A DNA stretch of 64,000 nucleotides from Melioribacter roseus P3M-2. GTDB lineage: Bacteria > Bacteroidota > Ignavibacteria > Ignavibacteriales > Melioribacteraceae. Position numbers and translations under genes: made by a program. The notes beneath the pieces were generated by a model that was not told the origin of the DNA, ran no database searches, and saw only the letters and a list, made by a program, of their open reading frames with translations. The stretch lies in NCBI RefSeq assembly GCF_000279145.1, contig NC_018178.1:1798001-1862000 (forward strand), read 5' to 3'. Of the stretch, positions 1 to 64,000 are shown one piece after another. Numbering within the stretch: position 1 is the stretch's first letter; the number at the start of each line of letters is the position of its first letter.

Positions 1-572
1 ATTGCCAGGAGCGTATTAATTTTATCATTGGGATTATTAAGAAGAGCAACTGCAGCCCATTCTAAAAGCGTCCGTTTAAATTCTTTAAAATTACCCTTGT
101 TAGGTTTCGCTGTTTTTATATCAATTAAAAAAGTATTGCCTTTTCTATCTTGTAAAAAAAGGTCAGTGACGGTTGGCTTGGTTTTTCTAGTTTTTGATGG
201 GTTGATTGACTGACGAATTAATTCTAATTCTTTGATTTTATCTGGTCTTGTTGTAGCCGAAGTTAAATTATCCATGATTTTTTGTATAACGTAAAGCGAA
301 TCTTCCGATATTCTATCTCCTACTTTGTATTGTGATTTGGCAACTTTAAATTTACTTTCAGCGATGGAAAGAGCAACTGGTTCGAAAATAGTTAAACCGA
401 AGTTAGTTATAAGAGAGTGTATAAACTGATATAGAGCTAATCTGTCTTTGCCAAGTAAACGCGTATGAAAAGGCATCGCTGAGGGTTCGGGCTTATATTC
501 TGCAAATTTGTTTCTTAATGAGTTTTTAAGAGTTTCGACAACCTTAAGCTTTTGTTGGGTACTGAGAGACAT
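1..572 (-). CDS. TdeIII-like type II restriction endonuclease (partial, C-terminus beyond window)
   Basis: Reading the minus strand from ATG at 572 gives 190 uninterrupted codons to the window edge, so the 3' end is missing. The product would cleave DNA at the site protected by the neighbouring methyltransferase. A PD-(D/E)XK-like core is visible: TDLFLQD near residue 146, a beta strand, then LIDIKTAKPNKGNF near residue 160, followed by the FKRTLLEW stretch I associate with the TdeIII restriction family (known members cut GGNCC). The start overlaps the methyltransferase stop by one base (TAATG), so the two are probably translationally coupled. Family assignment is by recalled motif, not a search; another PD-(D/E)XK nuclease is possible. 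Confidence 0.72.
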   Translation of the reverse strand, partial: MSLSTQQKLKVVETLKNSLRNKFAEYKPEPSAMPFHTRLLGKDRLALYQFIHSLITNFGLTIFEPVALSIAESKFKVAKSQYKVGDRISEDSLYVIQKIMDNLTSATTRPDKIKELELIRQSINPSKTRKTKPTVTDLFLQDRKGNTFLIDIKTAKPNKGNFKEFKRTLLEWAAVALLNNPNDKINTLLA

Positions 573-2155
573 TAACTATTTTCCTTTAATAAAAAAATCG
601 ATTCTGAATAGGCTCCTTTGTCTTTTTCCGTTCTGTTCAATACAGGTCGTTTGAATTGTTGCACAATTTTTAGTCCCGATTTATTAGCTATAACCGGGTA
701 TAAATTATACTTATCATTAGCAACTAAGAAAATACTGAAATTATTAGCAAGATATTTTTTGCTATTTATTAACACGGAAGCTATTCCTTCAATGTAAGAT
801 TCTTTTGCTTTCTGCCCTTTCCCTTTAAATAAGGGCCCTATTTCTAAACTGTCATTTCTTTCAAAGCCAAATAGCTCATAAGCGTATTCATGCTGTTCGT
901 GATAATTGATTAGTCCTACATATGGGGGACTTGAAAAGATTCCTGCAAATTTCTGCCTCTTTAATTTTTGGCCGAAATCAGGATCTAATTTATCTACAGC
1001 ATCAAAAATATCAATGGTTCTACTGTCGCCGGTAAAACAATGCTGAAAAGTGTCTGTTCTAAGGGAATTGAATTCGGCAATCCTATTAAGAGTATCTTTA
1101 GTATACCTTTCCCACCAAGATAAAATTGAAAATAAAGGCTTGCAAATTTTGCCGTGTTTTGAACAATAATAAGTTGAATAGACAGGACTAACTAAAGTGG
1201 CTAGATCCGAATGTGTTGTAGCTCGACATGATCTTATAGTTCTGCTCAGTATAACGGTGGCTAGTTTTTTTGTTCTCTTATTTCTAATATTTTTGATTAA
1301 ATTGAATACAAAATCGATTTCTTCTCTTACGCTTTTTGTATACCAAACATCAAGAAATGTATTTGTTCTTTCTTGCCGAACCTCTATCTTGTATTTATTT
1401 AATAAGTTTTTATAAATTTTATTAAATGCTTCTTCTTTTTCTTTACCGTAAATTTCTTCATTAATCTCGCCTTTTCTAACTTTTCTTTTATATTCGGGCG
1501 AAGGGAAGTATGCGTTGTTGAATTTAGTTAATTCCTCGTTGAGATTTTGTTCGAATTCTAAGATTATCGATTCTGCTTTGTATTGTCTAAGGGCTTCGGT
1601 AATATTTTTAAGTTCTAAATACAAATTCGATAAATCATACTTCTCGATTTTTACATTACTTATTAGCGCATTAAACGCCGATATATCAATTCCGACGGCA
1701 TGCATGCCAAGTTCATTCGCTTGCACTAAAGTTGTACCGCTACCGCAAAATGGGTCTAATATTATATCGCCTTTATTAAAGAAGACCCCCGTTTTAAATT
1801 CATCGATATGTTGATCTAAAAAATATTCAACAAGCTGCGGTATAAATTTTCCTTTGTATGGATGTAATCTGTGTACATGTTTTGTAGTCTCAGATTCTTT
1901 GTACTGTTCAAATGATAAATGCCAATTTATATCATTCCCTAATTTTTCAGTCCAATTTAATTGACGTTTACCATAGTAGGTCCGATAGTAAGCTAATAAT
2001 TCGTCTTTGTTAACGAGAGTGTTCCCATTATCGCTATATTTTTTAATTCTACCGTAATTAACAAGATAAGAAATATTAGAGGGCGTAATATTGCGTTCTA
2101 ATTCGGAACTAATCCATATACTTGCTTCTTTTATAGTTAATAAATTATTTCTCAT
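572..2155 (-). CDS. Type II DNA amino-methyltransferase (N4-cytosine or N6-adenine)
   Basis: Modification enzyme of the R-M pair, transferring a methyl group from S-adenosylmethionine to an exocyclic amino group in DNA. The SAM-binding motif DPFCGSGTT is at residues 134-142 and the catalytic SSPPY motif at 408-412. SPPY is the form more common in N4-cytosine enzymes. The roughly 265 residues between them presumably carry target recognition, an I-TRD-IV order. Residues 5-55 look like a MerR/excisionase-type winged helix (LLTIKEASIWI...), which could help bind DNA or autoregulate. The 527-residue length is at the long end for such enzymes. It lies 17 bp after queC on the same strand and overlaps the nuclease start by one base. 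Confidence 0.85.
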   Translation of the reverse strand: MRNNLLTIKEASIWISSELERNITPSNISYLVNYGRIKKYSDNGNTLVNKDELLAYYRTYYGKRQLNWTEKLGNDINWHLSFEQYKESETTKHVHRLHPYKGKFIPQLVEYFLDQHIDEFKTGVFFNKGDIILDPFCGSGTTLVQANELGMHAVGIDISAFNALISNVKIEKYDLSNLYLELKNITEALRQYKAESIILEFEQNLNEELTKFNNAYFPSPEYKRKVRKGEINEEIYGKEKEEAFNKIYKNLLNKYKIEVRQERTNTFLDVWYTKSVREEIDFVFNLIKNIRNKRTKKLATVILSRTIRSCRATTHSDLATLVSPVYSTYYCSKHGKICKPLFSILSWWERYTKDTLNRIAEFNSLRTDTFQHCFTGDSRTIDIFDAVDKLDPDFGQKLKRQKFAGIFSSPPYVGLINYHEQHEYAYELFGFERNDSLEIGPLFKGKGQKAKESYIEGIASVLINSKKYLANNFSIFLVANDKYNLYPVIANKSGLKIVQQFKRPVLNRTEKDKGAYSESIFLLKENS

Positions 2156-2172
2156 TATTCCAAACCTAACTT

Positions 2173-2856
2173 TTATTTATACACCGGCCGAACTTTATAT
2201 GGAATCGGGTCTTCAATACCTGCAGTCTGAAAACCGCGCAGCCTGAAAGCGCAACTGTCGCATATGCCGCATGCCTCGTCTTCATTTTGGTAACACGACC
2301 ATGTTAAATGCAACGGCGCATTAAGTTCTATCCCCTTTTTAATAATTTCCGCTTTGGAAAGATGGATTATGGGAGTATGGATTTTAATTTTGGTTTCGGG
2401 TTTCGTGCCGAGGTCTGCCATCTTTTCGAAAGCCTCGAAAAATTCCGGACGACAATCAGGATAACCGCTGGCGTCTTCATAAACGGCTCCGATAAAGACG
2501 GCCTCTGCATTTAAAACTTCCGCCCAGCTTACGCACGCCGCCAGAATATTCGCATTTCTGAAAGGCACGTAAGAACTTGGAATATCACGGCTTCCGATAT
2601 TTGCCCGGGTTACTTCAATGTTTCTGTCTGTCAAAGACGACCCCCCGATTTTCGAAAAGTGCGTGTAGTCGATTATAAGTTTGTGCTTTACCCCGTAATA
2701 TTCAGCGATATCGTTAAAAGCCTTCAGTTCGCGGTTCTCAGTGCGCTGTCCGTAATTTATGTGTATTAATGCCAGCTCGTATTCCCGGCTGGCAATAGCT
2801 GCCGTCACGCAACTGTCCATCCCTCCGCTCAGAGCGACTACGGCTAATTTTTTCAT
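2173..2856 (-). CDS. queC: 7-cyano-7-deazaguanine synthase QueC
   Basis: ATP-dependent conversion of 7-carboxy-7-deazaguanine and ammonia to preQ0, in the queuosine tRNA-modification pathway; cytoplasmic. The PP-loop LSGGMDSC is at residues 9-16, and the C-terminal zinc site is formed by the four cysteines of CYQNEDEACGICDSC near residue 188. At 227 residues it has the usual family length. The start is supported by an AGGGACGAG-like ribosome site just upstream. A TATTTTTG -7-like element lies upstream on the minus strand (2879-2886), without a well-placed -33 partner. No other que gene is visible; the downstream genes are an R-M system. Confidence 0.95.
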   Translation of the reverse strand: MKKLAVVALSGGMDSCVTAAIASREYELALIHINYGQRTENRELKAFNDIAEYYGVKHKLIIDYTHFSKIGGSSLTDRNIEVTRANIGSRDIPSSYVPFRNANILAACVSWAEVLNAEAVFIGAVYEDASGYPDCRPEFFEAFEKMADLGTKPETKIKIHTPIIHLSKAEIIKKGIELNAPLHLTWSCYQNEDEACGICDSCAFRLRGFQTAGIEDPIPYKVRPVYK

Positions 2857-3038
2857 CTCGTCCCTTTATTGTTATGTCCAAAAATAACAAAATTCACCCA
2901 CAATTTAAGGCGAAGAATAATAGAGGAATTATTGGAAAGAGAATCTTGAGCATGATGTCATATAATTTAACAATTCTTGATTAACCTGCCCTTTTTTGAT
3001 AAGTTTCAGTTCAATTTCTAACAATTTTTGTGTGTAAT

Positions 3039-5504
3039 ATGAAATATCCCTTTGAATCGATCGAACTTAAGTGGCAAAAATACTGGAAAGACAAAAAAGT
3101 ATTCAAAACCGATCTGACAAAAATCGACAATAAACTCTATGTGCTTGTTATGTTCATCTATCCCTCGGCGGCAAAAATGCATATCGGGCATTGGTACAAT
3201 TACGGACCAACCGACTCGTTTGCGCGCTATAAAAAACTGAAAGGATTTAATGTGTTCGAGCCGATGGGATACGATGCATTCGGACTTCCCGCGGAAAATT
3301 ACGCTATTAAAACCGGCATTCATCCCCAGGACAGCACTCTCAAAAACATTAAGGACATTCGCTCGATGCTCGATAGGATGGGCGGTATGTACGATTGGGA
3401 CGCCGAGTTGATGACTTGCGTGCCCGAATATTATAAATGGAATCAATGGCTCTTTTTGCAATTATATAAAAAAGGATTGGCATACAGAAAGAATGCGCCG
3501 GTTAACTGGTGCCCTTCGTGTCAAACGGTTCTGGCCAGAGAACAGGTGCTCGGCGACGGTGGATGCGAAAGATGCGGAACAACCGTTATTCAAAAAAATC
3601 TGACTCAATGGTTCTTTAAGATTACAGAATATGCGGACGAGTTACTCGACGGTTTGAATAAAATCGACTGGCCGGAAAAAACCAAAACTATGCAAATTAA
3701 CTGGATCGGCAAAAGTTACGGAACCGAAATCGATTTTTCTATCGAAGGCTCGGATGAGAAAATTAGAGTGTTTACGACCAGACCCGATACGCTCTTCGGC
3801 GTTACTTATGTTGTGCTGGCTCCCGAAAATGAACTTGTGCAAAAAATTACCAAACCGGAATACAAAGACGCCGTAGATAAATACATCGAATCGATTAAAT
3901 CTTTGACTGAAGTGGAAAGGACTTCCACAACAAAAGAAAAAACGGGAGTTCCGACAGGAGCTTACGCCATAAATCCAATCAACGGCGAAAAGGTTCCTAT
4001 CTGGATAGCAGACTATGTTTTGGCGACATACGGCACCGGCTGCGTTATGGCTGTGCCCGGGCACGACGAGCGCGATTTCGAGTTCGCTAAAAAATTCAAT
4101 TTACCAATCAAAAAAGTTATTCTCCAGCCAGGTACGAATGAAGAAGACGAATTGAAAGAAGCTTATACGGATGTGGGCGTCATGATAAATTCAGGAAAGT
4201 ATAACGGTCTGAGTTCGGATGTCGGTATTGAAAAAATATCCGAGGATATCGAAAAACAAGGGCTCGGCAAAAGGACGGTTAATTACAGATTGAGAGATTG
4301 GTTGATTTCTCGTCAGAGGTATTGGGGAACCCCGATTCCCGTAATTCATTGCGACAAATGCGGCGAAGTTCCCGTGCCGGAAGACCAATTGCCAGTTGTG
4401 TTGCCTTACGAAGTAAATTTTAAGCCGGATGGCGGCTCGCCGCTTGCAAGCTGCGAAGAGTTTATAAACACAACATGCCCCGAATGCGGAGCCCCGGCTA
4501 GAAGAGACCCCGATACTATGGATACATTTGTCGATTCATCCTGGTATTATCTGCGTTATCTCAATCCCCGTTACGAAGAAGGAATGTTCGATTCCGAATT
4601 GGCAAACAATTGGGTGCCGGTCGATGTTTACGTAGGTGGCGCCGAACATGCTACAATGCACCTGCTTTATGCGCGTTTTATTCATAAGTTTCTCAGAGAC
4701 ATCGGATTGGTAAACAGCGACGAACCGTTCCAAAAATTAATTCATCAGGGCACGATTACCAATCAAGGCGCAAAAATGTCGAAATCGAAAGGGAATGTGG
4801 TCGATCCGAATGAATTCCTTGAAAAGTACGGCTCGGACGTTTTCCGTATGTATTTAATGTTTATGGGTCCGTATGAACTCGGAGGCGATTGGAGCGATAA
4901 AGGCATTGTAGGCGTCGATCGGTTTGTTCAAAGAACTTATACTCTTTTTGAAAATTACAGAGGGATAGCTTCCGATACGCATGCAAAAAGTAAATATGAT
5001 ATGAATGAACTTTCCGACGATGAAAAAAAGATTTATCAGAAAGTCAATCAAACTTTGGCTAAAGTCGACTCTGAAATAGATAATTTCAGATTCAACACAG
5101 CTGTTGCCGCTTTGATGGAATTGTTGAACGAACTTAAGAATATCGACAATTGCAGGAAGGAAATTCAGGTATATACGCTAGAACGATTCGCTTCAATGCT
5201 TGCTCCGCTTGCGCCTCATCTCGGCGAGGAATGCTGGAGCTTGCTGGGCAAAGAAAAATCGATTTATGAAAAACCCGTATGGTTTGAACCCGACGCCGAA
5301 GCGCTTATTAACGAAACCGTTACCGTTGTTGTGCAGGTAAACGGCAAGGTTAGAGCAAAAATTGAGCTGCCGGTCGATACTCCGGAACGGGAAGTGAAAA
5401 ACATTGTGTTCAATGACGATAAAATCAAAGGTTATGTCGATGGTAAACAAATTGTTAAAGAAATTTACGTTCCCAATAAAATTTATAATATTGTTGTGAA
5501 ATAA
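3039..5504 (+). CDS. leuS: Leucyl-tRNA synthetase LeuS
   Basis: Charges tRNA-Leu with leucine. The class I signature HIGH is in [12 protein letters not shown] near residue 47 and KMSKSKG near residue 575. An inserted CP1 editing domain carries TRPDTLFG. Zinc-type cysteine pairs (CPSC, CERC and CDKC, CPEC) are visible. The frame also opens three codons upstream with GTG at 3030, but ATG at 3039 gives the typical [17 protein letters not shown]-terminus; there is no clear Shine-Dalgarno for either. About 821 residues, normal for a bacterial enzyme. serS follows after 13 bp, so they probably share a transcript. Confidence 0.96.
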
Positions 5505-5517
5505 TAAGGAATTAAAC

Positions 5518-6795
5518 ATGCTCGATATCAAATTCATAAGAGAAAATCCGGACTTGGTTAGAAAAGGATTGCGCGACAAAGGCGCCGCCGACAATGTTGA
5601 TGAGATTCTCGAACTCGATGAAAAAAGAAGAAAAATTATTGCGCGCAATGACGAGTTGAAAGCGCTAAGAAATAAAGTTTCCTCACAAATTCCTATTTTG
5701 AAAAAGAAGGGCGAAGATACCGCCGCGGTTTTCGAAGAGATGAAAAAGGTGGGAGACGAAATCGCAGAACTCGACAACGAGCTGCGCAAAACAGACGAAG
5801 AGCTCGACGAAATATTAAGATGGACTCCGAACCTGGCTCACGAGTCGGTTCCCGTCGGCGGCAGCGCCGAAGACAATGTGGAAGTAAGGAAATGGCTGCC
5901 GGAGGGTTTCAGCTTTGATAACGACTTCGAGATGCTCGATCATATCGAACTCGGTAAAAAACTCGACATACTCGATTTCGAAAGAGGCACGAAAATTTCC
6001 GGGTCGGGATTCCCGCTTTATAAAGGAGCGGGAGCCACGCTGGAAAGAGCTCTTATAAATTTTATGCTCGATTTCCATTTACAGAATCACGGGTACAAAG
6101 AAATTCTTCCGCCGATTCTCGTAAACAGGGATTCGATGAAAGGCACGGGACAAATTCCCAAACTCGAAGAGGATATGTATTTTATCGAAAAGGACGGTCT
6201 CTATCCGATACCTACCGCCGAAGTTCCGATTACGAATATACACCGGAATGAAGTGTTGAATGAAAAAGAATTGACAATTAAATATGTCGGTTATACGCCG
6301 TGTTTCAGACGCGAAGCCGGTTCATACGGTAAAGAATCAAAAGGCTTTTTGCGCGTTCATCAATTTAATAAAGTGGAAATGGTAAAATTTTCGAAACCGG
6401 AAGATTCATACGATGAACTCGAAAAATTAGTAAAAGACGCGGAGGATATACTTCAGGCTTTAAATATACCGTACAGAATAATATTGCTTTGCACCGGCGA
6501 TCTCAGTTTTTCAGCCGCAAAATGTTACGATATCGAAACGTGGTCGCCCGCCGAAAAGAAATGGCTCGAGGCTTCTTCCTGCAGCAATTTCGAAGCCTTT
6601 CAGGCGAGAAGAGCTAACATTCGCTTCAAACGAGAGGGTTCTAAAAAGACCGAATTTGTCCATACATTAAACGGCAGCGGACTCGCTACCAGCAGGTTGA
6701 TGGTTTCGTTACTCGAAAATTATCAAACGCCTGAAGGAAAAGTTATTGTTCCGAAAGCTCTTCAAAAATATACCGGTTTCGAAATCATCGGTTGA
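5518..6795 (+). CDS. serS: Seryl-tRNA synthetase SerS
   Basis: Charges tRNA-Ser (and tRNA-Sec where present). The N-terminal coiled-coil arm occupies residues 1-110 ([24 protein letters not shown]). It is followed by the class II core with motif 2 [15 protein letters not shown] and motif 3 [20 protein letters not shown]. 425 residues is the standard length. ATG lies 13 bp after the leuS stop, with AAGGAATT as ribosome site. It is followed after about 64 bp by an ABC exporter gene. Confidence 0.97.
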
Positions 6796-6859
6796 TATCT
6801 TTTAAGAGGAATTATTTTTCTATAGCGGTTGTTTATTATCAGAAAGGACTTTCGAAAAG

Positions 6860-8611
6860 TTGTTCGGGAATTTAACCTATTTAAAAAAATACTTTGCGCG
6901 GTATAAAAGCAGTTACCTGCTCGGAATCCTTTTTATCCTTATTTCGAATGTGGCGACCGTTTTCGTCCCTATTCTGATAAAAGACAGCATTAATCTGCTC
7001 GAAAAAAATCTGGATACTCACCTCATTGTTAATTACGCTCTTTATACGGTCGGCATTACATTAATTGCGGGCCTCTTTCAGTTTTTCATTCGCGAAACTA
7101 TAATAGTCGCATCCAGAAAAATCGAATACGATTTGAGACAGGATTTCTGGGAACACATACAAAAACTGCCTTTGCGATTTTTTCAGAACAATTCCACCGG
7201 AAATATAATGTCGCATGCCACAAACGATATTAACGCTGTCCGTTCGTTTGTGGGTCCGGCTGTAATGTATTCGATTGACAACGGCACTTTGTTCCTTATG
7301 ATAATTCCGATTATGCTTTCGTTAAGTCCGGCGCTTACATTCTATGTATTATTGCCCTTGCCTTTTCTGTCGTATCTTGTTTATGTCGTTATGAGAAAAA
7401 TTCACGTAAAATATACAAGGATACAGGAAAAATTTTCGGAGCTGACGGAAAAGGCACAGGAAAACTTTTCGGGAATCAGAGTGGTCAAATCGTACGTAAG
7501 GGAAGATTACGAGGTAAAGGAATTTACAAAACAGAGCGACGAATATCTTAAGAGAAAGATGGACCTTGTCAGACTGCAGGCGCTTTTCCATCCAATATTT
7601 TTTGTAATTGCGGGCTTTTCTACCATTATCGTTATTTTTGTCGGCGGCAAGATGGTAATCGACGGAGAAATTTCGCTCGGAATTATCGTAGCCTTTGTTG
7701 CATATCTTTCGATGTTGATCTGGCCTATGATATCCTTCGGCTTCGTCGCCAATTTGGTGCAGCAGGCTGACTCTAGTATGAAACGACTTTTGAAGTTCTT
7801 CAACGAACCGTACGAAATTAAAGACGGCGACGAAACCGACTATTCGATTGAAAATATAGAAGGGCAAATAGAATTCAAAAACGTAAGTTTCAGGTATAAC
7901 GATTTTCTTCCGCCTGTGCTCGACAATGTCAGCTTGAAAATAAACAAAGGCGAAACCGTCGCTTTTATAGGCAAAACCGGAAGCGGTAAGACCACGCTCG
8001 TAAATTTAATACCAAGATTCTACGACGTCACTGAAGGCTCGGTTACAATCGACGGAGTAGATGTGCGTAAAATACCGCTTAAAACGCTGAGAAAAAATAT
8101 CGGATTTGTGCCGCAGGAAACTTTCCTCTTCTCGGACACATTAGCTAAAAATATTGTTTACGGAAACGGCAATGAAGACGAAGAGATGATTAAATACGTA
8201 GCTCAGATTTCGCAATTGGCAAAAGACGTCGAATCTTTTCCCAAAGGATACGATACTATTTTAGGCGAGCGGGGCATAACGCTTTCGGGAGGACAGAAAC
8301 AACGAACTTCGCTTGCGCGCGCTTTGGCAATCGATCCGAAAATTTTAATACTCGACGATTCTTTCTCTGCCGTGGACACGCATACCGAAGAAGAGATTCT
8401 CAAACGTCTTAAAGAGTTTATGAAAAACAGGACGAGCATAATAATCAGCCACAGAATTTCCACGGTGAAAGATTCGGATAAAATATTCGTAATCGATAAC
8501 GGAAGAATAGCGGAAGAAGGAACCCACGAAGAACTCGTCGAACTGGGAGGTATTTATGCAGACCTCCACTTCAAACAGTTGTTAGAAGAAGAATTGAAGG
8601 AACTAAATTAA
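6860..8611 (+). CDS. ABC exporter half-transporter with degenerate Walker B (heterodimer subunit 1)
   Basis: MsbA/TM287-type half exporter: a six-helix transmembrane domain (residues about 1-310) fused to an ATPase domain. Walker A is GKTGSGKTT, the signature LSGGQ at 475-479 is canonical, but Walker B is ILILDD with Asp500 (codon GAT 8357-8359) where the catalytic glutamate should be. The partner gene at 9634 has the opposite defect. In known heterodimeric exporters this arrangement gives one degenerate and one active ATP site. The TTG start is supported by AAAGGAC about 10 bp upstream. The substrate is unknown; lipid or drug export are the usual roles. Confidence 0.9.
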   Translation: MFGNLTYLKKYFARYKSSYLLGILFILISNVATVFVPILIKDSINLLEKNLDTHLIVNYALYTVGITLIAGLFQFFIRETIIVASRKIEYDLRQDFWEHIQKLPLRFFQNNSTGNIMSHATNDINAVRSFVGPAVMYSIDNGTLFLMIIPIMLSLSPALTFYVLLPLPFLSYLVYVVMRKIHVKYTRIQEKFSELTEKAQENFSGIRVVKSYVREDYEVKEFTKQSDEYLKRKMDLVRLQALFHPIFFVIAGFSTIIVIFVGGKMVIDGEISLGIIVAFVAYLSMLIWPMISFGFVANLVQQADSSMKRLLKFFNEPYEIKDGDETDYSIENIEGQIEFKNVSFRYNDFLPPVLDNVSLKINKGETVAFIGKTGSGKTTLVNLIPRFYDVTEGSVTIDGVDVRKIPLKTLRKNIGFVPQETFLFSDTLAKNIVYGNGNEDEEMIKYVAQISQLAKDVESFPKGYDTILGERGITLSGGQKQRTSLARALAIDPKILILDDSFSAVDTHTEEEILKRLKEFMKNRTSIIISHRISTVKDSDKIFVIDNGRIAEEGTHEELVELGGIYADLHFKQLLEEELKELN

Positions 8612-8623
8612 AGGAAATCAAAC

Positions 8624-9634
8624 ATGAAAAAAATAAAAGTCGCTTTTTTTTCAATACCGCCGAAAGAAAAAAATTATATAAAAAGAAGGTTGGACAAAAA
8701 CAAATTTGAGCTCTTTTTCTTCAAGGACGAGCTCGCCGCCGACAATCCGGTTATTAAAGACGCCGATGTCATCTCAGTTTTTATTTATGACAAAGTGGAC
8801 AGGAACATTATCGATAAAGCAAAAAAGTTGAAATTAATCGCAACGAGGAGCACAGGATTTAATCATATCGACACCGAATATGCCAGGAAAAAGAAAATTG
8901 CCGTTGCGAACGTCCCTTATTACGGCGAAAATACTGTGGCGGAGCATACTTTTGCGCTAATTTTAACATTATCGAGAAATATTCACAAAGCTTACGTAAG
9001 GTCGCAGCAAAGTAATTTCTCTCTCGAAGGTTTGCGCGGCTTCGATTTGAGAGGCAAAACTCTCGGAGTAATCGGCGCAGGCAGCATCGGCGTCCACGTA
9101 ATGAAAATTGCAAAAGGTTTCGGGATGAAAGTTCTTGCTTACGACGTTAAACAAAACCATATACTGGAAGAACTTCTCGATTTCAAATATGTCGATCTGG
9201 AAACTCTGTTGAAATCCTCGGATATAATTACGCTCCACTGCCCTTATAACAAAAGTACGCATCATTTAATTAATATGAATAATATCGAACTGGTAAAAAA
9301 AGGCGCGCTCTTTATCAATACCGCGCGCAGCGGACTTATCGAGCCGAGAGCGCTCTACTATGCAATCGACAAAGGTATTTTCGGAGGAGCGGGGCTCGAC
9401 GTGTTCGAAGGGGAAGAACTGCTTAAGGAAGAAAATCAAATGTTGACAAAAAATGTTGAGCTGGAAAAAGTCGACGCTATTTTGAAAAGAAATCTGCTGC
9501 TGAGACGCGAAAATGTGATTTTAACTCCTCACATGGCTTTCGATTCTCAAGAGGCTATTGAACGAATACTTGAAACCACTGCGGAAAATATCAGCGCTTT
9601 TTTTGAAAACAGAAATTACTATAAAGTGATTTAA
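8624..9634 (+). CDS. D-isomer-specific 2-hydroxyacid dehydrogenase (D-lactate dehydrogenase-like)
   Basis: NAD-dependent reduction of a 2-oxoacid to a D-2-hydroxyacid; D-lactate from pyruvate is the most likely reaction in this subfamily. The Rossmann motif LGVIGAGSIG sits in the middle of the chain, with the NTARSGLIEPRALYYAI signature and the catalytic Arg/Glu/His context further on (TARSG, DVFEGEE, LTPHMAF). 336 residues is standard. It begins 12 bp after the first ABC half and overlaps the second ABC half by one base (TAATG), so all three are probably co-transcribed. Substrate specificity is not decidable from the sequence. Confidence 0.88.
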   Translation: MKKIKVAFFSIPPKEKNYIKRRLDKNKFELFFFKDELAADNPVIKDADVISVFIYDKVDRNIIDKAKKLKLIATRSTGFNHIDTEYARKKKIAVANVPYYGENTVAEHTFALILTLSRNIHKAYVRSQQSNFSLEGLRGFDLRGKTLGVIGAGSIGVHVMKIAKGFGMKVLAYDVKQNHILEELLDFKYVDLETLLKSSDIITLHCPYNKSTHHLINMNNIELVKKGALFINTARSGLIEPRALYYAIDKGIFGGAGLDVFEGEELLKEENQMLTKNVELEKVDAILKRNLLLRRENVILTPHMAFDSQEAIERILETTAENISAFFENRNYYKVI

Positions 9635-11424
9635 TGTCCGATCACAGAAAAGACGATGAAATATTAGGCAAAGCCTACGACGCCAAATTAATGAGACGGC
9701 TTTTGTCTTACGTAAAGCCGTACAAAGGTTATGTAACGCTTGCAATCCTGCTGAATATTGTGGTCGCTATTTTGCCGTCCGTCCGGCCTTATCTGACCAA
9801 AATTGCTATTGACGATTATATAGCCAATAAAGACTTCGACGGGCTGATTACAATAGCGGCTCTTTTGCTCGGAACGCTTCTGTCGCAGGCGGTAGTGCAA
9901 TACTTCTTAACCTATTTCACGGAATTGATGGGACAGAAGATAATTTTCGACATCAGGGTGCAACTGTTTCGTCATGTGGAAAGATTGGCTTTGAAATTCT
10001 TCGACAAGACTCCGATCGGTCGTATTGTAACCAGAGTAACGAACGATGTGGAATCGCTCAATGAAATGTTCTCTTCGGGAATAGTGTCGGTTTTCAGCGA
10101 TATCTTTGTAATTATCTGGATTTTCTTCTTCATGTTTACGATGTCGTGGGATCTGGCGCTTGTTACTCTTTCGGTAATTCCGATTCTTTTTTACGCTACC
10201 TTTTTGTTCAGGAAAAAAGTCAGGGAAGCATATCGGGACGTCAGGTATCATCTTGCGCGCCTAAATTCGTATATGCAGGAGCATATAACCGGCATGAACG
10301 TGGTTCAACTTTTTTCGAAAGAGGAAGAAGAACTGAAAAAATTTTCTTCGATTAACAACGATTACAAAAACGCCAACATACGCTCGGTCTTTTATTACGC
10401 AATCTTTTTCCCGTTTGTCGAACTTCTGAGCGCAATTTCAATCGGTTTGATTATATGGTACGGCGGCGGGGAGGTTGTGCAAAACACTCTGACTCTCGGC
10501 GTGCTAATAGCGTTTCTTCAGTATACAGAGATGTTCTGGCGACCTGTGAGAGACCTTTCGGAAAAATATAATATTCTTCAAACCGCTATGGCTTCTTCGG
10601 AAAGGATATTCAAACTACTCGACGATAAAACCTTCGTTAAAAATCCGGAAAATCCCGTCAAATTGGAGAACGTCAAAGGCGAAATCGAATTTAAGAATGT
10701 GTGGTTCGCTTATAATCCGGGAGAATACGTTCTGAAAGACATTTCGTTTAAGATTAATGCCGGGGAAACGGCGGCAATAGTAGGCGCCACGGGAGCGGGC
10801 AAGACGAGCATCATCAATATTCTAACGCGTTTCTACGATATCGAAAAAGGCGCAATATTTATCGACGGCGTCGATATAAGTAAAGTTGACAAAAGAGATT
10901 TGAGAAGGTATATTTCCGTAGTGCTGCAGGACGTATATCTTTTCTCGGGCACGATAAAGTCAAATATTTCTCTCGGCAGCGGAGAGATTACGGAAGAACA
11001 GATAATAAACGCGGCAAAAACCGTAGGAGCTCACGATTTCATAATGAAGTTGCCCGGTAAATACGATGAAATCGTTAAAGAAAAAGGAGCTACGCTAAGC
11101 GTCGGACAGAAGCAATTAATTTCGTTTGCCAGGGCGCTCGCATATAATCCCAAAATATTGATACTCGACGAGGCTACGTCGAGCATAGATACCGAAACTG
11201 AAATATTAATTCAAAAAGCAATTGAAGAATTACTTCGGGGGAGAACCTCAATTGTAATAGCCCACCGGCTTTCCACAATTCAGAATGCCGACAAAATCCT
11301 TGTCATGCATAAAGGAGAATTGAAAGAAGTCGGCACTCATCAGGAACTGCTGGCTCGCAAGGGAATCTATTACAAGCTATACCAATTACAGTACAAAGAT
11401 CAGGAAGTAATTAAATCCAACTAA
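9634..11424 (+). CDS. ABC exporter half-transporter with degenerate signature (heterodimer subunit 2)
   Basis: Second half exporter: transmembrane domain (about residues 15-330) plus ATPase domain. Walker A is GATGAGKTS and Walker B ILILDE with the catalytic Glu513 present, but the signature is LSVGQ (488-492) instead of LSGGQ; the changed codon GTC is at 11101-11103. It complements the protein encoded at 6860, whose Walker B is defective, so the pair should form one canonical and one degenerate nucleotide site. The start overlaps the dehydrogenase stop. fbp follows after 13 bp. Confidence 0.9.
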   Translation: MSDHRKDDEILGKAYDAKLMRRLLSYVKPYKGYVTLAILLNIVVAILPSVRPYLTKIAIDDYIANKDFDGLITIAALLLGTLLSQAVVQYFLTYFTELMGQKIIFDIRVQLFRHVERLALKFFDKTPIGRIVTRVTNDVESLNEMFSSGIVSVFSDIFVIIWIFFFMFTMSWDLALVTLSVIPILFYATFLFRKKVREAYRDVRYHLARLNSYMQEHITGMNVVQLFSKEEEELKKFSSINNDYKNANIRSVFYYAIFFPFVELLSAISIGLIIWYGGGEVVQNTLTLGVLIAFLQYTEMFWRPVRDLSEKYNILQTAMASSERIFKLLDDKTFVKNPENPVKLENVKGEIEFKNVWFAYNPGEYVLKDISFKINAGETAAIVGATGAGKTSIINILTRFYDIEKGAIFIDGVDISKVDKRDLRRYISVVLQDVYLFSGTIKSNISLGSGEITEEQIINAAKTVGAHDFIMKLPGKYDEIVKEKGATLSVGQKQLISFARALAYNPKILILDEATSSIDTETEILIQKAIEELLRGRTSIVIAHRLSTIQNADKILVMHKGELKEVGTHQELLARKGIYYKLYQLQYKDQEVIKSN

Positions 11425-11437
11425 AGCAGGAGGCGTT

Positions 11438-12448
11438 ATGCCTTTGAAGCAATTTATGACGCTCCCCCGTCATATCCTCGAAGGTGAAAAGTTGCATCCC
11501 GAAGCTACGGGAGAATTATCCGCCATCTTATTGCAATTGGGATTGGCTGCAAAAGTAATTTCACTGGAAGTAAACAAAGCGGGCCTGGTAGAGATTCTCG
11601 GTTTTACAGGCAAAACGAACGTTCACGGCGAGGACGTCAAAAAACTCGATATGTTCGCTCACGAAATGCTTATTCGTGCAATGGACCACGGCGGACACTT
11701 TTGCGTTATGGCCTCGGAAGAAGACGAGAATATTATCCACCTGCCGCCTCATCAGAAAATCGGAAAGTACGTTCTTCTGTTCGATCCGCTTGACGGCTCG
11801 TCGAATATCGAGGCTAATGTGAGTATCGGCACTATTTTTTCGATCTACAAACGTATAAGCAAAGGCGACGGTCCCGGCGTCATCGAAGACTGTTTGCAAC
11901 CGGGTTTTAAGCAAGTGGCTGCGGGTTATATTGTATACGGTCCTTCCACAATATTTGTCTACAGCGCCGGACACGGCGTTTATGGGTTTACATTGGATCC
12001 GGCATTCGGCGAGTTCCTTTTATCGCACGATAATATTAAGATTCCCGCTCGAGGCAGAATCTACAGTATTAATGAAGGTAATTATAATTCGTGGAGCAGG
12101 GGATTAAAAAAATATATAAAGCATCTTCAGGCAAGTAAATTCGAAGGAAAACCGTATCAATTGAGATATGTCGGCTCGATGGTTGCCGACATACACAGAA
12201 CGCTTTTATACGGAGGCACGTTTATGTATCCCGGCGATAAGAGGAATCCGAAAGGCAAATTGCGACTCGTTTACGAATGCAATCCTTTATCATTTATTAT
12301 AGAAGCGGCAGGCGGAGTTGCAATAGACGGAGAAAGACGAATTCTCGAACTTACGCCTTCTTCGCTCCACGAACGGACTCCCATTTTTGCCGGCAGTAAA
12401 GATGATATAGAACTTCTTAAAAAATTTTTGGACGAAGAAAAAGAATAA
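11438..12448 (+). CDS. fbp: Fructose-1,6-bisphosphatase class I
   Basis: Hydrolyses fructose-1,6-bisphosphate to fructose-6-phosphate in gluconeogenesis. The metal-binding core DPLDGSSNIEANVSIGTIF is present, with the upstream acidic EEDE stretch and a C-terminal LTPSSLHERTPIFAGS. 336 residues matches class I. A good ribosome site (AGGAGGCG) precedes the ATG. It is last in the leuS-to-fbp run of plus-strand genes and is followed by a hairpin at 12485. With pckA at 15.3 kb it gives the window two gluconeogenic steps. Confidence 0.96.
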   Translation: MPLKQFMTLPRHILEGEKLHPEATGELSAILLQLGLAAKVISLEVNKAGLVEILGFTGKTNVHGEDVKKLDMFAHEMLIRAMDHGGHFCVMASEEDENIIHLPPHQKIGKYVLLFDPLDGSSNIEANVSIGTIFSIYKRISKGDGPGVIEDCLQPGFKQVAAGYIVYGPSTIFVYSAGHGVYGFTLDPAFGEFLLSHDNIKIPARGRIYSINEGNYNSWSRGLKKYIKHLQASKFEGKPYQLRYVGSMVADIHRTLLYGGTFMYPGDKRNPKGKLRLVYECNPLSFIIEAAGGVAIDGERRILELTPSSLHERTPIFAGSKDDIELLKKFLDEEKE

Positions 12449-12484
12449 GAAGGATTTATTACCTGAAGGCGATTTGTGATGAAT

Positions 12485-12507
12485 AAGGCTGGAAGAAATC
12501 CAGCCTT
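12485..12507. terminator. Stem-loop between convergent fbp and small ORF
   Basis: AAGGCTGGA (12485-12493) pairs perfectly with TCCAGCCTT (12499-12507) around a 5-base loop. It lies between the stop codons of two converging genes, as a bidirectional terminator would. It lacks a strong U-tract on either strand, so termination may be weak. Confidence 0.55.
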
Positions 12508-12522
12508 AAAATGAAATACCGG

Positions 12523-12783
12523 TTAAAAATCTTTAATGCCTTCGTCTATCAAAGCGGCAAGTTCTTTCTCGCCGATGTTTTCGAATTTTATTTTAGCCGA
12601 TTTCAAAATGACAGCCGGCGGATCGCCTTCGCCTTTTTTAAAACGGTATAAATTGAACGCCAATCTGTATCGCTCGTTAGGGATCGGTATATATTTTTCG
12701 AGCGTTTCCACAAAATTATAACATTTTTTTTCTAACGAATCTTCCGGAAAAGTTTTTGTGCCGGGTGATGGTAATGTCGTCAT
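12523..12783 (-). CDS. Small conserved-looking protein of unknown function (86 aa)
   Basis: I do not recognise this protein. It is 86 residues, charged, without signal peptide or membrane segment, predicted mostly helical (KKCYNFVETLEKYI, EKELAALIDEG). It has its own promoter-like element (12814-12845) and a terminator-like hairpin after the stop, which is why I treat it as real. It converges on fbp and diverges from the GT9/kdtA pair. Confidence 0.6.
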   Translation of the reverse strand: MTTLPSPGTKTFPEDSLEKKCYNFVETLEKYIPIPNERYRLAFNLYRFKKGEGDPPAVILKSAKIKFENIGEKELAALIDEGIKDF

Positions 12784-12813
12784 AACTCAACTCACATTTC
12801 GTAATTTATTTGC

Positions 12814-12845
12814 CAAAAATAATGAAGATTGGGCTTAGTTGCCAA
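12814..12845 (-). promoter_or_regulatory. Putative Bacteroidota-type promoter for the 86-aa ORF
   Basis: On the minus strand TATTTTTG (12814-12821) matches the -7 consensus TAnnTTTG, with TTG (12843-12845) 21 bp upstream. The predicted transcript start lies about 24 bases before the ATG at 12783. Motif match only. Confidence 0.4.
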
Positions 12846-12862
12846 CGATACGGCTATAAGTT

Positions 12863-12892
12863 TTGAATCGTTCGTCGAAATGTCTAAATTTG
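12863..12892 (+). promoter_or_regulatory. Putative Bacteroidota-type promoter for the GT9/kdtA pair
   Basis: TTG (12863-12865), a 19-bp spacer, then TAAATTTG (12885-12892), a full match to the TTG/TAnnTTTG promoter known from Bacteroidota. It ends 24 bases before the GTG start at 12917, leaving room for the AAAGGTG ribosome site. Confidence 0.5.
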
Positions 12893-12916
12893 CATTAAAC
12901 AAAAGGTGTTCTCGTT

Positions 12917-13903
12917 GTGGATGAAAATCGTCCTCTAAAAATTCTCGTAATACGGTTAAGTTCTCTGGGCGACGTAATACTAACCACGCCTGTCATCCGC
13001 GCATTAAAATCCAAATACAAAAATGCGGAAATCGATTTTGTGGTAAAACCTCAATACGCCGACGCGCTGGCTTACAATAAATACCTGCACGGAGTTTTGA
13101 AATATGATAAGAATAATATTAAAGAATTATTGAAAGAAATTTCGTCTCGACGTTACGATATGGTTGTCGATTTACAGAATAATCTTAGAAGCAACCGAAT
13201 TAATATTGCCGCCGGCGGTCGAATTTACAGGTTCAGAAAACCGGCCGTTAAGAAAATCCTTTTATCTAAATTCCGTATTAATTTATACGACAAAGTTATA
13301 TCCATACCCGAATTATATGCTGCTTCCGTACCCGGATTAAAGCTGGACGGTTACGGTACGGAAGTATTTCTGCCGAACGATATTAATTCAGATCTGGGCG
13401 AAGGAAATTATATCGGTTTTTGCCCCGGTTCAAGACATTTTACTAAAATGTGGCCTTCGGAATATTTTATTAAATTGGGAAATAAAATTCATGAAAGAGG
13501 TTTTCGAATAATTCTTTTCGGAGGGAAAGCCGACAGGGAATTATGTAAAACTATAGCGGACGGTATTCCGGGAGCTGTCGATTTGAGCAACGACGATAAT
13601 CTTCTGCAACTTGCGGTTAACATGAAAAAGTGCAAATTGATTGTAAGCAACGACACGGGATTGATGCACCTTGCCGCATCTCAAAATATTCCTCTGGTTG
13701 TGGTTTTCGGATCCAGCGTTAAAGAATTCGGATTCCTGCCGTACAAAGTCAAATACGGACTCGTAGAAAAAGAAGGGCTGGAATGCCGACCGTGCAGTCA
13801 TATCGGCCTCGAAAAATGTCCCGAAGGACATTTCAACTGTATGAAAGAATTAACTCCCGACGTGGTTTTAGATAACTTAATAAAATTGCTTGAAGACAAA
13901 TGA
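12917..13903 (+). CDS. Glycosyltransferase family 9 (heptosyltransferase-like)
   Basis: Probable lipopolysaccharide-core heptosyltransferase acting at the inner membrane face. The N-terminus ILVIRLSSLGDVILTTPVI and the C-terminal ADP-sugar site VSNDTGLMHLAA are typical of GT9 (WaaC/WaaF/RfaQ). A cysteine cluster near the C-terminus (CRPCSHIGLEKC) also occurs in many members. 328 residues, GTG start with AAAGGTG upstream. It overlaps kdtA by four bases (ATGA), consistent with a lipid A/core operon. The exact heptose position is not predictable. Confidence 0.88.
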   Translation: MDENRPLKILVIRLSSLGDVILTTPVIRALKSKYKNAEIDFVVKPQYADALAYNKYLHGVLKYDKNNIKELLKEISSRRYDMVVDLQNNLRSNRINIAAGGRIYRFRKPAVKKILLSKFRINLYDKVISIPELYAASVPGLKLDGYGTEVFLPNDINSDLGEGNYIGFCPGSRHFTKMWPSEYFIKLGNKIHERGFRIILFGGKADRELCKTIADGIPGAVDLSNDDNLLQLAVNMKKCKLIVSNDTGLMHLAASQNIPLVVVFGSSVKEFGFLPYKVKYGLVEKEGLECRPCSHIGLEKCPEGHFNCMKELTPDVVLDNLIKLLEDK

Positions 13904-15174
13904 AAAGATTCTGGCAAATAGTATATAACATTTTCTTTTACCCGTTATCTGCGCTTTTGAAAGCAGTTTCGCCGTTGGTCGGCGGAAAGATAAGAATGAG
14001 CGTTCAAGAGAGGGAGCGCCTTTTTGAAAATTTGATAATTGCGATGGCGGATATCGACCGCTCAAAAAAAATGGTTTGGTTTCACGCTTCTTCGATGGGC
14101 GAATTCGAGCAGGCAAAACCGATTGTCGAAAAACTAAAACAGGAAAGGGATATTCTTGTCCTCGCCACATTCTTTTCCCCGTCCGGTTATCGCAATTCGG
14201 TTAAATATCCTCATGCGGATATAATTTCATATATGCCCTTTGACAGGATAAAAGACGTTAAACGCTTTTTGGATATAACCCAGCCCGATCTCGTGATATT
14301 TATGCGATACGATATCTGGCCGAATACGATCTGGCAGCTTGAAAAAAGAGGCATACCTTATTTAATAGCTGATGCAACAATGCGCCCGGGCAGTAACCGC
14401 CTGCTGCCGGTAATTCGCTCTTTTCACAAATACGTCTTCGACAGCGCGGCAAAAATCCTGACCGTTTCCGAAAACGACGCTATTAATTTCCTAAAGTTCG
14501 GATTATCTCCGGAAAAAGTAGCGCCTGTGGGCGATACGCGTTTCGACAGGGTTTACATAAAAAGTATGACGGCAAGGGAAAAGAAAATTATAAATGAAGA
14601 CGTGCTGAAACATAAAAAAGTGCTTGTACTTGGAAGCGTTTGGGAAACCGACGAGGAAGTAATATTTCCCGCATTAATTAAACTGATGAAATATGCGCCG
14701 GAACTTATTATAATTGTAGTTCCTCACGAGCCCGATTTAATTCATCTCGAAAAGATTGAAAATGACTTTTATAAAAAATTTCCCACGATAAGATTTTCGC
14801 TTATGAATGATTACAAGGACGAACGAGTAATCATTGTCGATTCTGTTGGTATCTTGCTTACGCTTTACAGTTATGCCGATGCAGCTTATGTGGGCGGTAG
14901 TTTTCGTCAAATTCACAATGTGCTCGAACCCGCCGTTTATTCTATTCCGGTCGTCTACGGACCCAAAATCGAAACGAGTCAGGAAGCAATCCAAATGCAT
15001 AAACTGGGCGGCGGCATTATCATAAAAAATAAAAAAGAAGCTTATAAAACGTTCCGGCGCTTGTTTACAGACGATGACTATAGAAAAAAAGCCGGGGAAA
15101 TAGCGGGCGAGTTTGTAAAAAAGAATACGGGAGCGACAGATAAAATACTTAAGGAAATATACAAATACATATAA
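13900..15174 (+). CDS. waaA: 3-deoxy-D-manno-octulosonic acid (KDO) transferase
   Basis: Adds KDO from CMP-KDO to lipid IVA, an inner-membrane-anchored step of lipopolysaccharide synthesis. The GT30 N-terminal domain (WFHASSMGEFEQAKP, then TFFSPSGY) and the C-terminal GT-B half (GSVWETDEEV, VVPHEPD, YVGGSF) are all recognisable. The N-terminal 20 residues are hydrophobic and fit the membrane anchor. 424 residues is normal. The start overlaps the GT9 stop. It shows the host makes an LPS-type outer membrane. Confidence 0.95.
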   Translation: MKRFWQIVYNIFFYPLSALLKAVSPLVGGKIRMSVQERERLFENLIIAMADIDRSKKMVWFHASSMGEFEQAKPIVEKLKQERDILVLATFFSPSGYRNSVKYPHADIISYMPFDRIKDVKRFLDITQPDLVIFMRYDIWPNTIWQLEKRGIPYLIADATMRPGSNRLLPVIRSFHKYVFDSAAKILTVSENDAINFLKFGLSPEKVAPVGDTRFDRVYIKSMTAREKKIINEDVLKHKKVLVLGSVWETDEEVIFPALIKLMKYAPELIIIVVPHEPDLIHLEKIENDFYKKFPTIRFSLMNDYKDERVIIVDSVGILLTLYSYADAAYVGGSFRQIHNVLEPAVYSIPVVYGPKIETSQEAIQMHKLGGGIIIKNKKEAYKTFRRLFTDDDYRKKAGEIAGEFVKKNTGATDKILKEIYKYI

Positions 15175-15215
15175 TTTACTGTAAAAAGTAAACCATTATC
15201 ATCCAGCAGTCTTGG

Positions 15216-15246
15216 TTGATAAGGTAGTTCTAATTTTATACCTTTG
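15216..15246 (+). promoter_or_regulatory. Putative Bacteroidota-type promoter for pckA
   Basis: TTG (15216-15218), 20 bp, then TACCTTTG (15239-15246), matching TTG/TAnnTTTG. It ends 30 bases before the ATG at 15277 and lies in the gap after waaA. Motif and position only. Confidence 0.45.
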
Positions 15247-15276
15247 TGTCGTATTATAGAAATAAATGGAGTTTCT

Positions 15277-16872
15277 ATGAAATCAAAACTTGAAATCTGG
15301 CAGCAACTGAACGATATGGGAATAAAAAATATTAATAATATTTTTTATAATCTGACTACGCCGGCTCTCTACGAACAGGCGGCAAGACGAAGAGAAGCTA
15401 TGATAGCCCACATGGGTCCTCTGGTAGTTAGAACCGGTCAGCATACGGGCAGAAGTCCTAACGATAAGTTCTTGGTGAAAGAGCCTTCGAGTCAGGAGCA
15501 GGTATGGTGGGGTAATGTTAATAAGCCGATAGAAGAAAAATATTTCGACAGAATATTCGCTCATATGTGTTCTTACGTGCAAAACAAGGATTTGTACGTT
15601 CAGGATTTATATGCCGGCGCAGATCCCGACTACCGGCTGCCGATTAGAGTAATAACCGAAACCGCATGGCACAACCTTTTTGCAAGAAATTTGTTTATCA
15701 AAGCCGAGGGCGAAGATCTCGTTAATCATAAACCGGAATTTACGGTTATTAATTTGCCGTATTTTCAAGCCGACCCGGAAACCGACGGCACCAATTCTGG
15801 CGTTTTTATTATAATCAACTTTGGTAAAAAACTCGTTTTGATCGGGGGGACAAGTTACGCAGGCGAAATTAAAAAATCGATTTTTACAATAATGAATTAT
15901 CTAATGCCTCTCAAAGGAGTAATGTCGATGCATTGTTCGGCTAATGTGGGCAAAGAAGGCGATGTGGCTGTTATGTTCGGCTTGTCCGGTACGGGAAAGA
16001 CTACTCTGTCAGCCGACCCGGAAAGAAAATTAATCGGAGACGACGAACACGGATGGAGCGACAAGGGCGTATTTAATTATGAAGGCGGATGCTATGCAAA
16101 GGTAATCAGATTGTCAGCCGAATCCGAACCCTTTATTTACGAAACCACGAGGAAGTTCGGAACTATTCTCGAAAATGTAGCTATGGACGTTAATACGCGT
16201 ATGCTCGACCTGAACGACGATTCTCTAACCGAAAACACGCGAGCGGCCTATCCGATCAATTATATTCCGAACATAGCGCCCGAAGGAAGAGGAGGGCATC
16301 CGAAAAATATTGTAATGCTTACCGCCGACGCATTCGGAGTTATGCCGCCAATTGCAAAACTTACTCCTGAACAAGCAATGTACCACTTTCTGTCGGGCTA
16401 CACCGCAAAAGTGGCGGGTACGGAAAAAGGCGTTACCGAGCCGAAAGCAACTTTTAGCGCTTGTTTCGGAGCTCCGTTTATGGTTCTTAAACCTTCGGTA
16501 TACGCAAAATTGCTCGGCGACAAAATTCAAAAATACAATGTGAATTGCTGGCTTGTAAATACCGGATGGACAGGAGGTCCTTACGGAACCGGAAGCAGAA
16601 TGAAGATCGAATATACCCGCAGAATGCTTAACGCGGCGCTGTCCGGCGAACTCGAAAGTGTCGTAACTTATAAGGACAATTATTTCGGACTCGAAGTGCC
16701 TACTAAGATCAACGGTATTCCGGATGAAATTCTACATCCTCAGAATACATGGCCGGATAAATCGAAATACGACGAAACAGCCCGTAAATTGGCGGCAATG
16801 TTTAAGGAGAATTTCAAGAATTTCGAAGCAAACGTCTCTGAAGATGTGAAAAAAGCCGGTCCTATTGTTTAA
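15277..16872 (+). CDS. pckA: Phosphoenolpyruvate carboxykinase (ATP)
   Basis: Converts oxaloacetate and ATP to phosphoenolpyruvate, CO2 and ADP (gluconeogenesis). The kinase-1a P-loop GLSGTGKTTLS, the PEPCK-specific GDDEHGW, and RTGQHTGRSPNDKF near residue 50 are all present. An in-frame TTG at 15244 would add 11 residues, but ATG 15277 has GGAG five bases upstream and gives the normal N-terminus MKSKLEIWQQL; 531 residues. It converges on pdxB, with a strong hairpin in between. Confidence 0.96.
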   Translation: MKSKLEIWQQLNDMGIKNINNIFYNLTTPALYEQAARRREAMIAHMGPLVVRTGQHTGRSPNDKFLVKEPSSQEQVWWGNVNKPIEEKYFDRIFAHMCSYVQNKDLYVQDLYAGADPDYRLPIRVITETAWHNLFARNLFIKAEGEDLVNHKPEFTVINLPYFQADPETDGTNSGVFIIINFGKKLVLIGGTSYAGEIKKSIFTIMNYLMPLKGVMSMHCSANVGKEGDVAVMFGLSGTGKTTLSADPERKLIGDDEHGWSDKGVFNYEGGCYAKVIRLSAESEPFIYETTRKFGTILENVAMDVNTRMLDLNDDSLTENTRAAYPINYIPNIAPEGRGGHPKNIVMLTADAFGVMPPIAKLTPEQAMYHFLSGYTAKVAGTEKGVTEPKATFSACFGAPFMVLKPSVYAKLLGDKIQKYNVNCWLVNTGWTGGPYGTGSRMKIEYTRRMLNAALSGELESVVTYKDNYFGLEVPTKINGIPDEILHPQNTWPDKSKYDETARKLAAMFKENFKNFEANVSEDVKKAGPIV

Positions 16873-16880
16873 CAATGGCT

Positions 16881-16910
16881 CGCTGTTCCGTGTTAAAAAA
16901 CGGAACAGCG
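16881..16910. terminator. Bidirectional terminator hairpin between pckA and pdxB
   Basis: CGCTGTTCCGT (16881-16891) pairs with ACGGAACAGCG (16900-16910), an 11-bp stem with an 8-base A-rich loop, placed between two converging stop codons. Confidence 0.7.
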
Positions 16911-16915
16911 AATCT

Positions 16916-18052
16916 TTATATGATTTCAAAGCGTAAGGATTTTAACATTTCTATTTGCTCGCCTGTTAATGACGAACCGTCTATCTTATAATTGAAAAAT
17001 TCCCGGCGTATTCTGTAATTTTTTCTGAGCTCGTCAAAGTAGCGCGGAAATTGTTCGTCGGATAATTTCAATCCTTCCTTCAACTTAAGACTATCGTCGT
17101 TTATATCGTAAATATTATTTAAAATATTTTTCATTAATTCCACATTGTTTTCCGTTTTCCGGGGCATTATTATGTTGTCCTCAAGTTGCATGTAATCGGG
17201 CTTCCATTTTTTTTCGACGCCGGCGTATTCGCAAAATTTATTGTAGATAAAGAGCGTGCTGTTGAGTTTGCCTTCGTATGAATATCCCGCTATATGGGGC
17301 GTAGCAATATCCGTAATGTCAAGTAATTCTCGGTCGATTGCAGGCTCGTTTTCCCAGACGTCCAGAACGGCGTTAAATCTTTTATTTTTTATTAGAGCTT
17401 TTTTAAGCGCATGATTATCTACTACTGCGCCCCGCGAAGAATTTATTAACAACGAGCCGTCGTTAATTATATTGATATTTTCTTCGTTCAGAAGATGAAC
17501 CGTATTGTCCATGCCGCCTTTGTTCAGAGGCACATGGAACGTTATGATATCGCAATTTAACGCCTCTTCCAGGCTCTTGAATTTTGAATCGCCAGTTTTT
17601 CTTTTAAGCGGAGGGTCGTTTAATATCGTATCGACGCCGAGCGCTTTCGCAAAGGCGTCTACTTTTGTACCGATATTGCCGTACCCAACGATGCCGAGAG
17701 CGCTGCCCTGAAAAGGTCTCCCCGTGCGAAAAAAAATTTCAGTAATCGCGCTGACCACATATTCAGCCACCGAATAAGCGTTGCATCCTGCGGCGTCGGC
17801 AAATCGTATGCCGGCTTTATTAAGGTAGTCTTTGTCAATGTGGTCTGTGCCGATTGTGGCTGTGGCGACGAATTTCACATTTGTTCCTTCAAGAAGATCT
17901 TTATCGACTCTAGTGATGGATCTTACCAACAGGACGTCTGCATCGATAACATCTTTTTGGGTAATCGATCTGCCGTGGAATAATTTAACTTCGCCAAATT
18001 CGCCGAATGCTTTTTTGACCTGGGGTATGTTTTCGTCTGCAATTATCAGCAT
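16916..18052 (-). CDS. pdxB: Erythronate-4-phosphate dehydrogenase
   Basis: Oxidises 4-phosphoerythronate in the DXP-independent pyridoxal-phosphate pathway. It is a D-2-hydroxyacid-dehydrogenase fold with an extra C-terminal dimerisation domain. Seen: LLVRSITRVD, ATATIGTDHID, the Rossmann motif LGIVGYGNIG, INSSRGAVVDN and a terminal ~90-residue extension ending RREFFNYKI. 378 residues matches PdxB and is longer than plain dehydrogenases of the family. It has its own -7 element (18081-18088) and reads away from the cytochrome cluster. Confidence 0.92.
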   Translation of the reverse strand: MLIIADENIPQVKKAFGEFGEVKLFHGRSITQKDVIDADVLLVRSITRVDKDLLEGTNVKFVATATIGTDHIDKDYLNKAGIRFADAAGCNAYSVAEYVVSAITEIFFRTGRPFQGSALGIVGYGNIGTKVDAFAKALGVDTILNDPPLKRKTGDSKFKSLEEALNCDIITFHVPLNKGGMDNTVHLLNEENINIINDGSLLINSSRGAVVDNHALKKALIKNKRFNAVLDVWENEPAIDRELLDITDIATPHIAGYSYEGKLNSTLFIYNKFCEYAGVEKKWKPDYMQLEDNIIMPRKTENNVELMKNILNNIYDINDDSLKLKEGLKLSDEQFPRYFDELRKNYRIRREFFNYKIDGSSLTGEQIEMLKSLRFEII

Positions 18053-18080
18053 AATGAAAAACCTCGTAAAATTTTAATGA

Positions 18081-18088
18081 CAAAAATA
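18081..18088 (-). promoter_or_regulatory. Putative -7 promoter element upstream of pdxB
   Basis: TATTTTTG on the minus strand matches TAnnTTTG and ends 28 bases upstream of the ATG at 18052. No convincing TTG -33 element is present at the usual spacing. Confidence 0.35.
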
Positions 18089-18116
18089 ATTAAATTATTA
18101 CACAGTAAGGATAATA

Positions 18117-18146
18117 AAAAAGCCGGCTTTGGAGAGCCGGCTTTTT
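18117..18146 (-). terminator. Strong intrinsic terminator of cytochrome unit A
   Basis: AGCCGGCT (18121-18128) pairs with AGCCGGCT (18135-18142), extended by four A-T pairs on each side. Read on the minus strand it ends in a run of Ts, a textbook Rho-independent terminator 18 bp after the last cytochrome gene. Confidence 0.85.
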
Positions 18147-18163
18147 CTCTTTCGAGGGGAAAA

Positions 18164-19159
18164 TCAGAACAAATCGATTTTGCCGTTGATATGTTTGGAT
18201 TTATCGGTAATGTTGCCATACTGGTCAACTACGCCGACGTGGCAAATTCCGCATGCTTTGAGTTCGGCGTCTTCATGACCTGTAGGCGGTAAACCGTGAC
18301 AGGTGCCGCAAGCCGCCTGGCTTCCGTCCACTTGATTCCATTTGGGAGAAAAATTATTGCCGGTCATTTTATCGGCAGTATAGATAAACGGATAGTCGGA
18401 ATTTTCTTTTTTGAATTCGAAATTACCGTGGCAGTACGTATTGCTGCATGTATTGTTGGCAAAATCATAGGACGGATTAGAAGGTCCGGAAGATGTAAAC
18501 GCGCCGAAGATAACTTCCGCGTGCGGAGTATTGTCGATATGTCCCGGAGCTTCAAAACCGGATGGCAGTATATGGCATTCCATGCAGGAGACTTTTCCCG
18601 ACAATAACGAGGCATTCAAGTGAGCCTGGTGAGCTCCGACTCTGGGATCGGAAGTTTCTTTTGCGTTGTTGGTCGCTTGCGGCGGGGCTATGCTGCCGCC
18701 TTTGAAAAAGTCGCCGTGGCATGTGTTGCAGGCTTCGGGACCTCCAGCTTTATTGTGGCATGTCGTACAAGTTGGACTTGTAATTCCTCCGGCATAATCG
18801 TCGCCATGGCATTGAGCGCATTGCGACAGATCCCAGTTTGTGGATGCGATGAATCTGCCGTGGAAATTATCCGAACCCGGCAGCAATATCCCGTCAACAT
18901 GGACATTGATGGCGGGGTGACAATTTACGCAGCTTACGCCTGCAGTGCCTCCCGAATAATTCGAAGCATGGCATTGTTTGCAACTTTCCATACTATTATC
19001 TGTCAGCTTCTTGCCGTGGAAATTATCGGAGGATTGCGACAAAAATCCGGCGCCGTGAACGCTCAATTGAGCCGGCGGAGTAATATCCTCCTGAACATCG
19101 CTGCAGGAAGCTAAAACGAACAAAAGCGATAAAGCCAAATAATATTTAATATATTTCAT
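18164..19159 (-). CDS. Nonaheme c-type cytochrome lipoprotein with a CX4CH haem site
   Basis: Exported electron-transfer lipoprotein. The signal peptide ends in the lipobox LASC (cysteine near residue 19), predicting a lipid anchor, possibly in the outer membrane. It has eight CxxCH motifs (CKQCH, CVNCH, CAQCH, CTTCH, CNTCH, CMECH, CGTCH, CGICH) and one CSNTYCH site. The CX4CH followed by CxxCH pattern is known from Geobacter outer-surface cytochromes. It is the last gene of unit A, 15 bp after the 14-heme cytochrome. The proposed role, passing electrons across or outside the outer membrane, is inference. Confidence 0.85.
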   Translation of the reverse strand: MKYIKYYLALSLLFVLASCSDVQEDITPPAQLSVHGAGFLSQSSDNFHGKKLTDNSMESCKQCHASNYSGGTAGVSCVNCHPAINVHVDGILLPGSDNFHGRFIASTNWDLSQCAQCHGDDYAGGITSPTCTTCHNKAGGPEACNTCHGDFFKGGSIAPPQATNNAKETSDPRVGAHQAHLNASLLSGKVSCMECHILPSGFEAPGHIDNTPHAEVIFGAFTSSGPSNPSYDFANNTCSNTYCHGNFEFKKENSDYPFIYTADKMTGNNFSPKWNQVDGSQAACGTCHGLPPTGHEDAELKACGICHVGVVDQYGNITDKSKHINGKIDLF

Positions 19160-19174
19160 AGTCTACCCAAAAAT

Positions 19175-20380
19175 TTAATTGTGACAATAACCGCAGAATC
19201 CCACGCCTTTAATGCCGTCGGGTCGAGCGTTGGCGTCAGTATGGCACGAGTAGCATACGGAATTAAAATCGGAATGCCAATCGCCGTCGGAGCCGTTCAT
19301 GAATCCGCTCATGTGGGTTTTCGGGTTAGTTCCTTTAACGCCGTCGTTATCGACATGGCATAGAACGCAATTCGGGTCTGCGCCCTGAAGGTCGTGACAC
19401 GACGAACACGATTCAATATCCCGCTTAGCAAGGATTGCATGCTGTCCGCCTCCTGTGCCTACGCCGATTGTTACAAAATTCGGTTTGGAGTGCGAAGCCG
19501 GCATGGCACCTTCGAGCGCGTAATCGCCGCCGCCGTTATTATGGCACTCGGCGCAGAAGGTTTCTACCTGATGGCACGTCTGGCAATCGGCGGACTTTGT
19601 GTTTGCGTCGATACCGTGCGAAAAACGATAATTCAAATCATGAACCCGCGTCATCTGTTGCATCTTTGCGTCGTCTGTAAACTTATGCGGAGAATACGGA
19701 ACGTAAAAATCCGATTCGGTATTTGTTTCGGTCATCATGGTAGTTGAAACGTGACAAGCCTCGCAGAAACTATTGTCGTGACACATTTCGCAATTATTAT
19801 CCATTGCAGTAGCTTTGAATTTGTGAGCTTTGAAGAAGCCAACCTGCCGATGGTCTTCCGGAATTAAATCGACGGTCGAAATGTGACAGACTTCGCAGTC
19901 GCTTACCGCTACCGATTTATTGTTGTGGCAGGTAATACAACCGCTCATAGGCGGATTGACGCTCTTCGACTCAAAGCCGTATTCTACCTCGTCGAGCCCT
20001 TTATGGCATGCGGCGCATTCCATCTTTTGTTCGTTGATATGAAAACTGTGGTTGAATATCAACGTACTTTTTGTTTGAATCAGAGGCTCGAAAACATCTT
20101 CATAATGACACATTTGACAATTATCCGTATCCTCAACGTCGTGACACGTAGCGCAGACATCTTTTTCCGGCAATAGTCTGTCGTTGAGTTTTGTGCTGTT
20201 TGCCACATTTGTATGACACGACGCACAGTCTGTTACTTCACTATGAAGCTCGTGAGAAAATTTAATGACGTCTTTGTTGGTTTTACGTTGCTCGTTGCCT
20301 TTGTTCGCATCGATTGCTGCGACTGTAAGAAAAACAAGAATCAAAAGGCTGAGCGGCAGATAAATAAATTTTATTTTCAT
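19175..20380 (-). CDS. 14-heme c-type cytochrome
   Basis: Periplasmic or secreted multiheme cytochrome, 401 residues. An N-terminal hydrophobic stretch (FIYLPLSLLILVFLTVAAI) acts as signal peptide or anchor. I count 14 CxxCH motifs, from CASCH near residue 52 to CGYCH at the extreme C-terminus, plus many free histidines for bis-His ligation. That is one haem per about 29 residues. It lies 6 bp downstream of the outer-membrane barrel gene, suggesting the two proteins work together. No catalytic domain was recognised; electron transfer is the likely role. Confidence 0.88.
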   Translation of the reverse strand: MKIKFIYLPLSLLILVFLTVAAIDANKGNEQRKTNKDVIKFSHELHSEVTDCASCHTNVANSTKLNDRLLPEKDVCATCHDVEDTDNCQMCHYEDVFEPLIQTKSTLIFNHSFHINEQKMECAACHKGLDEVEYGFESKSVNPPMSGCITCHNNKSVAVSDCEVCHISTVDLIPEDHRQVGFFKAHKFKATAMDNNCEMCHDNSFCEACHVSTTMMTETNTESDFYVPYSPHKFTDDAKMQQMTRVHDLNYRFSHGIDANTKSADCQTCHQVETFCAECHNNGGGDYALEGAMPASHSKPNFVTIGVGTGGGQHAILAKRDIESCSSCHDLQGADPNCVLCHVDNDGVKGTNPKTHMSGFMNGSDGDWHSDFNSVCYSCHTDANARPDGIKGVGFCGYCHN

Positions 20381-20386
20381 AATGGT

Positions 20387-21652
20387 CTACAAGTTTGTAT
20401 TAAACAAGTAATTAACTTTGAATAAAACTCTGAAATCGTTTTTGTATATCTTGTTGTTGAAATACTGCGTTTGGAAATCGAAAGACAGAATTCTCCATGG
20501 CCTGAAGTTAAGTCCGGCCAGAAGAGCGGTTATGGAATTTGTCTCGTCGTCGCTAGAAAGTTTGTAGCTTGTATATGTAACTCCGACCGAAGGAGTAATT
20601 AATCCTTCCACAAACGACTTTGCCAAATAGAGTGAAGCGGCGTCGAGCTCTCCAGCGTCGCCTAAAGTCTTACGGTATGAAATCGAACCGTACTGCGTAG
20701 TAACGCCGAGACTCAATCGCGATGAGTGTTCGGAGTCGAATTTTACGTCGCCGTATTTGAAGAAGAGACGATATAGCCTCGAAATTTTATAGTCGAATCC
20801 GCCTTCGATTTCCTGGGAATTTCCGTAATCGAATACTGAGAAGATTGAATTATAGCGTATTCTGGGTTCTCTGTAATTATAATAAAAGTTGAGACCCAGT
20901 TTATCGGTTGCGTTAACTCTTCCGTCGAATTCGACTTTCGAAGTCACTTCGTAATTCAAATCATATTCGTAACGCGTGCTTACGTCGACGAGGTTGTTGT
21001 ATGAATAATACGCGTCGGCAGAGAGTAATTTGTATTGATTAGATTTCGATTGAATCAGAATTGTAACCGGATCGAGATTCTCGTCGAGGCGCTCGGCGTA
21101 ATAGTCGACCGACTTGAAATTCTTGTCGATATACGAAACGCCGAGACGGAAATTTTTTAATGCTACCGTTTCAAAACGACCTCCCATAATATAATCGTTG
21201 CTAAGGTCGTCGGTTAATTCGAGTTTTTGATAAGCCGGCAGGTTACCGCCGTAGAAACCTGTCAGCGAAAATCCGGCATATTTTAATTTGAGATTAATAC
21301 CGTCGAAAAGACCGCCGGCTACAGGAGTAAAGAGCGGCTGTCTTCCTAATTTTACGGTTGCAATGCCGAAAAGATCGCGCGCTTCGAGATAGAGATTATA
21401 AAAACGAACTCGGGGATCGGCGTCGAGCGCATTGCCCAGATTGCTTTCGAAATTAAAACGCGTACGCAAAGAGAACTTCGAGTAATTTGCGTTTAGATTT
21501 AAAGCCTGATACGTTCTGAAAAAAGTTTCAGATGAACTGGCGGTATTATATCTTTCGAACGAATAAAACGAAGACGTAATTCTGCCGTTAATATTTTGAG
21601 CGTTTACCAAGAACGGCAGGAATAGAAAGAATATTATTAATAACCTTTTCAT
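20387..21652 (-). CDS. Outer-membrane beta-barrel protein within cytochrome cluster
   Basis: 421 residues with a signal peptide (MKRLLIIFFLFLPFLVNAQ), then alternating hydrophobic/polar strands rich in aromatic and Tyr/Arg residues (FSLRTRFNFES, VRFYNLYLEARD, FDFQTQYFNN). It ends in VNYLFNTNL, all typical of a porin-like barrel. It lies between a tetraheme and a 14-heme cytochrome gene with gaps of 6-9 bp. By analogy with porin-cytochrome conduits (MtrB, Pcc porins) it may hold a cytochrome across the outer membrane; this is inference, as I see no direct homology to those porins. Confidence 0.75.
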   Translation of the reverse strand: MKRLLIIFFLFLPFLVNAQNINGRITSSFYSFERYNTASSSETFFRTYQALNLNANYSKFSLRTRFNFESNLGNALDADPRVRFYNLYLEARDLFGIATVKLGRQPLFTPVAGGLFDGINLKLKYAGFSLTGFYGGNLPAYQKLELTDDLSNDYIMGGRFETVALKNFRLGVSYIDKNFKSVDYYAERLDENLDPVTILIQSKSNQYKLLSADAYYSYNNLVDVSTRYEYDLNYEVTSKVEFDGRVNATDKLGLNFYYNYREPRIRYNSIFSVFDYGNSQEIEGGFDYKISRLYRLFFKYGDVKFDSEHSSRLSLGVTTQYGSISYRKTLGDAGELDAASLYLAKSFVEGLITPSVGVTYTSYKLSSDDETNSITALLAGLNFRPWRILSFDFQTQYFNNKIYKNDFRVLFKVNYLFNTNL

Positions 21653-21661
21653 GTTCTGCCT

Positions 21662-22207
21662 TTATTTTTTGGGGACAGGGTGCGCAATTTGAGGCCACAT
21701 TTTCGCAAAATCGAATTCTTTGTAGGTCGGACTTTCTTCGTTGTGGCAAGTTTTGCAATATTTTTCGATTTCGGCTTCGTCTTTCCAGATTCTCAAACCG
21801 TTTTTAACGGATTCTTCGCGACTTTTCATAACTTTCATCGATTTGTAGTCTTCTCCGGGACCGTGGCAGGTTTCGCATTGAACGCCGTCTTCAACTGAGA
21901 ATTTTTTGCCGAGTAATTTTTTGTCCACATCGTAACCGCTTGCGTGGCATTTAAGACATTGGGGATTTTCAACGGCTTTAACTTCTCCGGAAAGTTTATT
22001 TGCTTCTTCAGTTAACAGTGTTTTGTAAGCGTTGGCATGTTTGCTGTTTTGCCAGATTTTCAATTGTTCGCCTTGCTTTTCGTTTTTGTGGCACATACCG
22101 CATGCTTCTGCGCCTATATACCCGTGTTCCTGTGCGTTCATGGTATCCGGCAACAAAAAGAAACATAGAACTGCAACTATGGTAAGGGTAATACCATTTC
22201 TAAACAT
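21662..22207 (-). CDS. Tetraheme cytochrome c554-like protein
   Basis: Exported tetraheme cytochrome with CGMCH, CLKCH, CETCH and CKTCH sites and the spacing and context (GAEACGMCHKNEK, IWQNSKHANAY, CLKCHASGYD, GVQCETCHGPG) of the cytochrome c554 family. An upstream in-frame start at 22264 exists, but ATG 22207 is preceded by GGAGGAAA and begins a normal signal peptide ending NAQ, so I use it; 181 residues. It probably passes electrons between the CbcL-like quinol enzyme encoded upstream and the larger cytochromes downstream. Confidence 0.87.
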   Translation of the reverse strand: MFRNGITLTIVAVLCFFLLPDTMNAQEHGYIGAEACGMCHKNEKQGEQLKIWQNSKHANAYKTLLTEEANKLSGEVKAVENPQCLKCHASGYDVDKKLLGKKFSVEDGVQCETCHGPGEDYKSMKVMKSREESVKNGLRIWKDEAEIEKYCKTCHNEESPTYKEFDFAKMWPQIAHPVPKK

Positions 22208-22289
22208 ATTTCCTCCGCGCTTTATTGATAGTTGTTTATTTAATTTATGTTGAATATAGCTCAATCAATATTAAGAGGCAACCGTCTTA

Positions 22290-22742
22290 TTATCTTTGTT
22301 TATCTCCTTCTTCTTCAGGATTCAATTTGTTTTCGAGCCACAATCTCAATTCCGGATCGTTTTCGAGTTCTTTGTCGAAAACGGCGTCGGGGTCGAGATT
22401 GTTTTCACTCAATGTTTTTGTAAATAGAAGCGTAGAATTGCTGAGTCGTTTTTCTTCTCTTTTCCCGGCTTTATATTCTTTCCATTCTAGAAGAACTTTT
22501 CTGAAATGTTTTTCGTGATGATGTCTGTAGTTTTTGAGCGTCATTTTACCGTCGATCCAGGTCAAACTCATCGGGTATTCATGCGGATGGAAAATCACAA
22601 AGAACCAATGCCATACCAAAATAGCAAGCGTAGCAAGAATGGCTTCGTAGAAATGGATCAGTTCGCTAACTTTAATCAACCATACGGGAGCCCAGTCGCC
22701 GACTACCGTCGGGAACCAGAGAATAAATCCTGTGGCGCCCAT
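22290..22742 (-). pseudogene. C-terminal part of frameshifted CbcL-like protein (cytochrome b transmembrane helices 3-4)
   Basis: This reading frame is not an independent gene: its first ATG falls inside a transmembrane helix. The same frame stays open upstream to about 22811 and encodes the missing continuation of the gene at 22760-24694 (YTEKAEYWALIWGTVIMG...). It supplies helix 3, helix 4 with haem-ligand histidines (ELIHFYEA, LVWHWFFVIFHPHEYP) and a charged cytoplasmic tail. Inserting one A in the minus-strand run at 22812-22816 joins the two frames. See the paired entry. Confidence 0.8.
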
Positions 22743-22759
22743 TATTACAGTGCCCCATA

Positions 22760-24694
22760 TTAAAGCCCAATATTCCGCTTTTTCGGTATAATCGTATTTG
22801 TCGTAAATCGGTTTTTCTTTTTAATTCTCAGATAATAAAGTATGGTGTCCCTTGCTTCGATAATGTCGGTATGTTTCGGCAATAGATTTTTGAGAACGTC
22901 TCTTCCGCGGGCAGTGAAAAGAAGATAGAAAACGTGATAAACGCCTACGCCGATCATCACGACAGCCGCGCCGCGGTGAATATATTGGCGCACGGTTTCA
23001 GTCATTCCGAAATACATCAAGAGCTCAGCCCACCAGCTTGTGTGGTACTTGAGAGCAAATCCAGTTATTGCCAGAACTATGAACGAAACTAGCAACAGAA
23101 AATGTTGAACGACCTCGCTCTTTGTAAAACGCGGTATTGTAATTTCTTTTTCGGTTCTTTTTTTCTTCTTTTTAATTTCATATAAGAAGATAAGCAGATT
23201 GTGCAATATCATACCGCCGATAACCGATACAATCAGCCAGAAATAAATATCGGTAACAATTTTTTCAACTTTTGCGGCTTCTTCATTTATAGTAACGTGA
23301 GAATAACTTTGGGAAAATACGGGGGTCGCTTCCGGATGACATTTTTGACAGGTTTCAGTTACGTTTGAAATATTTACTTTGGATTCCGGATGTTCCTTAG
23401 GCAAAATTTTATGAACCCCGTGACAATCGACGCACATAGCGGCGTCTTTATCGCCCCGCATTACCGCTAGCCCGTGATAGCTGTCCTGATACGATCTAGC
23501 CTGATTGCCGTTGATTCCGAAACGTTCGGCAATGCGCGGATTTTCGTGGCAAACCATACAGGTTTTTTGCTGTATTTTACGCGTTTCGGCTCTTTTATCG
23601 CCGCCTGAAATCGGCGTTATGTCGTGCTCGTTATGGCAGTCGTTGCAAACAGGAGATTCGCGATAGCCTTTTTTAGCGCGAATCCAGTGAATCGATTCCA
23701 TATATTCTTCGGCTTCTTTTTCGTGGCATTGACCGCATGTTTCAGGCAGATTGAAAGACGATATCTTGGAACCCTGCTGAACTTTGTTTTTTATATCGTG
23801 AACGCCGTGGCAGGTTGTGCAAGTGGCTCCTTTATTGCCTTCCTTTACCATCATGCCGTGTACCGAGGCACTGTATTTCAGACCCGGACTTACCAAACCG
23901 ATATCGTATTTTTTTGCCATCTCCGGATTGTCGTGACACTTACTGCAAGTAGTTCCGATATTAACCGGATTCACAGGACTCGAGGGGTGGTCGACTTTTT
24001 TGATATTATGCGAACCGTGACAGTCCCAGCATTTAGCCGCGTCGTCAATGCCTTCGCTCAAAGCTATTCCATGGATGCTTTCTTTGTGCTGAGCGGCAAT
24101 ATCCACATGGCATAGATAGCAGTTCGCAACTTCCGTAATTTTTAGATTTTTCGGGTGTTTAGAAATATTTTGAGCGATATAGCTGTGGCAGTCTGCACAC
24201 TCGAGCTTGCTGTGAACGGAAGTGGGCAGCGTTAATTTAACGTCTTCCTTTTTGTGACAGCTGAGGCAATTGTCTTTACTTATCTTTTCGGCATGATAAC
24301 TCGTAAGCAGAGGTTTGGCTTCGTGGCATTTCGAACAGTAGGTTCTCGAATTCGTTGACAATGAATTCGACGGCTTTTTGACATTATGCGAGCCGTGACA
24401 GGAAACGCATCCCGGCGCGTTTTTAATTTTCAACCTGTGATGGATGTCGTTTTCGACCGAAGCCATCTTGTCGTCATGGCACATTGTACAATCGACCTTT
24501 TCGGCGCCTTTGTCCATATGTTCTTCGTCTACTACATCCTGATGACAATCCTGACATTCGATAGCTTCGAAATGGACGGATTTTTCGATGCTTACTTCGT
24601 GACAGTCGAGGCAATTAAAATCTTGAGCATTTAATTCATGGTTAAATAATATAAATAGAGAACACGCAGTAAAAAGAACGGCTTTACGAATCAT
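22760..24694 (-). CDS. 16-heme cytochrome c fused to cytochrome b domain (CbcL-like), frameshifted
   Basis: Probable inner-membrane quinol oxidase of the periplasmic cytochrome network. It has a signal peptide (HELNAQ), then 16 CxxCH motifs over about 450 residues (CLDCH to CQKCH). Then come a transmembrane anchor near residue 490 and the first two helices of a diheme b-type domain (VVQHFLLLVSFIVLAITGFAL, IHRGAAVVMIGVGVYHVFYL). After KKKN the frame runs off into FTTNTIIPKKRNIGL and stops at 22760, while the true continuation is in another frame. The domain order matches Geobacter CbcL, which has fewer haems. GGAG precedes the start. First gene of unit A. Confidence 0.85.
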   Translation of the reverse strand: MIRKAVLFTACSLFILFNHELNAQDFNCLDCHEVSIEKSVHFEAIECQDCHQDVVDEEHMDKGAEKVDCTMCHDDKMASVENDIHHRLKIKNAPGCVSCHGSHNVKKPSNSLSTNSRTYCSKCHEAKPLLTSYHAEKISKDNCLSCHKKEDVKLTLPTSVHSKLECADCHSYIAQNISKHPKNLKITEVANCYLCHVDIAAQHKESIHGIALSEGIDDAAKCWDCHGSHNIKKVDHPSSPVNPVNIGTTCSKCHDNPEMAKKYDIGLVSPGLKYSASVHGMMVKEGNKGATCTTCHGVHDIKNKVQQGSKISSFNLPETCGQCHEKEAEEYMESIHWIRAKKGYRESPVCNDCHNEHDITPISGGDKRAETRKIQQKTCMVCHENPRIAERFGINGNQARSYQDSYHGLAVMRGDKDAAMCVDCHGVHKILPKEHPESKVNISNVTETCQKCHPEATPVFSQSYSHVTINEEAAKVEKIVTDIYFWLIVSVIGGMILHNLLIFLYEIKKKKKRTEKEITIPRFTKSEVVQHFLLLVSFIVLAITGFALKYHTSWWAELLMYFGMTETVRQYIHRGAAVVMIGVGVYHVFYLLFTARGRDVLKNLLPKHTDIIEARDTILYYLRIKKKNRFTTNTIIPKKRNIGL

Positions 24695-24898
24695 TTAGTC
24701 TCCAGATAATTTATGCGAAAGTAAAAGTAATCAAATATCGTGCTGAAAAAATGAACGGCTTAAAATTCGAAATTCTATCCGATAATCCGTTTTCTTTATT
24801 AATAATGAGAATCTATTTTCGTATTAATAAGATAATGGACTTATATATCCTGTCTAAAAATATTTACTGGGGAGGATTAAGTCAATAAAAATTTTGAT

Positions 24899-24930
24899 TA
24901 AAAAAATCCCGCAGTTTTTGCTGCGGGATT
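24899..24930 (-). terminator. Strong intrinsic terminator of cytochrome unit B
   Basis: AATCCCGCAG (24905-24914) pairs with CTGCGGGATT (24921-24930) around a 6-base loop. On the minus strand it is followed by a T-run, 8 bp after the last response-regulator stop. It separates units A and B; the rest of the 24695-24898 gap holds no gene I can support and presumably contains the unit A promoter. Confidence 0.85.
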
Positions 24931-24937
24931 AATCGAG

Positions 24938-26080
24938 TTATTTTTCGAAAAAAGAGCCCGCGACCAAATACCAGTCTTTATCTTCCAGATTTTCGATTCC
25001 GCTGAATGAGCCCTCTGTGCCGTTTGCGCTTTTGACTTTATCTTTAAAAGTTTCGAGATATCTGTCGATTTCTTCCTGGTAGAAAGCCACCGCGCTTTTG
25101 CCGATTTTTAGCTCGGCGAGTTCGGATTCCAAATTGTCCGCATCGAGCGTGCAAATCCAGTGTTTACCGTAAGGAGTAATGTCGAGCAGATCGATGTTTT
25201 CTCTCAACTCGTTGTTTATTGCTTTTACCTGTCCGCTTAAGGGCGAGGCAAATTTGATTACCCGGTTTTTTTGAATCAGACTGAACAAAGTCTGTCCTTT
25301 TTTAATAGTCATACCGAGATTCGGAAATTCGATATTGTCGATTTTACCGACGATTTTCTTGGCAAAATCGTCGATACCGATTCTGGCGGCACCCTCCTCG
25401 GTAATTGCAGCCCAGCAGTGATTTTCCGAAATAAAAACTCCGCCCGGAATCGAGAATTCACCGCGCCCGATTTTTTCGGTCTCCGGCAAATGAGAAATGT
25501 GAACCCGGGGCTTGAGCTGTTTTTTGATACGCTCCTGTCTTTTAATGAGGCATTTTTTGGTGAAATCGAGCAACTCGTCTTCTGTAAACGGCTTTTGAAC
25601 GTAATCCATAGCTCCGTATTTCATACATTCCACGGCCGATTCAACGGTGGCATAACCGGTGATGATTATTACGTCGATATCGGGTCTCAGGTGTTTTATC
25701 GTCTTGGTTACCTCTACGCCGTCCATTTCGGGCATCTTCAGATCTGTAAATACGAAATCGTAATGATGACTTTGAACAAGAGTTATTGCTTCGGGACCCG
25801 AATTAACGGTGTCGACCGAGTAGCCGTCGAGCACCAATATTTTCCTGAAACTGTCGAGCACCACGTCTTCGTCGTCGACGCAAAGGATTCGGGCTTTGGG
25901 ATTTTGCACTTCGGCTCTCTTTAAGGTTTTGACTTCTTTGCCGTAATCTACATTCACGACTTCGGCAAGAACGGCTTCTCTTTCCTTGCGGAGTTTTGAC
26001 TCTTCATATTTTTTGATGAATATTCTGATTAAAACGTCCGCAATTATTAGCACGATTAAAAGTAATACGAATAGCGACAT
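24938..26080 (-). CDS. Membrane-anchored response regulator with GcvH-like output domain
   Basis: N-terminal transmembrane helix (residues 3-23), a short linker, a receiver domain (about 64-180; acidic pair D69-D70, phospho-acceptor D113 in FTDLKMPEMDG, conserved K in VQKPFT). The C-terminal region (about 205-340) resembles glycine-cleavage H protein: WAAITEEGAARIGIDDFA, GMTIKKGQTLFSL, ASPLSGQVKAINNELREN, PYGKHWICTLD. At the position where GcvH carries its lipoyl-lysine I find Asn in QKNRVIKFASP, so lipoylation is doubtful. There is no DNA-binding domain. It sits with the histidine kinase and a paralogue at 26105, so probably acts in the same redox-signalling pathway. Confidence 0.8.
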   Translation of the reverse strand: MSLFVLLLIVLIIADVLIRIFIKKYEESKLRKEREAVLAEVVNVDYGKEVKTLKRAEVQNPKARILCVDDEDVVLDSFRKILVLDGYSVDTVNSGPEAITLVQSHHYDFVFTDLKMPEMDGVEVTKTIKHLRPDIDVIIITGYATVESAVECMKYGAMDYVQKPFTEDELLDFTKKCLIKRQERIKKQLKPRVHISHLPETEKIGRGEFSIPGGVFISENHCWAAITEEGAARIGIDDFAKKIVGKIDNIEFPNLGMTIKKGQTLFSLIQKNRVIKFASPLSGQVKAINNELRENIDLLDITPYGKHWICTLDADNLESELAELKIGKSAVAFYQEEIDRYLETFKDKVKSANGTEGSFSGIENLEDKDWYLVAGSFFEK

Positions 26081-26104
26081 ATCTATTTCTCCTGTTGTTA
26101 AAAA

Positions 26105-26923
26105 TTATCTGTCGGAACTGCACGGAATTAAATATTCGATTTCATCTTTCATATTCACAGGGATCACTTTATAGAACCATCCTTCGAAATACGGGTCTTT
26201 TTCGATTAATCCGGGTTTTTCGAGCAATTTCTCGTTTCGATCGATGATGCGACAACTTGCGGGCATGCTTAAACTGTGTATTAAGCCGTCGCTGTCGGTT
26301 ATGTAGGCAGCCGCCGAAGCCTGTAAAATTTTGTCGTTAATTTGAAGGAGCTCAATCTTTTGGACGCCTTCTATTAATTTAACGAATAGATCCGTTGCGC
26401 CCGTAACGAAACTGCCGTATGAAAATTCTTCGTTTATCATATTGACCGGCAGATCGGGCTTTATCCACGAGCCGTATCCGAAACGATAGTATTTGGAAGG
26501 ACAGGGCACATAGAGCAAATCGTTCTTGTTTTTAACCGCTTTGCGATTCAGTTTACTAAAGGCCATACCTCTTTTGATAACGGCGGAAAGTTCGTCGATT
26601 GTAAAAGGTTTGGGAAGAAAATCGAACGCGCCGAGCTTTATCGACTTTACCGCCATCTCCGGAGTCGTATAACCGGTAATCATTATGACGGGAGAGTCGA
26701 ATCCGCCAGAGCCGATCGACTTGAGAATTTCAAAACCGTCTTTGTCGGGCAGCATAATGTCGCAAATAACCAGGTTGTATTTGTTTCCTTTGATTTTTTG
26801 CATAGCCGCTTCGTAAGTCTCGGCCGAATCAGACGTAAGATTGTTGAGCTTGCATATTTTAATAATGGAATCGATTATGACCGATTCGTCGTCGATTATC
26901 AATATGTCGAAATTGTTATTCAT
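26105..26923 (-). CDS. Response regulator with GcvH-like output domain
   Basis: Receiver domain at residues 5-120 (phospho-acceptor D55 in ICDIMLPDKDG, MITGYTT, PKPFTIDEL). The C-terminal region again resembles GcvH, with ILQASAAAYITDSDG, then SMPASCRIIDRNEKL, then DPYFEGWFYKVIP, close to the H-protein signature DPYGEGW. There is no lysine in a clear lipoyl position and no HTH. ATG at 26923 is preferred to an in-frame codon at 26962, since it gives MNNNFDILIIDDES. It overlaps the histidine-kinase stop by eight bases, implying coupled translation. Confidence 0.82.
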   Translation of the reverse strand: MNNNFDILIIDDESVIIDSIIKICKLNNLTSDSAETYEAAMQKIKGNKYNLVICDIMLPDKDGFEILKSIGSGGFDSPVIMITGYTTPEMAVKSIKLGAFDFLPKPFTIDELSAVIKRGMAFSKLNRKAVKNKNDLLYVPCPSKYYRFGYGSWIKPDLPVNMINEEFSYGSFVTGATDLFVKLIEGVQKIELLQINDKILQASAAAYITDSDGLIHSLSMPASCRIIDRNEKLLEKPGLIEKDPYFEGWFYKVIPVNMKDEIEYLIPCSSDR

Positions 26924-28808
26924 AATTTTCAGCCGGAAGTTTGATTGAGAATGTGGTTCCACTGCCCGGTTCGCTTTTAACCGAAATTGAGCCGTCGTGG
27001 TTGTCTATTATTCCCCATACTACCGATAGTCCGAGCCCGGTTCCCTTTTGTCCTTTGGTTGTAAAGAACGGTTCGAATATTCGACTTAAATGTTCCTGGG
27101 GAATGCCGCATCCGTTATCTGAAATTTCGATCTCGACGAATTTTCTGGCTCCTGCATTGTCGATTCTTTCCCACTTTTGCCAGTCGTCGTTGAACGAAGC
27201 GCACATTTCGACGTAGCCTTTTCCGGGAACTTCGAACTTGAAAACGGGTCCGCCGCATACGGGACAATTTGAATTTCGGTCGAGCAATGACACGTCGCAT
27301 ACAGGACAATGAATGCTCGCGTGAGAATTTTTTTCAATCGGAATACCGAAGTAATGTTGCGATCTTCCGTAGATCGGATCGATGAATACCGGACCTTCGT
27401 TATCGCCCGATTTTAATTTTACACGGATTGAAGACATCCCGGCAATTTTATTTTCATTATCGATCAAATTGTGATTCTTGGGACAAAGCGCCGCTTTGAT
27501 ATGCGTATATCCTTTGGGCGGCAAGGTGAGTTGTTTGGTCTTTATTACAATTTCTCCTCCTTCATTGCCGATTGCGTCGATTGCATTCAAAATAAGGTTT
27601 AACAATACCTGCTGAATTTGATTCTGATCGGCGGCAATTTGCGGCAAGTTGCTGTCGAGTATTTTTGTAAGTTTTATATTGTTGAGAGACAACTGATTAT
27701 GCACGACCGATTCGGTTCTTTCGATAATTTCGTTGATATTGATTAGATTTTTCTTGGGCGACGATTGTCGGGAAAAATCGAGAAGGCTTCTTACAATATC
27801 GCGGCAGCGCATTGTTTCTCTAACGATTACCTGGAGGTCTTCCTGCAATTCGGGATTGTCCTTGGCTCGTTTCATTAAGTAGCTGCTGTATGTGAGTACG
27901 CCTGTTAAAGGATTGTTTATTTCGTGCGCCACGCCCGCTGCAAGCTTGCCGAGCGAAGCCATTTTATCCGACTGAAATAATTGTTGTTGCGTTTCGTAAA
28001 GTTTTTTGGTCATGTTGTTGAACGATTTGGCGAGGTATCCCAGTTCGTCGTTGCCAATCTCTTTTATTTCGTAAGTTAAATTTCCGGCGGCAATCTGATT
28101 GGTAGCTTTAATCAATTCTTTTACCGGGCGGTCTACCCAACGTTTTACGAATATGCTTATGATTATACCGATTGCAAGAATCGATACGATTGTAAAAATC
28201 AATTCCTGAATTTCGTTTCGTTTGATTGTGGCGTCGATTTCTTCGAGCGATATTGTAATATCGAGCACTCCGAGAACCGACGCATTCTCGGGATGGGCAT
28301 GACAATCGGCTTCGTAACACGATTTCTCGTTGTAAATCGGATTTATTATTCCCATAATTCTCGGGTTCTTGTCGCCGAGTTTGAAAATACGCGTCCTTTG
28401 TTTTATCGGCAGACGCTCGAGCGGTTTATTCTCTGCATGGCAGGCGTAACAGCTTTCGGCTTTTTTATCGAGCATTTTTCCGAGGTCTTTCGGATTGCTC
28501 GAATAAATTATTCTGCCTTCTTTATTGTAAATTCTGATATTGTCGATTGTTTTATCCTGACCGATTGTCTTCACTATTTCGTCAACATATTCTCTTTGGT
28601 TGAGCAACATTCCGTAACGAGTGCTGTTCTTTATCGTTTCGCTGAGTTGATTGGCATGACGTTCGACTTCTGCGAGTAGACAATTCGTCTGGAAATTTAT
28701 TTTGAAATACGCATTGACGCCTATTATCGAGACGACGGTCAAACTTACTATAAGAATTAACTTCAGTCCGATCTTTCTGAAAAATTGTATTTCATTGAGT
28801 CCGTTCAT
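26916..28808 (-). CDS. Sensor histidine kinase with haem-c motifs and a zinc-ribbon-like insertion
   Basis: 630 residues. TM1 is at about 13-33. The periplasmic sensor contains CYACH (120-124) and CYEADCH (164-170), a CxxCH and a CX4CH haem-attachment motif. TM2 is at about 202-220, HAMP at about 221-273, and the phospho-acceptor is H295 in GVAHEINNPL. The ATPase domain has N-box LILNAID (405-411), but a roughly 125-residue insertion (about 430-556) separates it from the G boxes DNGCGIP (564-570) and GTGLGLS (589-595). The insert carries paired CPVC motifs (501-504, 515-518), a zinc-ribbon-like knuckle. It overlaps the 13-heme cytochrome gene by four bases and the response regulator by eight. 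Predicted role: redox or electron-flux sensor for this cluster. Confidence 0.85.
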   Translation of the reverse strand: MNGLNEIQFFRKIGLKLILIVSLTVVSIIGVNAYFKINFQTNCLLAEVERHANQLSETIKNSTRYGMLLNQREYVDEIVKTIGQDKTIDNIRIYNKEGRIIYSSNPKDLGKMLDKKAESCYACHAENKPLERLPIKQRTRIFKLGDKNPRIMGIINPIYNEKSCYEADCHAHPENASVLGVLDITISLEEIDATIKRNEIQELIFTIVSILAIGIIISIFVKRWVDRPVKELIKATNQIAAGNLTYEIKEIGNDELGYLAKSFNNMTKKLYETQQQLFQSDKMASLGKLAAGVAHEINNPLTGVLTYSSYLMKRAKDNPELQEDLQVIVRETMRCRDIVRSLLDFSRQSSPKKNLININEIIERTESVVHNQLSLNNIKLTKILDSNLPQIAADQNQIQQVLLNLILNAIDAIGNEGGEIVIKTKQLTLPPKGYTHIKAALCPKNHNLIDNENKIAGMSSIRVKLKSGDNEGPVFIDPIYGRSQHYFGIPIEKNSHASIHCPVCDVSLLDRNSNCPVCGGPVFKFEVPGKGYVEMCASFNDDWQKWERIDNAGARKFVEIEISDNGCGIPQEHLSRIFEPFFTTKGQKGTGLGLSVVWGIIDNHDGSISVKSEPGSGTTFSIKLPAENYE

Positions 28809-29899
28809 CTTTTAATTGCCTCTCCGGGTTTGTCTTTTGGATACGATTTGTCGTCGTGACAATTATCGCAGCTTTTTATCCGGTACGTCGGTTCCTGATG
28901 ACAATTTTCGCATTCGAATTCAACGTGAACTTCGTCGAGAATCAATCCGGTAGCTTTGTGGTCGAAGTTGTCAACCGTCCAGATGCCGTGGCAGCTTTTG
29001 CATTCCTTTTTCAAGCCGGTAAATTTACCTTTTGTAACGTGGCATCTCGAGCATTTCAAATCGGAATGGAATTTGGAAATGTCGAAACCGGCTCGTTGTT
29101 TATGATTAAACGGAGGCTTTTCGATCTTCGCATGGCATACGGCGCACGAATTTACATCTTCGGTATCGTGACATTTGCTGCATTTCGAATGAAGTATAAC
29201 CGGCGATGCTTTCAAAGCCGATTTATTAACGGCATGGCATTTAACGCAGCTCTCGTTTCTATGGCAGTCGCTGCACTCGTATCCGAAAGTTTTGTTGTGC
29301 TCTTCGTGATAAAAAGTTACCAGTTTGCCGTCCGTAAAATCAGTAGTATAAACTTTTTTTACCGGCGCTTTAATTTCCGGGTGAATCGATTTTTTCTCTT
29401 TAGCTTCATACGACTCATTTTTTTGCGAGCCTGCAGGGGCATGACAGCTTACGCATTCTACTTCGCCGCTCCATTCGCGATGGCATGAAATGCAAAGACG
29501 ATGATAAGCAGCTTTAAGGTCGGGTTTGCTTATATCGTTTCTCTTGCGCTGAGGGCTATGACATTTGGAACAGCTGATAATATTTCCCGGCGGATTGTAA
29601 TGATGACAAATTCTGCAGTCGCCCGACATTACCGACATGTCGGAATGGGCATAATGGTCGAAAATCGAGGATTCGTAAAGATTCTTTTCTTTTATCTTGT
29701 CAATCTTTATAATTCGCGGCGCTTCTTCCGGCTTTTGGTCGATTCGTATTAATTCTTCTCTCGGACAATCTATCAGACACGGATTCTCTTTAGTAGGAAT
29801 ATCGCAAGAATGGCATGTTCTACATTCCAAATTTAATTTCGAATGCTGAGCAAACAGAATAAGAGGCGCCGTCAGTAAAATTAAAATTATTTTTTTCAT
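28805..29899 (-). CDS. 13-heme c-type cytochrome of Hmc-like complex
   Basis: Periplasmic cytochrome with signal peptide (MKKIILILLTAPLILFAQ) and 13 CxxCH motifs, the first CRTCH near residue 27 and the last CDNCH near residue 347. An unusual extra cysteine group near the N-terminus (CHSCDIPTKENPCLIDC) could bind a metal. It is encoded one base from the HmcC/NrfD-like membrane subunit (overlap at 29899). The predicted role is to exchange electrons between that quinol module and the periplasmic cytochrome pool, as HmcA or related cytochromes do in Hmc complexes. Confidence 0.87.
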   Translation of the reverse strand: MKKIILILLTAPLILFAQHSKLNLECRTCHSCDIPTKENPCLIDCPREELIRIDQKPEEAPRIIKIDKIKEKNLYESSIFDHYAHSDMSVMSGDCRICHHYNPPGNIISCSKCHSPQRKRNDISKPDLKAAYHRLCISCHREWSGEVECVSCHAPAGSQKNESYEAKEKKSIHPEIKAPVKKVYTTDFTDGKLVTFYHEEHNKTFGYECSDCHRNESCVKCHAVNKSALKASPVILHSKCSKCHDTEDVNSCAVCHAKIEKPPFNHKQRAGFDISKFHSDLKCSRCHVTKGKFTGLKKECKSCHGIWTVDNFDHKATGLILDEVHVEFECENCHQEPTYRIKSCDNCHDDKSYPKDKPGEAIKR

Positions 29900-31134
29900 T
29901 ATTTACCTCTGATAAAAAATTTGGTTTTGGAAGCCACGGGCTGCGGCACCGATACAATCGGGAATATCATCACAAAAGCTCGGAACAGAAGGATTTCGAG
30001 GGCTACAAATCCGAGCGTTACGAGTATCTCTCCGATTGAAGGGAAATAAGCGGCGAATTTATACGGCGGATTGTATGCTATAATGAAGTTGTTAATCCTG
30101 TTGAGCAATACTCCGAATATGACAAGAGCCGACCCGATAAAAAGTCCTGCGCGTGTTTTTGTGAGTTTGGGCGAAAGAAATATTCTGAGCGGAATTATAA
30201 TGCCGAAGAAAATTTCAATTAAAAATAGAACGCTTTCGACGCTAAACTCATTTAGATAAACGAAAGTTTGACGAATCACCATATCTCCGAGTTTAAAAGC
30301 GAGATAAATCCCCAACAAAGGAGCGACCATAGTGCCGAGATTGGAAAGGACTTTCAGCTCGGGCTTTAAGCCGAAAGACTTCGATGTAATGAGCGATTCG
30401 AAAATTACCATCGGAAACCCTACAGAAATAGCCGAGAGGAGAAAGAGCAACGGCAGTATCGGAGTTTGCCAGAGCGGATGCATCTTCGGTCCGGCTATTA
30501 CCATCAACGTTCCTAACGACGATTGATGCAAACACGAGAGTACAACCCCGGCGATAATAAAAATGAACATTGTTTTGTCGAGAGTTTTATCGAGTATTCT
30601 CAGCAGGGAATCGACGGGCTTGTTTAATGCCGAAAGGAACCCCGGCAGATTAACTCTGCCGATAAATCTTTCCGTTACAATCGGTATGAATTCAATATAA
30701 AGAACCGTAAGATATGCCATCACGCACATACCGACTTCGAACAATACGGAATTTCCGTTCCACATTATGAGAGGATGCCATATATAATACCAGCGTCCGA
30801 GGTCCATAGCAACGCTGAAAGCCACAAAAGTATAGCCGAGCAGCGCCGTAAGAAGAGCCGGACGCACTATAACATGGTATTCTTCTTTATGCATGATATG
30901 GCCCAGAGCGGCAGTAGTAAACCCGCCGGCGGCAAGCGCCACTCCGGCTGCAACGTCTATTCCAATCCAGATGCCCCACGGATACTGATTGCTCAAATTG
31001 GTTACCGCGCCGAGTCCGAATATTAATCTTGCCAGTAAAAACAAAATACCGACTGTTGCAAAAGCAAAAATGACAATTACGCCGGGAGTGAAATATTTTG
31101 TTTTAAGCGGAGTCGGTTTCATATAATCTTCCAT
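29899..31134 (-). CDS. NrfD/HmcC/HybB-like integral membrane quinol subunit
   Basis: 411 residues with about ten hydrophobic helices and little soluble sequence: the polysulphide-reductase NrfD family that exchanges electrons with menaquinol. Typical segments are YPWGIWIGIDVAAGVALAAGG, FVAFSVAMDLGRWYYIWHP and SCLHQSSLGTLM, as in HmcC and HybB. The start overlaps the stop of the ferredoxin gene (TAATG) and its last base overlaps the 13-heme cytochrome start, giving a tightly coupled three-gene module. Confidence 0.9.
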   Translation of the reverse strand: MEDYMKPTPLKTKYFTPGVIVIFAFATVGILFLLARLIFGLGAVTNLSNQYPWGIWIGIDVAAGVALAAGGFTTAALGHIMHKEEYHVIVRPALLTALLGYTFVAFSVAMDLGRWYYIWHPLIMWNGNSVLFEVGMCVMAYLTVLYIEFIPIVTERFIGRVNLPGFLSALNKPVDSLLRILDKTLDKTMFIFIIAGVVLSCLHQSSLGTLMVIAGPKMHPLWQTPILPLLFLLSAISVGFPMVIFESLITSKSFGLKPELKVLSNLGTMVAPLLGIYLAFKLGDMVIRQTFVYLNEFSVESVLFLIEIFFGIIIPLRIFLSPKLTKTRAGLFIGSALVIFGVLLNRINNFIIAYNPPYKFAAYFPSIGEILVTLGFVALEILLFRAFVMIFPIVSVPQPVASKTKFFIRGK

Positions 31135-32036
31135 TATTCTTCCCCCTCTTCTGATTTTTTGCGATTTTTATTTATCCACATTACGCCGCCCAGCAGAGCA
31201 TATAATGCTATCGGGGGCAGGAAGTAGGCGAAAATCCCGTGCTGAATTGCTTCGGTAACGCCCGGAGCCGGGCTGTTGCCCAATTTGGGGAATTGCAGGT
31301 CTTCGAATTTTCTGCTTGCAAGATAGAGCCATGCAGTGCCGCCAACTTCGGTTTCGCCGTAAATGTGATTAATGTATCTGTCGGGGTAGAGTTCGATTTT
31401 ACGCCGTGCAATGTCAATCAAATCTTTTCTTCTGCCGTATGTAAGAGCTTCCATAGGGCAAATTTCGACGCATGCCGGCAACTTGCCTTTTGAAGTTCTG
31501 CCGAAGCAGAAATCGCATTTTTTAATTTCGGGTTGAATCGCTTTGTGGTATTCAAAGGCGGGAATTTGGAACGGACAGGCAACCATACAATAACGGCAGC
31601 CGATGCACTTATTAGTATCCCATATTACGCTGCCGTTTTCTTCTTTCGAAAATGCGCCGACAATACAAGCCGAGACGCATGCGGGATGGTCGCAATGCAT
31701 GCATTGTACTTTTACGTCGATCGGAAATTTGGGGTAATCATCGAATTCATATTCGTTTACCACCGTCAAAGAAGTGTGGTCGGGTCGCCGCATTTTTTTC
31801 ATAACATCCCTGTTGTCGTAAGTTTCCAGAGGCGGGGTCGGCATGTTATGAGCCGTTTTGCATGCCCATTCGCATTTTCGGCATCCTACGCATACAGTCG
31901 TATCCACCAGTACGCCCATTCTGTCGTCGGACAAAATGTTTTTCGGAGCGGCTTTAGCTTTTTGTGGCAGTCCTGCAATTACAGAGCCTGCAACCGCCGC
32001 TGTTTTGATAAAATTCCTTCTTGTTTGCTTCGACAT
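31134..32036 (-). CDS. HmcB-like periplasmic four-cluster ferredoxin with Tat signal and C-terminal anchor
   Basis: Tat substrate (TRRNFIKTAAVAGSVIAG) carrying the cysteine groups for several [4Fe-4S] clusters (CVGCRKCEWAC, CMHCDHPACVSAC, CIGCRYCMVAC, CDFC with CVEIC), as in HmcB, HybA and DmsB-like subunits. A C-terminal transmembrane helix (FAYFLPPIALYALLGGVMW) anchors it. It pairs with the NrfD-like protein encoded just downstream and should relay electrons between the quinol site and the 13-heme cytochrome. First gene of unit B; AGGAGGAAAA is a strong ribosome site. Confidence 0.92.
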   Translation of the reverse strand: MSKQTRRNFIKTAAVAGSVIAGLPQKAKAAPKNILSDDRMGVLVDTTVCVGCRKCEWACKTAHNMPTPPLETYDNRDVMKKMRRPDHTSLTVVNEYEFDDYPKFPIDVKVQCMHCDHPACVSACIVGAFSKEENGSVIWDTNKCIGCRYCMVACPFQIPAFEYHKAIQPEIKKCDFCFGRTSKGKLPACVEICPMEALTYGRRKDLIDIARRKIELYPDRYINHIYGETEVGGTAWLYLASRKFEDLQFPKLGNSPAPGVTEAIQHGIFAYFLPPIALYALLGGVMWINKNRKKSEEGEE

Positions 32037-32287
32037 TTTTCCTCCTTTTGAGACAAAGCCGTAGAGCGCGACTTTAAAATTACTAAATGGAGTTTATTAT
32101 CTTATTCAAAATTAGATTTTAAAAGAAATTAAGTCAATAAAAAAATAATATTAAGGATATTATTGTATTATTATGCTTTTTGGAATTCTGTGAAATCGGT
32201 TGTTTTTTGCGGTAATCTGTTAAATTGTCTTTTTTTAAGAATATATTTTTTTTAGATTCGCACCTAAATAAATTATCGGTTGAGGAA

Positions 32288-34324
32288 ATGCCACGTAAAT
32301 CAAAGTATGATCTTAATACACTAAGAGAGAAAATCAACAGGATTGACGAAAGTATTATTACTTTGCTCGCCGAAAGAAGACAGCTGAGCAAAGAAGTTAT
32401 TCTTGCCAAAGAAAGCAATAAGGCGCCCATCCGGGATCAAAAGAGGGAAGAAGAACTGTTAAAAAGACTCGTTAAACTCGGCAAGAAAGCCGGCCTGGAC
32501 GCTAATTACGTTACGAAAGTTTATTACGAAATAATAGAAGATTCGGTGCGACTGCAACAGGCTTACATTCAAAATCTGATAAATAAAGACGACGAACAAA
32601 AGAAACTCGTTACGGTTGCGATTCAGGGAATCGAAGGCTCTTACAGTTATCTGGCAGCTCAAAAATTTTTTGCGGGAAGCGGATATAAACTCAATTTCGT
32701 ATTCAAACGCAGATTCGACGAAGTAGTGGAAGCGGCGGAAAAAGGCGAAGCCGATTTTGCCGCGCTTCCGATCGAAAATACAACCTCAGGCGGAATAAAC
32801 GAAGTTTACGATCTGTTGCTCCACACGACTCTTTCGATAGTTGGCGAAGAAAAATTCCAGGTGAGGCATTGCTTTGTGGCATTGGAAGACGTGCCGCTTC
32901 AGAAAATTAAAAAGGTTTACGCCCATTATCAGGCGGCTGCTCAATGCAGTAAATTTCTGGAACAAATTCCGAATGCGGCTCTGGAATATTTTGACGACAC
33001 CGCCATGTCGGTTCAAAAAATTAAAGAAGAAGGAAATATTTATCACGCTGCCATCGCCAGCGAGGAAGCCGCCCGCTATTTCAAACTGAAAATCCTGCGA
33101 AAAGATATTGCCAACCAATCCGGTAATTATACCAGGTTTTTGATTGCTTCCAGAAAACCCCTTATGGTTGACGAAAGAATACCGTGCAAAACTTCGATTG
33201 TATTGGCAACGTCGCACACCCCGGGCTCGCTCGTCGAAGCGCTTAACGTATTCCGGAAATATAATATCAATTTAACCAAACTAGAATCCCGTCCCATACT
33301 CGGGAATCCGTGGGAAGAAATGTTTTATCTCGATTTCGAAGGCAATGCCGGCAATGAAACAGTTCAAAAAGCGCTCGACGAATTGGGGCAACACACGCGC
33401 TTTATGAAAATATTGGGAACTTATCCTTCTCAGGAGCTCGAGAAAACTCCCTTGAATTTTGCTTTTATCGACAAAGAAGAGAAAAAGAAACTTTCCGAAA
33501 AGGCAAGCGCGCCTGCCGTCAAAACGTCCTCGAAAAGTTATCGGCTTGCAAGCCGCGAATACAAAAACGAAGATACTATTATTAAGGTGAAAAACGTAGT
33601 TATAGGAGGAGATAATTTTGTCGTTATCGCGGGACCCTGTTCGGTCGAAGGCGAAGAAATGATAATGAAATGCGCTCTCGAAGCAAAAGAATCCGGCGCG
33701 CATATTTTACGCGGCGGATGTTTCAAACCTCGTACTTCGCCTTACAGTTTTCAGGGGCTTGGGTATGAAGGTCTTAAACTTCTTGAAGAAGCCGGAAAAT
33801 ACTACGATCTTCCGGTAATAACGGAAGTGATGGATACCGATCAGGTTGAGGAAGTTGCCAAACATTCCGACATACTGCAAATAGGCGCAAGGAATATGCA
33901 AAACTTTGCCCTTTTGAAAGAGGTCGGCAAAACTCATAAACCGATAATGCTCAAAAGGGGATTGAGCGCCTCGATTGACGAATGGCTCAACGCCGCCGAG
34001 TATATCCTTTCGCAGGGCAACAGGCAGGTTATATTATGCGAACGCGGAATCCGGACATTCGAAACTGCCACCAGAAATACTCTCGACCTGAGCGCTATTC
34101 CCGTACTGAAGGAATTGACGCATTTGCCGGTGATTGTAGACCCGTCGCACGCTATCGGCGAAAGGAATAAAGTGATTCCTCTTGCAAAGGCGGCAAAAGT
34201 CGTCGGAGCGCACGGCATTATGGTCGAATTTCATCCCGATCCGCCGAATGCGTTAAGCGACCCCGACCAGGCGCTCTATTTCGAGCAGTTCGAATCGCTT
34301 ATGAAAGATCTCTATAATATCTGA
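32288..34324 (+). CDS. Trifunctional chorismate mutase / prephenate dehydratase / DAHP synthase
   Basis: One chain carries three steps of aromatic synthesis. From residue 5: an AroQ chorismate mutase ([26 protein letters not shown]). From about 108: prephenate dehydratase ([32 protein letters not shown]). Then an ACT domain with the ESRP motif ([20 protein letters not shown]), a basic/serine linker, and from about 430 a type Ibeta DAHP synthase ([45 protein letters not shown]). It could condense PEP and erythrose-4-phosphate and also make phenylpyruvate, under phenylalanine control through ACT. An in-frame TTG at 32225 could add 21 residues; ATG 32288 follows GAGGAA closely, so the start is uncertain. 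Confidence 0.9.
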
Positions 34325-34325
34325 T

Positions 34326-34856
34326 TCAAAATTGATAGGCGTAAGAAAGCAGGAGCGAGTAATAAGTTGCGTTTGTGCGGGTAAGTCCCAATCCGTAATC
34401 GATACCGATTGAAAATCGTGAGTGACGCGTCGGTTTAATCCCTGCGTTAATGCCGAATGTTATTCCTGGTTCCCAGTAATCGACATCCGAAAAAGTACGG
34501 TCGTTAATTGCAGCAATTCCGATCCCTTCTTCAATGTAAGAAATCCCGTAAAGGTTCTGTTCGGTTACGGCTTTTATAAAAAAAGATTTGATAAAGGGAT
34601 AATACCTTCCAGTGCGGTTCTCGGGCAGAAAATATTCGGCTTTCCTTGAAAATAGAAAGCCTCCCCGAATGTTGATATAATCGGGGAATAAAATATCGGT
34701 GTCTGCAAATAATATGCCGCACAATGCGCCGACCGAAGCCGAATTCCCTTTGATTGTGCCTCCGCCCGCTCCAATTCCAATTTTAGCGATTTGCGCCTCA
34801 ACATTGATATATGTGCATAACAGGATGCATATTAATAAAAGTTTAATTATTTTCAT
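34326..34856 (-). CDS. Small outer-membrane or secreted beta-rich protein, unknown function
   Basis: 176 residues with a signal peptide (MKIIKLLLICILLCTYINVEAQ), glycine-rich beta strands (IGIGAGGGTIKG, GITFGINAGIK) and a terminal aromatic strand YSLLLSYAYQF that fits outer-membrane insertion. It is probably an 8-stranded barrel. It converges with the aromatic-synthesis gene with only one base between stops and diverges from the sugar dehydrogenase. No function can be assigned. Confidence 0.7.
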   Translation of the reverse strand: MKIIKLLLICILLCTYINVEAQIAKIGIGAGGGTIKGNSASVGALCGILFADTDILFPDYINIRGGFLFSRKAEYFLPENRTGRYYPFIKSFFIKAVTEQNLYGISYIEEGIGIAAINDRTFSDVDYWEPGITFGINAGIKPTRHSRFSIGIDYGLGLTRTNATYYSLLLSYAYQF

Positions 34857-34937
34857 TCTGTCTTCCCGGAAATCTTGCAGCTCGGTTACTATTGCGAATA
34901 AAACCCGTATGGAAAAATTAATAAGAAAGGATGAGAT

Positions 34938-36386
34938 ATGAAAAAATGGATTTATTTATTCATCGCAGTATTCTTTATTTTCGGTTGCGACCATAACAAA
35001 GCTCAACTGAAAATAGAACTCGCATTTCCGAATATCGAAGTGGATTATCCCGTGGATATTCAAAATGCAGGCGACGGAAGCGACAGGATTTTTGTTGTGT
35101 CTCAACCCGGCATTATCTATGCTTTTGAAAATAAAAGGGATGTGAATTCAAAAAAAGTTTTTCTCGACATAAGCGACAAAGTCTTGTTCGGAGGCGAGCA
35201 AGGATTGTTGGGTCTTGCGTTTCATCCCGATTTCAAGAGCAACGGGGAATTCTTTGTTAATTATACAACAGACAATCCGAGAAGAACCGTCGTGTCGAGA
35301 TTCAGAACCGACGATACTCATTCGGAAGCGTTGAAATCGAGCGAAGAAATTCTACTCGAAATTCAGCAGCCGTATTCAAATCATAACGGCGGACAAATTA
35401 TATTTTGCAGGGACGGTTATCTATATATCTCGACGGGCGACGGAGGTTCGGCAGGCGATCCTCAAAATAACGCTCAGAATTTAAATTCGCTTCTTGGAAA
35501 GATACTGCGTATTGACGTCGACAAGAAAGACGAAGGCAAAAATTATTCGATTCCTGAGGACAATCCTTTTGTAAATATTCCCGATGCGCGGGGAGAAATA
35601 TATGCATACGGACTGCGCAACGTTTGGAGATTCAGTTACGATCCTGAGACTAATTTGCTATGGGCGGCGGATGTGGGGCAGAATAAATGGGAAGAAATCG
35701 ATCTTATCGAAAAGGGGAAAAATTACGGCTGGCGTATAATGGAGGGATTTCACTGTTATAATCCTTCGAACAATTGCGACACCTCTGGATTGACTATGCC
35801 AGTTTGGGAATACGGTCATAATGAAGAGGGAGGATGGTCGATAACGGGCGGATACGTCTACCGGGGTAAGGACGCAGGCGAACTGGAAGGTAAATATATT
35901 TATGCCGATTTTGTCTCCGGCAATATCTGGTCGCTAGAATTAAATGACGGTTCTGTGGTTAATAAATTATTGTTCGACACCGACTATGCTATTTCCACTT
36001 TCGGTATAGATGAAGGAAGCGAACTCTATTTTGCAAATTATTCCAACGGAAGAATCTACAAATTCAAGGGCTTGCCCGTTTCTGTAGGGGAAAGTAAAAT
36101 TCCCTTTGATATGCAGCTCAAACAAAACTATCCGAATCCTTTCAACGGCAGTACGATAATTGACTATTATTTGGGAAAAGGTAGTCGCGTTTCGATGAAA
36201 TTATATAACATAACCGGGAGGGAAATAGCGAAACTCGTTGATGAATATAAAACTGAGGGCTGGCATCGATATGTTTTCGATACGGCAAATTTAGGAAGTA
36301 ATTTTTCAAGCGGCGTCTATTTTTACAGATTTACAACGCATTTTATGGCAGACGAAATGGTAGGAAAGATGGTTTTTGTAAAATAA
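34938..36386 (+). CDS. PQQ-type glucose/sorbosone dehydrogenase-like protein with T9SS tail
   Basis: Six-bladed beta-propeller of the GSDH family (YHW-like aldose sugar dehydrogenase): GDGSDRIFVVSQPG, LLGLAFHPDF, YSNHNGGQIIF with the catalytic-type histidine, ISTGDGGSAGDPQNNAQN, YAYGLRNVWRFSYDP, ADVGQNKWEEID, GWSITGGYVYRG. The C-terminal ~85 residues from KQNYPNPFNG to GKMVFVK form a type IX secretion/sorting domain. The N-terminus ends in a lipobox-like IFGC, so it has both a lipoprotein-like signal and a T9SS tail. It probably oxidises extracellular sugars with PQQ; a PQQ source is not in the window. Confidence 0.88.
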   Translation: MKKWIYLFIAVFFIFGCDHNKAQLKIELAFPNIEVDYPVDIQNAGDGSDRIFVVSQPGIIYAFENKRDVNSKKVFLDISDKVLFGGEQGLLGLAFHPDFKSNGEFFVNYTTDNPRRTVVSRFRTDDTHSEALKSSEEILLEIQQPYSNHNGGQIIFCRDGYLYISTGDGGSAGDPQNNAQNLNSLLGKILRIDVDKKDEGKNYSIPEDNPFVNIPDARGEIYAYGLRNVWRFSYDPETNLLWAADVGQNKWEEIDLIEKGKNYGWRIMEGFHCYNPSNNCDTSGLTMPVWEYGHNEEGGWSITGGYVYRGKDAGELEGKYIYADFVSGNIWSLELNDGSVVNKLLFDTDYAISTFGIDEGSELYFANYSNGRIYKFKGLPVSVGESKIPFDMQLKQNYPNPFNGSTIIDYYLGKGSRVSMKLYNITGREIAKLVDEYKTEGWHRYVFDTANLGSNFSSGVYFYRFTTHFMADEMVGKMVFVK

Positions 36387-36555
36387 TATTTTTTATTATA
36401 AAAATAACCAGTCCTTTTTTTTATACAAGCCAGTTAAAACATTGGGTGTTGTGAATTATTATTTGCTTTTAAAGGAATTATAGTCTAATTTACGGTTAGT
36501 TATTTTTAGAAAAAAATATACTAAATGATATTATTTCCTTGTGGGGAGTTTCGAA
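36387..36555 (+). promoter_or_regulatory. AT-rich gap before the glycan-degradation genes
   Basis: 169 bp of AT-rich sequence without an ORF. It presumably holds the promoter for the GH94-GH130 run, but I find no full TTG/TAnnTTTG match. Confidence 0.3.
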
Positions 36556-38952
36556 ATGAATTACGGTCATTTTTCCGAGGATGGTAAGGAGTATATTATA
36601 ACAAATGTTAAGACTCCTACGCCGTGGATAAATTATATTTATAACGGCGAATATTTTTCAACTGTCTCAAACAACGCCGGGGGTATCAGCTATATTAAGA
36701 GTCCGTTGCACGGAAGAATTACGAGATACAGAATTAATGATGTGCCTTCCGACAGACCGGGAAAATATATTTATGTAAAAGACGAGGAAACGGGAAAATT
36801 TTGGACGTTGAGCTGGCAACCCGCCGGCGCTGATCCTGGAGCTTATAAGGTAATTCATGGTTTGGGATATACTGCTATCGAATCGTTAGTGGATGGTATT
36901 CATGCGCGCGTAACATATTTCGTGCCCATGAATAATAATCATGAAGTCTGGAATGTTGTTCTTACTAACAAATCGGGAAGAAAACGCCGTCTGTCGATTA
37001 CCGGTTATGTGGAATTCGCTCTGGGGCACGGGCTTATAGATTTGATTAACCAATGCGACGACCAGCATTTTAACAGAGCTTACTTTGACAAAAATTTAAA
37101 TGCCCTTTTTGCAACAAAGACTTACTGGGTTACCGAAACCAACGGCACTCAACACCAGGAAAATAAAGAGTGGAACCAGTGGGCGTTTTTTACATCCAAT
37201 TTACGGATAAATAGATACGAAACTCTTCGGGAAAGATTTCTCGGTTTCTATAACAGCGAAGAAAAACCCGTCGCAATAACAGAAGATAAATTTTCAAATT
37301 CGGCTGCGGATTATGGAAATGTTGTGGGCGCAATAAACGTAAATCTGGAATTGGAGAGCGATCAGCGGGAAAATGTAATCTTTTCTTTAGGCGTTCTGCC
37401 GAAGGAGCATTTCGACGATAAGAAAAAAGATATTCCTAAAATTGTTCAACCAGAGTATATAGAATTCTCATTCAAAGAAATAGTGAATTATTGGTCTGAA
37501 TTCCTGGGACACACAAAGGTTGAAACGCCGGATAGAAATGTTAATATATTCATGAATAATTGGGTGCCGTATCAGGCTAAAGTAGCTTTCGATGTCGGCA
37601 GAGTGGCGAGTTATTATTACTGGGGAATAAGCAGGGGATACGGTTTCAGAGATACTTCGCAAGATGTAATTGCGGTAACAATTGCGCATCCTGAAAAAGC
37701 CAAAGAACGGATTTTGCTCTTATCCCGGCAAATGTTTTCCGACGGCAGAGTTTACCATCACTTTTATGACGACGGGAAAGGGGAATTAACACGTCACTGC
37801 GACGACCCGGGCTGGTATATTCTGGCAGTAACGGAATATATTAAAGAAACCGGAGATTATTCAATTCTGAAGGAGAAAGTTTCTTTTGTTGATAGACAAG
37901 AAGGCACAGTTCTGGATCATTTGTTGGCGGTGGTTAATTTTATGAAAAATAATCTGGGACGTCACAGCTTGCCCGTATTCGGACGCGGCGATTGGAATGA
38001 TACGCTCGATTATATCGGCGGCGACGACGGAGGCGAAAGCGTCTGGGGCGCTATGTTTTATGTGGCAATGCTCAATAAATTGATCGAACTTTTCCAATTC
38101 CTTAAAGTTGAGAATCTAACAGAGATACTAAAGTTAAGAGATGAGATTAGAAGAAATATTAATCAGCTTTGTTGGGACGGCGACTGGTTTATAAGAGCTT
38201 TCGGAAACGGAGGTATGGTCATCGGTTCCAATAAATCGAAAGAAGGGAAAATTTTTGTAAATACGCAAAGCTGGGCTGCAATTTCGAATCTGCCGGATAA
38301 ATCTAAAATAAGACGGGCGCTCGACAGCGTCAAAAAACACCTCGACAGCGAATATGGCCCGAAAATCTGCGCTCCGGCTTTTAAAGAAATCGACCCCAAC
38401 ATTGGTCTGGTTACACGATGCGTCCCCGGCAAAAAAGAAAACGGCGCCGTATTCTGTCATCCGGTTACATGGCTCATTCAAGCCGAATGTATTATGAGAA
38501 ACGGCGAGAGAGCTTACGACTATTTCAGCAAACTGTTGCCTAATCGCGTCGACTCGGATATTTACCAAGCCGAACCCTACGTTTATTCTCAATATATTAC
38601 AAGCGACGAACATGCGTCTCCGGGAAAAGCAAGCCATTCCTGGCAAACCGGCACAGCCGCTTGGATGTATCGTGTCTTTTATGATTATATTGTCGGAATA
38701 AGACCCGATTACGACGGTTTAATCGTCGATCCGGTTATACCAACTTCGTGGAATTATATTCGTATAGAACGTATATTCAGAGGCGCTAAATATATTATCG
38801 AAGTTGAAAATCCAGACAAAGTTCAATCGGGTATATCTTACATTCTGGTTGACGGAAAAGAAATCGAAGGAAATAAATTGCCTCTAACCGACAAAAAAAT
38901 TTGTCATGTAAAAGTATTAATGGGCAAAACTATTGAAACCGCCAATAAATAG
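36556..38952 (+). CDS. GH94 disaccharide phosphorylase (cellobiose or N,N'-diacetylchitobiose type)
   Basis: Cytoplasmic inverting phosphorylase that splits a beta-1,4-disaccharide with phosphate to a sugar-1-phosphate. The family N-terminus MNYGHFSEDGKEYII is clear, with the (alpha/alpha)6 catalytic core including GRGDWNDTLD (general-acid Asp) near residue 480, and a C-terminal sandwich (GLIVDPVIPTSW). 798 residues, no signal peptide. ATG 36556 follows GGGGAG; the in-frame GTG at 36541 belongs to that ribosome site. GH94 includes both cellobiose and chitobiose phosphorylases. The GH130, NagB and mannosidase neighbours make chitobiose plausible, but sequence alone does not decide. Confidence 0.88.
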   Translation: MNYGHFSEDGKEYIITNVKTPTPWINYIYNGEYFSTVSNNAGGISYIKSPLHGRITRYRINDVPSDRPGKYIYVKDEETGKFWTLSWQPAGADPGAYKVIHGLGYTAIESLVDGIHARVTYFVPMNNNHEVWNVVLTNKSGRKRRLSITGYVEFALGHGLIDLINQCDDQHFNRAYFDKNLNALFATKTYWVTETNGTQHQENKEWNQWAFFTSNLRINRYETLRERFLGFYNSEEKPVAITEDKFSNSAADYGNVVGAINVNLELESDQRENVIFSLGVLPKEHFDDKKKDIPKIVQPEYIEFSFKEIVNYWSEFLGHTKVETPDRNVNIFMNNWVPYQAKVAFDVGRVASYYYWGISRGYGFRDTSQDVIAVTIAHPEKAKERILLLSRQMFSDGRVYHHFYDDGKGELTRHCDDPGWYILAVTEYIKETGDYSILKEKVSFVDRQEGTVLDHLLAVVNFMKNNLGRHSLPVFGRGDWNDTLDYIGGDDGGESVWGAMFYVAMLNKLIELFQFLKVENLTEILKLRDEIRRNINQLCWDGDWFIRAFGNGGMVIGSNKSKEGKIFVNTQSWAAISNLPDKSKIRRALDSVKKHLDSEYGPKICAPAFKEIDPNIGLVTRCVPGKKENGAVFCHPVTWLIQAECIMRNGERAYDYFSKLLPNRVDSDIYQAEPYVYSQYITSDEHASPGKASHSWQTGTAAWMYRVFYDYIVGIRPDYDGLIVDPVIPTSWNYIRIERIFRGAKYIIEVENPDKVQSGISYILVDGKEIEGNKLPLTDKKICHVKVLMGKTIETANK

Positions 38953-38960
38953 AGCCAAAT

Positions 38961-39920
38961 ATGCTTGTCAGATATGAACGAAATCCTATATTAACAAGAA
39001 AGAACATCCCCGCGGTCAATCCGTATTTGGAAGACGTCTCTTCGGTTTTTAATCCTGGCGCAATTAAATTCAATGATAAATATCTTCTTGTCCTCAGAGT
39101 TCAAACCAGGGGCAGAGAAACTTATCTTATGAAAGCTTTAAGCGATAACGGAATAGATTTTGAAGTCGAAAATTCCGTTATTGAGTTTGAGGGCATCGAT
39201 AAAATCAGAGATGAAATCTACCACATTTATGATACAAGAATCACTCAAATCGGCGAACAATACTATCTTATGTTTGCTATGGATATGGTTGCCGGATGCA
39301 GACTCGGTTTGGCAAGAACGGAAGATTTTAATAGATATGAATTTTTAGGAATTGTCTCGAAGGACGATTCAAGAAACGGAGTACTATTGCCGGAGAAAAT
39401 AAACGGAAAATTTTTGCGATTTGAAAGGCCTAACAGCGTTAAGCTAGAAGGCGGTCCTTTAACGGGCAATACAATCTATCTGTCGGAATCGGACGACCTG
39501 ATTAATTGGAATTATATAGAACCTGTTATGTCGGGAAGATTTCATTATTGGGACGAAAATATCGGTTCGGGTCCCCCGCCAGTTAAAACGAGAGAAGGCT
39601 GGCTGCATATTTATCACGGCGTGGCAACACACTTTTCCAGCTCGAATATTTATCAGGCGGGAGTTTCGTTGCATGAGCTCGATAACCCCGCTAAAATTAT
39701 TGCGCGCGGCAGTTTGAATATCTTAGAACCGAGAGAAATCTACGAAATGGTAGGACAGGTTCAGAATGTTTGTTTCCCGTCGGGTATGATTGTAGAAAAA
39801 TATGAGGACGGATTCGCCGCTCTTGACAGCAAAGTGCTCGTCTATTACGGCGCCGCCGATACGGTCGTGGCGCTCGCCTTTACAACAATTAAGGAGCTCA
39901 TTGATGATGCAAAAATATAA
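38961..39920 (+). CDS. GH130 beta-mannoside phosphorylase
   Basis: Five-bladed propeller enzyme that cleaves a beta-mannosidic bond with phosphate, giving alpha-mannose-1-phosphate. Signature stretches: VRYERNPILT, SVFNPGAIKF, LLVLRVQTRGRET, HIYDTRITQIGEQYYLMFAMD (with the catalytic-type Asp), GPPPVKTREGWLHIYHGV, YYGAADTVVALA. 319 residues, no signal peptide, so cytoplasmic. Family members act on Man-beta-1,4-GlcNAc (N-glycan core), Man-Glc or beta-1,2-mannobiose. With alpha-mannosidases and GlcNAc genes nearby, Man-GlcNAc is the leading candidate (inference). It starts 8 bp after the GH94 gene. Confidence 0.9.
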   Translation: MLVRYERNPILTRKNIPAVNPYLEDVSSVFNPGAIKFNDKYLLVLRVQTRGRETYLMKALSDNGIDFEVENSVIEFEGIDKIRDEIYHIYDTRITQIGEQYYLMFAMDMVAGCRLGLARTEDFNRYEFLGIVSKDDSRNGVLLPEKINGKFLRFERPNSVKLEGGPLTGNTIYLSESDDLINWNYIEPVMSGRFHYWDENIGSGPPPVKTREGWLHIYHGVATHFSSSNIYQAGVSLHELDNPAKIIARGSLNILEPREIYEMVGQVQNVCFPSGMIVEKYEDGFAALDSKVLVYYGAADTVVALAFTTIKELIDDAKI

Positions 39921-41004
39921 TCTATACGCTTTTGTTTTTCTTCTAATTCTTAACTCATTGGCGTATTGTCAGACAATCCCTCGTCCGCAGGTAGAATTTA
40001 ATCCCCGTTATTATATTGTTCATCGCGCCGAAGAAAAGATAACGGTCGACGGAGCCTTAAATGAAAAATCGTGGCGCGCGGCCGAATGGACTGAAGACTT
40101 TATTGATATCGAAGGCGATATTCGACCCGCTCCGAGATTCAGAACACGCGCAAAAATGTTGTGGGACGACGAATATTTTTATGTGGCGGCAGAACTTCAA
40201 GAACCCGATATCTGGGCGACATTAACGAACCGCGATGATATAATTTTTTATGATAATGATTTTGAAATTTTTATCGATCCCGACGGAGATACTCACCGTT
40301 ACCTGGAATTCGAAATGAATGCTTTCAATACGGTTTGGGACCTTCTGCTTATTAAACCTTACAGAGATACCGAAAAAGCCGCATTGCACGGCTATGACAT
40401 TAAAGGACTCAAATCGGGAGTAAGAATTTACGGAACGATAAATAAACCGGGCGATATCGATAGCTGCTGGACTGTGGAAGTCGCTTTCCCCTGGAGCGCT
40501 TTCGAAGAAATCACGGATATAAATTTACCGCCTCAAGACGGCGATAAATGGAGAATTAATTTTTCGCGAGTCGAATGGAGAACGACAGTCAAAGATAACA
40601 GGTATGCTAAGATTATTAATCCCGAAACCGGAAAGCCTTATCCGGAAGACAATTGGGTCTGGACTCCGCAGGGCGTTGTCAACATGCATTATCCCGAAAT
40701 GTGGGGTTTTGTTCAATTTACGACGAATACCGCATATAATAAAAATATCGACTTCAAATATGACGATGTAGAAGAAGTTAAATGGTTCCTAAGGCAGCTC
40801 TATTATGCCCAAAGAGAGTATTATGAAAGAAACAAACGATACACCGACGACCTCACTCTGCTTGATTTACCCGAAACAAATAAATATGAAACTACGGTTG
40901 AAGCTACGGCCAATCTTTATGAAGCTGAAGTTAAAATAAATGAACGCTCTTCTGTGAGAATTACTCAGGATGGATTAATAAAAATTATTAATAGAGACTT
41001 ATGA
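39904..41004 (+). CDS. Secreted carbohydrate-binding protein, CBM9-like
   Basis: 366 residues with signal peptide (MMQKYNLYAFVFLLILNSLAYCQ) followed by a CBM9/DOMON-like beta-sandwich: ITVDGALNEKSWRAAEWTEDF, AKMLWDDEYFYVAAELQEPD, YDNDFEIFIDPDGDTHRYLEFEMNAFNTVWDL, FPWSAFE. Such proteins bind or process carbohydrate or haem-like ligands outside the cytoplasmic membrane. The frame is open from 39802, but ATG 39904 with AAGGAG seven bases upstream gives a proper signal peptide. It overlaps the GH130 gene by 17 bp and the GH125 gene by 4 bp, so it belongs to the same operon. Confidence 0.85.
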   Translation: MMQKYNLYAFVFLLILNSLAYCQTIPRPQVEFNPRYYIVHRAEEKITVDGALNEKSWRAAEWTEDFIDIEGDIRPAPRFRTRAKMLWDDEYFYVAAELQEPDIWATLTNRDDIIFYDNDFEIFIDPDGDTHRYLEFEMNAFNTVWDLLLIKPYRDTEKAALHGYDIKGLKSGVRIYGTINKPGDIDSCWTVEVAFPWSAFEEITDINLPPQDGDKWRINFSRVEWRTTVKDNRYAKIINPETGKPYPEDNWVWTPQGVVNMHYPEMWGFVQFTTNTAYNKNIDFKYDDVEEVKWFLRQLYYAQREYYERNKRYTDDLTLLDLPETNKYETTVEATANLYEAEVKINERSSVRITQDGLIKIINRDL

Positions 41005-42332
41005 TTCGTCGTCCGACCTATAATAACCGGTGTTTTCACAGCTCTGCCGTAGATGAATTTATAAAGGATCTTAGCGGCAGAATCGCCGATAAAGAACTAT
41101 CCGATTTGTTTGTCAATTGTTTCCCGAATACTTTGGATACTACCGTCAGGTTCAATTATAATGACGGTATACCGGATACTTTTATTATTACCGGCGATAT
41201 CGACGCAATGTGGTTGAGAGATTCAACTGCGCAGGTATGGCATTATTTGCCCCTGGTTAACGAAGATACAAAACTAAAGGAGTTAATACACGGGCTTTTG
41301 AACAGACAATTGAAGTCGGTACGGATAGATCCGTATGCAAATGCTTTTAATAATACCGCAAAAGAAAGCGTCTGGAGCGGGGATCTGACAGAGATGAAAC
41401 CGGAGGTTTACGAACGCAAATGGGAGGTCGATTCTCTTTGTTATGTCATTAGGCTTGCTTACGGATTTTATAAAACGACAAATAACAAAAAATATTTTAC
41501 GAACGTTTGGAAAGAATCCTTCGATTTGATAATAAAGACTTTCAAGGAACAACAACGGAAAAACGGCAGGGGTACTTACAAATTCGGAAGAATAACTTCT
41601 TGGAGCACCGATACCGTTCCGGGAGACGGGTACGGAAATCCGGTTAAACCGAACGGAATGATCGTTTCCATATTCAGACCGTCGGACGATGCGACTATAT
41701 TTCCGCTTCTTGTGCCGTCGAATTTATTCGCGGTAAAATCTTTGAGGCAGCTCTCCGAAATTTATAATGAAATCTACGATGACAAAACGGCTGCAATTGA
41801 CGCGACAAATTTGGCGGATGAAATAGAAAACGCTGTTTATAATTACGCCGTTACTGAACACCTCGACTACGGTAAGATTTTCGCTTACGAAATAGACGGA
41901 TTCGGCAATCGTTTGTTTATGGACGACGCAAATATTCCGAGCTTGCTTTCTTTACCTTATCTGGGAATTATCGAAAACCGAGACGAACTTTATTTGAACA
42001 CGCGGAAATTTATACTGAGCGAAAATAATCCGTACTATTTTAAAGGGAAAGCGGGAGACGGCGTAGGTAGTCCTCACACTTTGATTGACAGAATATGGCA
42101 CCTTTCGATTATTGTGAGAGCGTTGACTGGTAATAACGAAGACGAAATCGTTCATTGCCTTAAACTGCTGAAAAACACTCATGCCGATACATGGTTTATG
42201 CATGAATCGTTCGACAAAGATAATCCTTATAACTATACGAGGTCTTGGTTTGCCTGGGCTAATTCACTCTTCGGAGAACTTATAGTAAAAATTAATAACG
42301 ACTATCCCGATTTGTTAAAGAGGATATATTAA
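41001..42332 (+). CDS. GH125 exo-alpha-1,6-mannosidase
   Basis: Metal-independent inverting enzyme that removes non-reducing alpha-1,6-linked mannose. The family is recognised from FNYNDGIPDTFIITGDIDAMWLRDSTAQ, AFNNTAKESVWSGD, YERKWEVDSLCYVIRLAY, FRPSDDATIFPLLVPSNLFA, FMDDANIPSLLSLPYLG and GDGVGSPHT. 443 residues without a signal peptide, so it acts on imported mannosides. It overlaps the CBM9-like gene by four bases (ATGA). It shows that the locus handles alpha-mannose. Confidence 0.92.
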   Translation: MIRRPTYNNRCFHSSAVDEFIKDLSGRIADKELSDLFVNCFPNTLDTTVRFNYNDGIPDTFIITGDIDAMWLRDSTAQVWHYLPLVNEDTKLKELIHGLLNRQLKSVRIDPYANAFNNTAKESVWSGDLTEMKPEVYERKWEVDSLCYVIRLAYGFYKTTNNKKYFTNVWKESFDLIIKTFKEQQRKNGRGTYKFGRITSWSTDTVPGDGYGNPVKPNGMIVSIFRPSDDATIFPLLVPSNLFAVKSLRQLSEIYNEIYDDKTAAIDATNLADEIENAVYNYAVTEHLDYGKIFAYEIDGFGNRLFMDDANIPSLLSLPYLGIIENRDELYLNTRKFILSENNPYYFKGKAGDGVGSPHTLIDRIWHLSIIVRALTGNNEDEIVHCLKLLKNTHADTWFMHESFDKDNPYNYTRSWFAWANSLFGELIVKINNDYPDLLKRIY

Positions 42333-42336
42333 AATT

Positions 42337-44919
42337 ATGACGAAATATTTAAGATTATTAATCTTCCTGTCAGTAAATTTGTTTGCGCAGAACATACCTG
42401 GTTATTTAAATGTAAATCTTCCTTTTGAAGAAAGAGCCGAAGATCTTTTACAGCGGTTAAGCTTGGACGAAAAAATTTCTTTGATGGTGCATCAATCGCC
42501 GGCAATTGAAAGACTTGGCATCCCCGAATATAACTGGTGGAACGAAGCTCTGCACGGGGTTGCAAGAAACGGAAGGGCTACGGTCTTTCCTATGCCGATC
42601 GGACTTGCCGCCACATGGGACAGGGATTTGATTTATCGAATTGCGGATGTAATTTCTAATGAAGCTCGAGCAAAATACAATTCGGCATTGAAGAAAAATC
42701 AAAGGGGAATTTATCAGGGGATTTCTTTGTGGGCGCCGAACATCAATATTTTTAGGGATCCGCGCTGGGGAAGAGGAATGGAAACCTATGGCGAAGACCC
42801 TTATCTAACGGGGGAACTAGCGGTCAGTTTTATTAAGGGGCTTCAGGGACAGGATAAAAAATATTTGAAAACAATTGCTACGCCCAAACATCTTGCCGTT
42901 CATAGCGGACCCGAACCGGAAAGGCATCATTTTAATGCATTGGTGAGCAATTACGACCTTAACGAAACTTACCTTCCGCATTTTAAGAAATCTATTATGA
43001 AAGGTAAAGCTTATTCCGTTATGTGTGCGTACAATCGTCTCAGGGGAAAAGCCTGCTGCGGGCACGATACTCTTCTGACGGATATCCTGAGGAATAAGTG
43101 GGGCTTTGAAGGAATAGTCGTTTCGGACTGCTGGGCTGTCTACGATATATTTAATTCGCATAAAATAGTCGATTCGCCGGAGAAAGCCGCCGCCTTGGCT
43201 GTCTCGTCGGGTACAGACCTGGAATGCGGAAACACTTTTTTATCGTTAAAAAATGCATACAGAGATGGATTGATAACGGAGAAGGAAATCGATTCGGCTC
43301 TACGCAGAGTGCTCCTGGCTCGTTTTAAGTTGGGAATGTTCGATCCTCCTGAAATAGTGTCGTATTCGCAAATAGACGAGTCTTATCTTGATAATAGTTA
43401 CAATAGAGAGATTGCGCTGGAAGCCGCAAGAAAGTCGATTGTGTTGCTTAAAAACGATAATAAACTGTTGCCGTTGGATTCAAGTATAAATAAAATTGCA
43501 GTCATTGGCCCTAATGCCGATAACCTGGAATCGTTGCTGGGCAATTATCACGGCTTCCCTTCTGAATATATAACTCCTCTTCAAGCTATAAGACGAGTGT
43601 TAAAAAATGGCGAGGTATTTTATGAAAAAGGATGTGATTTTGCGCCTGGGGTGCCGGCTTTTGAGTTGATCGATACTGTATACCTTTTTACGGACGGAAA
43701 TAAAACAGTCGAAGGTCTTAAAGGAGAATATTATAATAATTCCGAACTGAGCGGAAATCCAGTATTAATAAGAACAGATAAAAGTATTAATTTCAGTTGG
43801 CTGGATGAATCGCCTTCCTCCGGTATAAATCCGGACAGCTTCAGCGTAAGATGGTCTGGATATATTGCTCCACCGATTTCCGGGCAATATCAAATTGGAG
43901 GATACGGTTACAACGATTTTAAAATTTTCATCGAAGATTCTTTAATTGCAAGTTTCAAAGGAGAATTTGATCCCGAAATTACTTATGGAAATTATTTCTT
44001 AAAAAAGGGAAATATTTATAAAATAAGAATAGAGTTTGTTAGGAGGGAAAGATACGGTTTTATGCAATTGCTCTGGTCGATTCCGTTTACTGACCTTGAA
44101 GACAGGGCATATAAAACCGCGTTGAAATCCGATGCCGTCATTATGTTTATGGGCTTGTGTCCGAGAATGGAGGGGGAAGCTTTGAAAATCAAATTGGACG
44201 GATTCAAAGGAGGAGATAGGTTAAAATTATCATTACCCGCTAATCAGCTTAAATTAATTAAAAAGATTCATTCCACGGGAAAGCCTGTAATATTGGTTCT
44301 ACTTAACGGCGGTCCTATATCTACAGTATGGGAAAGCGAGAATATTCCCGCAATATTGGAAGCATGGTATCCTGGACAGGCTGGAGGAAGAGCAATAACT
44401 GACGTAATATGGGGAAAGTATAATCCTTCGGGTAAGTTGCCGGTAACTATTTATAAATCCGAAAACGATCTGCCACCTTTTGAAAACTACGATATGGAGG
44501 GCAGAACTTACCGTTATTTCAAAGGTGAGGTTCTCTATCCGTTCGGATGGGGATTGAATTATACCGATATCACTATTTCAAATATTGAACTATCCGCGAA
44601 CGAAATTAAAGATAACGACACTATTAGAGTAGTTGTAAAGCTAAAGAACAATGGGAATTTAGCAGGCGAAGAAACCGTTCAGCTCTATACAAAAGCATTA
44701 AAAGATAATCGTACGATTAAGACACTTAGGGGATTTGAAAAAATCAAGTTGGAACCGGGGACTGAAGGTATGGTGGAATTTTATTTGAGTAAAAGCGATC
44801 TGGCCGTCTGGGTGGATGGGCTGGGTTTTGAAACAATGCCCGGAGTATATGAAATTATAGTCGGTTTGTCTTCGCTTGATAATAAATATAAAAATGAGAT
44901 TAAAGTTAGTTCAAAATAA
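42337..44919 (+). CDS. GH3 beta-glycosidase with inserted PA14 domain
   Basis: 860 residues with a short signal peptide (LLIFLSVNLFAQ). GH3 N-terminal barrel with YNWWNEALHGVAR, DPRWGRGMETYGEDPYL, KHLAVHSGPEPERH and the nucleophile D264 in VVSDCWAVYD. Next the second GH3 domain, interrupted at about 455-590 by a PA14 domain (GLKGEYYNNSELSG, VRWSGYIAPPISGQYQ), then the completing GH3 part (RMEGEAL) and a C-terminal Fn3-like domain. This type includes beta-glucosidases and beta-xylosidases, so the substrate is open. It starts 4 bp after GH125; export implies a periplasmic or surface role. Confidence 0.9.
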   Translation: MTKYLRLLIFLSVNLFAQNIPGYLNVNLPFEERAEDLLQRLSLDEKISLMVHQSPAIERLGIPEYNWWNEALHGVARNGRATVFPMPIGLAATWDRDLIYRIADVISNEARAKYNSALKKNQRGIYQGISLWAPNINIFRDPRWGRGMETYGEDPYLTGELAVSFIKGLQGQDKKYLKTIATPKHLAVHSGPEPERHHFNALVSNYDLNETYLPHFKKSIMKGKAYSVMCAYNRLRGKACCGHDTLLTDILRNKWGFEGIVVSDCWAVYDIFNSHKIVDSPEKAAALAVSSGTDLECGNTFLSLKNAYRDGLITEKEIDSALRRVLLARFKLGMFDPPEIVSYSQIDESYLDNSYNREIALEAARKSIVLLKNDNKLLPLDSSINKIAVIGPNADNLESLLGNYHGFPSEYITPLQAIRRVLKNGEVFYEKGCDFAPGVPAFELIDTVYLFTDGNKTVEGLKGEYYNNSELSGNPVLIRTDKSINFSWLDESPSSGINPDSFSVRWSGYIAPPISGQYQIGGYGYNDFKIFIEDSLIASFKGEFDPEITYGNYFLKKGNIYKIRIEFVRRERYGFMQLLWSIPFTDLEDRAYKTALKSDAVIMFMGLCPRMEGEALKIKLDGFKGGDRLKLSLPANQLKLIKKIHSTGKPVILVLLNGGPISTVWESENIPAILEAWYPGQAGGRAITDVIWGKYNPSGKLPVTIYKSENDLPPFENYDMEGRTYRYFKGEVLYPFGWGLNYTDITISNIELSANEIKDNDTIRVVVKLKNNGNLAGEETVQLYTKALKDNRTIKTLRGFEKIKLEPGTEGMVEFYLSKSDLAVWVDGLGFETMPGVYEIIVGLSSLDNKYKNEIKVSSK

Positions 44920-44989
44920 TAAAATCGCTTAAGTTTATTCGTAAGTAAAATTAATTACTTCGATAAGTGCCCGATATACAAAAAAATAT

Positions 44990-45067
44990 GCCCGTTATTA
45001 TTTTTATTGCATCTTATTTTTTATAGGTTTATTTTTATTACGAAAAAACAAAGAGATAGTAACGGGC
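44990..45067. repeat. Spaced 8-bp inverted repeat upstream of the TonB receptor gene
   Basis: GCCCGTTA (44990-44997) and TAACGGGC (45060-45067) are perfect inverted copies separated by 62 bp of AT-rich sequence in the 175-bp gap before the receptor gene. It could be a paired operator or a long stem in the leader. No gene is seen in the gap. Confidence 0.3.
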
Positions 45068-45094
45068 TCTGTTCTTAATTAGTTAGAGGTAAAT

Positions 45095-48058
45095 ATGAAG
45101 ATTAAAACACATCTAAACGGGGGATTGCTGATCTTATTAATACTTGCCTTTTCCGGGCTCGCTTTTGCGGCGGGTGGCAGAGTTAAAGGCAAAGTACAGG
45201 ATGCGCAAACTAAAGAGCCGCTTCCATTCTGTAATGTGATTCTAGTGGGCACAAGTTTTGGAAGCGCTACGGATTTTGACGGTTTATATCAGATAAATGC
45301 CGTTCCGCCCGGTAAATACATCCTCAGAGCTTCGTTTATTGGGTATAAACAGGAAGAAGTATCTATTGAAGTTAAAGAAGGGAAGACAACCGAATACAAC
45401 TTTAATTTGTCGCCAGAATCCGTATACGGCGACACTATAGTTATTACAGCCCAGGCAGAGGGACAGGCGAAAGCAATTAATGAACAGCTCACTTCGGTTA
45501 CAATTAAAAATGTAGTTTCTTTTGCCAAAATACGGGAGCTCCCGGATGCAAACGCAGCCGAATCGGTAGCGCGATTACCCGGTGTCTCATTGATCAGAAC
45601 CGGAGGCGAAGGCTCGCGAGTTGTTGTAAGAGGTCTTTCTCCTCAATATAACAGAGTGACAATCGACGGAGTCGAATTGCCTGCTAATGTAACTTCCAAC
45701 GATCCGAATGAACATAGGTCGGAATTCAAAGCCGGCGACGAACTCTCCCTCAGCGGCGATAGGGCAACCGACCTAAGTATGATTTCGTCGAATATGCTCG
45801 GAGGGATTGAAGTGGTTAAAGCCATTACTCCCGATATGGACGCTACGCTGCTTGGAGGCGTAATCAATTTCTCTATGAGAAAAGCTCTGAAAACTACGAC
45901 GGGAAAACCCTCATTCGAGTTTTTCACTCAAGGCTCTCATAATAATCTGAAAAACACAAACGACGACTATAAATTCGTCGCCTCCTACGAACAAAGATTC
46001 TGGAATAATAGGTTCGGAATTTTTGCGCAGGGCTCGGCGGAAGACAGAAATCTCAGCGCTAACGAACTTTCTGCCGATTATAACTTTGCCGGCAAACTGA
46101 ATGTTACCGACGAAGGAGATCCCGAATTTCGATCTATGACGTTGACGGACGTACTCAGAGACCGTAAACGTTATGGCGCTACTGTCGTTCTAGATTACAA
46201 GTATAGCAACGGCAGCATCGGTTTTATGAATTTCTTTAGCAGAAGCAATACGAAAACAATCTCTAGAAACGAATCGTATCATTTGCTGGACGACGACCTT
46301 TTCTATTCTGCAACAAATTCCGAAAATACTCTCGACATATTGAGCAATTTGTTAAGCATTTCGCATTCAGTAGCCGGATTTGGAATAGAACTTCGACTAT
46401 CGCATTCGTATTCCAAAACTACTTATCCTAACGATGTAAGGTTTAATTTTTGGCAAAACGGCGCAGGATATGAAAATAAATTTACTCTTCTAAGATATCA
46501 ACGTCCTGAAGTTATCGCTTCTAATGTAGTTTATGATCCGGAAGATGCGGTGTTCTTTGATATCTATAATATCGACAATACATCCAAGGACCGAACATAT
46601 AACGGTACGCTGGATATCAGAAGAGATATTACAATCAGCAAATTAGTAAATGCCAAGATTAAATTTGGAGGAGCCTACCAATATCGCAAGAGATCGTACG
46701 ATTATAACCAGAGCAGCGGTTCGGTATTTTACGACGACGGCGGTCAGGTTGCTTCTGCCGTCTTAAAAGCCTTCCCGCAATTCGGCACAAGTATTACTTT
46801 CTCGGATTTTATTGACTCGTCTTACAGCTACGGAGAATTTTTGAACGGCGATTATCAACTCGGACCTCCATTGAACGTGGACTTGATGATGCAGGTAATA
46901 GAAGTAGCAAAGAAAAATCCAGGCGCAGGCAACGGCGGAGGATATAAACCTCATAAGTTGTCTTCAATATTATACGACTATTCCGGGCATGAGGTCAAAA
47001 GTGCCGCATATTTTATGACTTCAATTAATCTTGGACAAAAGATTACGTTTATCCCGGGGGTGCGTTATCAGAATTTGACCACAACATACAACGGTATTCG
47101 TGGCGAGCAAATTCCGGGCGATATCCAGTATACTGTTGCTGAAGAAACTCAATCTCACGGTTATTGGCTGCCGATGGCGCACCTGAGATACAAGCCGACC
47201 GACTGGCTCCAATTTCATTTTGCTTACACGAATACTTTGAATTATCCGGATTATAATTCGATAATACCGAGATACTATATCGGCACCAATTACATCCTTT
47301 ATAACAACTACAGATTAAAACCCGCGCGCTCCGAAAACTTCGACGCTATCATGTCGATTTATACTAACGAAATCGGACTCTTCTCTGTTGGCGGATTTAA
47401 GAAACGTATTAAAGACCTAGTCTTCCCCACAAAGACATATCCGAAAGACTTTAGCGCTTATCCCGAGCTGCAGGAAAAATTGAAAAACAGAAAAGAGAGC
47501 TTCGCGCTATATACATACATAAACAACCCGATACCGATTGATGTCTTAGGCGTTGAAGGCGAGTGGCAGGCGCACTTCTGGTATTTACCTGAACCGTTCA
47601 CCGGACTTGTATTCAATATTAATTATACGCATATCTTTTCCGAAGCCGATTACCCGAAAACTTATTTGATTACAATACTCGATGAAAATTTTATTCAAAA
47701 GACAGTTAGCGTCGATACGTTTTATACTGACCGTCTTCTCTTTCAACCTAATGACATAATTAACGTTGCGCTCGGTTACGACTATAAAGGATTTTCTTTC
47801 AGAGTTTCAATGCTCTACCAGGACAATATTTTCAAACGTCCGGATTTCTGGTATCAAAACCGCGTTCATTCGGATAAATACGTGAGATTCGATTTGTCGG
47901 TAAAACAAGAATTGCCGTGGTACGGCATTCAGTTATACCTGAATATTAACAACCTGACCGGCGAAGACGACGTCGATATCAATCAGAAAACAAAGTACGT
48001 AACAAATCAGCAAAGGTACGGTATGACCGCTGATTTCGGAATGCGTGTTAGATTATAG
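45095..48058 (+). CDS. TonB-dependent receptor with CarboxypepD-reg-like domain
   Basis: Outer-membrane importer, 987 residues. Signal peptide (LLILLILAFSGLAFA). An N-terminal CarboxypepD_reg-like/SusC-style domain follows (GRVKGKVQDAQTKEPLPFCNVILVGT, TDFDGLYQINAVPPGKYILRASFIGY). Then a plug (ESVARLPGVSLIRTGGEGSRVVVRGLSPQYNRVTIDGVEL) and a 22-strand barrel ending in FGMRVRL. The plug pattern with long PNVQI-type extension resembles the FecA/TonB-dependent subgroup used for oligosaccharides. No SusD-like lipoprotein follows. The next gene is a T9SS-tagged beta-helix protein, a possible surface partner. Confidence 0.92.
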   Translation: MKIKTHLNGGLLILLILAFSGLAFAAGGRVKGKVQDAQTKEPLPFCNVILVGTSFGSATDFDGLYQINAVPPGKYILRASFIGYKQEEVSIEVKEGKTTEYNFNLSPESVYGDTIVITAQAEGQAKAINEQLTSVTIKNVVSFAKIRELPDANAAESVARLPGVSLIRTGGEGSRVVVRGLSPQYNRVTIDGVELPANVTSNDPNEHRSEFKAGDELSLSGDRATDLSMISSNMLGGIEVVKAITPDMDATLLGGVINFSMRKALKTTTGKPSFEFFTQGSHNNLKNTNDDYKFVASYEQRFWNNRFGIFAQGSAEDRNLSANELSADYNFAGKLNVTDEGDPEFRSMTLTDVLRDRKRYGATVVLDYKYSNGSIGFMNFFSRSNTKTISRNESYHLLDDDLFYSATNSENTLDILSNLLSISHSVAGFGIELRLSHSYSKTTYPNDVRFNFWQNGAGYENKFTLLRYQRPEVIASNVVYDPEDAVFFDIYNIDNTSKDRTYNGTLDIRRDITISKLVNAKIKFGGAYQYRKRSYDYNQSSGSVFYDDGGQVASAVLKAFPQFGTSITFSDFIDSSYSYGEFLNGDYQLGPPLNVDLMMQVIEVAKKNPGAGNGGGYKPHKLSSILYDYSGHEVKSAAYFMTSINLGQKITFIPGVRYQNLTTTYNGIRGEQIPGDIQYTVAEETQSHGYWLPMAHLRYKPTDWLQFHFAYTNTLNYPDYNSIIPRYYIGTNYILYNNYRLKPARSENFDAIMSIYTNEIGLFSVGGFKKRIKDLVFPTKTYPKDFSAYPELQEKLKNRKESFALYTYINNPIPIDVLGVEGEWQAHFWYLPEPFTGLVFNINYTHIFSEADYPKTYLITILDENFIQKTVSVDTFYTDRLLFQPNDIINVALGYDYKGFSFRVSMLYQDNIFKRPDFWYQNRVHSDKYVRFDLSVKQELPWYGIQLYLNINNLTGEDDVDINQKTKYVTNQQRYGMTADFGMRVRL

Positions 48059-48112
48059 AAAATTTATGCCCGTAAGCGGCTAAAACTATAACACTATAAT
48101 AGGAGGAATGAT

Positions 48113-49891
48113 ATGAAAAAGCTGTACGCTTTCCTGATAGCCATAGGGATAATATCTCTGTTGGCTTTCCCTGCCGAAACTGTGGCGCAATCCACAACCG
48201 ATACTGTTTATATTCCGGGTTCCCAGTCTTTGGAGATCAGCAACATAATTAATGCGGATACCGCCGTATCGGACTATCGCGTATACGTTCTCGATAGAGG
48301 CGCTATCTATTACATCGAAAAAGCTTTTGAAATTAACAGTTCGTGCAAGTTTATTGCAAAGGGGGATGAAACTAAAAGACCGCCGGTTCTTGCGCCCGCA
48401 ATCAGAGCCGACGGCACTTCAGAAGAATGGTACTTTAAATTTATCAAAAAGGGTATAAAGGTTGAACTTAACGATTTATATCTGTTGTCGATGAGGTCGG
48501 ACGGTAAAACTTTGGGCTGGAGCCGAGCCATCCATATCGGCGCAGACAGTATTTCGCTAAAATTACGCCGCGTCGTTTTCGACGCCTTTACTGAAGCCGG
48601 AATACGCGTTGACGGCGCCAAGTTTGTCAAACTCGATGTGCAGGACTGTCATTTCAGAAACTTTATTCATTCCACTTCTTATTTCGGCGGACAGCCTTTC
48701 TTGTCGGGCGGACTGGATCATCCCGACAGCACAATTTTTATTAATAATACTTTCTTTGCCTGCAACTCGTATCTTTATTCAATTCGCGGTTACGATCCTT
48801 ATTCCGTATTCGAACACAATACGGTTGTATATACTGTAGTTAATCCGTTCTTGATAAGACAGGCTTCCAACTTATATATGAAGAACAATCTGTTTTACGC
48901 AGCTCACGCATGGGGCGGCGATCCCGAACAGGTAATTCAGGGCTGGTTCTTCAATTATCCCGATACTGTTTCATCCAGTATTTACAGAATAAGAAAACGT
49001 GGAACTTATAATGGATATACTATGACCGGTCCTGAAGCTTATGTCGATTCCGCAAGAGGTATTTACATCGACCTGTTCGATCCCAGCAAGCGCGTCCACG
49101 TCGCTCAGAACAACGCTTACTTCAATCCCGAAAAATTGGTTAAGTTCTATAACGACTGGAACGATACCGTTACGGTAGCGGACAGCGTCGTAATGCTCGA
49201 CGATTCAAAACAATATCTGGTAAGAAAATTGACGATGGCAAGATGGATTAACGACTTGAGTCTCTGGTGTCTCGATTCTCTTACAAATCCGGCTTCATGG
49301 GATTATTCGCCATACATTGACGTAAGCAACAATATGGAAGCAGATCCGGGCTTTACAGATCAAGGCGTTGTAAATCATGTCGACAGCTTGGTCGCTTATG
49401 TTCGCAGAATAGCTTCGAGAAAACTTGACAATCCGTGGCATTATGAATTGAATTTCCCGCCGAAATGGCCATTGCCCGAAAATCTTGCTTATTCGAATAC
49501 AATGCTGCAAAATGGCGGTACTGACGGTTTTGCAATCGGCGATTTGAATTGGTTCCCCGAACAGAAAAATCTATGGCTTACAGGAGTTGAAGAAGTTAAT
49601 CCCGAAATTCCAAATGAATTTACGCTCTCGGAAGCTTATCCAAATCCGTTTAACCCGACGACTAAAATCAATTTCAGCCTTACAAAATCTTCGAATGTGA
49701 CTTTAAATGTGTATAATATTCTCGGACAAAAAATCAGAACGCTTATTGACCAGAAAATGTCGCCGGGAACATATTCGGCAACATGGAACGGAAGAGACGA
49801 TTTAGGCAGACAGGTATCGAGCGGCGTTTATTTTATCGGTTTGGAATCCGATTCATTCCGTGCATTCAGAAAAATTGTGTTGATGAAATAG
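48113..49891 (+). CDS. Secreted parallel beta-helix protein with T9SS tail
   Basis: 592 residues. Signal peptide (AFPAETVAQ), then a right-handed beta-helix-like region (IKVELNDLYLLSMRSDG, LKLRRVVFDAFTEAGIRVDG, FVKLDVQDCHFRNF, IFINNTFFACNS, FEHNTVVYTVVNPFLI, LYMKNNLFYAAHAWGG). It ends in a type IX sorting domain (SEAYPNPFNPTTKINFSL to RKIVLM). The fold is shared by pectate-lyase-like polysaccharide lyases and some glycosidases or binding proteins; I cannot pick an enzyme class. It lies 54 bp after the TonB receptor with AGGAGGAA before the start, so it could be its surface glycan-binding partner in place of SusD. Confidence 0.8.
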   Translation: MKKLYAFLIAIGIISLLAFPAETVAQSTTDTVYIPGSQSLEISNIINADTAVSDYRVYVLDRGAIYYIEKAFEINSSCKFIAKGDETKRPPVLAPAIRADGTSEEWYFKFIKKGIKVELNDLYLLSMRSDGKTLGWSRAIHIGADSISLKLRRVVFDAFTEAGIRVDGAKFVKLDVQDCHFRNFIHSTSYFGGQPFLSGGLDHPDSTIFINNTFFACNSYLYSIRGYDPYSVFEHNTVVYTVVNPFLIRQASNLYMKNNLFYAAHAWGGDPEQVIQGWFFNYPDTVSSSIYRIRKRGTYNGYTMTGPEAYVDSARGIYIDLFDPSKRVHVAQNNAYFNPEKLVKFYNDWNDTVTVADSVVMLDDSKQYLVRKLTMARWINDLSLWCLDSLTNPASWDYSPYIDVSNNMEADPGFTDQGVVNHVDSLVAYVRRIASRKLDNPWHYELNFPPKWPLPENLAYSNTMLQNGGTDGFAIGDLNWFPEQKNLWLTGVEEVNPEIPNEFTLSEAYPNPFNPTTKINFSLTKSSNVTLNVYNILGQKIRTLIDQKMSPGTYSATWNGRDDLGRQVSSGVYFIGLESDSFRAFRKIVLMK

Positions 49892-49915
49892 TAGCCTCCT
49901 CCACAGAAACAGTAA

Positions 49916-49943
49916 AGCCAGCCGGTAATATTTCCGGCTGGCT
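49916..49943 (+). terminator. Intrinsic terminator after the T9SS beta-helix gene
   Basis: AGCCAGCCGG (49916-49925) pairs with CCGGCTGGCT (49934-49943), an 8-base loop, then a T/A-rich tail (GATTATTATATTT). It closes the TonB-receptor transcription unit. Confidence 0.75.
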
Positions 49944-49990
49944 GATTATTATATTTACAAATCAAATGAATCAATAATTTGGATATTACT

Positions 49991-51181
49991 ATGAAATCGA
50001 GAGCGCTTCCGGTTTATTTGGCATTCTTGTGTATGGGATTCGGCGACGTCGTCGGTCCGCTCGTCGGACTGGCTAAAGACAGTTTTAGCCTTTCTTACAC
50101 AATGGCTCAATTAATTCCGTTTACCGGTTTTATTATGTTCGGTATTTTATCGGTGCCAATCGGAATATTCCAGGATAGAAAGGGTAGGAAGTTCGTACTG
50201 TTACTCGGTCTTACGGTTGCTTTAATAGGATTATTATTGCCGATATTAAACGGAATGTACGGCTTACCTTTCGATTTATCTTTAGTGGGAAAATTTGACT
50301 TTTTAGTTGTATTGGCTTCCATATTATTATTGTGCGCGGGAGCGACAATACTACAGGTGGTGGGGAATCCGATAATGAGGGATGTTTCGCCGGAAGGGGC
50401 GTATTCCAGAAATTTATCTCTGGCTCAATCGCTGAAAGCCGTCGGTTCTTCTATGGGCTTTCTTATTCCTCCTTTCGCGGCTTATGTTTTTAAACTTGAG
50501 TGGACGATTTTATTTCCGCTCTTCGCTTCCTTGATATTGATTACACTCTTAATAACAATAAAAACCGACATACACGAAAAAGAACAAAAAGACGTGCCGG
50601 CTTCAATTAAATCCTGTTTTGAATTATTGAAAAAGCCCTATGTATTGATAATGGTGCTTGCAATTTTCTTTTACGTTGGAGCGGAAGTATCGATGAGTTC
50701 GGGCGTGCCGATTTTGCTAAAAGAAAACTTTGGAGTTGCGGGATTCAGTCTGTGGGTCAGTTGGTCGCTATTTTTTCTGCCTATAATGGCGGGAAGATTT
50801 TTCGGGTCTCTAATACTCCGGAAAATCGAGGCGCAAAAGTTTCTCAGGTTGACTGTTGTAATTTCGTTTCTCGGTATCGCATTAATGTTTACAAACAGCG
50901 CTCTTATAACGTTTGTCGGAATTATTTTAACGGGCTTAGGTTTCTCGAATATTTTCCCGCTTGTCTTTTCGATAACGATTGAAAAGATGCCGGAAAGATC
51001 GAATGAATTGTCGGGTTTAATGGTTACGGCAATTGCAGGCGGCGCCGTGGTGCCGTTAATTATGGGAGCGGTAAACGATTTAAGCGACGTTCTTACCGGT
51101 TTTATAATTCCGTTGTTATGCGTTATCTATATCGGAATTGCATCCGTATACTCGTCAAAAATTAAATTCGCGGCTGAATAA
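49991..51181 (+). CDS. MFS sugar transporter
   Basis: Twelve-helix major facilitator with the loop motif GIFQDRKGRKFVLLLGL between helices 2 and 3 and a FHS/glucose-galactose-permease-like N-terminus (ALPVYLAFLCMGFGDVVGPLVGLAKDSF). About 396 residues from ATG 49991; an in-frame TTG at 49979 would add four. The neighbouring ROK kinase and NagB-type genes suggest a hexose or amino sugar such as GlcNAc as substrate, but this is contextual. Confidence 0.85.
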   Translation: MKSRALPVYLAFLCMGFGDVVGPLVGLAKDSFSLSYTMAQLIPFTGFIMFGILSVPIGIFQDRKGRKFVLLLGLTVALIGLLLPILNGMYGLPFDLSLVGKFDFLVVLASILLLCAGATILQVVGNPIMRDVSPEGAYSRNLSLAQSLKAVGSSMGFLIPPFAAYVFKLEWTILFPLFASLILITLLITIKTDIHEKEQKDVPASIKSCFELLKKPYVLIMVLAIFFYVGAEVSMSSGVPILLKENFGVAGFSLWVSWSLFFLPIMAGRFFGSLILRKIEAQKFLRLTVVISFLGIALMFTNSALITFVGIILTGLGFSNIFPLVFSITIEKMPERSNELSGLMVTAIAGGAVVPLIMGAVNDLSDVLTGFIIPLLCVIYIGIASVYSSKIKFAAE

Positions 51182-51207
51182 TCCTAAGAATAAAAATAGA
51201 GAATACA

Positions 51208-52317
51208 ATGAATTTTGAAAAAGACACCAGAATTATAATGACATTGGACGGAGGGGGGACGAATTTCGTATTCTCCGCATTTCAGTCCGGAAGACAGATA
51301 GTCGAAGAATATCGTCTCGACGCCTGTGGAGACGACCTTGATAAATCGATGAACAATATAGTCGAAGGATTCAATTATGTACTAAAACAACTCGATAATA
51401 CTCCCTCGGCGATAAGTATTGCATTTCCCGGACCGGCAGACTATCCCAACGGTATTATCGGAGATCTGGGCAATCTTCCTGCGTATAGAGGCGGTGTGGC
51501 ATTGGGTCCTTTTCTTAAAAATAAATTTGGCTTGCCGGTTTTTATCAACAACGACGGCGACCTTTATGCTTATGGTGAAGGGCTTGCCGGTTTCCTTCCG
51601 TATATAAATAAATTGTTGAGCGATTCGGGCAATCCGAAAAGATATAAAAATCTGGTCGGCATTACTTTGGGAACAGGATTCGGATGCGGTTTATTCATTA
51701 ACGGAGAACTCTACAGGGGCGATAATTCGATGGCAGGCGAAATTTGGCTTCTTCGAAATCGGATTTCTCCCGAAGAATTTGCCGAAGAACACGCCAGTAT
51801 AAGAGGAGTAAGAAGACTCTACGGCGAAGCTGCCGGCATCGGATTTTCGGACGCCCCTTCTCCCAAAGAAATTTATGAAATAGCCATTGGAAAACTCGAG
51901 GGAAATAAAAACGCTGCAATTGAAGCTTATAAAAAAATGGCTCGGGTAGTTGGCGACGCTATTGCAAACGTGGTTACAATTATGGATTGTCCGGTTGTAA
52001 TCGGCGGCGGTTTGGCGGGAGCTTCGCAGCTTTTCATGCCGTTTTTGTTAGACGAAATGAGAAGTTGTTATAGAAAAACTTCTGACGGCGCTCGGGTAAA
52101 ACGACTAATGGCTCAGATTTATAATCTCGACAATGAAGAAGACCTTAAAAATTTTCTGCACAACGAGACAGTAGAAATAAATGTTTACGGTACAAACGAA
52201 AAAGTGAATTACGACGCCTCGAAGAAAATCGCTATTGGCATTTCGCAATTAGGCGCCAGCAAAGCGATAGCTCTTGGCGCTTATGCCTTTGCATTGAATA
52301 TGATCGATAAACAGTGA
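51208..52317 (+). CDS. ROK-family sugar kinase (possible N-acetylglucosamine or mannose kinase)
   Basis: Phosphorylates a hexose with ATP. Seen: the phosphate-binding LDGGGTNFVFSAF at the N-terminus, SIAFPGPADYPNG, the sugar-binding INNDGDLYAYGE with catalytic Asp, GITLGTGFGCGLFINGELYRG, AGEIWL, and VVIGGGLAGA. The usual ROK zinc motif CxCGxxGCxE after AGEI is absent; there is a different helical segment instead. No N-terminal HTH, so it is a kinase, not a NagC-type repressor. 369 residues. It lies 22 bp before the NagB-like gene, pointing to amino-sugar use. Confidence 0.85.
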   Translation: MNFEKDTRIIMTLDGGGTNFVFSAFQSGRQIVEEYRLDACGDDLDKSMNNIVEGFNYVLKQLDNTPSAISIAFPGPADYPNGIIGDLGNLPAYRGGVALGPFLKNKFGLPVFINNDGDLYAYGEGLAGFLPYINKLLSDSGNPKRYKNLVGITLGTGFGCGLFINGELYRGDNSMAGEIWLLRNRISPEEFAEEHASIRGVRRLYGEAAGIGFSDAPSPKEIYEIAIGKLEGNKNAAIEAYKKMARVVGDAIANVVTIMDCPVVIGGGLAGASQLFMPFLLDEMRSCYRKTSDGARVKRLMAQIYNLDNEEDLKNFLHNETVEINVYGTNEKVNYDASKKIAIGISQLGASKAIALGAYAFALNMIDKQ

Positions 52318-52339
52318 ACAATAATAATACAGGAGAATC

Positions 52340-52645
52340 ATGGAACCAGGTTCTAAAGTCGAAAGCTTTTTTCTGAAAAAATCAGGTAAAAAATTTATAT
52401 ATAAACCCACTGAAAAAATTCCCGTTATTCAGGTCGGGAATATTCCCGAATTGGGCGAATTGACCGCATTTCGTTTTGTAGAGTGGCTGCAGGCAAATCC
52501 GGAAGGAGTCGTATCGCTGCCTACGGGAAAAACGCCCGAGTATTTTATCTACTGGTTTACTCACATAATGAAGAACTGGGATAAACCGGAAATCAGACAA
52601 AAATTAAAAAATACGAACTTGATCCCCAAAAGAAACCGGATATGA
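52340..52645 (+). pseudogene. N-terminal part of frameshifted NagB/PIG-L fusion
   Basis: Encodes the start of a glucosamine-6-phosphate deaminase domain (IPELGELTAFRFVEWLQ, GVVSLPTGKTPEYF), then loses frame in the A-run at 52606-52611 and ends after KNTNLIPKRNRI. If one A is added there, the chain reads on as KLKKYELDPQKKPDMKKIK directly into the downstream frame. AGGAGAATC precedes the ATG. Alternatively the heptamer A_AAA_AAT would allow a -1 ribosomal slip to the same effect. Confidence 0.75.
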
Positions 52646-54681
52646 AGAAAATAAAGTTCGTCCAGATTGACGAATTTTATCCCATCGACTCGACGCAGCA
52701 AAACAGCTTTTATTATTACATAAAAAAATTTTATATAAAAACTTTCGGCATCGATCCCAACAACGCGCTTTTGATCAATGTTAATAAAATCGGAACGGCG
52801 GAAAATCTTCCTCTGTCCGTAATATTTCCCGATAATAAGGTTGACCTTAGTTTACGTACGAAACTGCCGGGCAGCCGGGTAGAAAGATTACAAAAAGAAA
52901 CGATTGAGATAGTAGACGAATTTTGCACTCAATACGAGAAAAAAATACGTGAGATGGGCGGTATCGGATTCTTCCTGGGAGGAATTGGTCCTGACGGACA
53001 TATCGGGTTCAACGTTCAGGGAAGCGACCACTATTCAACTACAAGATTGACCGCGACTAACTATCAAACGCAAGCCGCCGCCTCAACCGATCTGGGGGGA
53101 ATCGAAGTCGCTTCGAACAGGCTTGTTATTACTATCGGTCTTAATACAATTACATATAATAAAAACGCCACCGCTATTATTATAGCCGCTGGCGAAGCCA
53201 AAGCGAAAATCGTAAAAGACTCTGTCGAGAACGAAGCTTCAAATAAATATCCTGCAACCGTGCTGCAAAAGCTCCGCGATTCGCGCTTTTATCTTACTAA
53301 CGGAGCCGCGTCGCTCTTATCCGAAAGAATTTATGACGACGTGGAGAAAGAAACAAAATTATCGAGACTTTCTCTGGAAAAGGCTGTGATTAATTTGTCG
53401 GTTAATACTGGCAAAGAATTGTTGTCGCTTTCAAAGAGCGACTATTCCGGCGATAAGCTCGCAAATCTTGTTTTGAAGAAATCCGGAAAGACGGTTAAAG
53501 AAATCAACGAGCTTATTTATAATGATATAGTCGAACGTTTTAATAAAGGAATGAATACGCCACTTAATCAGACTATCTTACATACAGCCCCGCATCATGA
53601 CGACATAATGTTGGGATACCTTGCTTTTATTAATCATCTTGTAAGAACACATTTGAATAAACACCATTTTGCTGTTTTTACAAGCGGTTTTACAGCCGTA
53701 ACAAATTCCTACATGCTCGAATTGACGCTAAAACTGAAAGAATACTTAAATGCCGGAGCTTTCGACGAAAGGTATAAAACGGGTTACTTCGAACCCGACA
53801 ACGCAGAGGCAAAAGATAGCGATATCAGTCTTTATCTCGACGGCATCGCCGAAAATAATAAAGCCAAAAGAACCGAAGCTACTTCCAGAAGAATGCTCAG
53901 AAACATTATAGAAATTTACGAAGAAACAAGCCTTAGATATATAAACGACAGAGTGGACGAGCTGATTAATTATTTCGGAACCCAGTATCCCGGTAAAAAA
54001 GACATTCCGCACGTTCAAAAGCTGAAAGGAATGTTGAGAGAATGGGAGGAAGAACTGACCTGGGCATATTACGGCTTCTCTTCGAAAGACGTTTCGCATC
54101 TAAGGCTCGGCTTCTATCAGGGAAATATTTTTACTGAAAATCCTGAACTACAAAGAGACGTAATCCCGATACTTGAATTAATTAGAAAAATCAAACCGAC
54201 TATATTAACCGTGGCATTTGACCCGGAAGGCAGCGGACCGGATACGCATTACAAAGTGCTTCAGGCAGTAAGCGAAGCATTGAAACTTTATGAAAAAGAG
54301 GAAGACATCTCGAAGCTGAAAATATGGGGGTACAGAAATGTCTGGTACCGCTTCCATCCTGCGGAAGCAAATATTTATGTGCCTGTCAGTTTGAATTCTA
54401 TGGCGATTCTCGACAACGTATTTATGAATTGTTACGGTTCTCAAAAAGACGCCAGCTTTCCAAGTTGGGAGTACGACGGACCTTTTTCTCAGCTGGCCAG
54501 ACAAATTCATGTCGAGCAATATCAGAAAATCAGGAACTGTCTGGGTAAAAAATATTTTCTGAACAATCCTATACCCAGAGCGCGCGCTGCTCACGGCATG
54601 TTATTCCTAAAAGAAATGAGCGTAAAGGAATTCTATCAGTATTCAATGGAATTGAGAAAATCAGTTGAATATATTAAATAA
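52642..54681 (+). CDS. Glucosamine-6-phosphate deaminase domain fused to PIG-L/LmbE deacetylase-like domain
   Basis: This frame carries most of the protein: FVQIDEFYP and GGIGPDGHIGFNVQG of the NagB/RpiA-like isomerase-deaminase fold, then from about residue 310 a PIG-L/LmbE zinc-deacetylase domain (ILHTAPHHDDIMLGYLAFI, LTVAFDPEGSGPDTHYKV with the metal-binding His/Asp residues). In Bacteroidota similar two-domain proteins are annotated as glucosamine-6-phosphate deaminases. A plausible role is removal of acetate and ammonia from GlcNAc-6-phosphate to give fructose-6-phosphate, so replacing NagA plus NagB (inference). Joined with 52340-52611 the full protein would be about 780 residues. ATG 52642 is probably internal. 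Confidence 0.82.
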   Translation: MKKIKFVQIDEFYPIDSTQQNSFYYYIKKFYIKTFGIDPNNALLINVNKIGTAENLPLSVIFPDNKVDLSLRTKLPGSRVERLQKETIEIVDEFCTQYEKKIREMGGIGFFLGGIGPDGHIGFNVQGSDHYSTTRLTATNYQTQAAASTDLGGIEVASNRLVITIGLNTITYNKNATAIIIAAGEAKAKIVKDSVENEASNKYPATVLQKLRDSRFYLTNGAASLLSERIYDDVEKETKLSRLSLEKAVINLSVNTGKELLSLSKSDYSGDKLANLVLKKSGKTVKEINELIYNDIVERFNKGMNTPLNQTILHTAPHHDDIMLGYLAFINHLVRTHLNKHHFAVFTSGFTAVTNSYMLELTLKLKEYLNAGAFDERYKTGYFEPDNAEAKDSDISLYLDGIAENNKAKRTEATSRRMLRNIIEIYEETSLRYINDRVDELINYFGTQYPGKKDIPHVQKLKGMLREWEEELTWAYYGFSSKDVSHLRLGFYQGNIFTENPELQRDVIPILELIRKIKPTILTVAFDPEGSGPDTHYKVLQAVSEALKLYEKEEDISKLKIWGYRNVWYRFHPAEANIYVPVSLNSMAILDNVFMNCYGSQKDASFPSWEYDGPFSQLARQIHVEQYQKIRNCLGKKYFLNNPIPRARAAHGMLFLKEMSVKEFYQYSMELRKSVEYIK

Positions 54682-54731
54682 GTACGAGGAAAGAAAAAAT
54701 TTAGAAAATAAAATAGCATTCGGAATTGAGA

Positions 54732-54739
54732 TACATTTG
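54732..54739 (+). promoter_or_regulatory. Possible -7 promoter element before the GH47 gene
   Basis: TACATTTG matches TAnnTTTG, 41 bases before the ATG at 54781; no TTG at proper spacing. Weak. Confidence 0.25.
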
Positions 54740-54780
54740 CTGAAAGTTAAACAAAAAAAATAAATACAAGAGGTAAGGAT

Positions 54781-56160
54781 ATGAAATATATTATTAACGC
54801 CTTAGTTCTGTGCATCGTTGTTATTTTAGCAATGGTTTCTTGTAAAGATGGTGCTAACACAAAACAAAAACAAGTTATTAATTATGAACAATACGCTGAT
54901 AGTGTTATACAAGATTTTAAGTTTGCTTGGGAAGCCTATAAAAAATATGCGTGGGGTCATGATGCTCTAAAACCGCTTACCAAAACTTACCATGATTGGT
55001 ATGGTGTATCTTTACTGATGACGCCAGTTGATTCTTATGATACAATGGTGTTAATGGGATTAAATGAGGAGGCGGATGAAGCAAAAAAATTGATATTGGA
55101 TAGTCTTTCTTTTAATAAAGATATTTATGTGCAACATTTTGAGATTACAATTAGGTTGTTAGGTGGTTTATTATCTGCATACTTATTAGACGGCGACCCA
55201 AAATTTTTGGAATTAGCAACAGATTTAGCTAATAGAATGTTGCCCGTGTTTAATTCACCTACGGGTATGCCATATGTGTTTGTTAATCTAAAGACAGGGA
55301 AAACTAAGGGGGAAATAAATAATCCTGCAGAAATAGGTACCTTGTTATTAGAATACGGTACTCTATCAAAATTGACGGGAAATCCAATCTATTATGATAA
55401 GGCAAAAAAGGCGATAATGGCATTAATGGAGAAAAGTTCTGATATAGGATTAGTAGGCACACTCATTGACGTCAATACAGGTAAATGGATAAATACTGAG
55501 TGCCATATTAGTGGTATGATAGATTCGTTCTTTGAGTATTTATTAAAAACATCTTTGCTTTTCAAGGATGAGGAAATTGAAAGCGCCTGGAAAAAAACAA
55601 TAACGGGAATTAATAATTTCATGAAACACAAGACTGAGAACGGATTATGGTATAGCCATGTAGATATGTTTTCTGGCAAAAGATTAAAAACACAAGTAGG
55701 CGCATTGGACGCTTTTTTTCCAGCTGTTTTGTGTCTTGCTGGCAATATTGATGATGCTAGAGAGTTTAATGAAAGTCTTTTTTCGTTATGGGAGAAATAT
55801 GGAATTATTCCTGAACAGTATGATTATATGAATGATACGATAATTTCAGCGGCATATTATTTAAGACCTGAATGTATTGAAAGTGCCTATTATCTTTATA
55901 ATTACACAAAAGATGAGAAATATTTAAGAATGGGTGTGAGATATTATTCAAGTATAGTTAAATATTGTAAAACGGGCGAAGCATTTTCTCATCTGGAAAG
56001 TGTTGTAACCAAGCAGAAAGAGGATGCAATGGAAAGTTTCTTTTTTGCCGAAACCTTGAAGTATTTATACTTGTTATTTGATCAAGGGAAATCGTTAAAA
56101 TTTAATGATGTAATTTTTAATACAGAAGCGCACCCGATACTAATTGAAAAAATACAATAA
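54781..56160 (+). CDS. GH47 alpha-1,2-mannosidase-like lipoprotein
   Basis: Class I, calcium-dependent alpha-mannosidase family best known from eukaryotic N-glycan processing. (alpha/alpha)7 motifs visible: AYKKYAWGHDALKPLTKTYHDWYG, SLLMTPVDSYDTMVLMGL, FEITIRLLGGLLSAYLLDGD, STLIDV-type repeats, ALDAFFPAVLCLAG, YYLRPECIESAYYLY, MESFFFAETLKYLYLLFD and the terminal FNTEAHP, whose Thr coordinates calcium in the family. A lipobox (AMVSC) predicts a lipoprotein. 459 residues. Its A/T-rich codons differ from the flanking genes, suggesting acquisition by transfer. It would trim alpha-1,2-mannose before import and action of GH125. Confidence 0.88.
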   Translation: MKYIINALVLCIVVILAMVSCKDGANTKQKQVINYEQYADSVIQDFKFAWEAYKKYAWGHDALKPLTKTYHDWYGVSLLMTPVDSYDTMVLMGLNEEADEAKKLILDSLSFNKDIYVQHFEITIRLLGGLLSAYLLDGDPKFLELATDLANRMLPVFNSPTGMPYVFVNLKTGKTKGEINNPAEIGTLLLEYGTLSKLTGNPIYYDKAKKAIMALMEKSSDIGLVGTLIDVNTGKWINTECHISGMIDSFFEYLLKTSLLFKDEEIESAWKKTITGINNFMKHKTENGLWYSHVDMFSGKRLKTQVGALDAFFPAVLCLAGNIDDAREFNESLFSLWEKYGIIPEQYDYMNDTIISAAYYLRPECIESAYYLYNYTKDEKYLRMGVRYYSSIVKYCKTGEAFSHLESVVTKQKEDAMESFFFAETLKYLYLLFDQGKSLKFNDVIFNTEAHPILIEKIQ

Positions 56161-56183
56161 TAATATTCTTTGTTGGAGGGGTT

Positions 56184-56430
56184 ATGAATAGATTATTCTT
56201 AATTTTTTATGCCCTGCTTTGTGTATAATCAATCTATTGAAAATCATAGCTTTACTATGTTGTTAATCGGATACTTAAAGGCGGAAAATGATGAATTTAT
56301 TGATGGATATGATATAGCATTAGGCGGGGTTGAGATAGAATATTATACTCCAATGCCTTCGGCGAATAAAGCTTTGATTACGCGTGCTTATAATGGTCAA
56401 ATGGCTATTCATCTTGCCCCTATCTTGTAG
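56184..56430 (+). pseudogene. Broken small secreted-protein gene, unknown family
   Basis: A strong ribosome site (GGAGGGG) precedes ATG 56184, which starts a signal-peptide-like MNRLFLIFYALLCV but stops after 14 codons. A second frame, offset by one base at a run of six Ts (56203-56208), continues for about 70 codons to 56430 (FVYNQSIENHSFTMLLIGY, GGVEIEYYTPMP, ANKALITRAYNGQ). Removing one T would join signal and body. I do not recognise the body. It could also be a truncated gene end left by rearrangement. Confidence 0.5.
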
Positions 56431-56648
56431 ACAGCCAGAAAAGCAGCTATATTTGAATTAAAATAAATATAGGAGTACACTAAGATGGGACAAACAAGAA
56501 GATGCCACGACAAAGAGTTTAATAAAATCTACAAATTAGCCTTTTAATAAATGCTATTAATGAAAGTATCTTATATCTAAAAAATTCAGAAGGAATCTAT
56601 ACGGCATACCGAAAGAAATCGGAATAAATTAAATATAACGGAGTAATT
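56431..56648 (+). mobile_element. Possible insertion-sequence remnant in AT-rich gap
   Basis: ATG 56485 with AGGAG upstream opens MGQTRRCHDKEFNKIYKLAF and stops at 56547; the M-x-x-RR-x-x-D-x-EF pattern recalls the N-terminus of IS3-type OrfA transposases. A later frame ([13 protein letters not shown], about 56590-56630) could be a decayed HTH piece. No terminal inverted repeats or target duplication were found, so this is tentative. Confidence 0.3.
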
Positions 56649-58442
56649 ATGAACTTCGATAATCATCCGGTATTTCAATTGAGAAAAAAACACGTTAGAG
56701 TCGGGATAAGACCTGTAATTGACGGCAGAAGAAAAGGCGTCAGGGAATCGCTCGAAGCCCAAACCATGCAAATGGCTAAGAAAACTGCCGATCTTATACA
56801 GAACACTCTACGCTATTCCGACGGTATGCCTGTCGAGTGTGTTATAGCTGATATTTGCATTGGCGGAGCTGCAGAAGCGGCTGCGTGTATGGAAAAATTC
56901 AAGGAAAATAACGTAGGCGTTTCTATTACCGTAACTCCCTGCTGGTGCTATGGCACTGAAGTAATGGATATAACGCCTATTATTCCTAAAGCCGTTTGGG
57001 GATTCAACGGAACGGAAAGACCCGGAGCGGTTTATCTCGCTGCGGCGCTTGCAGGATATAATCAATTGGGCGTTCCTGCCTTCGGAATCTATGGAAAAGA
57101 CGTTCAGGAGAGCGACGATTCGTCCATACCGGACGACGTTAAAGAAAAATTACTTTTATTTACTAAGGCTGCCATTGCTGCGATGGAAATGCAGGGCAAA
57201 TCTTATCTTTCGGTCGGGGCTGTTTCGATGGGTATCGCCGGGTCGGTTGTCGATACGCATTTTATATATGACTATCTCGGTATGAAATCCGAATTTGTCG
57301 ATATGACTGAAATAATAAGAAGAATTAACGAAAAAATTTACGACAGCGAAGAATTTAATAAAGCTATAAAATGGGTTGCGGCTAACTGCCGGGAAGGAGA
57401 AGACCCTAATGATCCGCCTGTATCCGGAGAACAGCGTAAAAGCGAATGGGAAACAGTTGTTAAAATGACGATGATTTTCAGAGACCTTATGGTTGGAAAT
57501 CCCAAACTTGCAGAATTAGGTTTCGAAGAGGAAGCGCTGGGACACAATGCAATAGCAGCCGGATTTCAGGGACAACGCCAATGGACGGATTTTATGCCTA
57601 ACGGCGACTTCCTGGAAGCGATTTTAAACTCGTCTTTTGACTGGAACGGTATTCGTGAACCGTACATTGTAGCTACGGAAAACGACAGCCTGAACGGAAT
57701 TTGCATGCTTTTCGGACTTTTATTAACGAACACGGCTCAAATTTTTTCGGACGTGCGCACGTATTGGAGTCCCGAAGCCGTTCAAAGAGTGGGGGGTAAA
57801 AAACTTACCGGATTGGCTGAAGGAGGAATTATCCATCTTATCAACTCGGGCTCGTCTGCTCTCGACGGAACCGGTAAACAGCGTCTGGATGGTAAACCTG
57901 CCATTAAACCTTTCTGGGAGATAACTGAGAAGGAAGCAAAAGACTGTCTCGAAGCCACAAGCTGGTGCCCTGCAATAAGGGAGTATTTTAGGGGAGGCGG
58001 TTTTTCGTCGCACTTTCTGACGGAAGGCGGCATGCCGGTTACAATGAGCAGAATTAATATAATTCACGGCTTGGGCCCGGCGCTTCAGATTGCCGAAGGT
58101 TATACGGTCGAACTCGATCCCGAAATAGACGCGCTGTTACAGAAAAGAACCAACCCCACGTGGCCTACAACATGGTTTGTGCCCAAAATAACCGGTAAAG
58201 GAGCATTCAAGGATGTATACTCGGTTATGCTGAATTGGGGCGCCAATCACGCCGCTGTTTCTTACGGTCATATCGGAGATAAATTGATTACGCTTGCATC
58301 TATTCTTAGAATACCTGTATACATGCATAACATAGAGAGAGATCGTATTTTCAGACCGGCTGCATGGAATGCCTTTGGCACATCGGATGCGGAGAGCGCC
58401 GATTTTGCCGCCTGTAAAAGCTTCGGACCATTATATAGATAA
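56649..58442 (+). CDS. fucI: L-fucose isomerase
   Basis: Converts L-fucose to L-fuculose (also D-arabinose to D-ribulose), Mn-dependent, cytoplasmic. 597 residues, close to E. coli FucI (591). Family stretches: [58 protein letters not shown] (metal Glu), [13 protein letters not shown] (metal Asp), [16 protein letters not shown] (metal His). Followed after 5 bp by the fucose permease, so the two form an operon. Kinase and aldolase (FucK, FucA) are not in the window. Confidence 0.96.
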
Positions 58443-58447
58443 TAATT

Positions 58448-59746
58448 ATGAACGGCGAAAGTAAAAGTAAAATCCGTTCTCCCATTGTACAGCGTAAACA
58501 TTTAATCCCATTTATTCTGATAACCAGCTGTTTTGCCTGGTGGGGACTGGCAAACAATATGACCGACACTTTGCTGGCGGCATTTAAAAGAATTATGAGC
58601 CTGTCGGATTTTCAGACTTCCTGGATACAGATAGCATTTTACGGTTCGTATTTTTGTCTGGCTTTGCCGGCTGCAATTTTCATAAAGAAATTCACTTATA
58701 AAGCCGGGGTATTGCTCGGATTGGGTTTGTTTATAACAGGCGCCTTGCTTTTTTATCCTGCCAGCAAAACGATGAATTACTTTCACTTTCTGCTGGCGCT
58801 CTATATATTAGCCGGAGGGTTATCTATTCTGGAAACCTCAGCCAATCCCTATGTTATAGCTATGGGCGACGCTTCTACAGCCACTCGAAGGTTAAATCTT
58901 GCGCAATCGTTTAATCCGATCGGTTCGATTGCCGGAGTAATTATCAGCCAGCTATTTATTCTATCGCATTTGAACAGCGCTACGGATGTCGAGCGTTTGT
59001 CCATGGCTCCGGAGCAACTTAAAAAAATCCAATCGGCTGAATTGTCCGCCGTTATGGGTCCCTATGTAGGAGTTGCTATAATACTTTTATTTTTGTGGAT
59101 TCTTATAGCTTTCACTAAAATGCCGCGAGCAAAGGACGAATCGGGGCATGTGGATGTAAAACAAACTTTAAAAAGATTACTGAGAAATAAGAATTATTTG
59201 CTGGGCGTTTCAGCGCAATTCTTCTATGTGGGCGCTCAGATTGGAGTATGGTCTTTTACAATACGTTATGTAATGAAACAATTGGAACTGAACGAAAAAA
59301 ATGCTGCCACTTACTATCTAATTTCTTTGGCGCTCTTTGCATTATTTCGATTCATCTGTACGGTTTTGATGAAATATATTTCACCGGGGAAATTACTCGC
59401 GTATTTATCCGGAATAGCGACTGTTCTCACGATTGCGGTGATCGTTTCCGGAGGATATGCAGGCGTTATTGCCCTCGTATCGATCTCCGCTTGTATGTCC
59501 TTGATGTTTCCGACGATATTCGGACTTGCAGTGGAAGGATTAAACAGCGATACTCAAATTGCAAGTTCCGGACTTATTATGGCAATTCTCGGAGGCGCTA
59601 TATTAACCGCTTTGCAGGGTTTGGTATCCGATTTGACGTCTAATATCAATCTCGCTTATATTATTCCTTTGTTTTGTTTTATAGTTATTTTTTATTACGG
59701 ACTATATGTCATCAAGCGACATAAGAAAATAGCTATTCAACGGTAA
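58448..59746 (+). CDS. fucP: L-fucose:H+ symporter
   Basis: Twelve-helix FHS-family permease of 432 residues. FucP hallmarks are present: FAWWGLANNMTDTLLAAFK (with the transport Asp) and GGLSILETSANPYVIAMG (with the proton-coupling Glu). Cytoplasmic N-terminus is basic (SKSKIRSPIVQRKH). It lies 5 bp after fucI, and its 3' end overlaps the converging fucosidase gene by 14 bp. Confidence 0.93.
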   Translation: MNGESKSKIRSPIVQRKHLIPFILITSCFAWWGLANNMTDTLLAAFKRIMSLSDFQTSWIQIAFYGSYFCLALPAAIFIKKFTYKAGVLLGLGLFITGALLFYPASKTMNYFHFLLALYILAGGLSILETSANPYVIAMGDASTATRRLNLAQSFNPIGSIAGVIISQLFILSHLNSATDVERLSMAPEQLKKIQSAELSAVMGPYVGVAIILLFLWILIAFTKMPRAKDESGHVDVKQTLKRLLRNKNYLLGVSAQFFYVGAQIGVWSFTIRYVMKQLELNEKNAATYYLISLALFALFRFICTVLMKYISPGKLLAYLSGIATVLTIAVIVSGGYAGVIALVSISACMSLMFPTIFGLAVEGLNSDTQIASSGLIMAILGGAILTALQGLVSDLTSNINLAYIIPLFCFIVIFYYGLYVIKRHKKIAIQR

Positions 59747-61940
59747 TTTCGTCTGCAAATAACCAGGCTTTGGCGCCTTTTCCGACGTGCCATTCGGGAC
59801 AGACTCCGATATTTTTCGCTTCGATTTTTATATATCTGCAATTAATTCCGTTTGCATTAATGCTGACGGATTGAATTTCAGCGTTATTCTCGTTTGTATC
59901 GACAGTTTTTTTACTGCCAAGTTTATTGAAATTTATTCCGTCTTCGGATGTATAAAAAGTAACAGAGTCCGGAAAAAATATATATGCGTTAATATCTTTC
60001 AGAAAACCTGCTGATATTTTTCTAATCCTTTTGTATTCCTTTAAATCGAGCACAGCAACAAGGTCGTTGCCGTGATAACCCTGCCAATTACCGTCTTTGA
60101 AATAAGAACTTCCTCTAACGCCGTTTACTAGCGCATATTTACCCCCTCCGGAATAAGCTTGGGAATATTTCGTTAAGGAGATTATTTCATATTTCGCTTT
60201 GTAATAATCAACGCTAACCGGCAATCCTTTTTTACCGTCGCCGGAGAATGCCACCGCCGTAATTGTCGTTGAGGAGTCGATAATAATTTCCCCGTCGTAA
60301 AGAGTAGAATTGCTGTCGGGCAGCGAACCGTCAAGCGTGTAATATATCTTCGAGTCCGGAATGTCGCAATTTATCTTAATCGCAAGCGTATCCCTGAATG
60401 TAGTGTCCCCTGGCGAAAAAGAGAGCGACGGGGGAGTGATATACAGACCGAATGAAGACAAAGTGGGATTTGTTCTGCATTGCTCTATGATTATTCTTAC
60501 CCTTGAAGTAGTAACCGGGTCGAATTTGAAGAGCCTTTTATATCCTATCGTTGTGCCGGTTGCAAACTTTTTCCATTGATTATGTCTCCAGAATTCAAGA
60601 GAAAATTTTTCGATCCTTTGACCTTCCAGAATATTCTCCTGCAGCATTGCGCAGTTGAAAGTCCTAATCGTATCAAGTGAAATTTCAATAACCGCTGTTG
60701 AATCCGAGCCGTATGTAGTCCAATAAGTTTCGTAGTCGTTATCCAATATTAAAGCCGCGCTGTTGCCTTCTCTTTCGGATGAAACAAATGTAACTTTGCC
60801 CGTCGCAAGATTTCGACCGAATGTATTTTCAATCAGGTATTTGAAGCCTATTAAACTCTTTATGTCTTGGTCAACGATTAAACCATCTTTATTAGGCGGA
60901 ACATTTAAAAGTAATACTCCGTTGAGTCCTACGGAATTAAGATAGATATCAAAGAGTTTTTCGGGGGATTTAACAAAGTTGTCGTCTTCTTTGTGGTAGA
61001 ACCATCTGGGGCGGATAGACACGTCTATCTCTGCCGGATACCAGATGAGGGATTTTGCTTTCAAAATTTTTTCCCTGCTTCCGAGGTCTTCTTCAGTCAG
61101 GTCGCGGGGAATAAATGCATTATCCAATCTTTTTTGCTGTGAAGAAGCGGCTATCAACTCCGTATCCATGATGTTTCCGGGAAGCACGCTCCATTCGGTC
61201 TTTCTTCCGTAACCGGATTCTGTGCCCACCCACCTTACATCTGGTCCCATATTGGCAATAATGCAATCCGGCTGGAGTTCTCGAATCAGTTCATAATAAG
61301 AATTCCAGTCATAAATTTGCTTTTTGCCGCTCGGGCCTTCTCCGCATGCGCCGTCGAACCATACTTCGGCTATTTCCCCGTAGTTTGTCAATAATTCTTT
61401 TAATTGATTTCTGAAATATTCGTTATAAGCATCCGAGCCGTAAGTTTTTTCGTGCATGTCCCACGGAGACAGATATATTCCGAATTTAATTCCTTCTTTC
61501 CGGCAGGATTCCGATAATTCTTTTACAATATCCCCCTTGCCGTTTTTATAGGGAGTATTCTCAATGTCGTAATCGGTATACCTGCTTGGCCACAAACAAA
61601 ATCCGTCGTGGTGTTTGGCGGTAAGGATAATCAGCTTAAAGCCGGCTTCTTTTAAAATTCTTGCCCACTGATCGGTATCGATTCCGGATGGATTGAAAAC
61701 CGATAAATCAAAGTCTTTTCGTCCCCATTCCAGGTTCATAAATGTATTCATACCGAAATGGATGAACGCTGTAAGCTCCAATTTTTGCCAGTCGTACTGG
61801 CGCCATGCAGGGATTACATTTGCCGCTTTACGAATTATCTCCGCGGGCGTATCGTCCGGATCAATAAATACAATGTTGCTTTTTGTTTGTGAAAAAACAA
61901 TCAAAGGACATAAAAAGGCAAATAAAAATTTCTTTGTCAT
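59733..61940 (-). CDS. GH29 alpha-L-fucosidase with discoidin-like and CHB_HEX_C modules
   Basis: Exported retaining fucosidase, 735 residues. Signal peptide (FAFLCPLIVFSQ). The GH29 barrel spans about 30-370: LTAFIHFGMNTFMN, LTAKHHDGFCLWPSRYTDYD, KFGIYLSPWDMHE, nucleophile Asp in EVWFDGACGEG. An F5/8C-type beta-sandwich follows (NLATGKVTFVSSEREG, SSFGLYITPP), then a chitobiase-C-like domain (YYTLDGSLPDSNSTLY), and a terminal F5/8C-like module ending CPEWHVGKGAKAWLFADEITVE. The last module is paralogous to the end of the gene at 63383. It removes fucose outside the cell or in the periplasm, feeding fucP/fucI. Confidence 0.93.
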   Translation of the reverse strand: MTKKFLFAFLCPLIVFSQTKSNIVFIDPDDTPAEIIRKAANVIPAWRQYDWQKLELTAFIHFGMNTFMNLEWGRKDFDLSVFNPSGIDTDQWARILKEAGFKLIILTAKHHDGFCLWPSRYTDYDIENTPYKNGKGDIVKELSESCRKEGIKFGIYLSPWDMHEKTYGSDAYNEYFRNQLKELLTNYGEIAEVWFDGACGEGPSGKKQIYDWNSYYELIRELQPDCIIANMGPDVRWVGTESGYGRKTEWSVLPGNIMDTELIAASSQQKRLDNAFIPRDLTEEDLGSREKILKAKSLIWYPAEIDVSIRPRWFYHKEDDNFVKSPEKLFDIYLNSVGLNGVLLLNVPPNKDGLIVDQDIKSLIGFKYLIENTFGRNLATGKVTFVSSEREGNSAALILDNDYETYWTTYGSDSTAVIEISLDTIRTFNCAMLQENILEGQRIEKFSLEFWRHNQWKKFATGTTIGYKRLFKFDPVTTSRVRIIIEQCRTNPTLSSFGLYITPPSLSFSPGDTTFRDTLAIKINCDIPDSKIYYTLDGSLPDSNSTLYDGEIIIDSSTTITAVAFSGDGKKGLPVSVDYYKAKYEIISLTKYSQAYSGGGKYALVNGVRGSSYFKDGNWQGYHGNDLVAVLDLKEYKRIRKISAGFLKDINAYIFFPDSVTFYTSEDGINFNKLGSKKTVDTNENNAEIQSVSINANGINCRYIKIEAKNIGVCPEWHVGKGAKAWLFADEITVE

Positions 61941-61941
61941 A

Positions 61942-63366
61942 TTACGTCCTTATTTTCATTGTAAAAGTATATTGATCCTTTTTTACCTTACGCAATTCTT
62001 CGGGAATTATAATGATAATTTTTTCTCCGTCGCGTTTGCATTGAAGAATAGCGTCATTCCCCTGAACGGTAATAACCGGTTCGTCTTTTATTTCCGGAAT
62101 TGTAATATTAATTTCCTTCGGTAATAAATTTTCATCCTCCTTTATTCTGTAGAAGGCGTAGAAGTTGCTTTTATTCCTCGTATAAGAAAGCTGGTTTTGT
62201 TTATAAGGAAAAACGGGTTCCGAATCGTAAATTGCTTCTCCGTTTATTTTCATCCACTTTCCGATATCTTTTAATCGTTCATATGCTTCCGGTTCCCAGT
62301 CTCCTTCGGGAGTTGGCGCAATGTTCAATAATAAATTGCCCCCCTTCGAAACTATATCGATCAGTAAATGAATTATTTCCCTCGACGATTTATATTTCAA
62401 TCCCGGTTCGTAAGACCAGGAAGGCGTTATCGGCATACAAGTTTCCCACGGATAGGGGAGAGTGTTTTCCGGGATTTGATTTTCGGGCGTCAGGTAATTT
62501 TGATACGGGCCGGGTACTGCTCTATCGACAATTATCAATCCCGGTTGTTTTTCCCTCGCTTTTTTAGCCAGCAAGGGCATTTTTATATCCTGGTTTTGAA
62601 TTCGATAGATATTGAAATTAGCTTTCTTACGTTCAGCTTCCAATTCTTCTTCCGTGTAACTCCGTACCCAACAGCCGTCGAGCCAAAGTATATCGATGCT
62701 TCCGTAGTCCGTCATCAATTCCATAATTTGATTGTGCGTAAACTCTACGAATTTATTCCATCTTTCCGGATATTTCCGAATGTCGTAATTAACGTTTCTG
62801 TCGGGAGTGGCAAAACGTCTCCACCAGTAATAGTCGGAATGCCAATCTGGTTTGGAAAAATATGCGCCGATCATAAAATTGCGATGTCTGAAGGAATCAA
62901 AAAGCGCTTTTGTAATATTTGCGTTAGGATTGTGCCTGAACGGGCAACGTTCTCCCGTAATTTTGTAATCCGTATAATTGCTGTCGTACATGCAAAAGCC
63001 GTCGTGATGCTTGGTTGTAAAAATAAAATATTTCATACCCGCAGCTAGCGCTGCATCCGCCCATTTCTCGGGATTGAATTCAACCGGATTGAAAGTGGTA
63101 ATAAGATTTTCATAAAGCCTTTTGTATTCGCAGTAATCTTCGATATTTCGTTTACACCACTCCTCATCTTCGGAACACAGAGACCAGGATTCCACAATAC
63201 CCCATTGGCTCGACGGAGCCCAGTGCATCAACAGCCCGAATTTTAGACTCTGCCATACATTCAATTTTTTAAGCACCCGTTCGTCGGTTTCGGGATAGTA
63301 AACTTTTAGAGCTTCGTCAATTTCGACGGCTCCTGCATGCAACGGTTTCTTATCTTCTTTAGCCAT
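61942..63366 (-). CDS. GH29 alpha-L-fucosidase
   Basis: Second fucosidase, about 474 residues, single catalytic domain plus short beta domain: KFGLLMHWAPSSQWG, FTTKHHDGFCMYDSNYTDY, MIGAYFSKPDWHS, nucleophile Asp in DILWLDGCW, IDIVSKGGNLLLNIAPTPEG. The frame is open to TTG 63390, but ATG 63366 follows GGAGAGG and is preferred. No signal peptide, so it probably works in the cytoplasm on imported fucosylated oligosaccharides. One base separates it from the 59733 fucosidase start; the genes are co-directional. Confidence 0.92.
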   Translation of the reverse strand: MAKEDKKPLHAGAVEIDEALKVYYPETDERVLKKLNVWQSLKFGLLMHWAPSSQWGIVESWSLCSEDEEWCKRNIEDYCEYKRLYENLITTFNPVEFNPEKWADAALAAGMKYFIFTTKHHDGFCMYDSNYTDYKITGERCPFRHNPNANITKALFDSFRHRNFMIGAYFSKPDWHSDYYWWRRFATPDRNVNYDIRKYPERWNKFVEFTHNQIMELMTDYGSIDILWLDGCWVRSYTEEELEAERKKANFNIYRIQNQDIKMPLLAKKAREKQPGLIIVDRAVPGPYQNYLTPENQIPENTLPYPWETCMPITPSWSYEPGLKYKSSREIIHLLIDIVSKGGNLLLNIAPTPEGDWEPEAYERLKDIGKWMKINGEAIYDSEPVFPYKQNQLSYTRNKSNFYAFYRIKEDENLLPKEINITIPEIKDEPVITVQGNDAILQCKRDGEKIIIIIPEELRKVKKDQYTFTMKIRT

Positions 63367-63382
63367 CTCATTCCTCTCCGGT

Positions 63383-64000
63383 TTATTCAACTACGATTTC
63401 ATCGATAAACAGCCAGGCTTTATGGCCTGCTCCCGGATGCCATTCGGGACATACTTTAATGCTTTCGGCGAATACTTTTATGTAGCGAGCTTTGGATGCG
63501 ATAAAATCCGCTCCGAATTCTTTTATTATTATTTCGGAATTTTTTTGAGGTACGTCGTTCGCAATAACTTTTTCATCTGAAAATTTACTTCCGTCCTTCG
63601 ATATGGAAATTACCACTTTTTTAGGAAGGAATACCCAGGAGTTGGAGTTTAATATAAATCGCGGCACTACTCTCGAAATTTCTTTTTCGGAACCTAAATC
63701 GATAACCGCTTCGAAATCGACGCCTTGATATCCCTGCCACATACCGTCGTGAAAATCGTCGGTGCCGCGTATGCCGTCTACTAATGAGTTATCTCCGTTA
63801 GCTCTGTAATGTAAGCTATATTCATTGATAATTTTGATGTCGCTGCCGACGGCTTTATGAAAAATAAAATCAAAGTTAATTTTTTTATTCAGGAAAAAAG
63901 TATCTCTGAAAGCAGCCGCTACGAGCTTGCTGGTGTTGTTGACGACAATCGGTTGGGTATAAATTTCCGATTTGTATGTGGGCGTTGTTCCGTCCAGAGT
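63383..64000 (-). CDS. C-terminal part of a large glycoside hydrolase-like protein (CHB_HEX_C plus F5/8C modules)
   Basis: The last 205 codons of a gene whose start is beyond the window. It begins within a chitobiase-C-type domain (TLDGTTPTYKSEIYTQPIVV) and ends with an F5/8C-like sugar-binding module (VDGIRGTDDF, MWQGYQGVDFEAVIDLG, CPEWHPGAGHKAWLFIDEIVVE). Such tails are common on GH20 beta-hexosaminidases and GH29 fucosidases; a GH20 enzyme would suit this locus but its catalytic part is not visible. The ATG at 63742 is internal. It runs into the GH29 gene at 63366 with a 16-bp gap. Confidence 0.75.
   Translation of the reverse strand, partial: TLDGTTPTYKSEIYTQPIVVNNTSKLVAAAFRDTFFLNKKINFDFIFHKAVGSDIKIINEYSLHYRANGDNSLVDGIRGTDDFHDGMWQGYQGVDFEAVIDLGSEKEISRVVPRFILNSNSWVFLPKKVVISISKDGSKFSDEKVIANDVPQKNSEIIIKEFGADFIASKARYIKVFAESIKVCPEWHPGAGHKAWLFIDEIVVE

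Follow-up and report, generated by a model that had tools for sequence, protein, structure and literature searches.

Does a dense run of multihaem cytochrome genes in Melioribacter roseus P3M-2, a bacterium able to use Fe(III) as an electron acceptor (PMC3534657), encode a route by which respiratory electrons leave the cell? The run lies in the window, the 64,000-nucleotide stretch of contig NC_018178.1 that was analysed and to which positions refer unless stated otherwise. Our preferred reading, which we hold with a probability of about three in four, is that the unit at 18164-24694 specifies a Pcc-type conduit through the outer membrane, supplied by CbcL, that exports respiratory electrons from the cell.

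Gene content of the unit and its neighbours

On the minus strand, reading from 24694 to 18164, genes for a CbcL-type quinol oxidase, a tetrahaem c554-like protein, a beta-barrel, a 14-haem cytochrome and a 9-haem lipoprotein follow one another with gaps of 82, 9, 6 and 15 nt. All five products had been named in a first-pass annotation and all are present. The features of the unit and its upstream neighbours are as follows.

18116..18147, minus strand: strong terminator-like hairpin (13-pair stem and T run) closing the unit after the lipoprotein gene
18164..19159, minus strand: 9-haem lipoprotein cytochrome (8 CxxCH and 1 CX4CH), presumed surface end; TIGR01904 56.8 bits against a cut-off of 27; lipobox
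19175..20380, minus strand: 14-haem c-type cytochrome, presumably inserted in the barrel from the periplasmic side; 14 CxxCH; PF14522 64.1 bits
20387..21652, minus strand: outer-membrane beta-barrel, 421 aa; AlphaFold2 model and structural matches
21662..22207, minus strand: tetrahaem cytochrome c554-like protein, presumed periplasmic carrier; signal peptide recognised by eye; PF13435 74.4 bits
22290..22742, minus strand: membrane part at the CbcL C-terminus, read in a different frame owing to a one-base frameshift; similarity to L088
22763..24694, minus strand: CbcL-type quinol:cytochrome oxidoreductase, N-terminal 16-haem domain and first TM helices, frame stopping early; 16 CxxCH; PF14522, PF14537 and DUF4405 above cut-off
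24905..24930, minus strand: strong terminator-like hairpin (10-pair stem and T run) before CbcL, setting the unit apart from the upstream genes
24938..26080, minus strand: response regulator with a GcvH-like domain; PF00072, PF01597
26105..26962, minus strand: response regulator; translation read by eye
26916..28808, minus strand: histidine kinase with one CxxCH and one CX4CH N-terminal of HAMP, haem binding putative; HAMP, HisKA, HATPase
28805..29899, minus strand: 13-haem cytochrome of an Hmc/NrfCD-like module; 13 CxxCH; PF02085 57.8 bits
29899..31134, minus strand: NrfD/HmcC-like membrane protein, presumed quinol-reactive; PF03916 73.1 bits; NF045714 E 2.9e-78, below cut-off
31134..32036, minus strand: HmcB/HybA-like iron-sulphur protein; NF045715 E 3.4e-99, below cut-off; Fer4 domains

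Our motif count reproduced the 43 haem sites first reported for the unit (CbcL 16, c554 4, 14-haem cytochrome 14, lipoprotein 8 CxxCH plus the CX4CH); 500 shuffles of its joined protein letters averaged 0.35 CxxCH and never gave more than 3. The 3.30-Mb genome holds 208 CxxCH-type DNA patterns, 56 of them inside 18164-32036, and the backward-pattern control gave 104. The idea of one unit with a strong terminator agrees with the short gaps (6-82 nt) and with hairpins at both ends. However, a scan for terminator hairpins found 20 sites where 16.8 were expected, including a 14-pair stem on the plus strand within the kinase gene, and the two hairpins are therefore taken as supportive only. The Hmc/NrfCD-like module and the kinase probably feed or regulate the conduit from a separate transcription unit.

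CbcL and the source of electrons

The first gene had been described as a quinol-oxidising 16-haem c/b fusion. The CbcL type and the 16 CxxCH motifs were borne out, but the gene is frameshifted here, a point absent from that description. CbcL is carried on two ORFs because of a one-base deletion relative to its nearest relative, L088, in which CbcL is a single 801-aa ORF. The stretch 22290..22742 shares 92% identity with residues 143-320 of the C-terminal query from L088 and continues the first part directly. Together the two parts show the make-up of CbcL/MtoC/MtrH proteins, with a multihaem c domain at the N-terminus joined to a b-type part in the membrane. The membrane family was assigned via the intact L088 protein, which scores 53.3 bits to PF01292 (cut-off 30.1) and matches FdnI (1kqf_C) with E 2.8e-5. 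Each of the 30 close fused relatives carries 16 haem motifs, and six histidines of the membrane part, candidate haem ligands among them, are invariant in all 30; as these relatives were picked by length (781-899 aa) and by having the window CbcL as best reference, and include duplicates (L039 and L088 are one contig), their openness and likeness are partly by construction. Outside that choice there are fused CbcL-type proteins with 18 haems, for example at L049, L051, L068, L072, L073, L111 and L115, and one of 698 aa with 11 haems at L121.

The state of CbcL bears on what feeds the conduit. Roche GS FLX reads are prone to miscounting single-base runs. The break sits in an A-rich run of a published genome that was sequenced on Roche GS FLX (PMC3534657), and the frameshift is most likely a sequencing error of the 454 type. 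The intact gene of L088 and the many other CbcL genes near conduits that are single ORFs of about 800 aa likewise argue against a real loss of CbcL in this strain, under which the conduit would draw its electrons from the upstream NrfCD/Hmc-like complex or a separate ImcH-like cytochrome. We regard this alternative as improbable, even though the one-base deletion speaks for it, as do the lack of any second CbcL match in the M. roseus genome at E up to 0.01 and the presence of a 503-aa, 6-haem, 3-TM NapC-type protein at about genome position 1,376,943. It also has a precedent in Kadnikov 2013, where the NrfCD pair Mros1571/1572 is proposed as a possible feed for an outer-membrane Fe(III) reductase (PMC3534657).

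A candidate path across the outer membrane

With CbcL as the preferred electron source, its b-type part in the inner membrane would oxidise menaquinol and pass electrons to the 16-haem periplasmic head, from which the tetrahaem c554-like protein would ferry them over the periplasmic space. Seated in the wide barrel, the 14-haem cytochrome would then conduct them through the outer membrane to the 9-haem surface lipoprotein and on to Fe(III) or another outside acceptor. Direct support comes from the gene content, haem motifs, conserved order and lipobox and from the conserved membrane histidines in CbcL relatives, and the barrel fold is predicted; we infer that the 14-haem cytochrome sits inside the barrel and that the lipoprotein is exposed at the surface, and likewise which way the electrons flow and what accepts them.

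TonB-dependent receptor barrels have 22 strands. The AlphaFold2 model of our barrel (mean pLDDT 86.6) has 24 strands and matches receptor, usher and porin barrels, AlgE and MOMP included, the top structural rows being TonB-dependent receptors (5fp2_B, Z 20.7, rmsd 4.2, 346 residues aligned). Its strands span residues 20-420, which would leave no room for a plug domain. The modelled barrel resembles wide barrels. No Pfam family was matched at E up to 1 and no PDB sequence at E up to 10, so that the conduit role of the barrel rests on context; the absence of MtrB among the best 50 structural matches listed, in both lists, excludes nothing. The cluster encodes a predicted outer-membrane barrel as Pcc clusters do, its 24 strands lying just outside the 18 to 22 predicted for published Pcc porins (PMC4245776).

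The clustered 14-haem cytochrome, presumably periplasmic, falls within the 5 to 14 haems given for published Pcc periplasmic cytochromes (PMC4245776). An MtrCAB-type conduit was rejected on haem number, 14 motifs against the 10 of MtrA-type proteins, and TIGR03508 gave E 0.048 and 13.1 bits against a cut-off of 192.2. The model of this cytochrome, with a mean pLDDT of 58.7 and most of residues 202-380 under 50, is too poor for docking or structure search. A strict detector, which also missed half of the lipoproteins, found no lipobox in its 124 homologues.

The outer-membrane multihaem cytochrome of the cluster would be the lipoprotein, assigned there from its signal: it has 9 motifs and the lipobox LASC, then SD, with Ser at +2. 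Among 124 homologues, all have the CX4CH motif and 102 a recognised lipobox (a count that supersedes a stricter 61/124); of these 102, 93 have Ser at +2, 75 have D/E at +3 and none has Asp at +2. Several of the 22 homologues without a recognised lipobox begin GC-S/A-E.

Gene order is conserved as well. Synteny was scored by tblastn around 132 distinct barrels, superseding an ORF-based survey of 113. In 128/132 the barrel is followed within 300 nt by the 14-haem gene, in 121/132 the lipoprotein comes within 2.2 kb, and in 106/132 a c554 relative is found within 1.5 kb upstream, 125 having that much upstream sequence. This synteny, the wide-barrel model and the lipobox with Ser at +2 uphold the earlier proposal of a candidate conduit ordered from inner membrane through periplasm to outer membrane. 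That the barrel is an ordinary porin, with cytochromes that merely store or shuttle periplasmic electrons, appears very unlikely: its want of a family match and its likeness to AlgE and MOMP would suit such a role, but the nearly constant 14-haem neighbour, the lack of Asp at +2 in lipobox homologues and the modelled width count against it.

Known systems and a possible modular chain in Ignavibacteria

Most known Pcc-type conduits come from Geobacter, in which the genes for the quinol oxidases CbcL and ImcH lie separate from the conduit genes. The present unit brings oxidase, carrier and conduit together, and relatives pair the same conduit with other respiratory complexes. The earlier statement that no conduit of this composition was known to its author was right only in part. 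The core of c554, barrel, 14-haem cytochrome and lipoprotein is already known: the pcc genes IALB_1840-1837 of I. album JCM 16511 are described as encoding an associated periplasmic c-cytochrome, a porin, a 400-aa 14-haem periplasmic c-cytochrome and an outer-membrane c-cytochrome with atypical motifs (Shi 2014, PMC4245776). By that description the layout is the same as our four-gene core, to which the unit adds CbcL in front. The relative at L119 has proteins of 177 aa with 4 haems, 421 aa (the barrel), 400 aa with 14 haems and 308 aa with 6 haems plus CX4CH. A Geobacter-like pcc porin has been reported in M. roseus (PMC6137239), and porins of M. roseus and other Ignavibacteria are called Geobacter-like or OmbB-like (PMC6137239, PMC7399161). 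A categorically new conduit was accordingly rejected.

Geobacter Omc/Ext conduits similarly cluster a periplasmic multihaem cytochrome, an outer-membrane integral protein and redox lipoprotein(s), and their published outline names no CbcL gene inside (PMC6148476); compared by description, our unit differs in its 14-haem partner and gene order. CbcL/MtoC/MtrH proteins, with c-type haems followed by a HydC/FdnI-like b-type membrane part, are also described within conduit clusters, but beside mtrAB/mtoAB rather than a Pcc layout, and the CbcL of G. sulfurreducens has 9 haems (published range 3 to 23) against 16 here (PMC6295460). Shewanella MtrCAB shares with the unit a porin and inner and outer multihaem cytochromes, but 28 strands are predicted for MtrB/MtoB, and MtrA-type proteins carry 10 haems (PMC4245776), against our 24-strand model and 14 haems. 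An anode-enriched Bacteroidetes_1 MAG carries a seven-gene cluster, outlined as six multihaem cytochromes (three with transmembrane helices) and one beta-barrel with best matches in Bacteroidetes or Ignavibacteriae, which its authors consider a likely uncharacterised EET cluster (PMC8258643). By this description it may belong to the same family, which would then be linked to electrode biofilm.

The barrel family occurs in 157/245 genomes of the class. This spread probably exceeds the known iron reducers of the class, and we consider it possible, though rather unlikely, that the natural partner of the conduit is other than Fe(III) (humics, a syntrophic partner or electron uptake), CbcL perhaps running either way. 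CbcL/MtoC/MtrH homologues may indeed oxidise quinol or reduce quinone (PMC6295460), and I. album has pcc genes but is said not to reduce solid Fe(III) oxides (PMC4245776). Against this stand the reported use of Fe(III) by M. roseus (PMC3534657) and the single copy of the barrel family in its genome.

New here are the distribution of the barrel in the class, the conserved barrel-14-haem order and the swap of upstream modules between lineages, in which CbcL, a Rieske/cytochrome b and/or ImcH-like cytochrome, or complex I precedes the conduit. Module labels are absent for 27/132 barrels with less than 6 kb of upstream sequence; loci L079-L087 were left out of the analysis, and L009-L038 were listed and measured only. 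Outside the class, L186 had no barrel at the synteny threshold, although one ORF matched at 23%. A literature search on Stygiobacter electus came back empty. The idea of a single operon for complex I and the conduit was set aside: L056 has a terminator-like hairpin between nuoN and the barrel; at L062 none was found on the coding strand. We claim linkage of the two, not co-transcription. These comparisons suggest that one conduit core is combined with different inner-membrane respiratory machines across the class. Tentatively, and with less than even confidence, we propose that Ignavibacteria have one standard outer-membrane electron socket in common, made up of c554, the barrel, an 11-14-haem cytochrome and a surface lipoprotein. 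Its energy-conserving partner in the inner membrane would differ by lineage: CbcL in some, complex I in others, and elsewhere a Rieske/cytochrome b complex together with an 11-haem cytochrome and an ImcH-like cytochrome. Outside, type IX-exported multihaem cytochromes would take over the electrons. If true, this would be a modular extracellular respiratory chain unlike those of Geobacter and Shewanella. Rieske/cytochrome b or complex I coupled to an outer-membrane conduit could raise the ATP yield of extracellular respiration above that of CbcL or ImcH alone, and one-unit linkage with varied modules makes the matching of conduits to energy conservation testable by module swap.

In further support of the conduit reading, 18 barrels have relatives of CcsA/HemA/HemC no more than 7 kb downstream. 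Type IX export of multihaem cytochromes, of which we found no report in the literature searched, would open a further way to the cell surface. In 20 relatives a nearby gene encodes a multihaem cytochrome bearing a type IX sorting tail, and the M. roseus genome has one, and probably a second, elsewhere than in the unit.

Haem content of the unit and its precedents

We found five genes within 24694-18164, arranged as follows.

Genes of the unit, with the numbers of haem motifs encoded
within 24694-18164, minus strand: CbcL, in two frames (16 motifs)
within 24694-18164, minus strand: tetrahaem c554-like protein (4 motifs)
within 24694-18164, minus strand: beta-barrel, 421 aa
within 24694-18164, minus strand: 14-haem cytochrome, 401 aa (14 motifs)
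within 24694-18164, minus strand: 9-haem lipoprotein, 331 aa (9 motifs)

The motifs sum to 43 (16 + 4 + 14 + 9), including one CX4CH, and shuffling the unit's protein letters gave a mean of 0.35 CxxCH and a maximum of 3 in 500 draws. The intergenic gaps are 82, 9, 6 and 15 nt, and strong terminator-like hairpins flank the unit on both sides, in a scan that returned 20 strong sites in total against 16.8 expected. Across the complete genome of 3,300,414 bases, 56 of the 208 CxxCH-type patterns fall in 18164-32036; the control pattern numbered 104. The first-pass annotation had proposed a 43-haem cluster in one unit, and the motif count and short gaps bear this out; the observation is sound. The interpretation as an outer-membrane electron conduit largely holds, although its core belongs to an already known kind, as published clusters of I. 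album and M. roseus attest.

The I. album cluster includes a periplasmic cytochrome of 400 aa with 14 haems, described as the largest Pcc one known in 2014 and only distant kin of those from other groups (Shi 2014, PMC4245776). M. roseus has been reported to carry a Geobacter-like pcc porin (PMC6137239), and the porins of two Ignavibacteria genomes were termed OmbB-like, with such clusters found earlier in M. roseus and I. album (PMC7399161). CbcL/MtoC/MtrH genes, with 3 to 23 haem motifs, adjoin mtrAB/mtoAB in several species, and two homologues are listed for Ignavibacteriae (PMC6295460). According to PMC8258643, six multihaem cytochromes are clustered with a beta-barrel in an anode-enriched Bacteroidetes MAG; the proteins are Ignavibacteriae-like, and the cluster may belong to the same family as the present conduit. 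Among openly licensed PMC papers, the only one found for Melioribacter together with CbcL was PMC6295460, in which M. roseus is named for ImcH, and no report was found that links Rieske proteins with porin-cytochrome conduits in Ignavibacteria.

Components of the proposed path from inner membrane to surface

The CbcL frame stops at 22763 and its membrane C-terminus resumes in a different frame at 22742-22290. In L088, the locus of the nearest named relative (a MAG filed as Melioribacter roseus, barrel 94% identical), CbcL is one uninterrupted protein of 801 aa, and the gene of about 2.4 kb differs from ours by a single internal gap of one base. The published M. roseus genome was sequenced on Roche GS FLX, which is error-prone in single-base runs, and the frameshift is therefore likely to be a sequencing error. 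The intact protein exceeds the Pfam Ni_hydr_CYTB cut-off (53.3 vs 30.1 bits) and matches 1kqf_C, the cytochrome b subunit of formate dehydrogenase N (E 2.8e-5). Thirty close fused relatives, selected by length and best reference with duplicates kept, each carry 16 haem motifs and share six invariant membrane histidines; 18 haems are present in other fused CbcL-type proteins that adjoin the conduit. A search of the M. roseus genome revealed no second CbcL. Elsewhere the genome encodes an ImcH-like protein (503 aa, 6 haems, 3 TM), and PMC6295460 reports an ImcH homologue for M. roseus.

The AlphaFold2 model of the barrel, built with 58 sequences, has 24 strands (mean pLDDT 86.6, pTM 0.75); a Pfam scan gave no matching family. 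Foldseek matched it to ushers, MOMP, AlgE and further pores, and a second structural comparison placed TonB-dependent receptors at the top (5fp2_B: Z 20.7, rmsd 4.2, 346 residues aligned); usher barrels came further down the ranking. Receptor barrels have 22 strands and usher barrels 24, and because the model resembles both, it does not point to the narrow porin that would speak against a conduit. A predicted fold in common with other proteins nevertheless proves no function.

The model of the 14-haem protein is good over the first 150 residues and poor over the remainder (overall mean pLDDT 58.7), while residues 28-201 match the cytochrome c7-like chain 8k9e_A by sequence (E 4.9e-11). Since most of this model is poor, it is the gene pair that suggests that the protein sits inserted in the barrel. 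The 124 distinct homologues with at least 11 motifs carry mostly 14 (105 proteins), and otherwise 12 (9), 11 (6), 13 (3) or 20 (1).

A recognised lipobox is present in 102 of 124 lipoprotein homologues (ORFs >200 aa with at least four CxxCH); 93 of these have Ser at +2, 75 have Asp/Glu at +3 and 68 have both, compared with acid at +3 in 6 and both features in 1 of 31 lipobox-like control ORFs lacking haem motifs. None of the 102 carries Asp at +2, which in enteric bacteria retains lipoproteins in the inner membrane. All 124 have a CX4CH motif, and their CxxCH numbers begin at 4, the lower limit set by the filter, and reach 28; the 28-haem relative, of 874 aa, lies at locus L104, on the same contig as L048. 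The lipoprotein of M. roseus itself begins with a lipobox and Ser-Asp, similar to but not exactly matching the export signals SDDDD of Bacteroides fragilis and SDDFE of Flavobacterium johnsoniae (PMC5080379).

A conserved core with exchanged inner-membrane modules

The barrel, single-copy in M. roseus, was found in 157 of 245 Ignavibacteria genomes and 81 of 129 genera. A draw of 345 Bacteroidota genomes gave 50 matches, 49 within the class (M. roseus included) and one outside, G347, where a 12-haem counterpart of the 14-haem gene adjoins the barrel and a 19-haem cytochrome is close by. Neighbourhoods were taken from 60 stretches hand-picked among matching genomes (59 from the class plus G347) and from the best 80 of 131 collection-scan loci, biased to close relatives, which left 132 barrels after removal of copies. 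The barrel is followed by the 14-haem gene within 300 nt in 128 cases and by the lipoprotein gene within 2.2 kb in 121; c554 stands no more than 1.5 kb upstream in 106 (125 had enough upstream sequence).

The main value of these data lies in the observation that, across the class, different inner-membrane modules accompany one conserved conduit; a further, lesser one is that a single unit encodes the proposed path from quinol oxidase to surface. Where 6 kb or more lay upstream (105 barrels), modules on the barrel's strand were labelled, with identities taken from examples scanned against Pfam and NCBIfam. CbcL-type alone was found at 34; 18 had Rieske/cytochrome b and/or a NapC/ImcH-like cytochrome (11 of them also CbcL), 9 had complex I (nuoL-M-N), 9 a type IX-tailed cytochrome and 35 no labelled module. 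The conduit follows nuoN at ten loci (L056, L058, L061, L062, L063, L065 and L168-L171, of which L171 is an additional case on a short contig) and precedes a nuo gene run at three (L142, L149, L151). In L056 a terminator-like hairpin parts nuoN from the barrel, so we do not claim a single transcript. Rieske, cytochrome b and an 11-haem cytochrome, often accompanied by an ImcH-like 6-haem cytochrome, stand upstream at L059, L172, L173, L176, L178-L181, L185 and L187, and could possibly form a bc-type complex for extracellular respiration.

On a FastTree barrel tree, no fewer than 19 changes are required to explain the five labels, against a mean of 56.3 after shuffling and a lowest possible value of 4; the count is rough given long branches and weak deep forks. 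Upstream complex I forms, equally roughly, two groups kept apart by starred branches, and the downstream cases occupy a third place.

Genes around the conduit

Eighteen barrels, such as those of L040, L042 and L114, are followed within 7 kb by relatives of CcsA, HemA or HemC, which were identified by profile scans of examples and are predicted to serve haem synthesis and cytochrome maturation (49 barrels had at least 7 kb of downstream sequence); in other relatives two large downstream membrane proteins are CcmF-type. In several relatives, as at L114:13535-17977, the conduit is followed by genes for a sigma-54 activator, a 10-haem cytochrome and a rhodanese protein; the latter recalls the rhodanese of Geobacter extHIJKL.

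Twenty loci have a multihaem protein (8 or 9 CxxCH) with a C-terminus like a type IX sorting tail, including L142:7479-9080, and 18 of the genes are on the barrel's strand. All ten scanned were confirmed, nine above the TIGR04183 cut-off and that of L142 above the PF18962 one. M. roseus has 90 type IX tails: an 8-haem protein near 705,300 (L003:886-2307) passes TIGR04183, and a second tailed cytochrome is probable, since a 667-aa frame near 2,382,567 holds both a tail and a below-cut-off cytochrome c7 match. No report of multihaem cytochromes in connection with type IX secretion (T9SS) was found among openly licensed PMC papers.

In the window, an Hmc/NrfCD-like module (iron-sulphur protein, NrfD-like protein, 13-haem cytochrome) and a histidine kinase (one CxxCH, one CX4CH) with two response regulators lie 5' of the unit, closed off by their own terminator-like hairpin. 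The iron-sulphur/NrfD-like pair agrees with Mros1572/1571, a published NrfCD pair that Kadnikov 2013 had already put forward as a possible electron source for an Fe(III) reductase in the outer membrane (PMC3534657). Kinase/regulator relatives lie 5' of the conduit at 22 of 113 barrels in an ORF-based count. At 24938-26080 a response regulator is fused to a GcvH-like domain beside the kinase with its putative haem-binding motifs, an odd signalling pair.
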